Shown: positions 1 to 35,276 of the stretch, piece by piece
Numbering within the stretch: position 1 is the stretch's first letter
Layout: every line of letters begins with the position of its first letter
Assembly (NCBI GenBank): GCA_903937385.1
Contig: CAIZZF010000023.1
Span: 1 to 35,276 of the forward strand
DNA: 35,276 nt
Reading direction: 5' to 3'
Source of the DNA: an uncultured Holophagaceae bacterium
Lineage (GTDB): Bacteria > Acidobacteriota > Holophagae > Holophagales > Holophagaceae
Program-made: the position numbers and the translations under genes
The notes under the pieces: model-generated
What the model saw: the letters and a program-made list of their open reading frames with translations, nothing else
Databases searched by the model: none
Told to the model about the DNA's origin: nothing

Positions 1-103
1 CAGCTATCAGCTATCAGCTATCAGCTATCAGCTATCAGCTATCAGCTATCAGCTATCAGCTATCAGCTATCAGCTATCAGCTATCAGCTATCAGCTATCA
101 GCT
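1..103. repeat. Tandem heptamer repeat (CAGCTAT)n
   Basis: A perfect tandem array of the 7-bp unit CAGCTAT, about 14.7 copies, truncated by the left window edge so the true copy number is unknown. It lies upstream of the hypothetical gene at 198. Simple heptamer arrays of this kind are prone to slippage; no coding role is seen here because the array lies outside the first credible start codon. Confidence 0.95.
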
Positions 104-159
104 GGCGCCGACCCACCCGGGGCGCGACCACCCGACCCGCCTCGCCCTTCTTGGCCGAG

Positions 160-187
160 AGCTGACAGCTGACAGCCGACAGCTAAT
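160..187. repeat. Degenerate heptamer repeats related to the left-end array
   Basis: Four consecutive 7-bp units (AGCTGAC, AGCTGAC, AGCCGAC, AGCTAAT) match the left-end heptamer array in period and core AGCT. They are separated from it by about 55 bp of GC-rich sequence and end 10 bp before the start codon at 198. They look like decayed members of the same array. Confidence 0.75.
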
Positions 188-197
188 ACACTTCCCC

Positions 198-926
198 ATG
201 CCCCGCCCTTCCCCCACTCCCTGGGCCCTGCCGCCCGCAGTGCCGTGGCCACGCTTCCTGCGGCTGCTGCGCCAGCCCGATCCACCCCGGGGCTGGCTGG
301 AGTCGGCGGCGGAGCTGCCGGAGCTGCGGAAGCGGCCCCTGCTGCTGCGCTGGGTCGCCCAGCATCCCAAGGCCCCGGCCCACCTGCGGGCTCAGCTCCT
401 GGGCCGCCTGCCCTGGCGGGCCCTGGCGGCGGTGGCGGCGGACGCGGCGGCCCACCCCCAGGCCCGCCAACAGGCCACGGAGAAGCTCCAGCAGCTCTGG
501 CCCACCCTCACCACGGGCGAGCGGCGCAGCCTCGCGCGTCACGCCCCCCGGGCCCTGTGGCGCCTGATCTGGCCCTGCCCCAGCGCCGACGTGCTGGCGG
601 CCTTCCTGCAGCATTCCAAGCTCAGCCTGGAGGCGCTCCTCGCCCTCATCCAGGCGCCCCTGCGGCCCCCCCAGGCCGAGGCCCTGGCTGCCTCCCGCTG
701 GCGGGACAGCATCCCCGTGGCCGAGCAGGTGCTCCAGGCCCTGGACCGCAGTCTCCCCCTGCCCGACTCCGGCCTCGTCCTGGGCCACGCCGCCCCCTGG
801 ATCCGCGCCCTCGACGAAGAGGCCCGCATCCTCGCCGCCAGCCGCACCCTCACCCCTGCCCTGCGCCGCATGGTCCACCCAAGGCGCGGCGAGGGTGACT
901 TCCAGACAGGAGCTTTGCCATGCTGA
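198..926 (+). CDS. Hypothetical alpha-helical protein
   Basis: A 242-residue Ala/Leu/Arg/Pro-rich protein with no family I can name. There is no signal peptide or membrane segment. Short helical stretches rich in Leu, Ala and Trp recur (for example around residues 48-75, 95-120 and 130-150), giving a HEAT/alpha-solenoid-like look, but no repeat consensus is certain. No clear ribosome binding site precedes the ATG at 198, so a downstream start is possible. The last 7 nt overlap the ATG of the M23-type lipoprotein gene at 920, which supports the frame and suggests co-translation. The function is unknown. Confidence 0.6.
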   Translation: MPRPSPTPWALPPAVPWPRFLRLLRQPDPPRGWLESAAELPELRKRPLLLRWVAQHPKAPAHLRAQLLGRLPWRALAAVAADAAAHPQARQQATEKLQQLWPTLTTGERRSLARHAPRALWRLIWPCPSADVLAAFLQHSKLSLEALLALIQAPLRPPQAEALAASRWRDSIPVAEQVLQALDRSLPLPDSGLVLGHAAPWIRALDEEARILAASRTLTPALRRMVHPRRGEGDFQTGALPC

Positions 927-2041
927 AGCGAACAGGCCTCTTCCTGGCTCTGTTGACGGCCGTCGGCCTCCTCAGCTGCAGTCATGCGCCCACGAGAGGC
1001 CGGGACCTCATCGAGGTCTCCCAGAGCTACGTCCCCTACAAGACCGAAGCGTTTCTTCGCATCGGCTACCTGCTTAACACCTGGGAATACGAGAAGGAGG
1101 GGCTCGAGCTCCGGCGCATCACGGTGCTGGATGACGCCACCCAGGCGAGTCTGCTCGTCATCGAAAAGGCGGACCTCCCCATCATCTTCCAGGACCCCCT
1201 GCCCGCCAGCAGCGAGATCAAGATTGACCGGCTGGACCGCTACTACCTGTCGATCCAGGTGCCCATCCCCCTGACCCAGGCGGTTCCCAACAGCCTCTCC
1301 CATCGCTTCACCTTCTACGATCCCGCCGGGAAGCAGGAAATCAGGGTCGAGGGGGGCCGCCTCCAGCCCCGGAAGGGGGAGTCCCCCCGGGTGATCGCCG
1401 CGCCGGTGAAGGGCAGCTACTGCCTCTTCTTCAACCAATCCACCTTGGGCTACCACTACTGGTACGCCGCCTTTACGGGCGGGGAGATCTACACCAGCGA
1501 GAAGTTCGCCTTCGACCTGACCAAGGGCAATGAGCTCTGGGAGAACACCTATTCAGGCGATCCCAGGATCAACACCTCCTACTATGCCTACGGGGATCCG
1601 CTCTATGCCGTGGCTGCCGGCAGAGTGGTCAAAGTGGTGGATGGCCGGATCGAGAACTCCGGCAATGCCCAGGATGCGCCGCTGCTGACCAATGACGCCT
1701 ACTACGGCAACTACCTGATCCTCGACATCGGGGGGGGCTGCTACGCGGCCTACATGCACTGCAAGCCCCGCACGTTCCTCGTCGCCGCAGGAGACACCGT
1801 GACCGAGGGCCAGCAGCTCGCCAGCCTCGGCAATTCCGGGAACTCAACTGAGCCCCACCTGCACTTCCAGCTCAACGACAAGCCGGACGCGGCCTTATCC
1901 CACGGGCTGCCCTTCGTCTTCAAGAGCTACACCAAGCTGGGCGAGGTGGTCCTGGCGCCTGTGCCGGGGATGGTCAAGGGGACTCCCTTCGACATGACCA
2001 ACGCGAACATGGAGAACTGGACGGTCGCCCGGGTCCCGTAG
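920..2041 (+). CDS. M23 (LytM-like) peptidase-domain lipoprotein
   Basis: A 373-residue protein with a lipoprotein signal peptide: Lys-Arg, a hydrophobic core, then lipobox LLSC with the lipid-modified Cys at residue 20. The N-terminal half (about 25-200) is a beta-rich region of unknown family. The C-terminal part (about 225-325) reads as an M23/LytM fold, with a GDPLYAVAAGRVV strand, YMH and the closing EPHLHFQL motif. M23 enzymes cut peptide cross-links of peptidoglycan using Zn held by His, Asp and His. I see no clear first-ligand HxxxD here: the nearest candidate, FAFDL, has Lys four residues before the Asp. The protein may be a degenerate or non-catalytic LytM factor. Its stop abuts the stop of the convergent GH19 gene with no gap. 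Confidence 0.75.
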   Translation: MLKRTGLFLALLTAVGLLSCSHAPTRGRDLIEVSQSYVPYKTEAFLRIGYLLNTWEYEKEGLELRRITVLDDATQASLLVIEKADLPIIFQDPLPASSEIKIDRLDRYYLSIQVPIPLTQAVPNSLSHRFTFYDPAGKQEIRVEGGRLQPRKGESPRVIAAPVKGSYCLFFNQSTLGYHYWYAAFTGGEIYTSEKFAFDLTKGNELWENTYSGDPRINTSYYAYGDPLYAVAAGRVVKVVDGRIENSGNAQDAPLLTNDAYYGNYLILDIGGGCYAAYMHCKPRTFLVAAGDTVTEGQQLASLGNSGNSTEPHLHFQLNDKPDAALSHGLPFVFKSYTKLGEVVLAPVPGMVKGTPFDMTNANMENWTVARVP

Positions 2042-2626
2042 CTAGACGAGTATCCGTTTGGCCTTGGCGTAGAAGCCCTTGCGTTCTTCCATCCCGTTAT
2101 ACCCGCCGTTGATGGAGAGACTGATGAACTCCACCGGGGTGACGGAAAGCACCTGGCCCTTGTATTTCTTGCTGAGCACGGCGGAATCGCTCTGGTTGGC
2201 AATGTCATTGAGGCCCCTCGTTTTCCAATACTCGCAGGCGCTCCAGACGCTGAGTTCGGGTTGTTCCAGGAGCTCTGGATTGTTGATGAAGAAATCCCGA
2301 TTCCCCTTCTTGATGCCGAGCTGGAGATAGTTGGCTCTGCCGGTGGTCTGGAAGATGCCACGACCCCGGAAGCGCACGCCATCGCCCGGATTCCTGTTGC
2401 CGAGATCGACCCGGCCCTCGTAGGCGCTTCCCGAGGCATACTCGCGAAGGGTGCGGAAGTGATCGGTTTCGTGGCAGGCCTGGGCCAGGAAGTGGCAGAA
2501 CTCCTGGGGCGTATCGATCTCGTAGCCTGGGCAGGTGATGTTGAGCCACTCGGCAAGCCCGGCCATGAGGGGTGTCGCGTGGCCGGCTATTGCTGCCAGG
2601 TGCTCCGGGGTGATGGTGTAGGACAA
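2042..2626 (-). CDS. GH19 chitinase/endolysin-like lysozyme
   Basis: A 194-residue protein matching the compact glycoside hydrolase 19 / phage endolysin type. It has ACHETDHFRTLREYASG with the candidate catalytic Glu of HET, followed by YEGR, DLGN, PGDG and the strongly conserved RFRGRGIFQTTGRANY block, and a late SLSINGGYNG segment. The family hydrolyses chitin or the glycan backbone of peptidoglycan. No signal peptide is visible, as in phage endolysins that rely on a holin, and no holin is seen nearby. Base composition is somewhat less GC-rich than the flanking genes, consistent with acquisition from phage. It converges with the M23-type gene, so two wall-acting proteins sit end to end without room for a terminator. 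Confidence 0.85.
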   Translation of the reverse strand: MSYTITPEHLAAIAGHATPLMAGLAEWLNITCPGYEIDTPQEFCHFLAQACHETDHFRTLREYASGSAYEGRVDLGNRNPGDGVRFRGRGIFQTTGRANYLQLGIKKGNRDFFINNPELLEQPELSVWSACEYWKTRGLNDIANQSDSAVLSKKYKGQVLSVTPVEFISLSINGGYNGMEERKGFYAKAKRILV

Positions 2627-2931
2627 GGGCTCCTCCTGGATAAAGGGCCTAACAATAGCAGGCCACTAGAACTCCCTGAAGCATGACCCTGTCCGGCCTT
2701 GAAAAGGCTAGACATAGTGTGCGAACAGGCGATGAGACAAGCAGGACTTTGCCTCGGCCATGTAGGGCGCGAGGCTGAGCAGGTCCTGGCCGGACGACTA
2801 GCACGGGAAGCGGCAGCTACTGGTTCCTTAGCCCCACTCACCTCCGTTCATCCCCGTCAGAAAAGCCGTTTCACGGGGGTGCAGAGCATGTAGACGAGAG
2901 GCCGCAGCACCTTCAGCGGGAGAAGAACAGG

Positions 2932-2957
2932 CCACCGATGAACACCGATGAACACCA
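2932..2957. repeat. Short direct repeat in A-rich spacer
   Basis: The motif CCGATGAACAC occurs twice back to back within an AT-rich stretch that leads into the palindrome at 3042. It resembles in style the CACGAAGA-type dispersed repeats at 7611, 22467 and 26505, but its sequence is diverged and membership in that family is uncertain. Confidence 0.5.
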
Positions 2958-3041
2958 AAAATCAAAAAAGGTAAATCAACCCCAAAGAACACAAAAGGGC
3001 ACAAATAAAAGCCACAGCAGTTCCTTTGCTTTTCTTCGCGT

Positions 3042-3072
3042 CTTCTCGGTATCAGCTGCGCCGATACGCGAG
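3042..3072. repeat. 31-bp dispersed palindrome, copy 1
   Basis: This segment matches the one at 10927-10957 at 30 of 31 positions. Its core, 3049-3067, is a hairpin with 8-bp arms around a TGC loop; this copy has one mismatch (A for G in the left arm). Outer CTCG/CGAG bases extend the stem with one bulge. It looks like a REP-type intergenic element. It lies about 45 bp beyond the 3' end of elbB, where it could also act as an RNA stem in either transcript. Confidence 0.75.
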
Positions 3073-3118
3073 ACAAACCGAAATACCGCGTTGGATCTAT
3101 TGATCTTTTCTAAAGCCC

Positions 3119-3796
3119 CTACGCCCGCTTCAGCACTTCGGCGATGCAGCGCTCGATGCCGACCCAGACGTCGCTGAGGCGGGCGTCATCAAACATGTAG
3201 GCGGCGGTGGTGACCAGCTTGTTCGCTTCGTCGATGATGACCTCGCGGGCGCTGGGGGTGTCGCGGTGGTGCTGGCCGAGCTTCGTCACGGCGGCGGCGC
3301 AGCCGGCATCGTTGCCCAGGGTCAGTTCGGTGGTGGTCTTCCCCGCCAGGGTCAGGGCCACCAGGGCCGGGGCGATGCAGATGGCGCCCACGGGCTTCCC
3401 AGCGTCAAAGAAGCCGCGCACGAAGGCGGCCACGTCAGGGCGCACGTCGCCCTCGGCGCCCTTGAAGGCGAAGCTGCAGTGGTTCTTGGCCACGCCGAAG
3501 CCGCCGGGCATCACCAGGGCGTCGTAGTCCTCCACCTTGGCCTGGGCCAGATCCAGACACTGGCCCACCCGGGCGATACGGCTGGACTCTTCCAGGATGT
3601 TGCGCACGGCGCCGGGCACCGGCTGGCCCGAGACATGGTTGATGACGTGGTGCTGGGGCGCGTCCGGCGCGAGGCACTGGAAGGTGGCGCCGTGCTGGTC
3701 CAGGGCCAGCAGGGTGAGCACCGCCTCGCGCACTTCCGCGCCGTCCAGGTGGCCGCAGCCGGCCAGCAGCACCGCGACCTTGAGCGTCTTCGCCAT
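3119..3796 (-). CDS. elbB: Isoprenoid biosynthesis glyoxalase ElbB (DJ-1/PfpI family)
   Basis: A 225-residue protein of the DJ-1/PfpI class-I glutamine-amidotransferase-like fold, matching ElbB: VAVLLAGCGHLDGAEV at the start, ALVMPGGFGVAKN in the middle, and the nucleophile-elbow region GAICIAPAL with Cys about residue 140, followed by TLGND and the ITTAAYM-like end. E. coli ElbB has weak glyoxalase activity and was linked to isoprenoid synthesis; its physiological role is unsettled. The start ATG has a strong AAGGAGG ribosome site (3802-3808 on the plus strand). The gene is monocistronic, facing away from the aminotransferase at 3999. Confidence 0.9.
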   Translation of the reverse strand: MAKTLKVAVLLAGCGHLDGAEVREAVLTLLALDQHGATFQCLAPDAPQHHVINHVSGQPVPGAVRNILEESSRIARVGQCLDLAQAKVEDYDALVMPGGFGVAKNHCSFAFKGAEGDVRPDVAAFVRGFFDAGKPVGAICIAPALVALTLAGKTTTELTLGNDAGCAAAVTKLGQHHRDTPSAREVIIDEANKLVTTAAYMFDDARLSDVWVGIERCIAEVLKRA

Positions 3797-3998
3797 GGGA
3801 GCCTCCTTGGTTGGTCCGCCCCATTATCGGCTTCTTCGGGCGTTCCGGGGACGGCTGATTAACCGCCGAGATCCCTAGCAGGACCCAGGCATGCGGGTGT
3901 GTTCTTTGTGTTTAATTCCTTGGTCCTTTCTTCTTATCGTTCTTGGCTTCATGACTCCAACCGGGAAGCCTTCGCCGGATCTCGTCTACCCTGGTCCC

Positions 3999-5156
3999 AT
4001 GCGCCTCTCTTCCCGTCTTCCGCAGGGTCTCGAGCCCAACGCCCTGTCCGCAGCCCTGGCCCGGCGGCGCGCGGCGGGGCAGGCGGTACTGGACCTGACG
4101 GTGTCGAACCCCACCCGCTGCGGCTTCAGCTATCCCGAGGCGGCGATCCGCGCGGCCCTGGCCGAGCCGGCGGTGCTGGCCTACGATCCGGATCCTCTGG
4201 GCACCCGCTCCGCCCGGCAGGCCGTCGCGGCGCACCACGGGCACGGGCTGCGGGCCGAGGAGCTCCTGCTCACGGCCTCCACCAGCGAGGGCTACGGCCT
4301 GCTCTTCAAGCTGCTGGGCGACCCCGGGGACGAGGTGCTGGTGCCCAGCCCCGCCTACCCGCTGTTCCACTGGCTGGCGCGGCTGGAGGGCCTGGTGGCC
4401 CGGCCGGTGCAGTCCTACTTCCACGAGCGCTGGCACCTGGACCTGGGGGCCCTGGAGGCGGCGACTGGTCCGCGCACCCGGGCTGTGGTGGTGGTGAACC
4501 CCAACAACCCCACGGGCCACTTCCTGTCCCGGGCCGAGTGGGACGGCCTGACGGCCCTCTGCGCCCGCCGGGGCCTGGCCCTGCTGGTGGACGAGGTCTT
4601 CGCGGACTACGCCCTGGAGCCGCCCGAGGATCGCCTGGCCACGGCCCTGGCCGACCCGACGCCGCCCTGCCCGGTCTTCCTGCTGTCGGGCCTCAGCAAG
4701 GTGGCCGCCCTGCCGCAGCTCAAGCTCGGCTGGATCGCCGTGCGGGGCCCCGGCGCCGCCGAGCACCTGGAGGCCCTGGCCTTCCTGGCAGACCAGTACC
4801 TCTCCGTGTCCGCCCCGGTGCAGGCCGCCGCTGCGACCCTGCTGGCCCTGGCGCCTGGGCTGCGGGCGCAGGTTCAGGCCCGGCTCCGTGCCAACCTCGC
4901 CGCCCTGGACACAGCCCTGGCGGAATATCCACACCTGAGCCGTCTGGCCGTGGAGGGGGGCTGGTCCGTGCTGCTGCGCCGCCCCGCGGTGGACGCGGAC
5001 GAGGCCTGCGCCCTGCGGCTGCTGGAGGCCACCGGTACCCTGGTCCATCCCGGCTCCTTCTTCGACGTGCCCGGCGATGGCCACCTGGTGCTGAGCCTGC
5101 TGACGGCGGAGAGTGATTTCGCGGAGGGCCTGCGCAATGTCTTCCCGCTACTCTGA
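3999..5156 (+). CDS. Fold-type I PLP-dependent aminotransferase
   Basis: A 385-residue aminotransferase class I/II protein. Family landmarks include LDLTVSNPTRCGFSYP near the start, NPNNPTG at residues 167-173, VDEVFADYAL, and the PLP-binding Lys about residue 234 in LSGLSKVAALPQLKLGW, with Arg near the C-terminus. It should transfer amino groups between an amino acid and an oxo-acid in the cytoplasm; the substrate cannot be read from the sequence. An in-frame upstream ATG at 3891 would add a 36-residue hydrophobic, lower-GC extension without family similarity, so I chose the ATG at 3999, though no good ribosome site is seen for either. The stop is 25 bp before the DUF4178 gene. Confidence 0.85.
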   Translation: MRLSSRLPQGLEPNALSAALARRRAAGQAVLDLTVSNPTRCGFSYPEAAIRAALAEPAVLAYDPDPLGTRSARQAVAAHHGHGLRAEELLLTASTSEGYGLLFKLLGDPGDEVLVPSPAYPLFHWLARLEGLVARPVQSYFHERWHLDLGALEAATGPRTRAVVVVNPNNPTGHFLSRAEWDGLTALCARRGLALLVDEVFADYALEPPEDRLATALADPTPPCPVFLLSGLSKVAALPQLKLGWIAVRGPGAAEHLEALAFLADQYLSVSAPVQAAAATLLALAPGLRAQVQARLRANLAALDTALAEYPHLSRLAVEGGWSVLLRRPAVDADEACALRLLEATGTLVHPGSFFDVPGDGHLVLSLLTAESDFAEGLRNVFPLL

Positions 5157-5181
5157 CCTCTCTGCATAATCACGGCATCCC

Positions 5182-7194
5182 ATGACCACCCTCGCCTCCT
5201 GTCCCAGCTGTGGTGCCGCCCTGAACTTCAGGCCGGGCACCATGGTCACGGTCTGCCCTTACTGCAAGGCCTTGGCGGCGCGTCGGGACCGCAACCCCGA
5301 GCTGCTGGGCAAGGTCGCGGACCTGGTGGACACGGGCTCACCCCTGGGGCTCGGCGCCTCCGGCACCCACGCAGGCCGCGCCTTCACCCTGGCGGGCCGG
5401 GTGCAGCTGAAGCATCCCCTGGGCGGCGTCTGGGACGAGTGGTATCTGGCCCTGGACGACGGCCGCTGGGGCTGGCTGGCCGAGGCCCAGGGCCGCTTCT
5501 ACCTGACATTCACCCAGAAGCCCCACGGCACCCTGCCCCCGACAGACACGCTGCAGCCGGGCGGCCCGGCGGACCTGGGGCCCGACGGCCTCTGGACCGT
5601 GGGCGAGGTCAGCCAGGCCACCTTCCACAGCGCCGAGGGCGAGATCCCCTGGGCCGTGGACCCGGGCGCCACCTACCGCTACGCGGACCTCTCTGGCCGC
5701 AACGGGGCCTTCGCCACCCTGGACTACAGCGAGGAGCCACCCCTGTTCTTCCTGGGCCGGGAGACGCCCCTGGCGGAGCTGGGCATCCAGGGAGGCCGCC
5801 GCAAGCCCGCCAAGGTGGGCGTCCAGAGCCTCGGTTGCCCCCACTGCGGCGGGACCCTGGCCCTGCACGCTCCGGACCAGACCCAGCGCGTGGGCTGCCC
5901 CAGCTGCGGCAGCCTGCTCTCCGCGGCAGAAGGCAAGCTGACCTTCCTCAAGAGCCTCAAGCAGCCCCAACCGGATGTGGTGATCCCCCTGGGCACTGAG
6001 GGCACCCTCGGCGACGAGCGCGTCACCTGCATCGGCCAGCTGCGCCGCAGCTGCTGCATCGACGACATTGACTACCCCTGGAACGAATACCTGCTGCTGG
6101 ACAGCCAGCACGGCTTCCGGTGGCTGGTGCAGAGCGACGGCCACTGGAGCCTGGCCACGGCCGTGGCGCCGGGCGAGGTGCCCGCGGTGCGGGACGGCCA
6201 GAAGAACCTCAGCGCCCTGGGCGCGAGCTGGCGGCGCTTCCAGGACGTGACGGCCGTGGTCGAGGGCGTCTGGGGCGAGTTCTACTGGGCCGTGGAGCAG
6301 GGTGAGCGGGTGGAGGTGGCCGAGTTCGTGGCCCCGCCCCGCAGCCTCAGCTGCGAGCGGCAGGCCCACAAGGGTGGCGGCGGCGAGGTGAACTGGAGCC
6401 TGTCCACCTACCTGGAGCCCGAGACCGTGTGGAGTGCGTTCAAGCTCGAGGGCGCTCCCTCCGCGCCCCAGGGCATCGCCTCCTTCCAGCCCAACCCCCA
6501 TAAGGCGACCCTGGCGAAAGGCGCCCTCTGGCTGGTGGGCGCCCTGGGTCTGCTGCTGGTGCTAGTGATCGTGGAGTCCATGACCCACCGCAGCACAGAG
6601 CTGTTCCGCCAGCGGCTGGATCTCTTCGAGCTGGCGCGCCTCGACCCTGCCTCCGCCGCCGCGCCGGACCGGCGCATCCCCGCCAAGCGACCGGCCCCGA
6701 CGCCCGGCCCCGCGCCCGCCGCCGAGTCCCAGGAGCCCGTCTTCTTCTCGGGCCCCATCGAGATCAAGGACGGCTTCCAGAACCTGGCCCTCACCCTGGA
6801 AGCTCCGGTGAACAATGCCTGGATCTCCCTGGAGGGCGCCCTGGTGAGCGAGACCACGGGCGTGGCCGAGCTGTTCCTGGTGGAGTCGAGCTTCTACCAC
6901 GGCGTGGACGGCGGCGAGGCCTGGGCGGAGGGCGCCCAAGGCGAGACGGTCTACCTCAGCGCCGTGCCCGCGGGCACCTACGTGCTGCGCCTCGCCCCCA
7001 CCTGGGACGGCCGGGTGCCGCCCGTCCGCAGCATCGACGTGCGGCTGCGCCAGGGGGTCATGCGCTGGCTCTACCCGGGCCTCGCTCTGCTGGCCATCCT
7101 CATCGTGCCGCTGCTCCTGGTGCTCCGCATGGCGGCCTTTGAGAGCTGGCGCTGGCAGGAGAGCATGTACTCGACCAAGACCGGAGGCGGCTGA
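5182..7194 (+). CDS. DUF4178 double-domain zinc-ribbon membrane protein
   Basis: A 670-residue protein with a duplicated front half. It starts with a zinc ribbon (Cys7/Cys10 and Cys25/Cys28), then a DUF4178 domain (about 55-200) with the DEWYLALDDGRWGWLAE motif. A second zinc ribbon (Cys219/222, Cys239/242) and a second DUF4178 domain (about 265-410, with NEYLLLDSQHGFRWLVQ) follow. A membrane helix lies at about 446-466, then a Pro-rich linker, a beta-rich domain (about 525-620) probably outside the membrane, and a final helix at about 628-650 with a short tail. DUF4178 has no assigned biochemical role. The stop overlaps the next ATG by one base (TGATG), so it is the first gene of the operon through 10847. 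Confidence 0.85.
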   Translation: MTTLASCPSCGAALNFRPGTMVTVCPYCKALAARRDRNPELLGKVADLVDTGSPLGLGASGTHAGRAFTLAGRVQLKHPLGGVWDEWYLALDDGRWGWLAEAQGRFYLTFTQKPHGTLPPTDTLQPGGPADLGPDGLWTVGEVSQATFHSAEGEIPWAVDPGATYRYADLSGRNGAFATLDYSEEPPLFFLGRETPLAELGIQGGRRKPAKVGVQSLGCPHCGGTLALHAPDQTQRVGCPSCGSLLSAAEGKLTFLKSLKQPQPDVVIPLGTEGTLGDERVTCIGQLRRSCCIDDIDYPWNEYLLLDSQHGFRWLVQSDGHWSLATAVAPGEVPAVRDGQKNLSALGASWRRFQDVTAVVEGVWGEFYWAVEQGERVEVAEFVAPPRSLSCERQAHKGGGGEVNWSLSTYLEPETVWSAFKLEGAPSAPQGIASFQPNPHKATLAKGALWLVGALGLLLVLVIVESMTHRSTELFRQRLDLFELARLDPASAAAPDRRIPAKRPAPTPGPAPAAESQEPVFFSGPIEIKDGFQNLALTLEAPVNNAWISLEGALVSETTGVAELFLVESSFYHGVDGGEAWAEGAQGETVYLSAVPAGTYVLRLAPTWDGRVPPVRSIDVRLRQGVMRWLYPGLALLAILIVPLLLVLRMAAFESWRWQESMYSTKTGGG

Positions 7195-7373
7195 TGCGGA
7201 TCCTCTACCTGCTCTTCCTGGGCGGCGGCTTCAGCCTGCTGGTGGCCAACGGCTTCCTCGGCCGGGAGTTCTTCGGCAACCGCCGCCGGGCGGACCTGCC
7301 GCCCAGCGTGCGCCAGACCCCCGGCGCCTACCGCACCTTCCTGCACAACAACGGCTTCCACGGAGGTAAGTGA
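7194..7373 (+). CDS. Small membrane protein between DUF4178 and DUF350 genes
   Basis: A 59-residue ORF just under common length cut-offs. The ATG shares a base with the upstream TGA and its own TGA shares a base with the DUF350 ATG, so it fits the operon exactly. The start is hydrophobic (MRILYLLFLGGGFSLLV, then NGFLG), predicting one membrane helix or an uncleaved signal anchor, followed by a basic NRRR patch and a polar tail ending HNNGFHGGK. GC-rich third codon positions match the neighbours. No family is recognised. The GGAGGT ribosome site for the DUF350 gene lies inside its last codons, so translation of the two is probably linked. Confidence 0.75.
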   Translation: MRILYLLFLGGGFSLLVANGFLGREFFGNRRRADLPPSVRQTPGAYRTFLHNNGFHGGK

Positions 7374-7591
7374 TGTTCACGAACCAACTGCTGCACCAGC
7401 TCCTCGTCGCCGCTGTCTTCTCCATCCTGGGCCTGGTGATCCTCGGCGCCGTCTGGCTGGTGCTCATCAAGGTGCTGCCCTTCTCGCTGCGCAAGGAGAT
7501 GGAGGACGACCAGAACACCGCCCTGGGCATCGTCCTCGGCAGCCTCATCCTGGGCATCTCCATCATCATCGCCGCCGCGATCCATGGGTGA
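7373..7591 (+). CDS. DUF350 family membrane protein
   Basis: A 72-residue protein with two membrane helices (about residues 8-32 and 50-70) separated by a charged loop, RKEMEDDQNTALG. The loop with its acidic/asparagine-Thr-Ala motif and the GIVLGSLILGISIII second helix match DUF350 (YjfL-like). Full DUF350 proteins often carry two such units, so this is the short single-unit form. The ATG at 7373 has GGAGGT six bases upstream; a GTG one codon earlier is less likely. DUF350 genes are often found with polyamine or glutathionylspermidine-type enzymes, as here with the aminopropyltransferase-like gene downstream. The molecular function is unknown. Confidence 0.85.
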   Translation: MFTNQLLHQLLVAAVFSILGLVILGAVWLVLIKVLPFSLRKEMEDDQNTALGIVLGSLILGISIIIAAAIHG

Positions 7592-7610
7592 TGCTGGCCA
7601 GGAAAAGATC

Positions 7611-7691
7611 CACCACGAAGACACGAAGACACAAAGAAGTGCAAAAGATAACTGCACTTTTCATTCTTCGTGTCTTCGTGTCTTCGTGGTG
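7611..7691. repeat. Dispersed inverted repeat, CACGAAGA type
   Basis: Two 28-nt arms, 7611-7638 and 7664-7691, are inverted copies matching at 27 of 28 positions. Each arm is itself built of repeated ACGAAGAC units. An inner GTGCA/TGCAC pair shortens the loop. It fills most of the 125-bp gap between the DUF350 and spermidine-synthase-like genes. Related but more diverged elements occur at 22467 and 26505. There is no T-run after the stem, so termination is uncertain. Confidence 0.9.
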
Positions 7692-7716
7692 AAACAGTTG
7701 TCTATTGAGTTCCAAC

Positions 7717-9249
7717 ATGTCTGAACCACTGAGCGACACCCAGCCCACGCTGAAGGCGCCGCTGCTGTTTCTCAGCGTGCTGCTCATCTCAAGCTGCGGG
7801 CTGATCTACGAGCTGGTGGCGGGGACGCTGTCGAGCTACCTGCTGGGAGATTCCGTCACGCAGTTCTCCACGGTGATCGGCGTCTACCTCAGCGCCATGG
7901 GGCTGGGCTCCTACTTGTCGAAGTTCCTGCAGCGCGGCCTGGCCCGGCGCTTCGTGGACCTGGAGCTGGCGGTGGCCCTGGTGGGCGGCTTCTCGGCGCC
8001 GATCCTGTTCCAGGCCTTCGCCCACACCCACGCCTTCCGGGTGGTGCTCTATGGGGTCGTGGCCTCGGTGGGCACCCTGGTGGGGCTGGAGATCCCCATC
8101 CTCATGCGGATCCTCAAGGACCAGATCCGCTTCAAGGACCTGGTGGCGGGCGTCCTCACCCTGGACTACATCGGCGCCCTGTTCGCGTCGCTGCTGTTTC
8201 CCCTGCTGTTCATGCCCAAGCTGGGCCTGGTGCGGACCAGCCTGCTCTTCGGTCTCCTGAACGCCGCCGTGGGGCTGTGGTCCACGCACCTGCTGGTGTC
8301 ACAGCTGGGACCCACCCGGATGATCCGCCTGCGCTGCCTGGCCGTGCTGGCCATCCTGGCGGTGGGGCTGGCCTTCGCCGGGAAGTTCACCCTGGCCGTG
8401 GAGGAGGAGATCTTCGCGGACGAGATCGTCTACGCCCGGGACAGTGAGTACCAGCGCATCGTCCTCACCCGGGGCCGGGGCAGCTTCCAGCTCTTCCTCA
8501 ACGGCAACCTGCAGTTCTCCTCCGCGGACGAGTACCGCTACCACGAGGCCCTGGTGCACCCGGCCTTCGGCGTGAAGCCGGACGCGCGGCGGGTGCTGAT
8601 CTGCGGCGGCGGCGACGGCCTGGCCGTGCGCGAGGTGCTCAAGCACCCATCGGTGCAGGAAGTGGTGCTGGTGGACCTCGACCCGGCCATGACGGACATG
8701 GCCCGGCGCCAGCCCATGGTGCGCGCGCTCAACGGCGCCGCCCTGGACGATCCCCGGGTGCGGGTGGTGAACGCCGACGCCATGGTCTGGCTGCAGGAGA
8801 CCGCCGTGGCCCCCTTCGACCTGGCCCTGGTGGACTTCCCGGATCCCAACACCTACGCCCTCGGCAAGCTCTACACCGCGCGCTTCTACCGCCTGCTCCA
8901 GCGCCGCCTCACCGCGGATGCCGTCATCTCCGTGCAGAGCACCTCACCGCTCATGGCCCGGGAGTCCTTCTGGTGCATCACAGCCACCATGGAGTCCGCA
9001 GGCCTCAAGGTGCGGCCCTACCACCTGGCGGTGCCCTCCTTCGGCGTGTGGGGCTTCGCGCTGGCCTCGAAGCGCGACTTCGCGGTGCCCACCCGGGTGC
9101 TGCCAGGCCTGCGTCACCTGTCCGACGAGGCCACCGCCGCCATGTTTGCCTTCCCCAAGGACATGGACCGGGTGCCGGTGGAGGTGAACCGCCTGGACAA
9201 CCAGGTGCTCGTGCACCTCTACGCCCGGGAGTGGAGACGCTGGTCGTGA
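7717..9249 (+). CDS. Membrane-embedded spermidine-synthase-like aminopropyltransferase
   Basis: A 510-residue two-part protein. The N-terminal ~225 residues hold about seven hydrophobic helices, including SCGLIYELVAGTLSSYLLG and GVYLSAMGLGSYLSK, typical of the membrane type of spermidine synthase. The C-terminal part is a SpeE-like Rossmann domain, with YQRIVLT and LFLNGNLQFSSADEYRYHE for substrate binding, GGGDG at 297-301, VDLDP at 319-323 and VDFPDP with Asp373 and Asp376 near the catalytic position. SpeE moves an aminopropyl group from decarboxylated SAM to a polyamine; the substrate of the membrane form is not established. Start ATG 7717 is preferred to a TTG at 7705. The stop overlaps the next gene (GTGA). 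Confidence 0.85.
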   Translation: MSEPLSDTQPTLKAPLLFLSVLLISSCGLIYELVAGTLSSYLLGDSVTQFSTVIGVYLSAMGLGSYLSKFLQRGLARRFVDLELAVALVGGFSAPILFQAFAHTHAFRVVLYGVVASVGTLVGLEIPILMRILKDQIRFKDLVAGVLTLDYIGALFASLLFPLLFMPKLGLVRTSLLFGLLNAAVGLWSTHLLVSQLGPTRMIRLRCLAVLAILAVGLAFAGKFTLAVEEEIFADEIVYARDSEYQRIVLTRGRGSFQLFLNGNLQFSSADEYRYHEALVHPAFGVKPDARRVLICGGGDGLAVREVLKHPSVQEVVLVDLDPAMTDMARRQPMVRALNGAALDDPRVRVVNADAMVWLQETAVAPFDLALVDFPDPNTYALGKLYTARFYRLLQRRLTADAVISVQSTSPLMARESFWCITATMESAGLKVRPYHLAVPSFGVWGFALASKRDFAVPTRVLPGLRHLSDEATAAMFAFPKDMDRVPVEVNRLDNQVLVHLYAREWRRWS

Positions 9250-10847
9250 AGCGCCGGGACTTCCTGGCGGCGACGGCGGCCGCGGCCCTGCCCCTGGCCT
9301 GCCGCCCAAAGCCTGCCTTCCCCTTCGGCGGCGAGCTGGTGGGCCCCAACCTGGCCCTGGGCCACTGGCTGAGGGGCGGCGCCTTCCCGGAACCTGACCG
9401 CTTCGAGCCCATCTCCACACTCATCGTGGGCGGCGGCGTGGCGGGCCTCAGCGCCGCCTGGCGCCTGGCGGGCGGCGGCCTGGACGACTTCGCGGTGCTG
9501 GAGCTCGAGTCCGAACCCGGAGGCACCTCGCGCTCGGGCCAGAACCACGTCAGCCCCTTCCCCTGGGCGGCCCACTACCTGCCGGTGCCAGACCGGGGCA
9601 ACCACGCGGTGCTGCGGCTGCTGAAGGAGTGCGGCGTGCTCGAAGGCTTCGATGCCAAGGGCGACCCGATGTTTGCCGAGGAGGCCACGGTGCGGGCCCC
9701 GGAGGAGCGCATCTTCGCCCACGGGCAGTGGTGGGAGGGCCTCTACCTGCGCGCCGGGGCCAGCCCCGAGGACGAGCGGCAGTACCACGCCTTCTTCCGC
9801 GAGGTGGACCACTGGGCGGCCTTCCGCGACCGCCGGGGCCGGCCCGCCTTCAGCATTCCGCGCTCCCGCTGCTCGGACGCCCCGGAGGCCCGGGCCCTGG
9901 ACCAGCTCACCTTCGCCGCCTGGCTGGACCAGCGCGGGCTGCAGTCGCCGCGCCTGCGCTGGCTGCTGGGCTACGCCTGCCGCGACGACTACGGCTCCCG
10001 CCTGGAGACCACCAGCGCCTGGGCCGGCCTCTTCTACTTCGCCGCCCGCAAACAAGGCCCCGGCGAGGACTCCCGCCCCCTGCTGACCTGGCCCCAGGGC
10101 AACGGCTTCCTGGTGGACCACCTGCGCCGGGCCAGCGGCGACCGCCTGCGCTGCGGCGTGGCCGCCACGGCGATCCGGCCGGACCGGGACGGCCTTTGGG
10201 TCACCGCCTGGGACGCCGTGAACCAGCGCCGCCTGGGCTGGCGGGCCCGCCGGGTGATCTTCGCGGGACCGCAGCACGTGGCCAAGCACGTGGTGGAGGG
10301 CCTGGACCGCCCCGCCGCGGCCCGCATCCGCAACGCCCCCTGGCTGGTGGCCAACCTCACCCTCCGTGCCCGGCCCAAGGAGCCCACCTTTCCCCTGGCC
10401 TGGGACAACGTGCTGCGCGACAGCGAGGCCCTGGGCTACGTGGCCGCCACCCACCAGAGCCTGCGCGACCACGGCCCCACGGTGCTGACCTGGTACCGGC
10501 CCTTCGCCGGCGCCGACTGCGATGCAGAGCGCGCTCGGATGCGGGGGCTTGACTGGCCCGCCTGCGCCCGCATGGTCCTGGAAGACCTGCGGCCCGCCCA
10601 CCCGGACCTCGTGGAGCTGGTCACACGCCTGGATGTCATGCGCTGGGGCCACGCCATGGTGCGCCCGACCCCGGGCCTGCTCTGGGACCCGGAATTCCTC
10701 GCCTTGTCCCGGCCCTTCGGCGCCGTGCACTTCGCCCACACCGAGCTGAGCGGCTTCGCCCTGTTCGAGGAGGCCCAGGACCACGGCGTCCGGGCCGCCG
10801 AGGAGGTGCTGACGGCCCTGGGACGGCGCGGAGCGAGCTGGCGCTGA
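9246..10847 (+). CDS. Tat/lipoprotein FAD-dependent amine-oxidase-like oxidoreductase
   Basis: A 533-residue flavoprotein. It begins VKRRDFLAATAAAALPLAC, a twin-arginine signal running into a lipobox-like LAC, so export and lipid anchoring are likely. A dinucleotide-binding GGGVAGLSAA (Gly62-67 region) followed by LELESEPGGTSRSG is typical of flavin amine oxidases and phytoene-desaturase-like enzymes. The C-terminus has the family-like GHAMVRPTPG and HFAHTELSG segments. It probably oxidises an amine or other periplasmic substrate; next to an aminopropyltransferase, a polyamine product is an attractive inference. The GTG start at 9246 overlaps the upstream TGA by 3 nt and places the RR motif right at the N-terminus, which decides the start. 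Confidence 0.85.
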   Translation: MKRRDFLAATAAAALPLACRPKPAFPFGGELVGPNLALGHWLRGGAFPEPDRFEPISTLIVGGGVAGLSAAWRLAGGGLDDFAVLELESEPGGTSRSGQNHVSPFPWAAHYLPVPDRGNHAVLRLLKECGVLEGFDAKGDPMFAEEATVRAPEERIFAHGQWWEGLYLRAGASPEDERQYHAFFREVDHWAAFRDRRGRPAFSIPRSRCSDAPEARALDQLTFAAWLDQRGLQSPRLRWLLGYACRDDYGSRLETTSAWAGLFYFAARKQGPGEDSRPLLTWPQGNGFLVDHLRRASGDRLRCGVAATAIRPDRDGLWVTAWDAVNQRRLGWRARRVIFAGPQHVAKHVVEGLDRPAAARIRNAPWLVANLTLRARPKEPTFPLAWDNVLRDSEALGYVAATHQSLRDHGPTVLTWYRPFAGADCDAERARMRGLDWPACARMVLEDLRPAHPDLVELVTRLDVMRWGHAMVRPTPGLLWDPEFLALSRPFGAVHFAHTELSGFALFEEAQDHGVRAAEEVLTALGRRGASWR

Positions 10848-11305
10848 AGCGGGTTCCTTCAAGAAAACGGTGGAACCGCAGATGACCCCGATCGACGCAG
10901 CTGGGCGCCGACGCCCGGTAGGGGAGCTTCTCGGTATCGGCTGCGCCGATACGCGAGGCCTACAGACATCTGGCGGTGATCAGATCCAATCCCGCTGGAG
11001 GTGCCTCCAGGAGAGATCCCGACTGCTGATCCCCATTCGGCGCTTTCTTTTGGCTCCAAACCGGTGTTCTTCGGTGGCTCAAAGGCTTTTCCCTGCATCG
11101 GCCAGATGCCTGTTGTGATGTCCAGCACATGATGGTCCGGATGCACCCCGATGGCGACAGGTGTAGTCATCTCTTTTTTCTCACGCAGCCCTTGCAGGTC
11201 AACCACCTAGAGCTTCTTTTCAGCGACCCTGACGACCATTAAATCTCTTATGAATTCATTGGAATAAATGGTTTTATCTTGACCAATCAGGGCCGCTGTC
11301 GTGGC
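10848..11305. other. Repeat-bearing spacer without a supported gene
   Basis: About 460 bp of lower-GC sequence between the flavoprotein gene and the respiratory operon. It contains the second 31-bp palindrome. Short frames run through the palindrome on both strands and lack ribosome sites or family signals. The right end (11215-11280) is AT-rich and is the likely place for the promoter of the gene at 11306, although I cannot point to convincing -35/-10 boxes. Confidence 0.55.
10927..10957. repeat. 31-bp dispersed palindrome, copy 2
   Basis: This copy matches 3042-3072 at 30 of 31 positions. Its core 10934-10952 is a perfect hairpin: 8-bp arms GTATCGGC and GCCGATAC with loop TGC. The stem extends outward through CTCG/CGAG with a bulged G. 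It looks like a REP-like intergenic element. Confidence 0.8.
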
Positions 11306-13102
11306 ATGGAACCTATCAACTCACCTCCCAGCCTCGATTGCGCCCCCCAGGAGCCTTGCCTCGTGTCCACCCCCTCTAGCCAGCCCGGCGTCCCCCCCCC
11401 AGGGTCAGGCCTGGAGGCGCGGGTGGCCTCGCTGGAGACGGCCCTCGCCGCGGTGCTGGAGCGGGTCGCCGTGCTGGAGGCGGGCGCCCCGCTGGCCCTG
11501 CCCAAGGCCAGCCCGGTAGCAACGCCTGCGGTCCTCGTAGAGCCGCCCCCGGCCCTGCCCAGCGGGGTCCAGATCATGGGCCTCATCGGCAAGGTCTGTC
11601 TCATCCTCGGCGGCGGGTTCTTCATCCGGACCCTGGCCGAGGCCGGCCGCCTGCCCAACGCCATGAGTGTGGCCCTGGGCCTGACCTATGCCCTGGCCTG
11701 GGCGCTCATCGCCCTCCGCGACAAGCAGGCCATGGTGGCCACCTTCGACGCCCTGGCCTCCATCCTCATCGCCTACCCCCTCGTGGTGGAATCCACCGTG
11801 CGGTTCAAGTGGCTGGCCCCGGAAGTGGCGGCCCCCCTCCTGCTCGCGGTCACCGTCATGCACACCGTCGTCGCCTGGCGCCGGGACCTCCAGCCCATGG
11901 TCTGGATGGCCACCCTGGGCGCCCTGGGCTCGGCCCTGGTCATGATGGCCGCCACCCACGCCCTGGAGCCCTTCCTGACGGTGCTGCTGATCCTGGGCCT
12001 GGGCTCGCTCTGGCTCACCTACGACCGCCGCTGGCAGGGCCTCCGCTGGCCCACGGCCCTGGCCGCCAACCTCGGCGCCCTGGTGCTGGCCTACCTGGCG
12101 GGCTGGACCGGCGGCCCCCCCGAGGGCTACCTGCACCTCAGCGCCACCCGCGCCATGGGCTTCACCCTGGCGCTGGCGGCGGGCTACCTCGGCAGCTTCG
12201 CCTGGCGCCTGCTGAAGCAGCGCCGGGTGGTCGGCGCCTTCGAGCGCACTCAGACCTTGCTGGCCCTGGTGGTGGGCCTCGGCGGCGCGCTCCGCCTGGC
12301 CCTGACCTCCGGGTCCGGGGCTGGCCTCCTGGGCGTCGGTGCGATCCTCACCGGCGCGGCCTGCTACGCCGCCGCAGCGCCCTTCGCCCGGGACGAAGAA
12401 GCGACCGGCGCCAACTTCACTTACTTCTCGCTCCTGGCTACCTTCCTGCTGCTGCTGGGAGGCGGCATGGTCGCCCCGCTGCCCTGGTTCGGCGTGCTGG
12501 CAGGGATCCTGGGCCTGGGTGCCCTGATCGGAACCGTCCGGACGCAGCGCCCCATCCTCCTGCTGCAGAGTGCGGTCTACCTTGCGGTGGCCTGTGGCGG
12601 CTCGGGTCTGCTCCGATGGACCTTCCAGGCCTTCCTGGGCCCGACGGGTTCCGGGCCTGCCCCCGCGCTGGCGATGGGCTGCGCTCTGGCGCTCTTGGCC
12701 GGCGCCGTCGGCTATGCCCTCACCCGCCCCCCGGCGCCGGAAGGCAGGCCGCAGCTCCAGCCCTTCACCCTCCTGGCCGGGGGCCTGGTCGTCCTGAGCC
12801 TGGGCGCCCTGGCGGTCTGGCTCATCGGCCCCGCCCGGGCCTCGGGACCAGCGGAGCTGGCCCGCCTGGCGGTGGGCCGCACGGCCGTGCTCACGACCCT
12901 GACCATCGGCCTGGCCTGGTCGGCCCGCCGGATCCCGACTCTGGATCTGCGTTGGCTCGTGTATCCGTTCCTCGCATTGGCTACCATTAAGTTCCTTTTC
13001 GAAGACATGGCCGTGGGCCACCCGCTGACCCTTTTCCTGGCCTTCATGTTCCTAGGCACCACGTTCATCCTCGCTCCCCGTCTGCTGAAGGTGACTCCAT
13101 GA
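11306..13102 (+). CDS. Polytopic membrane protein, DUF2339-like
   Basis: About 598 residues. A polar Pro-rich start is followed by a short coiled coil (about 40-65, LEARVASLETALAAVLERV) and then some 15 hydrophobic helices to the C-terminus, with few charged loops. The first helix region, IGKVCLILGGGFFIRTLAEAG, resembles the first helix of DUF2339 proteins, and the coiled-coil-then-membrane layout also fits, but the assignment is tentative. A TTG at 11279 would add 9 residues. The stop overlaps the cytochrome gene by 4 nt (ATGA), placing this protein in the same operon as the tetrahaem/Fe-S/NrfD module. It could be an assembly factor or an extra membrane subunit; no cofactor motif is seen. 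Confidence 0.65.
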   Translation: MEPINSPPSLDCAPQEPCLVSTPSSQPGVPPPGSGLEARVASLETALAAVLERVAVLEAGAPLALPKASPVATPAVLVEPPPALPSGVQIMGLIGKVCLILGGGFFIRTLAEAGRLPNAMSVALGLTYALAWALIALRDKQAMVATFDALASILIAYPLVVESTVRFKWLAPEVAAPLLLAVTVMHTVVAWRRDLQPMVWMATLGALGSALVMMAATHALEPFLTVLLILGLGSLWLTYDRRWQGLRWPTALAANLGALVLAYLAGWTGGPPEGYLHLSATRAMGFTLALAAGYLGSFAWRLLKQRRVVGAFERTQTLLALVVGLGGALRLALTSGSGAGLLGVGAILTGAACYAAAAPFARDEEATGANFTYFSLLATFLLLLGGGMVAPLPWFGVLAGILGLGALIGTVRTQRPILLLQSAVYLAVACGGSGLLRWTFQAFLGPTGSGPAPALAMGCALALLAGAVGYALTRPPAPEGRPQLQPFTLLAGGLVVLSLGALAVWLIGPARASGPAELARLAVGRTAVLTTLTIGLAWSARRIPTLDLRWLVYPFLALATIKFLFEDMAVGHPLTLFLAFMFLGTTFILAPRLLKVTP

Positions 13103-13671
13103 CCCGACTCCTGCGCCTGTGCATCCTCCCCTGGATGGCGGCCTGCCTGCTGGCCTTCGCGGCCACGGCGGTGACCGCCGAGGAACACAAGAAGCACGCC
13201 GCCGCGGCGGTGGAGGCCCCCAAGGACCTGGTGCAGGTGCCCAAGCCGCCCTTCAGCGAGGGGATCTTCCCCTGCAGCCAGTGCCATGACCCCAAGTCCA
13301 TGGCGCCGAACACGACCCGGCGCGTGCTGAAGGACATGCACACCGACATCTCCCTCCACCACGGACCCGACACCCGCTGGTGCCTGGACTGCCACGATGC
13401 CTACAACCGGGACAACCTCCACCTCGCCAACGGCAAGCTGGTGTCCTTCAACACCTCCTACCAGCTCTGTGGCCAGTGCCACGGCGACAAGCTGCGCGAC
13501 TGGCGCGTGGGCATCCACGGGAAACGCACGGGGAGCTGGAACGGCGCGAAGCAGTACCTGCTCTGCGTGCACTGCCACAACCCGCACTCGCCCCACTTCA
13601 AGTCGCTGAAACCCATGCCCCCGCCAGCCCGGCCCGAGGCGATCCAGCTCAAGAACGGAGGTGCCAAATGA
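13099..13671 (+). CDS. Tetrahaem c-type cytochrome
   Basis: A 190-residue exported protein. The N-terminus (residues 1-27, ending TAVTA-E) is a Sec signal peptide or signal anchor. Four CxxCH haem sites are at residues 59-63 (CSQCH), 95-99 (CLDCH), 124-128 (CGQCH) and 156-160 (CVHCH), with additional His residues available as distal ligands (for example in DMHTDISLHH). It should be a periplasmic electron carrier subunit accepting electrons from, or feeding them to, the membrane Fe-S/NrfD pair encoded just downstream. The layout resembles the cytochrome/ferredoxin/NrfD quinone oxidoreductases of Fe(III)- and sulfur-respiring bacteria (Cbc-, Act- or Nrf-type). It overlaps both neighbours by ATGA. 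Confidence 0.93.
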   Translation: MTRLLRLCILPWMAACLLAFAATAVTAEEHKKHAAAAVEAPKDLVQVPKPPFSEGIFPCSQCHDPKSMAPNTTRRVLKDMHTDISLHHGPDTRWCLDCHDAYNRDNLHLANGKLVSFNTSYQLCGQCHGDKLRDWRVGIHGKRTGSWNGAKQYLLCVHCHNPHSPHFKSLKPMPPPARPEAIQLKNGGAK

Positions 13672-14600
13672 TGGACCAGGACGCTTGCCAGCCCAGCCCT
13701 GGCGCTCCTTGCCCCTCCGGCGAGAACAACGGCCGCCGGGAGTTCCTCGGTGCCGCCGTCGCTGCCGTGGCCACGGCCCTGACCGGCTGCGGCAAGCTCA
13801 GCAAGGAGGAGTTCCTCCAGCACAACTTCCGCGAGCTCTCGAAGGAGGAGGTCCTCACGGTCATCGAGCGCCTCGAGAAGGAATACAAGGAGAAGTACGG
13901 CAAGGACGTCAAGGTCGCCAACACGCCCGCCCTGCCCGGCGTGATGTTCGGCTACGCCCTGGACCTGAGCCGCTGCATCGGCTGCCGGCGCTGCGTCCAC
14001 GCCTGCGTCAAGGAGAACAACCAGTCCCGGGATCCGGAGATCCAGTGGATCCGCGTGCTGGAGATGGAGAAGGAGGAGGGCGTCAACCTCCAGGTCGCCG
14101 AGCAGTACTACAACCCCGCCGAAGTCCCCCGCGAGGGCCACTTCTACATGCCCGTCCAGTGCCAGCAGTGCAAGAAACCGCCCTGCGTCAAGGTCTGCCC
14201 TGTGGGCGCCACCTGGAAGGAGAAGGACGGCATCGTGGTGGTGGACTACAACTGGTGCATCGGCTGCCGCTACTGCATGGCCGCCTGCCCCTACGGCGCG
14301 CGGCACTTCAACTGGGGTGAGCCGAACCTGCCCAGCAAGGACGTCAACACCGACACCCACTACCTGGGCAACCGCCCCCGCGCCAAGGGCGTGGTGGAGA
14401 AGTGCACCTTCTGCGTCCAGCGCACCCGCAAGGGCCTCTACACCGCCTGCGTGGAGGTCTGCCCCACCGGCTCGCGGAAGTTCGGCAACCTGCTCGACAA
14501 GGAAAGCGAGATCCGCTACGTCCTTGAGAACAAGCGCGTCTTCAAGTTCAAGGAAGAGCTGAACACTCAACCCAACTTCTTCTACTTCTACGGGGTGTGA
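13668..14600 (+). CDS. Tat-exported 4x[4Fe-4S] ferredoxin subunit (NrfC/DsrO/HmeA-like)
   Basis: 310 residues. A Tat signal, GRREFLGAAVAAVATALTGC (about 24-43), ends in a lipobox-like Cys. Four cysteine groups follow: 103/106/109/113 (CIGCRRCVHAC), 165/168/173/177, 197/200/203/207 (CIGCRYCMAAC) and 246/249/261/265, giving sixteen Cys for four [4Fe-4S] clusters in the DMSO-reductase-B/NrfC pattern. It would wire the NrfD-like quinone-binding subunit (14605) to the tetrahaem cytochrome (13099). The start ATG at 13668 overlaps the upstream TGA (ATGA); a second ATG follows at once. The region between signal and first cluster (residues 44-100) is helical and highly charged (EKEYKEKYGKD). Confidence 0.92.
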   Translation: MMDQDACQPSPGAPCPSGENNGRREFLGAAVAAVATALTGCGKLSKEEFLQHNFRELSKEEVLTVIERLEKEYKEKYGKDVKVANTPALPGVMFGYALDLSRCIGCRRCVHACVKENNQSRDPEIQWIRVLEMEKEEGVNLQVAEQYYNPAEVPREGHFYMPVQCQQCKKPPCVKVCPVGATWKEKDGIVVVDYNWCIGCRYCMAACPYGARHFNWGEPNLPSKDVNTDTHYLGNRPRAKGVVEKCTFCVQRTRKGLYTACVEVCPTGSRKFGNLLDKESEIRYVLENKRVFKFKEELNTQPNFFYFYGV

Positions 14601-14604
14601 GCCA

Positions 14605-15864
14605 ATGACCACGCTGAGGAATTTCTCACGGTTCATCACCGACACGCTCCGGATGATCACCACCGGGGGCCCGGTCTACTACCTGTGGGTGGGCTTCCTG
14701 CTCCTGCTGATCGCCTTCGGCGCCAACGCCTACATCGGCCAGATCCACAACGGGCTCCTCGTCACGAACATGCGTGACCAGGTCTCGTGGGGCTTCTACA
14801 TCGGCAACTTCACCTTCCTGGTGGGCGTGGCCGCGGCCGCCATCATGCTGGTGATCCCCGCCTACATCTACGACTGGGAGCCCATCAAGGAGATCACCAT
14901 CCTCGGCGAGATGCTGGCCATCAGCGCTCTGGTCATGTGCCTGGGCTTCGTCATGGTGGACATCGGCCGTCCCGACCGCTTCTGGCACATCATGCCCCTG
15001 GTGGGCCGCCTCAATTGGCCCCAGTCCATGCTGGCCTGGGACGTGCTGGTGCTGAACGCCTACCTGGTCCTGAACTACTTCGTGGTGACCTACCTGCTCT
15101 ACTGCGCCTACACCGAGCGCCACTACGTCAAGAAGCTGGTGACGCCCCTGGTGCTGCTGTCCATCCCCATGGCCGTCAGCATCCACACCTGCACCGCCTA
15201 CCTCTACAACGGCCTGGCCTCCCGCCCCTTCTGGAACTCCGCCATCCTGGCCCCGCGCTTCCTGGCCTCGGCCTTCTGCTCGGGCCCGGCCATCCTGCTG
15301 ATCCTGCTCCAGATCCTGCGGAAGACCACGAAGCTCTCCATCAAGGACGAGGCCATCTTCAAGATTGCCGAACTCATGGCCTACACCATGGGCTTCAACC
15401 TCTTCCTGACCGCCGCGGAGTCCTTCAAGGAGCTCTACTCGGGCACCGAGCACATGGTCTATTTCCAGTACCTGCTGTTCGGCCTCAAGGGCCACAACAC
15501 CCTGGTGCCCTACGCCTGGGCGTCGATCATCTTCGGCGCTATCGCCTTCATCCTCTTCCTGGTGCCCAAGACCCGCACCAACTGGGTGACCCTCAACATC
15601 GGCTGCGTGCTCATCTACGCCAGCGTCTACATCGAGAAGGGCATGGGCCTCATCATCCCCGGCCTGACCCCTGACGCCCTGGGTGAGATCTACGTCTACA
15701 CGCCCTCCATCACTGAGATCTCCGTGGCCGCGGGCATCTTCGCCCTGGGCTTCCTGGTCTTCACCCTCATGCTGAAGGCCGCCGTGCCCATGATGCTCGG
15801 CGAGTTCACCATCAGCCGCGGCAGGAAGGGCGCCCAGCCCGCCAAGTCCGACGGGCACGCCTGA
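14605..15864 (+). CDS. NrfD/PsrC-family membrane subunit (HmeB/DsrP-like)
   Basis: 419 residues with about ten membrane helices. The motifs NMRDQVSWGFYIGNFTFLVGV, DIGRPDRFWHIM and the W-x-M-L-A-W-D-V-L segment are typical of the long NrfD form found with DsrO/HmeA-type ferredoxins. NrfD proteins bind menaquinone near the periplasmic face and pass electrons to or from the Fe-S subunit; some are proposed to move protons. The start ATG lies 4 bp after the ferredoxin stop. It is the last gene of the respiratory operon: a 19-bp-stem terminator follows 36 bp downstream. Electron direction (quinol oxidation or quinone reduction) cannot be read from sequence. Confidence 0.92.
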   Translation: MTTLRNFSRFITDTLRMITTGGPVYYLWVGFLLLLIAFGANAYIGQIHNGLLVTNMRDQVSWGFYIGNFTFLVGVAAAAIMLVIPAYIYDWEPIKEITILGEMLAISALVMCLGFVMVDIGRPDRFWHIMPLVGRLNWPQSMLAWDVLVLNAYLVLNYFVVTYLLYCAYTERHYVKKLVTPLVLLSIPMAVSIHTCTAYLYNGLASRPFWNSAILAPRFLASAFCSGPAILLILLQILRKTTKLSIKDEAIFKIAELMAYTMGFNLFLTAAESFKELYSGTEHMVYFQYLLFGLKGHNTLVPYAWASIIFGAIAFILFLVPKTRTNWVTLNIGCVLIYASVYIEKGMGLIIPGLTPDALGEIYVYTPSITEISVAAGIFALGFLVFTLMLKAAVPMMLGEFTISRGRKGAQPAKSDGHA

Positions 15865-15900
15865 CGGTTCGCACGCCCTTAACCCGGGCAGTCATCACCC

Positions 15901-15942
15901 ACAGAAAAAGAGCTGCAGAAGCATCTGCAGCTCTTTTTCTGT
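15901..15942. terminator. Strong bidirectional intrinsic terminator
   Basis: A perfect 19-bp inverted repeat (15901-15919 with 15924-15942) around the tetraloop AGCA. The GC-rich core GAGCTGCAGA is flanked by an A5 run on the left and a T5 run on the right, so the stem can terminate transcription in both directions. It closes the respiratory operon ending at 15864. Confidence 0.88.
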
Positions 15943-16007
15943 TCCAGAAGATGCTGCGGTGGGATGAAAATCAGCCTTGGTGCCACCCGACCGATAAGGG
16001 GGGCATC

Positions 16008-16202
16008 ATGGCTGTTGCTGGCAAGTTCCCCGGTACTGGTATCGACCTTCGTACTCAGGCCGAAGCCTTCGTGCGAAGCAAGGCCATCACGTCGCCTGAA
16101 GCCCCACCGTCCAGGTCGCTCGAAGCCACTCAGGAGTTGCTTCCGATATCGGAACGGCAAGCGGGGACGAGCGTACCAAGATCAGCGGAGAGATTCGGAT
16201 GA
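16008..16202 (+). CDS. Small ORF coupled to the downstream sensor kinase
   Basis: A 64-residue ORF with a strong AAGGGGGG ribosome site (15996-16003) and an ATG four bases on. Its TGA overlaps the ATG of the histidine kinase gene (ATGA at 16199-16202). The product is soluble and polar, starting [21 protein letters not shown], without a membrane helix or known domain. It is either a real small protein co-translated with the kinase or a leader ORF that opens the kinase start site. Confidence is limited by its short length and by less typical codon use toward the end. Confidence 0.5.
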
Positions 16203-18724
16203 AAGGCTATCTGGCTCGGCTCGGCATTCGCACAAAGCTTGTCGCTCTGTTTGTTGCGATCAAGGTAGTCCCCATGCTGCTGCTGGCGCTGCTGGCCTGG
16301 CAGGGGGTCACCCGGCTGGGGAGGGAAGTCTCCGACCGTAGTACCCGAATGGCCGACAGCATGCGCGACACCGTGGGAGAGCTGAGCGATGTGATGGCCA
16401 AGGAATCAGTGCGCGCCCTTGATCTCAAGTCACGGGAACTCATCGAGCGGCTGACGACGGACACCGCGCTAGCGGTCGCAGAGTTCTTGAAGGCCCGGGA
16501 CAATGATGTGCTTCTGGCCGCGGCCCTCGAACCTACCGAGGCCGATTTCGAGCGCTTCCTGAGGAACCGAACTCGTGCCCTGGTGGTGCCCGGGAAATGG
16601 GCTCTGAGCGGGGATAAGAAATCCTGGATGCAGGAGACCAAACAAACGACACGGTCAGAAACGATCGAACCCGATAACCCCGAGAACAAGCTGGATTTCA
16701 ACTATCGTCCCCCGGACCATTCCAGCTTGAGGGAGGAGCGTCCTCTCTATCACGAGATGACGTTCGTGGATCTGGACGGTCTTGAGAGGGTGAAGGTTTC
16801 GGCGACAGGACTGCTGTCCAGGGAGCTGCGTAATGTGGCTCAGAAAAGGAATACCTATGCCTGTGCCGAGACCTACTTTGAGGACCTGAAACGATTGCTG
16901 CCGGGAGAGATCTATGTTTCGGACGTGATTGGACCCTACGTTCGATCCCACTACTACGGGGCGGTTACCCCAGAAGCCGCCCAGCAGGCCAACATTCCCT
17001 TCGCTCCGGGCAAGGAAGCCTACTCTGGCCGGGAGAATCCCCTTGGCAAGCGCTTCCAGGGGATCATCCGCTGGGCAACCCCGGCAGTTAGGAACGGCAA
17101 GACGATCGGATATGTGACCCTGGCGCTCAACCACGATCACGTGATGAGTTTTACCGACAATCTGATGCCAACAGAGGCCCGCTATACGCCCATTCCGGAT
17201 GCTTCGAACGGCAACTATGCCTTCATGTGGGATTACCGGGATCGAAACATCGCCCACCCTCGGCATCAATCGATCATCGGGTTCAATCCAAAAACAGGGG
17301 ACTACGAAACCCCCTGGCTCGAGGCCTCTATTTACAAAGGGTGGAAACAGAGTGGCAAATCACTGAGGAAATACCTTGAAACCGTACCGGCTTTTGATCA
17401 CCAGAGCCGAGAGAAGAAACCTTCTGTGGAGTTGATCAAGGAAGGCATCCGAGGGCTGGACGGGCGCTACTTGAATTTCGCCCCGCAGTGCCAGGGCTGG
17501 TACGACCTGACCAAGCAGGGGGGGTCTGGTTCCTTCGCCATCCTCTGGTCGGGAGTCTGGAAGTTGACGACTGCGGCGACCATCCCCTACTTCACGGGGA
17601 AATATGGCAACACGCCCCGCGGATTCGGATACGTGACCATTGGGGCAAATGTGGATGAATTCCACAAGGCCGCCACCGTGACGAAAGCGTTGCTCGATAC
17701 CCGAGTCAATGTCTACAGCCATCAGATGAAGCAAACCGCAAAAGATACTCGCGACATGATTTTTTCGAGCATGAGCAAAACGGCATGGTCCCTGGCAGGG
17801 ATGACAACCCTGATGATCGTGCTGGTGATCCTGATTGCGGTCTGGTTGGCCAACATGCTGACCGGCCGGGTGACCATGCTTTCCGGGGGTCTTCAGAAGA
17901 TTGAGCAAGGCGACTTGTCCTTCCGGATCGGGAAGGCCAGCGATGACGAGATGGGGCTCCTTGCCGATTCGATCAACCGCATGGCAGACAGTGTCCAGAA
18001 CTCCTTCACTCACCTGGAAGGGGCCCGCCAGCGGGCTGAAGAGGCCAATCGGCTGAAGAGCGTGTTCCTGGCCAGCATGTCCCACGAATTGCGGACACCC
18101 CTCAATGGCATTCTGGGCTTTTCGGAACTTCTGAAATTGGATCTGGAGGACGCCGAGCAGCGCTCTTTCGCGGAGACGATTCACAGCAGCAGTGAGCATC
18201 TGCTCAATCTGTTGAATGACCTGCTGGATCTGGCCAAGATCGAGGCCGGGCGAATGGAATTGAAACCGGTGCAAACGGAACTCAAGCCTCTCCTGGTCAA
18301 CGTCACCGCAGTCCATCGGGCCCATGCCGAGCGCAAAGGCCTCGTGCTGACAGAGCAGTACGCTCCTGATCTTCCGGCCACGCTGCTGTGCGACCCCACC
18401 CGCCTGGTCCAGATCCTCAACAATCTCCTCAACAACGCCGTCAAGTTCACGGCCCAAGGTTCGATCACACTGTCCGTCGAGTGCCTCGAGCATGCCCTGC
18501 GGTTCGCCGTGAGCGACACCGGAATCGGCATATCAAAGGACCAGCAACAGCGAATTTTCGACAAATTTCATCAAGCGGACAATTTTCTTACCAGCGAGCA
18601 TACTGGTACCGGACTGGGCTTGGCTCTCGCAAGGGAATTCGTGACTCTGATGGGAGGAGAGATGGGCATTGAATCCGAACCGGGCAATGGGGCATCCTTC
18701 TTCTTCCTCGTGCCGAACCAATGA
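16199..18724 (+). CDS. Membrane sensor histidine kinase with large periplasmic domain
   Basis: 841 residues. A first membrane helix (about 14-33) is followed by a periplasmic region of nearly 500 residues that looks like a Cache-type sensor (motifs such as [29 protein letters not shown] and [12 protein letters not shown]). A second helix lies at about 527-555, then HAMP, then HisKA with the phosphoacceptor His629 in [17 protein letters not shown] HATPase domain follows with N-box [16 protein letters not shown] and [14 protein letters not shown] ribosome site (16187-16190) precedes the ATG. The stop overlaps the response regulator ATG, so the two form a direct pair. Base composition is lower in GC than the flanking operons, hinting at separate acquisition. 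Confidence 0.92.
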
Positions 18725-19116
18725 AAAAAAGAGCGCTGATTGTCGACGATACAGAGCTGAACCGCAAACTCGCCATCGCCATCTTGAGGCGGGAAGGCTG
18801 GGAAGCGGAGCAGGTGGCCAGCGGTAAGGCGGCACTCACTCTGCTCAAGGAAGACTGCAACTTCGACATCGTCCTGCTCGACATCAGGATGCCTGACATG
18901 AGTGGGGAGGAAGTCTGCGGTACCCTGCGCGCCGACCCCCGCACAGCCACGATCCCGCTGATCGCCTACACCGCGCATGCGCTTGAGGACGAGCTCCAGG
19001 GTTTTCGGGATATCGGATTCAATGAGGTGCTGGTGAAGCCGACCAATGTCGAGGCCATGAGGGCTGCGCTGGCGAAGGTCCTGGTCCTGCCGAAGCTGCC
19101 GGAAGAACAGGGCTGA
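18721..19116 (+). CDS. Single-domain response regulator
   Basis: 131 residues, one receiver domain and no output domain. Acidic pair Asp9/Asp10, phosphoacceptor Asp54 in [12 protein letters not shown], switch Thr84 in IAYTAHA and Lys106 in VLVKPTN are all present. The ATGA overlap with the upstream kinase gene makes it the likely phosphotransfer partner. With no DNA-binding or enzymatic domain it probably works by protein contact, as CheY/DivK types do. It converges with the REC-HD-GYP gene across a hairpin. Confidence 0.92.
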
Positions 19117-19199
19117 AGAGGGACTCGTATCGACGTCCGAAGCAAACCACAGAGGGCACAGAAGAGCCAGCAAAGGCTTTATAGGGTTCCTCGCCCCTA

Positions 19200-19255
19200 A
19201 GAGGTGGCGCAACAAAACCCGAGGCGGCCTCGTGGGGTTTTGCTGCGCCACCTCT
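19200..19255. terminator. 56-bp hairpin between convergent genes
   Basis: A long inverted repeat: AGAGGTGGCGCA pairs with TGCGCCACCTCT, then after one A/C mismatch CAAAACCC pairs with GGGTTTTG, and an inner CGAGG/CCTCG stem closes around a CGG loop with a small bulge. Its right end overlaps the stop codon of the minus-strand REC-HD-GYP gene. It is probably a shared transcription barrier, though no T-tract follows on either strand. Confidence 0.65.
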
Positions 19256-20336
19256 ACAGCCCCGTGAACCCTGGTAGGGGGTCGTTGGGGTGGGTGGCGA
19301 GGATCTCCCGGAACAGGTCCAGGTTGGGCAGGAAGAGCTCCACCAGGTCGGGATCGAAGTGGGCGCCGGCCCCCTCCCGGATCACCTGGATCACCTGGGG
19401 TTCTGGCCAGGGCTCCTTGTAGTGCCGCCGGTTGCTGACAGCGTCGTAGACATCCAGCAGCGACGTGATCCTCGCTTCGATGGGGATCTCCTGCTCGCGG
19501 AGGCCGAAGGGGTAGCCGCTGCCATCCCACTTCTCGTGGTGCCCCAGGGCGATGCGGGCGCCCATCTGGATGAAGGGGACCGTGGAGCCCTTGAGGATGG
19601 TGGCGCCCATGGTGGTGTGCATCTTCATGGTGACCCACTCGTCCGGCGTGAGGGCCGCGGGCTTCTGGAGAATGGCATCGGGCACGCCGATCTTGCCGAT
19701 GTCATGCATGGGGGCGGCGGACTCGATGGTCTCCACCGCCAGCTCGCTCCAGCCCAGCAGGCGCACCAGCTCGGCCGCGTAGAGGCCGATGCGCCGCACG
19801 TGCATGCCTGTCTCGTTGTCGCGGTGCTCGCTCGCGGAGATGAGCCGGAGGGCGATCTCTTCCCGCGACTGGCGGATCTCCAGGGTCTGCTCCCGCACCT
19901 TCCGGGCCAGCTGGGCCTCCCGGTCGCGGAAGGAGATCTCGAGCATCCGCCGCCTCAGGGCGCTGTTCACCTGGACCAGGATCTCGCGGGGCTGGAAGGG
20001 CTTCAGCACGTAGCCGAAAGCACCCTGCTGGAGGCACTCGATGGCAGTCTCCGTGTCCTCCAGGGAGCTGACCATCACCACCGAGATGTCGGGGATCCGG
20101 TCCTGGATGGCCCGCACGAGGTCCAGCCCCGAGGCGCCGGGCATCTGGATGTCGCAGAGGATCAGGTCGATCCCGTCCTTGGCCAGCACGGCCAGGGCCC
20201 CCGCCACGTCCTCCGCCTCAAGGCAGCGGTAGCCCGCCTTGGTGAGAATGCGCTGCAAGGCGAGGCGGACGATGGGCAGGTCATCGACGATGAGCACGCT
20301 GGTCTGCTTCGGCCCCACCCAGGCATGGTCCGCCAT
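19254..20336 (-). CDS. REC-HD-GYP response regulator, c-di-GMP phosphodiesterase (RpfG-like)
   Basis: About 360 residues. A receiver domain with phosphoacceptor Asp62 in LILCDIQMPGASG and Lys in VLKPFQP is followed by a coiled-coil linker (about 125-160). The HD-GYP domain comes next: HDIGKIG with His211/Asp212, then HHEKWDGSGYPFGL with the GYP at 274-276, and DVYDA. HD-GYP enzymes hydrolyse cyclic di-GMP; the family metal ligands I can see are intact. ATG 20336 is chosen because the sequence upstream is lower-GC and lies outside the domain; GGGGAGG sits only 2 nt before it, closer than usual, and an in-frame ATG at 20420 is possible. No adjacent kinase lies on the same strand. Confidence 0.88.
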   Translation of the reverse strand: MADHAWVGPKQTSVLIVDDLPIVRLALQRILTKAGYRCLEAEDVAGALAVLAKDGIDLILCDIQMPGASGLDLVRAIQDRIPDISVVMVSSLEDTETAIECLQQGAFGYVLKPFQPREILVQVNSALRRRMLEISFRDREAQLARKVREQTLEIRQSREEIALRLISASEHRDNETGMHVRRIGLYAAELVRLLGWSELAVETIESAAPMHDIGKIGVPDAILQKPAALTPDEWVTMKMHTTMGATILKGSTVPFIQMGARIALGHHEKWDGSGYPFGLREQEIPIEARITSLLDVYDAVSNRRHYKEPWPEPQVIQVIREGAGAHFDPDLVELFLPNLDLFREILATHPNDPLPGFTGL

Positions 20337-20468
20337 GGCCTCCCCGTTCCAGTGACTCAACGGCTCCTCTCCCGGATGACTGTAGTTCAGGCTGCCCCAC
20401 CTGGCAGAAAAAGCCATCATTAATACTTTTCAAAACACCAATGAGTGATGACTCGGGGGCGGGAGCCT

Positions 20469-20915
20469 CTAGCGGGCCCACTCCAGGGAGTCGCGCTTGG
20501 CCGAGTAGTGCGCCCCCAGGTTCAGGGCGATGGCCTGGTCGCAGAGCTCCAGCGCCCCGTGGAAGTCGCCCAGCTCGCTGTGCGCCTGGATGCCCCGCTC
20601 GAAGCAGGTCAGGCCCTCCAGCAGCCGCCGGTACTCGTGGGGGAACGCCGCCTCCAGCTCGGGCAGGCGCTCCAGGGCCAGGCCGCAGGACTCGACGGCC
20701 TCTTCCCAGCGGCCCAGCTGGCCGAGGGCCTCCGTGGCCAGATCCTGGGCCACGGCCTTGACCGCATTGGGCAGGCTGCCCTGGCCCTCCAGGGTCCGGC
20801 GCAGATACTTCAGGGCGGACTCGGGTCCACTGAAGGCCGCCTCGCGGTGCCCGGCCTGCAGGTCCTCCAGGACATCCTTCACGGACTTGCGGTTCGGTTC
20901 GATGCGCTTGGCCAT
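20469..20915 (-). CDS. TPR-like helical protein coupled to guaA
   Basis: 148 residues, all helical in appearance, with alternating Ala/Leu and aromatic positions as in tetratricopeptide repeats (for example LATEALGQLGRWEEAVESCGL and HSELGDFHGALELCDQAIAL, each a Gly-then-A-helix pattern). It has no signal peptide or membrane helix. The ATG shares one base with the guaA stop (TGATG), so it is the downstream gene of guaA and likely translationally coupled. TPR proteins mediate protein contacts; no specific partner can be read. Function is unknown. Confidence 0.75.
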   Translation of the reverse strand: MAKRIEPNRKSVKDVLEDLQAGHREAAFSGPESALKYLRRTLEGQGSLPNAVKAVAQDLATEALGQLGRWEEAVESCGLALERLPELEAAFPHEYRRLLEGLTCFERGIQAHSELGDFHGALELCDQAIALNLGAHYSAKRDSLEWAR

Positions 20916-22444
20916 CACTCGTACTCGATGGTGGCGGGGGGCTTCGAGGTGATGTCGAAGAGCACGCGGTTGATGCCCTTCACCTCGTTGACGATGCGCT
21001 GGGCGATCTTCTCCAGCAGCTCGTGGGGCAGCCGGGCCCAGTCGGCGGTCATGAAATCCTCACTGGTCACGGCCCGCAGGGCGCAGATGGCTTCGTAGGT
21101 GCGCTCATCGCCCATGATCCCCACGGTCTGCACCGGCAGCAGGACCGCGAAGGCCTGGCTGGTGCGGGCATACCAGCCGCTCTCGCGCAGCTCCTGGAGG
21201 AAGATGGCGTCCGCGTTCTGGAGGATGGTGACCCGCTCCCGCGTGATGGTGCCCGGCAGGCGCACGGCGAGTCCCGGACCCGGGAAGGGGTGCCGCTGGT
21301 TCATCTCCTGGGGCAGGCCCAAGGCCAGGCCCGTGGCGCGGACCTCGTCCTTGAAGAGCTCCCGCAGGGGCTCCACCAGCTGCATGCGCATGCGCTCGGG
21401 CAGGCCGCCGACGTTGTGGTGGGACTTCACCAGGATGGCGCCACCGATGCCGCTGCTCTCAATGACATCCGGGTAGGTGGTGCCCTGGCCCAGGAAGTCC
21501 GCCTGCACCTTGCCCGCCTCCCGCTCGAAGACCTCGATGAACTTGCCCCCGATGATCTTCCGCTTCTGCTCGGGGTCGGTGATGCCCTCCAGGGCGCCCA
21601 GGAACTCGTCGGCGGCGTCCACCCAGATCACCTTCAGCTCGAAGGGCGCGAAGTAGGCCTGCACCTGCAGCCTCTCGTCCTTGCGCATGAGGCCGTGGTC
21701 CACGAAGACACAGGTGAGCTGCTTGCCGATCGCCTTGTGCAGCAGCAGGGCCGCCACGCTGGAGTCCACGCCGCCGCTGAGGCCCAGCACCACGGTGCCA
21801 GTGCCCACCTGCTGGCGGATGACCTTCACCTTCTCCTCGATGAAGTTGCCCGCGTTCCAGTCGAGGCTCATGCCGCAGGACTTGAGAAAGTTCAGCAGCA
21901 GGGGCGTACCCTGGGCGCTGTGGGTGACCTCGGGATGGAACTGGATGCCGTAGATCCGCCGGGCCGCGTCCTCCATGGCCGCCACGGGCACACTGGGCGT
22001 GCTGGCCGTCACGGTGAAGCCCGGGGGCGCCACCTCCACGTGGTCGCCGTGGCTCATCCAGACCTGCTGGGTGTGGGGCAGTCCCTCCAGGAGCACGGAC
22101 TGCTCAGGGATGGCCTGGATCTCGGCCTTGCCGTACTCGCGGCTGGTGGCCCGGTGCAGTTGGCCGCCCAGGTTCCGGGCGATGATCTGCTGGCCGTAGC
22201 AGATGCCCAGCACCGGCACGCCCAGCTCGAGGATGGCCATGTCCAGCTCAGGCGCACCGGGCTCCAGGACCGAGTTCGGCCCACCCGACAGGATCACGCC
22301 CCGGAGGTCCGGGCCCGCAATGTCCGCGGCGGTGGTGCCGCTGCTGTGGACGAGGCCAAAAGCCCCCAGCTCCCGCAGCCGCCGAGTAATCAGCCGCGTG
22401 TACTGGCTGCCGTAGTCGATGATCGCGATCCGTTCGTGGTGCAT
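20915..22444 (-). CDS. guaA: GMP synthase (glutamine-hydrolysing)
   Basis: 509 residues, the usual length for bacterial GuaA. The N-terminal class-I glutamine amidotransferase has GICYGQQ with nucleophile Cys82 and the HPEVTHS motif. The ATP pyrophosphatase domain has the PP-loop LSGGVDSS at about 221-228, and the C-terminal dimerisation domain ends with NRVLFDITSKPPATIEYE, the classic GuaA C-terminus. It converts XMP to GMP using glutamine and ATP in purine synthesis. The start ATG at 22444 begins MHHERIAIIDYGSQ, matching family starts; a longer in-frame extension to 22480 overlaps the repeat-bearing spacer and is rejected. A TPR-like gene is coupled downstream. Confidence 0.97.
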   Translation of the reverse strand: MHHERIAIIDYGSQYTRLITRRLRELGAFGLVHSSGTTAADIAGPDLRGVILSGGPNSVLEPGAPELDMAILELGVPVLGICYGQQIIARNLGGQLHRATSREYGKAEIQAIPEQSVLLEGLPHTQQVWMSHGDHVEVAPPGFTVTASTPSVPVAAMEDAARRIYGIQFHPEVTHSAQGTPLLLNFLKSCGMSLDWNAGNFIEEKVKVIRQQVGTGTVVLGLSGGVDSSVAALLLHKAIGKQLTCVFVDHGLMRKDERLQVQAYFAPFELKVIWVDAADEFLGALEGITDPEQKRKIIGGKFIEVFEREAGKVQADFLGQGTTYPDVIESSGIGGAILVKSHHNVGGLPERMRMQLVEPLRELFKDEVRATGLALGLPQEMNQRHPFPGPGLAVRLPGTITRERVTILQNADAIFLQELRESGWYARTSQAFAVLLPVQTVGIMGDERTYEAICALRAVTSEDFMTADWARLPHELLEKIAQRIVNEVKGINRVLFDITSKPPATIEYE

Positions 22445-22466
22445 GGGGGCCCCGCTTTCCTTTTTA

Positions 22467-22525
22467 ACCACGAAGACCACGAAGAAATATCAAGAAGCCC
22501 CTTCGTGGTCTTCCTGTCTTCGTGG
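22467..22525. repeat. Dispersed inverted repeat, CACGAAGA type, diverged copy
   Basis: A left arm at 22467-22486 (ACCACGAAGACCACGAAGAA) and a right arm ending at 22525 are imperfect inverted copies. The outer ten bases pair perfectly; the inner parts are shifted by an indel. It fills most of the 92-bp gap between glyS and guaA and belongs to the same family as 7611-7691. Confidence 0.75.
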
Positions 22526-22536
22526 TGAATGCAGTT

Positions 22537-24612
22537 TCACTGCCAGAGCGAGAAATCCGCGACGCGGAGAAAGGCCTGGCGGAGGCGAAGCAGGAGGCTG
22601 AGGCGGGCGGCACGGAGGGCCGGGTCCTCGCACTTCACCATGACCGCGCTGAAGAAAGCCTCCAGCGGCGCCGCGAGATCCGCCAGCACCCCAAGCAGTT
22701 CAGCCTGGCTGGTAGTCCCCTCCAGGCGCTGAAGCTGCACGGCCAGCTCTTTCTCCTCGCCCTGCACCAGCAGGGCGTTATCGAAAATCCCGGAGGGAAT
22801 TTCGTCCTTCAGGATGTTCCCGATGCGCTTGGCGCTCTGCGCCAGGGAGGCGAACCGGGCATCTTCGGCGAAGCCGGACAGAGCCTCGCAGCGGGCCTTC
22901 AGGTCCGCCAGGTCCTCCCAGCCCGCGGCCAGGGCCGAGCGCCGGACGGAGCCTGCATAGCCCGCCAACTCCAGCTGGTAGGCCACGCGATCCTTGAAGA
23001 AGGCCAGCAGAGCCTCAGTGGTCTCAGCGGCGGGCTTCGTGGCCTTGGGGCCGACGATGCCGAGCACCACACCGATGAGGTCCGCGGGCGTGAAGGCCCA
23101 GCCCCGCTCCCAGAGGATGCGCACGACGCCCTGCCCCGCGCGGCGCAGGGCCAGGGGATCCTTGGAGCCACTGGGAATGATCCCCACAGCGAAGCAGCCG
23201 CCCACGGTGTCCAGCTTGTCGGCCAGGGACAGCAGGCAACCCAGGGGCGTGGTCGGCAGAGCGTCGTCGGCGCCCGCGGGGCGGTAGTGCTCCTTGACGG
23301 CCTTCCAGACCTCTTCGTGGGCGCCTTCATGGCGGAGATACTCGCCGCCCATGATGCCCTGCAGCTCTGGGAACTCGCCGACCATGAGGGTCCGCAGGTC
23401 GCACTTGGCCATGCGGGCGGCCTCGAGGGCGCGCTCGATGTGGGCCTCGTCCTGCGACAGCCGCGTCGCCAGCGCCTTCGTGATGGCCACGACCCGACCG
23501 GTCTTGGCGTGGTAGCTGCCCAGGTCGCGCTGGAAGGTGAGGGCCTGCAGCTTCTCCAGGCGATCGGAGAGGGGCAGCTTGCGGTCTTCCGCAAAGAAGA
23601 ACCGCGCATCGTAGAGCCTGGCCTTCAGCACCCACTCGTTGCCGGCCTTCACGAAGCCCGCGGGGTCGTCCGTGCGGTTGGCGGCGGTGAGGAAGAAGGG
23701 CAGCAGGTCGGTGCCGTCTGGCTTCTCAATGCAGAAGCTCTTCTGGTGCTCGCGGAGGCTGGTGACCAGCACCTCCTTGGGCAGCTCCAGGAAGGCCGGG
23801 GGGAACTCGCCGCAGACGATCTTCGGGAACTCCACGATCTCGGCCAGGGTGTCCAGCAGCTCCGCGTCGGCGACCACGCGGCCCCCCACGCTGGCGGCCA
23901 GGGTGTCGAGCTGCGCGGCGATGCGGGTGCGGCGCACGTCCACACTGACGACCACGCCGGCGGCCTCCAGGGCGGCCTCGTAGGCGGCGGGCTCCGGGAC
24001 CTGCACCGGCTCAGGCTGGGCGCGGTGGAAGAGGCGGTGGCCCCAGGTGGTGTTCCCGGCGGTGACGCCGTCCACGGTGATGGGCACGAGCTGGTCCCCC
24101 AGGAGGCAGAGGATGCTGCGGATGGGCCGCACGAACTCGAAATCCGAGTTGCCCCAGCGCATGGCCTTGGGCACGTGCAGCCCGGCGATGAGACCCGGCA
24201 GGGCCTCCTGCAGCAGGTCCACCGTGGGTCGGCCCAGCTTGCTGACCGTCACCACGGCGCAGGGTTCCTTCTTGCCCGCGGGCTGCTCGAAGCGCACGGC
24301 GGTGAAGGGCACGCCCCACTTCTCGGCGAACTTCTCGCCCTGGATCGTGGGCTGCCCGGCGGCGTCCACGCACATGCGCTGCGGCGGACCCACCTGGGTC
24401 TCGGTCTGGTCCGCCTGGGCCACAGGCAGGCCGGCGGCGCGCCAAGCCAGCTTGCGCGGGGAGTAGAACACCTCCAGGCCGGCGAGCTCGAGGCCCTGGC
24501 TGGCAGCCCAGGTGGTGAGGGCGCCACTCAGGTCCGCGGTCAGCGGCCGCAGGAAGCGGGCGGGGATCTCCTCGCAGTGCAGCTCCAGCAGGAAGGGCTT
24601 CGCGGCGCTCAC
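22537..24612 (-). CDS. glyS: Glycyl-tRNA synthetase beta subunit
   Basis: 691 residues, the normal size for GlyS of the bacterial alpha2beta2 enzyme. It begins with the family signature [17 protein letters not shown] and contains [14 protein letters not shown], the central [20 protein letters not shown] and [15 protein letters not shown] (HD-like domain), and ends in the DALR-type helical tRNA-binding region. It works with GlyQ to charge tRNA-Gly. The start is a GTG that overlaps the glyQ TGA (GTGA), indicating coupled translation for matched subunit amounts. The stop is separated from guaA by the inverted repeat, so read-through into guaA is possible but uncertain. Confidence 0.97.
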
Positions 24613-25523
24613 AGGCCACCCCCCTTCCCGGCCGAGGCCACCGTGGCGGCGCTGGTCTCCTGGTGTTCCAGGTAGGCCTTGGCGCAGCCGCAGGCCAGGT
24701 CCCGGACCCGTTTGATGACCGCGGGCCGCTCGGTGGTGCTCACGGCGCCGCGGGCATCCAGCACGTTGAAGGTGTGGCTCATCTTGAGGGCCTGCTCGTA
24801 AGCGCTGAGGAAGTGGCCGTGGTCCGTCAGGAGCCGCCAGCCCTCCTTCTCGAAGGCCTCGAAGAGGGTGCGGTGCAGGTCCAGGTCCGCGTGCTCGAAG
24901 CTGTAGGCGGACAGCTCGAACTCCTCGCGCTGGCGCATCTCGCCATAGGTCACGGGGAAGACCCCGTCATCGGTCTTCACCTCGCCGTGGACCAGGTCGA
25001 AGATGTTGTCGTAGCCGCCCAGGAACATGCAGATGCGCTCGATGCCGTAGGTCAGCTCGGCGCTCACGGGCCGGCAGTCCTGGCCGCCCACCTGCTGGAA
25101 GTAGGTGAACTGGCTGATCTCCATGCCGTCCAGCACCACCTGCCAGCCCACGCCCCAGGCGCCCAGGGAGGGGGACTCCCAGTTGTCCTCTTCGAAGCGG
25201 AGGTCGTGCTTGGAGAAGTCGATGCCCAGGGCCTCCAGGCTCTCGATATAGAGGTCCTGCACCTTGGCGGGGCTGGGCTTGAGGATCACCTGGAACTGGA
25301 GGTGCTTGTAGACGCGGAAGGGGTTCTCGCCGTAGCGGCCGTCCGCGGGACGGCGAGAGGGCTCCACGTAGGCCACATTCCAGGGCTTGGCGCCCAGGGC
25401 GCCGAAGAAGGTGAGCGGATTCATGGTGCCTGCGCCCTTCTCCAGGTCGTAGGGCTGGCCGATCAGGCAGCCACGATCGGCCCAGAACCGCTGGAGGCGA
25501 AGGATCAGTTCCTGGATGTGCAT
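24609..25523 (-). CDS. glyQ: Glycyl-tRNA synthetase alpha subunit
   Basis: 304 residues, matching the catalytic alpha subunit of heterotetrameric glycyl-tRNA synthetase. It starts [19 protein letters not shown] and shows class-II synthetase features and GlyQ blocks: [48 protein letters not shown], and [20 protein letters not shown]. It binds ATP and glycine and activates the amino acid. ATG 25523 gives the family N-terminus; an upstream frame extension runs into the divergent promoter and is rejected. A plausible sigma-70 promoter sits just upstream (25544-25572). glyS follows with a 4-nt overlap. Confidence 0.97.
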
Positions 25524-25543
25524 GGAGGCTCGCCAAAACGAGT

Positions 25544-25572
25544 ATTTTAGCCTGTTTTCACTACTTTGGTAA
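25544..25572 (-). promoter_or_regulatory. Probable sigma-70 promoter of glyQS
   Basis: On the minus strand, TTACCA (25567-25572; 4 of 6 to TTGACA) and TAAAAT (25544-25549; 5 of 6 to TATAAT) are separated by exactly 17 bp. The start of transcription would lie about 14-16 nt before the glyQ ATG, giving a very short leader. The call rests on pattern only. Confidence 0.5.
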
Positions 25573-25581
25573 CCTCTAGGC

Positions 25582-26115
25582 ATGCTGATCCGCCATGCCC
25601 TGCCCGCCGATGCTGACGCCTTCGCCGCTCTGGCCGAGCGCCTCTGGCGCAGCACCTACACCGGCCTGATTCCGGCCCCGGACCTGGAGGCGCACTTGGC
25701 GGAGGCCTTCGGCCCGGCGCCGCAGGGCGCGGAGCTGGCCGATGATGCCCGCCGCACCCTGCTGCTGGAGGGGGGCGGTGAGCTCCTGGGCTACGCGCTG
25801 CTGCACGCCCACGGCCCCGTTCCGGGGAGCCCAGCTCCGACCTTCGCCAGGCCCGTGGAGATCGAGCGGTTCTACCTGGACCCAACCACCCACGGCACCG
25901 GCGCCGCCCGGGAGCTCATGGAGGCGGCCCTCGCGGAGGCGGCCGGGGCGGGCCACGACGGTGCCTGGCTGCAGGTCTGGGAACAGAACGCCCGCGCCCG
26001 CCGGTTCTACGTCAAGGCCGGCTTTACACCCGCCGGCACCACCACCTTCGCCGTGGGGACCCGGGTCTACCACGACCTCCTCCTGGTCCACGGGCTGGAG
26101 CTGCCCTTCGACTGA
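25582..26115 (+). CDS. GNAT-family N-acetyltransferase
   Basis: 177 residues with a full GNAT fold pattern: N-terminal [21 protein letters not shown], a beta-4 strand [22 protein letters not shown] with the acetyl-CoA pyrophosphate loop (THGTGA in place of the usual Q/RxxGxG/A), and a C-terminal [21 protein letters not shown]. Such enzymes move an acetyl group from acetyl-CoA to an amine; the substrate is unknown. It is transcribed divergently from glyQ from a 58-bp shared spacer. A YciI-like gene follows on the same strand after 57 bp, so the two may be co-transcribed. Confidence 0.88.
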
Positions 26116-26172
26116 CCCGGGCTTTTCAGGGCGGCCCATCCATGTTCATCTGGGGCGATTCCAGGAGCCCCC

Positions 26173-26466
26173 ATGTACGCCGTCATGCTCGTCCGCTACC
26201 GCCGCCCGCTGTCCGAGATCGAGGCCATCACGGAGGCCCACCGCGCCTACCTCCGCACGCTCCAGGAACAGGGCATCCTGCTGGCCTCGGGGCCGCTGGA
26301 TCCCCGCACGGGCGGGCTGCTGCTGCTGCGCGTCCAGGATGCCGCGCCCCTCGCGGACCTGGACACCATCCGCGACAACGATCCCTTCTTCAAGGCCGGC
26401 CTCGCCACCTACGAGCCCCTGGTCTGGAACCCCGGCATCGGCAAAGACGCCCTCGACCGACTGTAG
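26173..26466 (+). CDS. YciI-like protein (YCII-related domain)
   Basis: 97 residues with the ferredoxin-like YCII fold pattern: MYAVMLVRYRRPLSEIEAI, AHRAYLRTLQEQGILLASGPLDP, the GGLLLLRV strand, and the DPFFKAGLATYEPLVWNPG end. His and Asp in HRAYL and GPLDP correspond to the conserved pair of the family. YciI-type proteins are small cytoplasmic enzymes or binding proteins, some with dehydrohalogenase-like activity; the role here is unknown. An AGGAG-like ribosome site precedes the ATG. The gene ends before an inverted repeat that could mark the operon end. Confidence 0.87.
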   Translation: MYAVMLVRYRRPLSEIEAITEAHRAYLRTLQEQGILLASGPLDPRTGGLLLLRVQDAAPLADLDTIRDNDPFFKAGLATYEPLVWNPGIGKDALDRL

Positions 26467-26504
26467 GTCTCCACTTGAAATTCTAAGGAGAAAGTAAAGG
26501 CTTT

Positions 26505-26569
26505 GCCACCAAGACACCAAGAAAGACTGCCGGTGTTGAATTTTGCGGTTCTCGGTGTCTTGATGGTGA
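26505..26569. repeat. Dispersed inverted repeat, related family member
   Basis: The left arm CCACCAAGACACCAAGAA (26506-26523) pairs with the right arm at 26549-26567 at 16 of 18 positions, around a loop of about 25 nt. Unit structure (ACCAAGAC) resembles the ACGAAGAC units of 7611-7691. It sits between the convergent YciI-like gene and the response regulator gene and could stop transcription from either side. Confidence 0.8.
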
Positions 26570-26651
26570 TCTTTTCTCTTCGAATGCAGTCGGTATCAAG
26601 CGCGGCGCAGCCTTCAACCGCGAGGTGAGCGCACCATCCGACGGCGGCGGC

Positions 26652-27011
26652 TCAGAGCGCGTCGCGCACGGCGTCGAGGAGCTCCTCGGAGCTCAGGGGC
26701 TTGTGCAGGACGCGGTTGACCGATTCGATCAGCAGGGCCTTCATGACCAGGGGATCGTGGCTCGCGGTCAGCACCAGGACCGGCAGGCCGGGGATCACTT
26801 TCCGCACCAGCCGCGTCACGACCACGCCATTGTAGAGCGGCATCTGAAAGTCGGTGATCACCAGATCCGGAGCCAGTTCCAGCATCTTGGCGCCGAGCTC
26901 TGCAGCGGGCACCTCACCCAGGGAGATCACCTCGTGTCCCGCGCCCTCAAGGAACCGAGTGAGCAGGTTGCGCATGAATTTGCTGTCATCGATGACCACG
27001 ATCTTGGACAC
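26652..27011 (-). CDS. CheY-like single-domain response regulator
   Basis: 119 residues, one receiver domain: IVVIDDSKFMRNLL with Asp8/Asp9, phosphoacceptor Asp in LVITDFQMPLYNG (position usually 52), Thr in LVLTASHD and Lys in VLHKPLS. There is no output domain. It starts with GTG at 27011, preceded by AGGGAG seven bases upstream; no earlier start fits the domain. It lies 81 bp downstream of the hybrid kinase gene on the same strand and probably receives phosphate from it, directly or through the kinase's own receiver domain. Confidence 0.9.
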   Translation of the reverse strand: MSKIVVIDDSKFMRNLLTRFLEGAGHEVISLGEVPAAELGAKMLELAPDLVITDFQMPLYNGVVVTRLVRKVIPGLPVLVLTASHDPLVMKALLIESVNRVLHKPLSSEELLDAVRDAL

Positions 27012-27092
27012 GGTTCGGCTCCCTGATTCCCTTCGGCAGGAAACGGGGTCGCCATGAATTGAATCATGCGCACAGGCGCGCCAACACTCGCT

Positions 27093-30000
27093 CTACGGGA
27101 AGGAGATGCTGTCCAGCTTCCGCTGGAATTCCCTCATGCTGAAGGGCTTCCTCAGGATGGAAACCTCCGGGTGACCGGCCAGCAGCGGGGCAATTTCGTG
27201 GTCACTGAAGCCCGTGGCCATGACCACAGGCATTCCTGGACAAAGCTCCAGTAACCTCGGCAGCGTCTCCGCGCCGCTCATGCCAGGCATGTTCATGTCC
27301 AGGATCACGAGGTCCATGGCGCCACTGGCTTCAAGCAGGCGCAAAGCGGAGGCCCCGCCTGAGGCCGTCAGCACCTGGTGTCCCAGCATCTCCAGCATGG
27401 GGGCCACGGACTCGCGGATGAGCTCGTCATCGTCCACCAGCAGGATCCGCAGCTTCGGTTGCGGGGCGAGTTCCTGGACCGCGACCGCAGCGGGTGGGAT
27501 GTGCCGCGGCACCACGCGGGTGGGCGGGAAGAACAGCACCGCCTCCGTCCCGACGTCCACCTGGCTGAGCAGCTCCAGGGTGCCGTCATGGGCCTTCATG
27601 GTGCCGTAGACCATGGCGAGTCCCAGCCCCGTGCCCTTGCCCTGCGGCTTGGTGGTGAAGAAGGGTTCCATGGCCTTGGCGAGCACTTCCGGCGCCATGC
27701 CCGCACCCGTATCCTGCACCCGGAGGAGCAGGCCACCGTCCCGCGTTGAGCAGGTGTGGATGTGGATGCTGCCACCGCTGGGCATGGCATCCATGGCATT
27801 CACGCAGAGGTTCATCAGCGCGTGGCTGAGCGCCCCGCGCTCACCGCGCAGGAGGTCGAGCCCTTCCTCGAGGTCCATCTCCAGGTGCACCCTCTGCAGC
27901 ATGGCGTGGCCCAGCAGGTGCCCCATCTCCCGCACCAGGTCATTCAGGTCGATGGGCTGCTCCTCCTGGAGGTCCTTCCGCGCGAAGAAGAGGAGGCCCT
28001 TGACCACACTGCGGCCCCGCATGCAGGCGCTGATGATCGTGTCGAGGTTCCGGGCCTCGGCACCGAACGGATCGGCTCCCTCCCGGAGGGTGCAGGACAG
28101 GCTCAGGATCGCCCCCAGCACGTTGTTCATGTCGTGCGCCACGCCACCCGCCAGGCTGCCGAGGCTCTCGAGCTTCTGGGACTGCTGCAGCTGCTGCTCC
28201 AGCTGCAGCCGCTCGACCTCGCTGGCCCGCCGCTCGGTGATGTCCTGGATGACGCCCGTCATGGTCAGGGGCTGACCTTCCGCATCGTAGTGGATGAGCC
28301 CCCGGCCGTGCACCCACCGGGGAACGTTATCGGAGGCCCGCACGATGGGATAGTCCAGGTCGAACCGCTCGCGACGCGCCATGATCCCGGCCACGTAACT
28401 GTGCATCTGCGCCCGGAACTCCGGGGCGACGATGGCGATCCAGCCGTCGAGGTCACGCGGGTGCTGGCCGTCAATGCCAAAGATGTGGTCCAGGGAGGCA
28501 CTGCTCCGCCACCGGTTCTCCGGAATGTCCCAGATGTAGATGCCGATGTCACCCGCCTCCTGGGCCTCACTCAGGAACTGCTCGCTCTCCCGCAGGGCGG
28601 CCTCGGTCTGTCGCCGCTGGGCCTCGCCCTCGAGGTGATCGAGGGCATAGGAGATGTCCATGGAGGCCTCTTCGAGCAACTCCGCCTCATGGGTGCCGAA
28701 GAAGTCGCGCTCCCGGGCATAGACCGCCAGCACACCCCGCACCTGGCCCCCTTCCCGGATGGGAAAGGCAGCCGTGCTGGCGAACCCGGAAGCCACCAGC
28801 TCGGCGCGCCAGGGCTTGGAGACCGGCCCCTCCAGGAAGTCATTCACGATGCAGGGGCAGCTGGCGCGGAGGGCCGTGCCCACGGCCCCGCACCCTTCCG
28901 GCGTGTCATCGCTGCGGGCCTCCACGCGGTCCAGCATCCCGAGCTGGTCGCCATGGCTGGCGACCGCCGCCACACGGTGGGTGAGGGGATCGTCCCAGCC
29001 GATCCAGGCCATGGCGAAGCCGCCGGGCTCCACCATGGCCTTGCAGATCCGGTCGAGCAGCACCTGCCGCGAGGGGGACTGGACGATGGCCTGGCTCACC
29101 TGGCCCAGGGCCGCGTAGAGACCCGTCATCCGCTTGAGCTCGCGGTCCTTGACCATCCGGTCGCTGATGTCGCGAATCAGGCTGCTGATCCGGGGCCCAT
29201 CGGGCGAGGCGAAGGACCGGGCGCTGACCTCCACCGTGACGATGGTGCCGTCCTTGCGCCGGTGGGTGGTCTCGAAGCGCAACGCACCAAGAGCCTTCAT
29301 CTGCGCGAACTGCGCCTGGGCAGTTTCCCTGATCTCGGGCGGTCGCAGGTCCAGGATGTTCATGCCCTTGAACTCGGCTTCGGAGTAGCCGTACTGGGCC
29401 ACAGCCTGGGCATTGGCCTCCAGGATCCGTCCCTCCGAGTCCAGCAGCAGGATGCTGTCATTGGCTTCCCGGATCAGCCACTCGAACCGCTGCGAGAGGG
29501 CCAGCCGGGCGCGGACCGAGGCCCCCTCCCGCAGCCGCACCAGCATCACCAGGCCCAGGACCGACAGTCCCAGCAGGGCCAGCAGCCCGACGGCACTGAT
29601 CAGGGTCCGGCGCCGGATGGGGCCATAGAGCTCGCGCTCATCGACCTTCGCCACCAGAGACCAGGGCGTGCCATTCACCCGGCGCACGGCGGCCACCACG
29701 GGCACCTGGCGGTAGTCGAGGCCCTCGGTCTGCCCCTCCTGCCCCAGGGCCGCCATGGCGACCGGACGCGAGGTGGTCGGACCCAGGGTCATCCGCAGGG
29801 CCAGGGGCGCCCCGCCCTGGTGCCGCAGGTCGTTCAGCACCACAGCCTCGCGCTCGTCCCGACGGATGAGCAGGATTTCCGCCGTCTGGCTGGGAGTCGG
29901 CCAGGCCTTCAGCAGCGGATACAGGCCCTGGGCGGGATCCACCCTGAACAGCAGCGTACCCACCGGCGCAGCCCCCGAGCTCAGTCCTGCGCTGATGGGC

Positions 30001-30533
30001 ACCCAGATGTTGAGGTGTACGGTCGAGTGGTCAGGATTCCGGTGCAGGTCCGAGACCATCAGGTCCTCGGATTGCAGGGCCCGGCGGAGCTGCGCTTGGT
30101 CATAGGACCAGGAGGCGCTGCCCAGATTGGCGGGTACGGACAGCCGGGGCAGTCCCTTGCCATCAAAGAGTATGATTCTGGCGTAGCCGCCTTGGCGGAG
30201 ATGCTCCAGCCAGGGCCGCAGGTGCCGCTCACGCGTGGGGTCCAGAGGCCCCTGCAGATAGCGGCGCAGCACCTCCTGGTCCAGGGGGCCCTGGACGAGC
30301 CGCCCCGTGTCCACCACCCGATCCCGGTACCAATCGGCAACCTGGGCGGCCTTCAGGTCCGCAATGGTGCCCAGCTCATTCTGGGCCTGCTGTCGGGCCT
30401 CGCGGGTGTGCCCCGTCAGCAGCAGGTAGCCGCCACCGAGGAGCAGCACCCCTAGGACCAAGGCAACGCCCAAGGCCCAGAGGGCCACCACCGCCTGGTG
30501 CTTTCGGGATGGTTCCTGGCCTTCCGTCTTCAT
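27093..30533 (-). CDS. Hybrid sensor histidine kinase (PAS-GAF-PAS-HK-REC)
   Basis: 1146 residues from ATG 30533. TM1 lies near residues 15-40, then a periplasmic sensor of about 250 residues (Cache-like, with LVQGPLDQEVLRRYL and VDERELYGPIRRR at its end), TM2 at about 293-320, PAS (IREANDSILLLDSEGRI), GAF (about 460-620) and a second PAS (SEAQEAGDIGIYIWDIP). HisKA follows with His800 in GGVAHDMNNVLGAIL, then HATPase (NLCVNAMDAMPSGG, DTGAGM, GKGTGLGLAMV) and a C-terminal receiver with Asp1079 in LVILDMNMPGMSG. The VAHDMNN H-box is the type common in PAS-rich kinases. An in-frame ATG 54 nt upstream would add an AT-rich stretch and is less likely. Confidence 0.92.
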   Translation of the reverse strand: MKTEGQEPSRKHQAVVALWALGVALVLGVLLLGGGYLLLTGHTREARQQAQNELGTIADLKAAQVADWYRDRVVDTGRLVQGPLDQEVLRRYLQGPLDPTRERHLRPWLEHLRQGGYARIILFDGKGLPRLSVPANLGSASWSYDQAQLRRALQSEDLMVSDLHRNPDHSTVHLNIWVPISAGLSSGAAPVGTLLFRVDPAQGLYPLLKAWPTPSQTAEILLIRRDEREAVVLNDLRHQGGAPLALRMTLGPTTSRPVAMAALGQEGQTEGLDYRQVPVVAAVRRVNGTPWSLVAKVDERELYGPIRRRTLISAVGLLALLGLSVLGLVMLVRLREGASVRARLALSQRFEWLIREANDSILLLDSEGRILEANAQAVAQYGYSEAEFKGMNILDLRPPEIRETAQAQFAQMKALGALRFETTHRRKDGTIVTVEVSARSFASPDGPRISSLIRDISDRMVKDRELKRMTGLYAALGQVSQAIVQSPSRQVLLDRICKAMVEPGGFAMAWIGWDDPLTHRVAAVASHGDQLGMLDRVEARSDDTPEGCGAVGTALRASCPCIVNDFLEGPVSKPWRAELVASGFASTAAFPIREGGQVRGVLAVYARERDFFGTHEAELLEEASMDISYALDHLEGEAQRRQTEAALRESEQFLSEAQEAGDIGIYIWDIPENRWRSSASLDHIFGIDGQHPRDLDGWIAIVAPEFRAQMHSYVAGIMARRERFDLDYPIVRASDNVPRWVHGRGLIHYDAEGQPLTMTGVIQDITERRASEVERLQLEQQLQQSQKLESLGSLAGGVAHDMNNVLGAILSLSCTLREGADPFGAEARNLDTIISACMRGRSVVKGLLFFARKDLQEEQPIDLNDLVREMGHLLGHAMLQRVHLEMDLEEGLDLLRGERGALSHALMNLCVNAMDAMPSGGSIHIHTCSTRDGGLLLRVQDTGAGMAPEVLAKAMEPFFTTKPQGKGTGLGLAMVYGTMKAHDGTLELLSQVDVGTEAVLFFPPTRVVPRHIPPAAVAVQELAPQPKLRILLVDDDELIRESVAPMLEMLGHQVLTASGGASALRLLEASGAMDLVILDMNMPGMSGAETLPRLLELCPGMPVVMATGFSDHEIAPLLAGHPEVSILRKPFSMREFQRKLDSISFP

Positions 30534-30711
30534 AAAGGAGTCATATATCCTTATATCAAGACCCGCGTAGGTCTTTTTACTTAGCATGAGAATGTCACGA
30601 ATGCGAAACGCGGGAACGGGAATTCCACCCCGCTGCCGCGTCGGCCCTTTCCCGGCAGAGCCCTCTCAAGCTGATGCATTGGAGCCAGCCCTCAGCAGGT
30701 GAGGCGGCTGC

Positions 30712-31041
30712 TCAGTTTCGGCGCCACACATACCGGTCGATGGTCTCGGGCACGAACCCTACCTTTAGCCAGAAGGACCGGGCGGTGAACCGGACGCGGT
30801 CCGCGATGATCATGGGGTGGCCACTCTTGAAGTGGTCGATGACCGCCCGGGCGTAGCCATGCCCCTCGAACTCGGGGTAGACCATGATCGAAAACACTGT
30901 GAACTGGCCGGCCTCGATGCGACAGCGCGACTTGCCCACCTGGGTCCCGTCCTGCTCGATGTCGAACCAGTCGTAGTCCCCCAGGTCCGCGGAGCGCGGC
31001 CGCTGGATGAGTTCAAGGCCCATTCCGATGGTTTCCGTCAT
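30712..31041 (-). CDS. GNAT-like acetyltransferase coupled to the HDAC-like gene
   Basis: 109 residues, short for the family but with the GNAT core: FTVFSIMVYPEFEGHGYARAVIDHFK has the central strand and the EGHGYA acetyl-CoA loop (Q/RxxGxA type), and a late FWLKVGFVPE segment matches the C-terminal F-Y-x-x-x-G-F block. It begins MTETIGMGLEL, chosen because this ATG overlaps the TGA of the HDAC-like gene by 4 nt (ATGA). It is the last gene of the minus-strand set that starts with the CheR-like gene. Acetyl transfer to a protein lysine or small amine is likely; the substrate is unknown. Confidence 0.78.
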   Translation of the reverse strand: MTETIGMGLELIQRPRSADLGDYDWFDIEQDGTQVGKSRCRIEAGQFTVFSIMVYPEFEGHGYARAVIDHFKSGHPMIIADRVRFTARSFWLKVGFVPETIDRYVWRRN

Positions 31042-31799
31042 CCCGCGAATCCTTGGCAAAAGGCCAGCACATTGGCGCCCAGGTCCTTCAGATAGTACCC
31101 CCCCTCCAGCACCGCGAACCGGCGGCCGCGACTGAGGCGCACCGAGGCCTCGCGGATGAGGGTGCCAAGCCTTCCGAAATCCGGGGTGTCCAGCTTGTGC
31201 CCCACATCCAGCTTGTAGGCATCGAACCCGGCGGAGACCGCGAAGATGTCCGTGGGTCCGGTCGCCCCGAGGCGCGTCTCCACCAGTTCCAGGTATTCCT
31301 CGGCCGTCGCCGCGAAGGGGTTGAAGATCTCAGCCTGGGGCCAGCCGGCGAGCACATCCCGGGTGCCGTCCCCGGTGTGGGCGTCGAAGTCGATCACGAA
31401 GGCGCTCTCGATCCGCCGCTCGGCGCGCAGGACGAGCAGGGCCAGCGCGAGGTTGCTGAAGGTGCAGTGGCCCCAGGCGCCTGTGCGGGAGGCGTGGTGC
31501 CCGGGCGGGCGGACGCAGGCAAAGGCTGGGTCACCGCTGCGGGCCAGGCGCCCGGCGAGGATCGCCCCACCCGCGGCCAGGCTGGCCATGGCGAAGCGCT
31601 CCGGGTCCTCGACCACCGTCTGGACGTAGCCCGGGTCATGGGCCAGGTGCAGCTGTTCCACCGTGGCCGCCACGGGGGCGATGCGCTCCCAGGCACGATC
31701 CCCGAGCCCACTGAGGGCCGCTTCCATCCGACCGGGTATGGCGGCATTGTCCTGGGCGTAGGTGGAACCCCGGAAGCGCTCGTCATAGACCAGTTTCAT
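31038..31799 (-). CDS. Histone-deacetylase-family amidohydrolase
   Basis: 253 residues, the HDAC/acetylpolyamine amidohydrolase fold. Catalytic features are intact: PPGHHA with the His101/His102 pair, Zn ligands Asp139 and His141 in DFDAHTGDGT, a third Zn Asp in SAGFDAYKLD, and the late EGGYYL Tyr loop. The GHCTFSN segment takes the place of the usual GFCxxNN. Bacterial members remove acetyl groups from lysine or polyamines. At 253 residues it is shorter than many bacterial HDAC-like proteins (300 or more). It sits between an MBL hydrolase gene (9 bp upstream) and a GNAT-like acetyltransferase gene (4-nt overlap). Confidence 0.92.
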   Translation of the reverse strand: MKLVYDERFRGSTYAQDNAAIPGRMEAALSGLGDRAWERIAPVAATVEQLHLAHDPGYVQTVVEDPERFAMASLAAGGAILAGRLARSGDPAFACVRPPGHHASRTGAWGHCTFSNLALALLVLRAERRIESAFVIDFDAHTGDGTRDVLAGWPQAEIFNPFAATAEEYLELVETRLGATGPTDIFAVSAGFDAYKLDVGHKLDTPDFGRLGTLIREASVRLSRGRRFAVLEGGYYLKDLGANVLAFCQGFAG

Positions 31800-31808
31800 G
31801 GCCGGGCC

Positions 31809-32426
31809 TCAATCCTTGATCAGGGACAGGTGCACGTTCTCGAGACAGCTGCGAATGAAGCCCGTGGCGTCACGCAGGATGGGCTGGCCATGACCGGGGT
31901 AGATGCGCTTGATGTCGAGCCCCGCGAGGCGCTCCAGCGAGCTCACATAGGCCTTTGGATAGGCGCCGAGATGATCTGAGATCCGGTAGAGCGTGTCCCC
32001 GGAGAACAGGGTGCCGCTCTCCGGCAGGTAGACGCAGATGGAGTCCTCCGAGTGGCCCGGCGTGTGGAGCAGCTTGCCGAACTGGTCGCCCACCATAAGG
32101 AACATGCCGTCATGGACCGAGTTGTAGCGCGAACCAAAGGCCTTCCAGGCAAACGTCTCCGGGCTGAACTGCCGCTCCAGGCCAGGCAGGCCGCCCGTGT
32201 GGTCGAAGTGCTCGTGGGTGAGGATGACCTGCTCCACGGACTTCTTCCCGATGCCCTTGGAAGGCAGCGCCATCTCCCGCAGGAAGTAGGCGAGGTTCTC
32301 GGGATTCGTGCTGCCGGTGTCGATGAGCGTGTTGCGGTCCGAGGGGGTGTTGTTCTCGCCCAGGATCCAGTAGGAGACACAGGCATAGTCCGAGGGGTCA
32401 TCCCGGTGGAGGGGAATGACGCGCAT
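31809..32426 (-). CDS. Metallo-beta-lactamase-fold hydrolase
   Basis: 205 residues of the MBL fold with the metal motif THEHFDHTGG (HxHxDH), the second-His LLHTPGHSEDSIC, an Asp in LFSGDTLYR and a final His in YPGHGQP. These match the glyoxalase-II-like subgroup; typical substrates are thioesters, lactones or other esters, and the specific one is unknown. It lies 3 bp downstream of the CheR-like stop and 9 bp upstream of the HDAC-like start, on the same strand, so it is a core member of the four-gene set. Confidence 0.9.
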   Translation of the reverse strand: MRVIPLHRDDPSDYACVSYWILGENNTPSDRNTLIDTGSTNPENLAYFLREMALPSKGIGKKSVEQVILTHEHFDHTGGLPGLERQFSPETFAWKAFGSRYNSVHDGMFLMVGDQFGKLLHTPGHSEDSICVYLPESGTLFSGDTLYRISDHLGAYPKAYVSSLERLAGLDIKRIYPGHGQPILRDATGFIRSCLENVHLSLIKD

Positions 32427-32429
32427 GAC

Positions 32430-33044
32430 TCAGGCTTCCGGCTTCTGATAGAGCGGCGTGCCCCGTTCGACCTGCTTGAAGCGGGTGGCGAAGGCTGGCG
32501 GGATCGCCTGGTTCCCGTCCACGGCCAGGAAGCCCCCGGGCAGCAGGGTCTCGTGGAACATCTCCAGCACCTTCACCTGGTCGGCGGGCGAGAAGTGCAT
32601 CAGGACGTTCTTGCAGACGATGAGGGAGTAGCCGGTCTCGGGGGGCACCAGGGTCAGCAGGTCATGCTGGATGTAGCGGACCCGCTCCCGGATCGAGGGA
32701 ATCAGCCGGAACACCTCCGGGCTGTCCGTGCCCTCGAAGTACTGCTCCCGGTGGGTCTGCGGCACCCAGAAGATGTCCTGGCGGCTGTACTCGGCGGCCC
32801 GGATCTTGTCGGCGAACTGGGCGTAGTTGCTCTCCTCATAGTCCGTGGCGAGGATGTCCAGGTTGCGGTAGTGGAAGGAGCCCAGCTTCGAGGCAAACAG
32901 GATGGCCAGGGTATAGGGTTCCTCGCCGGAGGCGCAGCCCGCATCCCAGACGCGCATCACCCGGGAGTGGCTGATGGCCGGTATGACGTGCTCCCCAATG
33001 GCATTCAGGGCGTCGGTGTCACGGAAGAAGGAGGTGTAGGCCAT
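32430..33044 (-). CDS. CheR-like SAM-dependent methyltransferase lacking the N-terminal domain
   Basis: 204 residues corresponding to the catalytic domain of CheR. SAM-binding WDAGCASGEEPYTLAI follows TSFFRD, and ILATDYEESNYAQF, YIQHDLL, IVCKNVLMHF (CheR: i.cRNVliYf) and LLPGGFLAVDG complete the fold. The usual N-terminal helical domain that docks on chemoreceptors (about 70 residues before FFRD) is absent, and no sequence for it is seen upstream. CheR methylates chemoreceptor glutamates; this form may act on another protein. The gene is divergent from the chemoreceptor at 33705 and leads a set with MBL, HDAC-like and GNAT-like genes. Confidence 0.85.
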   Translation of the reverse strand: MAYTSFFRDTDALNAIGEHVIPAISHSRVMRVWDAGCASGEEPYTLAILFASKLGSFHYRNLDILATDYEESNYAQFADKIRAAEYSRQDIFWVPQTHREQYFEGTDSPEVFRLIPSIRERVRYIQHDLLTLVPPETGYSLIVCKNVLMHFSPADQVKVLEMFHETLLPGGFLAVDGNQAIPPAFATRFKQVERGTPLYQKPEA

Positions 33045-33704
33045 GGCTCACGGGACAATCACATAGGGGTAAGAAAGAAGGCGTGGCAACGTTACGCCAC
33101 CGGGGAACGAGGGCAGGCAGTCAGACCTGATCCGGGCTCGGGGCCTCGAGATCTTCGGTCATGCACTCGGCATCGGCGGGGGAGGTCGGGGACATGAGGT
33201 TGGACCATTCCGGCATAGCTTTGGACCCGCACACGCCTTTTACGAAAACAGCCGAAGCGACTAGCGAATGATATTTTATCGTTTTTTTCTTTCAAATAGG
33301 TAAAAAATGATCGATAAAATAAGATTTTATTTTATTTTCAACATCACACAACCACAATCTTTTTTTCACTTGCAATTGCTTTATATACGCATGAGTCGAT
33401 ATTCAACTTAATTGAGCGGGACGTCGATTGGAGGAGGACAGGCTTCCTTACCCCCCTGTCTTTTGCTGGTCTCTCCATGATACCTGCACTCTCCAGCCTC
33501 CCAGTCGATCCGAGGGTCGGTGGACAGTCTGTCTGCGCGGCGGGGCCCGCAAGCCGCCAGTCCCATGGGAGGTGGGCCGTTCCCGCCCCGCTGTCCCGCC
33601 ACCTGAGCCTCCCCCCTCTCAGCGGGTAGGCGCAAGCCCTGCCCTCCCGCGCTGATCCCACGCCACTCCCTTCTCTCTACCCTCGTTCTTCAAGGAGATC
33701 CACC
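33045..33704. promoter_or_regulatory. Divergent control region of the CheR-like operon and chemoreceptor gene
   Basis: About 660 bp without a supported gene. The middle (33250-33420) is strongly AT-rich against a GC-rich genome and holds a perfect 9-bp inverted repeat (ATTTTATCG at 33273-33281, CGATAAAAT at 33312-33320). Between 33530 and 33660 the sequence is GC-rich with RNA-hairpin potential, including 33619-33655 (TCAGCG/CGCTGA outer stem, GCAA tetraloop). A ribosome site AAGGAG lies at 33692-33697 before the chemoreceptor ATG. I see no certain -10/-35 pair. A long structured leader for the chemoreceptor mRNA is likely. Confidence 0.5.
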
Positions 33705-35276
33705 ATGCGATTCCTCGATAACACCAAGATAGGCCCCAAGCTCATCGGAGCCTTCCTCGTCGTGGCCGCCCTGCTCGTCGGCATGGGCTTCATGGGCAGC
33801 AACAAGATCCACGCCATCGACGAGGCCGACACCCAGCTCTACGAGAAGATGACCGTGCCCCTCGGCGAGCTGGGCGACATGATGCAGCTCTTCCAGCGCC
33901 AGCGCGTGAACGTGCGGGACGCCATCATGACGGGAGACACCGAGAAATACGGTGCGCGCCTCAAGGAGATCGAGGTCCAGCTGACCAAGACGGAGGAGGG
34001 CTTCCAGAAGACCCTCCTCTCCGCGGAAGGCAAGGAGATGTACAAGCAGTACAAGGATGCCAACAACCGCTACGACGCCATCTCCGAGCGCGTCATGGCC
34101 CTGGCCAAGGCCGGCAAGCTGAAAGATGCAGAAGCCCTCCTCCGGGGGGACGGCGCCAAGGAACAGGCCGACGTGAACAAGGCCCTGGAGCACCTCCAGG
34201 ACATGAAGCTGAAGCTGGCCAAGGATGCCTCCGACGGGAACACCGTCCTGGCAAATGCCGCCGCTCGCATGATGTACACCATCATGGGAATCGCGGTGCT
34301 CTTCGCCGTGGGCATCGGCCTGATCCTCACCAAGTCCATCACCGGCCCCCTGTCCAAGGGCGTCGACATGATGAAGGAGATGGCCAAGGGCCACCTGGGC
34401 GTGCGCCTGCACATGGACCGCAAGGACGAGATCGGCGAGCTGGCCGACGCCATGGACGGCTTCACCGACAACCTGCAGAGCATCGTGGGCGGCCTGCAGC
34501 AGATCTCCAATGGCGACCTGAGCCGGGACTGGGTGGCCGCGGATGACAAGGATGAGATCGCGCCGGCCTTGAAGCAGGTCCGCGCCAACCTCCAGGCCCT
34601 CGTGGCCGATGCCGCCATGCTCAACCAGGCGGCCGTGGATGGCAAGCTGGCCACCCGCGCCGACGCCGCCAAACACCAGGGCGACTACCGCAAGATCGTG
34701 CAGGGCGTGAACGACTGCCTCGACGCCGTCATCGGCCCCCTCAACGTGGCCGCCGGCTACGTGGATCGCATCTCCAAGGGCGACATCCCCCCCAAGATCA
34801 CCGACAAGTACAACGGTGACTTCAACGAGATCAAGAACAACCTGAACCAGTGCGTGGACGCTGTGAACGCCCTCGTGGCCGACGCCAACATGCTGAGTGT
34901 CGCCGCCGTGGAAGGCAAGCTGGCCACCCGCGCCGATGCCACCAAGCACCAGGGCGACTTCCGCAAGATCGTCCAGGGTGTGGACGACTGCCTCGACGCC
35001 GTCATCGGCCCCCTCAACGTGGCCGCGGGCTATGTGGACCGCATCTCCAAGGGCGACATCCCCCCCAAGATCACCGACAAGTACAACGGTGACTTCAACG
35101 AGATCAAGAACAACCTCAACCAGTGCGTGGACGCTGTGAACGCCCTCGTGGCCGACGCCAACATGCTCAACGTCGCCGCCGTGGAAGGCAAGCTGGCCAC
35201 CCGCGCCGAAGCCACCAAGCATCAGGGTGACTTCCGCAAGATCGTCCAGGGCGTCAACGAGTGCCTTGACGCCGTC
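33705..35276 (+). CDS. Methyl-accepting chemotaxis protein, poly-HAMP, partial (3' end beyond the window)
   Basis: 524 codons are present and the frame is still open at the edge. TM1 lies at about 12-30, a four-helix-bundle periplasmic sensor at about 35-187 (MTGDTEKYGARLKE, EGFQKTLL) and TM2 at about 188-210. A HAMP domain (TKSITGPLSKGVDMM onward) is followed by further HAMP-like units and a run of 91-residue repeats (GKLATRAD...KGDIPPKITDKYNGDFNEIK). Such arrays occur in multi-HAMP chemoreceptors and group III hybrid kinases, where they relay the signal. The signalling tip and methylation helices should lie downstream; the frame could instead end in a kinase, so the chemoreceptor call is an inference. 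An AAGGAG site precedes the ATG. Confidence 0.85.
   Translation, partial: MRFLDNTKIGPKLIGAFLVVAALLVGMGFMGSNKIHAIDEADTQLYEKMTVPLGELGDMMQLFQRQRVNVRDAIMTGDTEKYGARLKEIEVQLTKTEEGFQKTLLSAEGKEMYKQYKDANNRYDAISERVMALAKAGKLKDAEALLRGDGAKEQADVNKALEHLQDMKLKLAKDASDGNTVLANAAARMMYTIMGIAVLFAVGIGLILTKSITGPLSKGVDMMKEMAKGHLGVRLHMDRKDEIGELADAMDGFTDNLQSIVGGLQQISNGDLSRDWVAADDKDEIAPALKQVRANLQALVADAAMLNQAAVDGKLATRADAAKHQGDYRKIVQGVNDCLDAVIGPLNVAAGYVDRISKGDIPPKITDKYNGDFNEIKNNLNQCVDAVNALVADANMLSVAAVEGKLATRADATKHQGDFRKIVQGVDDCLDAVIGPLNVAAGYVDRISKGDIPPKITDKYNGDFNEIKNNLNQCVDAVNALVADANMLNVAAVEGKLATRAEATKHQGDFRKIVQGVNECLDAV
34641..35276 (+). repeat. In-frame 273-bp tandem repeats in the chemoreceptor gene
   Basis: Units start at 34641, 34914 and 35187 (the last cut by the window edge), each 273 bp or 91 codons. 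Counting by eye, the first two differ at about 14 of 273 positions, near 95% identity, and several differences are silent. Each unit encodes a HAMP-type relay with GKLATRAD at the start and YVDRISKGDIPPKI in the middle. Such high DNA identity points to recent duplication or ongoing gene conversion. Confidence 0.93.

Follow-up and report, generated by a model that had tools for sequence, protein, structure and literature searches.

Operons that join a seven-transmembrane (7TM) spermidine-synthase-like protein with DUF350, DUF4178 and a lipoprotein are already in print. In the excerpts of PMC11237479 used here they appear as PspA/CesT operons, for which the authors suggest polyamine sensing or aminopropylation of other substrates; other operon variants are mentioned there with a polyamine oxidase and an AdoMet decarboxylase. 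A fungal 7TM spermidine-synthase-like enzyme, NHMT, methylates the N-terminal histidine of secreted proteins (PMC10349129, in part), and, according to excerpts of PMC12270671, in which hypusine is also mentioned, SUMO has spermidine attached at its C-terminal LGG. Peptide–spermidine ligase is the annotation given to YjfC and YgiC of E. coli, whose DUF1190 partners, YjfM and YgiB, have a Gly-Gly end; a 2023 paper by Pederick reportedly deals with the peptide–spermidine ligase.

The cassette considered here lies in the window, i.e., the whole stretch of 35,276 nucleotides analysed from an uncultured Holophagaceae bacterium. It has in common with the operons of PMC11237479, as excerpted, the joint presence of 7TM-SpeE, DUF350 and DUF4178, whereas a one-helix peptide takes the place of the named lipoprotein, an exported flavoprotein is part of the operon and DUF350 has half length instead of the 8TM form. 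The main text of that paper gives no match for "C-terminal lysine" or "C-terminus". A sequence-only reading of the window had brought up a link of DUF350, DUF4178 and polyamines to envelope stress, which is indeed found in print (PMC11237479, excerpts); here, however, PspA (PF04012) had no match in G000 and 24 other genomes of the genus (25/25), so that an envelope-stress role of the cassette might be argued by analogy with relatives only. The profile scan gave no CesT among the window genes scanned, and CesT and PspA are both present in operon L090 of genome G048.

Open reading frame calls on the window confirmed five genes, all on the forward strand. The first (5182..7194) encodes a 670-aa protein with two DUF4178 stretches by profile match, zinc-ribbon-like matches that are weak and below the cut-off, and hydrophobic segments, read from the sequence, at about 449-473 and close to the C-terminus; it was matched in 29 of 60 genomes, its own counted, 28 of the 29 being in the genus. 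The second (7194..7373) encodes a 59-aa membrane peptide with one helix and the C-terminus ...FHGGK, which is our proposed acceptor. The codons GGA GGT AAG of this Gly-Gly-Lys end (7362..7370) also provide a GGAGG that resembles a Shine-Dalgarno site for DUF350, whose start is at 7373. DUF350 (7370..7591; PF03994, E 1.9e-12; ATG 7373, alternative GTG 7370) is a 73-aa, two-helix form whose match spans profile positions 2-66 of 133, that is, half length. The membrane aminopropyltransferase SpeE (7717..9249; ATG 7717, alternative TTG 7705) and the flavoprotein (9246..10847, GTG start) complete the set. As read earlier, three of the four junctions overlap by 1-4 nt: 1 nt between DUF4178 and peptide, 1 nt between peptide and DUF350 (4 nt from the GTG), and 4 nt between SpeE and flavoprotein. 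The remaining junction, a 125-nt gap between DUF350 and SpeE (7592..7716), holds an inverted repeat of CACGAAGA units at about 7612-7690; this repeat is a dispersed element, the gap length varies from about 5 nt to more than 1 kb among genus members, and the gap with its repeat is outside the system.

Two other assignments were considered and rejected. An aminotransferase gene 25 nt upstream (3891-5156) is not an operon member, as it is kept at 74-79% identity in the cassette-free genus members G001, G004, G011 and G019, in which the cassette is cleanly absent between the aminotransferase and a DUF2339-like gene. For a role in anti-phage defence, the sole PADLOC match is that of the SpeE domain to mad2 (E 3.4e-16), ascribed to the common methyltransferase-like fold. 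TM389, an extra membrane gene downstream of some cassettes, matched neither Pfam nor NCBIfam where it was scanned.

The SpeE protein matches PRK03612, "polyamine aminopropyltransferase", with 654 bits against a cut-off of 472. Seven predicted TM helices are joined in it to a spermine/spermidine synthase domain that contains GGGDG and DFPDP; the dcSAM-binding GGG(D/E)G and the acceptor-site aspartates of spermidine synthases are present. Its even loops carry a mean of 8.9 Lys/Arg versus 3.1 for the odd loops taken together with the segment behind helix 7 (55/55 rows), and this excess would place the catalytic domain outside; we know of no dcSAM outside the cell. The flavoprotein matches PF01593 (E 1.4e-16) and has a Rossmann FAD site and MAO-type fold. 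The N-terminus, with RR and LPLAC (lipobox-like), points to a lipoprotein exported by the Tat route. The best PDB match by sequence search reaches E 2.1e-4 only; monoamine oxidases head the PDB matches of the structural model, with TM-scores of 0.64-0.67 (by query length) at 17-20% identity, and putrescine oxidase and spermidine dehydrogenase are among the fold neighbours. The flavoprotein is a putative amine oxidase.

Relatives of the flavoprotein in Acidobacteriota, Planctomycetota and Myxococcota are surrounded by the same or a similar operon, and copies in Pseudomonadota and Gemmatimonadota lie on plasmids, again within the same or a similar operon. The order DUF4178-DUF350-SpeE-flavoprotein holds in all 48 loci that contain the four large genes, and such conservation goes beyond chance. 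The sequence-only reading had taken the membrane aminopropyltransferase and the exported amine-oxidase-fold flavoprotein as parts of one system, and lack of gene-order conservation beyond close relatives had been set beforehand as its refutation; the order is conserved in several phyla, the refutation fails and the idea that they belong to one conserved system is supported. SpeE is missing from 16 of 80 flavoprotein loci, ten of which have at least 3 kb upstream, and all ten of these genomes carry SpeE elsewhere, outside the stretch read (55-60% identity).

SpeD is the maker of the aminopropyl donor, which it forms by decarboxylating S-adenosylmethionine. The earlier reading is supported in part and overlooked this missing member. 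In other lineages speD usually accompanies the operon: it occurs in 32 of the 39 DUF350-bearing loci classed as non-Holophagae, in 31 of them just upstream of DUF4178. In the window's genus it is unlinked; 27 of the 28 cassette-bearing genomes possess it and none of the nine cassette-free ones do. A genus tree, built from frames chosen by similarity and leaving out G004 and G011 (no rpoB match), puts seven cassette-free genomes in two clades, both supported but without a resolved order between them; the co-occurrence may accordingly reflect one or two events and not many. PF02675 SpeD is absent from all seven genomes of the sister family f3; despite this, SpeE-TM loci with a Lys-ending lipoprotein exist there.

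The peptide is the most constrained of the five genes (pN/pS 0.141, the lowest, for the window copy versus 17 genus loci). Its C-terminus is exactly Gly-Gly-Lys in 53 of 53 loci with DUF350, and the 49 ORFs with this ending among 7,273 (40-130 aa, 80 loci) are all the peptide gene. In divergent systems the partner peptide or lipoprotein ends in Lys in 13 of 13 cases versus 9 of 309 other operon genes. Several of these partners (from f3 loci, Ensifer, Gemmatirosa and Alteromonas) had initially been selected for that ending, and the Burkholderia one was taken from the full ORF list. A search for lipobox ORFs blind to the ending gave one candidate each in five of eight f3 loci, all five ending in Lys, and no candidate in L084, L093 and L095. 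Ten further SpeE loci, independent of hypothesis building, contained the peptide in seven (six GGK, one FGK), and it was not found in the stretches read of the other three; among the SpeE loci of the ten genomes with an unlinked flavoprotein, DUF350 without a Lys-ending peptide was seen in L253, and SpeE with neither in L251 and L252. The lipoprotein partners are unmatched by the peptide profile, and the peptide sequence itself diverges elsewhere while the terminal Lys stays; its topology by charge is ambiguous. The peptide, noted before as new and small with its central role and fixed end missed, is a conserved core part, and its C-terminal lysine is, judging from the sequences, the most likely acceptor.

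Another origin of the ending should be weighed at this point, namely that Gly-Gly-Lys is a mere by-product of the DUF350 ribosome-binding site. GGAGG lies within the GGK codons (GGA-GGN-AAR) in 49 of 54 rows, and the DUF350 start abuts or overlaps the peptide stop in most of them. However, the 13 divergent partners keep the terminal Lys with no GGAGG in their last codons, Minicystis writes GGK as GGC GGC AAG with no DUF350 detected after it, and L166 uses GGC GGG AAA with DUF350 25 nt further on behind its own AGGAGG, while the end of DUF4178, in many loci just as close to the gene behind it, shows no convergence on Lys. We therefore think that this origin is hardly credible and, by codon comparison, largely refuted for the lysine. 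As the codons double as the ribosome-binding site, the two glycines of the main group are probably confounded with it.

The reading that we favour, tentatively and as a real possibility, is that SpeD and the seven-helix SpeE together place an aminopropyl group on the C-terminal lysine of the membrane-anchored peptide and so form a spermidine-like tail, on which the exported amine-oxidase-fold lipoprotein then acts. The genes and their order, the co-occurrence with speD, the motifs of catalysis, the folds as predicted and the terminal Lys are observations; the reactions, the acceptor, the membrane side and the purpose we infer as follows. The donor would be S-adenosylmethionine decarboxylated by SpeD, which is unlinked in the window's own genome, and the acceptor would be the 59-aa peptide (a lipoprotein in other lineages), anchored in the membrane and exposing a Lys-ended tail, Gly-Gly-Lys in the main group. 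SpeE would move the aminopropyl group onto the side-chain amine of the terminal lysine to give -(CH2)4-NH-(CH2)3-NH2, a spermidine skeleton built in place. The exported flavoprotein could oxidise the new secondary amine, either reversing the mark or forming a reactive aldehyde, and would in this way share one substrate chain with SpeE. DUF350, DUF4178 and, where present, the extra membrane protein may serve as the membrane platform. The kept gene order, the speD co-occurrence, the fixed Lys end, the retained acidic residue of GGGDG and the precedents of NHMT, SUMO and YjfC/YgiC speak for this reading. Against it count the loop charges of SpeE and the ambiguous topology of the peptide, the one or two events to which the co-occurrence may go back, the f3 genomes without PF02675 SpeD, the three further SpeE loci with no peptide in the stretches read, the choice of several divergent partners by their ending, the GGK codons doubling as a ribosome-binding site, the arginine-decarboxylase-like frame described below and a Lys-ending ORF in a ligase-type operon of Vibrio.

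The main rival, which we regard as rather unlikely, keeps the product free: SpeD and membrane SpeE would be the spermidine (or aminopropylagmatine) synthase of the genus, the product would be delivered outward and degraded by the lipoprotein oxidase, and the peptide would be a small structural subunit whose Lys aids assembly. It is consistent with catalytic motifs that are intact and match polyamine aminopropyltransferases, with the cassette SpeE being the only one matched in genus genomes, and with the two polyamine enzymes among the oxidase fold neighbours. Moreover, within G000-G022 of the genus a long arginine-decarboxylase-like frame (PF02784) is present with and without the cassette, and putrescine could then be an ordinary acceptor; OKR_DC_1 decarboxylase had no match in 23 genus genomes. 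This rival does not predict, however, a terminal Lys kept in an otherwise diverging peptide and in profile-unmatched lipoproteins.

LSD1 acts on histone tails, and the flavoprotein might likewise be a lysine-tail oxidase working directly on the peptide, with Lys kept for the oxidase and SpeE supplying something else. The amine-oxidase fold, the Tat/lipobox signal on the flavoprotein and the lipobox on several tail proteins would suit it, as would the SpeE carried by all ten genomes with an unlinked flavoprotein; yet Ensifer, Tritonibacter, Alteromonas and seven f3 loci combine SpeE with a Lys-ending partner and no flavoprotein detected in the stretch read, and we consider this reading quite improbable. 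A further reading, in which the aminopropyl group goes to the head group of a membrane lipid or to another amine and the peptide regulates the enzyme, is very improbable in our opinion: the enzyme is embedded in the membrane and a link of polyamines with membrane stability is proposed in PMC11237479 (excerpts), but the invariant tail is left unexplained, and among the unannotated neighbours of the cassette no extra gene is common to all phyla, the largest cluster of them reaching 10 of 39 loci.

Membrane-fused spermidine synthases are now annotated as ordinary polyamine enzymes. If the acceptor is a dedicated peptide end, as in the aminopropylated tail that we favour, the presence of speD and speE would no longer imply synthesis of free spermidine, dcSAM would be a donor for protein modification, and DUF350/DUF4178 operons would acquire a testable biochemical role.

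Among known systems, NHMT has the same architecture as the cassette SpeE, with seven TM helices at the N-terminus and a spermidine-synthase-like domain after them, but it uses SAM and has Ile in place of the D/E of GxG(D/E)G (PMC10349129, in part), whereas the acidic residue of GGGDG (D300) is kept in 30 of 30 SpeE rows. The E. coli operons yjfIJKLMC and ygiBC resemble the cassette in placing a polyamine-handling enzyme beside a partner that is exported and has a tail rich in Gly/Ser; DUF350 occurs in yjf, and DUF1190 with peptide–spermidine ligase in both. They employ an ATP-grasp-type ligase, a domain found in none of the eight window genes scanned, and the cassette has SpeD/SpeE instead. 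Of eight partners checked in ligase-type operons, DUF1190 proteins or adjacent ones, five end in GG and none in Lys, and a Vibrio operon of this type has a further small ORF adjoining the ligase that ends in Lys (...NAGK). Hypusine, which a different family of enzymes forms from spermidine in the cytosolic protein eIF5A, has in common with the proposed tail a polyamine-derived chain on a protein lysine. It is conceivable, if somewhat doubtful, that two chemically convergent bacterial machines put a spermidine-like tail on the C-terminus of exported membrane-anchored proteins: the YgiC/YjfC type would ligate ready-made spermidine to a terminal Gly-Gly, and the cassette would build the chain in place on a lysine preceded by Gly-Gly, perhaps at the outward side of the membrane, with the exported oxidase as eraser or activator.

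The sequence-only reading of five same-strand genes at 5182-10847 with three overlapping junctions was borne out by open reading frames and domain matches. In order, their products are a protein with DUF4178, a peptide of 59 aa, a DUF350 protein of 73 aa (matching over half of the profile), the membrane enzyme SpeE (PRK03612, 654 bits) and, last, a PF01593 flavoprotein with RR and a lipobox-like LPLAC at its N-terminus. Three of the four junctions overlap; at the remaining one, DUF350 and SpeE are separated by 125 nt that contain an inverted repeat built of CACGAAGA units (7612-7690). This 16-mer has 19 copies genome-wide, spread over six contigs and frequently arranged in inverted pairs, and none read backwards; it is a dispersed palindromic element that landed inside the operon. 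LysW-like zinc-ribbon matches below the cut-off were observed in the DUF4178 protein (5182-7191). LysW is a carrier protein, itself modified at its end.

DUF4178 and SpeE are found in 28 of the 37 genus genomes, the window's own included, and both are absent from the same nine, which also lack strong flavoprotein matches, as does G035, a genome whose SpeE match is truncated by a contig end. Gene order and strand are invariant across the genus loci read. In the one-contig genome G020, peptide and DUF350 lie about 13 kb apart (C1, about 2520500-2533600, between loci L073 and L074), apparently through an insertion splitting the operon, and the DUF350 match there lacks its first residues. Because an aminotransferase gene is followed by a DUF2339-like gene with no cassette gene between them in four cassette-free genus genomes, the cassette can be delimited to exactly these five genes. 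No second SpeE was matched in the genus genomes, the extra rows of G016 and G024 beginning or ending at contig ends.

A sixth gene, speD, is unlinked in the genus. The S-adenosylmethionine decarboxylase profile PF02675 matches 27 of the 28 cassette-bearing genomes and none of the nine cassette-free ones; it was not found in the 190-contig assembly G017 despite the cassette. In the window's own genome speD lies at C29:64130-64516, flanked by a tRNA (uracil-5-)-methyltransferase-like gene and DNA-repair-like genes, and its product contains the processing motif ESH. Seven cassette-free genomes fall in two clades of the rpoB tree, without a resolved branching order, and the joint cassette/speD pattern therefore amounts to one or two co-gains or co-losses. 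In the sister family f3, no PF02675 SpeD was found in seven of seven genomes (G038, G040, G042, G044, G046, G048, G050), all of which have SpeE-type matches, four of them of the membrane form; a different decarboxylase, or a reaction not using decarboxylated S-adenosylmethionine (dcSAM), are candidate readings.

With the flavoprotein as query, the genome_contigs collection yielded at least 385 relatives; the best 80 were taken forward as loci. The closest named contigs among the matches listed are Holophagaceae/Geothrix, and by their titles, a few of which appear mislabelled, these best 80 of at least 385 belong to Acidobacteriota, Planctomycetota and Myxococcota. Among them, SpeE is encoded in 64 and DUF350 in 53, and the order DUF4178-DUF350-SpeE-flavoprotein is kept in all 48 loci with the four genes, so the arrangement noticed in the window is conserved beyond close relatives, in several phyla. 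The first interpretation, aminopropylation of a substrate followed by oxidation or sensing outside, is partly supported, in that a membrane SpeE and an exported flavoprotein are parts of one widely kept system; that both share a substrate chain we only infer. Of the 39 DUF350 loci in the same best 80 that were classed as non-Holophagae, 32 have speD (31 directly upstream of DUF4178; several of the other seven are truncated by contig ends); none of the 14 Holophagae ones does.

A Novosphingobium plasmid carries, in a single run, SPFH, DUF4178, DUF4178, a 48-aa peptide, DUF350, SpeE, an FAD oxidoreductase and speD. Operon variants occur in Gemmatirosa, Burkholderia, Tritonibacter, Ensifer and Alteromonas, with no flavoprotein detected in the last three. 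The Alteromonas plasmid (L226, 7983-14641) encodes SpeE, SpeD, a 'toxic anion resistance' protein, DUF4178, a Lys-ending 510-aa lipoprotein-like protein and DUF350. The operon of the f3 genome G048 comprises MscS, SpeE, a lipoprotein, a long DUF350, an unknown protein, an RCK potassium channel, CesT, PspA, a membrane protein and a Tat-lipobox flavoprotein (~27-35% identity). SpeE is encoded in 10/10 genomes where the flavoprotein sits apart from it. A multi-helix membrane protein with recurring His motifs (DVAHV, HFVRQQ, THGVPY, THYVLDGFIW) is encoded in L090 (9597-10766), L160 (11690-12961) and L180 (11601-12653), and lies downstream of the flavoprotein in 23 of the 39 non-Holophagae loci among the best 80 of at least 385. 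The copies scanned have no match in Pfam or NCBIfam; the protein may be a metal-dependent membrane enzyme belonging to this system.

The peptide has the lowest pN/pS of the genus cassette genes (0.141 versus 0.163-0.332, window against 17 loci). Across phyla its middle diverges strongly, and the exact GGK end is present in 53/53 DUF350 loci among the best 80 of at least 385, a few of these peptide rows being truncated at the 5' end. Of the 7,273 ORFs with 40-130 aa that these 80 loci contain, 49 end in GGK, every one being this peptide gene. In divergent systems, different peptides or lipoprotein-like proteins adjoin SpeE or DUF350, and 13 of 13 read are Lys-terminal (GPSHK, RHGK, NRVK, PESGK, GSHK, PSSGK, GGRGK, SFSSGK in three, SRGGK, SSGGK in two), although seven f3 proteins and the Ensifer, Gemmatirosa and Alteromonas partners were first found by searching for such endings; the Novosphingobium partner came from annotation, the Tritonibacter and Burkholderia ones from full ORF lists. 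An ending-blind lipobox search gave exactly one candidate in each of five of eight f3 loci, all five Lys-terminal, and none in L084, L093 and L095; L096 nearly duplicates L091. The background is 9 Lys-terminal products among 309 other operon genes. In ten further SpeE loci, independent of the idea's origin, a search for Lys-ending ORFs recovers the peptide in seven (six GGK, one FGK) and did not find it in three.

The Gly-Gly codons could instead be a ribosome-binding site: in 49 of 54 rows the last three codons read GGA-GGN-AAR, which supplies a GGAGG with A-rich bases after it, and DUF350 begins on the stop codon or close by. The 13 divergent partners encode Lys without GGAGG in the last codons (e.g., CCA TCG CAC AAA); in L166 the codons are GGC GGG AAA, and DUF350, 25 nt further on, has an AGGAGG of its own; the Minicystis peptide ends in GGC GGC AAG, and no DUF350 was detected between it and SpeE; and the DUF4178 C-terminus has no fixed residue (D 20/48, E 13/48). 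Since these four cases separate the two readings, the terminal Lys is conserved for the protein and not for the ribosome-binding site. In the main group, the two glycines may be kept for both reasons; three f3 lipoproteins encode GGK with GGT/GGC codons.

SpeE residues Q266, Y275, H276, E277, GGGDG, D320, D354, D373 and D376 are conserved in 30/30 rows, and the signature DFPDP in 55/55 (D[FL]PDP in 11/11 divergent ones; DLTDP in 1uir). Modelling (mean pLDDT 90.6) predicts seven membrane helices plus a domain whose nearest match is the Thermus aminopropyltransferase 1uir. Loops 2, 4 and 6 carry more Lys/Arg than loops 1, 3, 5 and the stretch after helix 7 in 55/55 rows (mean 8.9 versus 3.1); because of this bias and the seven helices, we would place the catalytic domain outside, a position consistent with a Tat-exported lipoprotein oxidase and external lipoprotein tails but requiring dcSAM outside. 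We know of no precedent for dcSAM outside the cell. The predicted flavoprotein model (pLDDT 90.7, pTM 0.90) has a monoamine-oxidase fold, its matches including putrescine oxidase, bacterial MAO with putrescine and spermidine dehydrogenase. The nearest precedent for the membrane SpeE is the fungal 7TM enzyme NHMT, an ER resident with the same 7TM plus domain layout whose substrates are secreted proteins (PMC10349129).

In the proposed mechanism, dcSAM would be produced by SpeD, SpeE would add the aminopropyl group to the side chain of the anchored peptide's last Lys, and the newly formed secondary amine would be acted on by the exported oxidase. The product, GG-NH-CH(COOH)-(CH2)4-NH-(CH2)3-NH2, would differ from GG-spermidine solely in the backbone carbon and carboxylate. 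E. coli YgiC/YjfC are inferred to use the Gly-Gly C-termini of YgiB and YjfM as substrates, which would give GG-spermidine; of eight proteins adjoining such ligases, five end in GG, one in CG, two in GS and none in Lys. On a Vibrio plasmid (L245, 4641-5000), an exported-looking small ORF between DUF1190 and a spermidine ligase gene ends in NAGK. SUMO-LGG-spermidine is an analogue shown experimentally in eukaryotes (PMC12270671).

PspA had no match in 25/25 genus genomes searched, and thus the cassette seems able to work independently of it. A literature search, with subscription papers and the supplements of PMC11237479 outside its scope, found no paper on this Lys tail, a limited negative. 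The operon family itself is already published, with 'aminopropylation of other substrates' raised there, and the main text gave no match for 'C-terminal lysine' or 'C-terminus' (PMC11237479). The cassette is a variant of that operon kind, to which the Lys-tail reading is added here.
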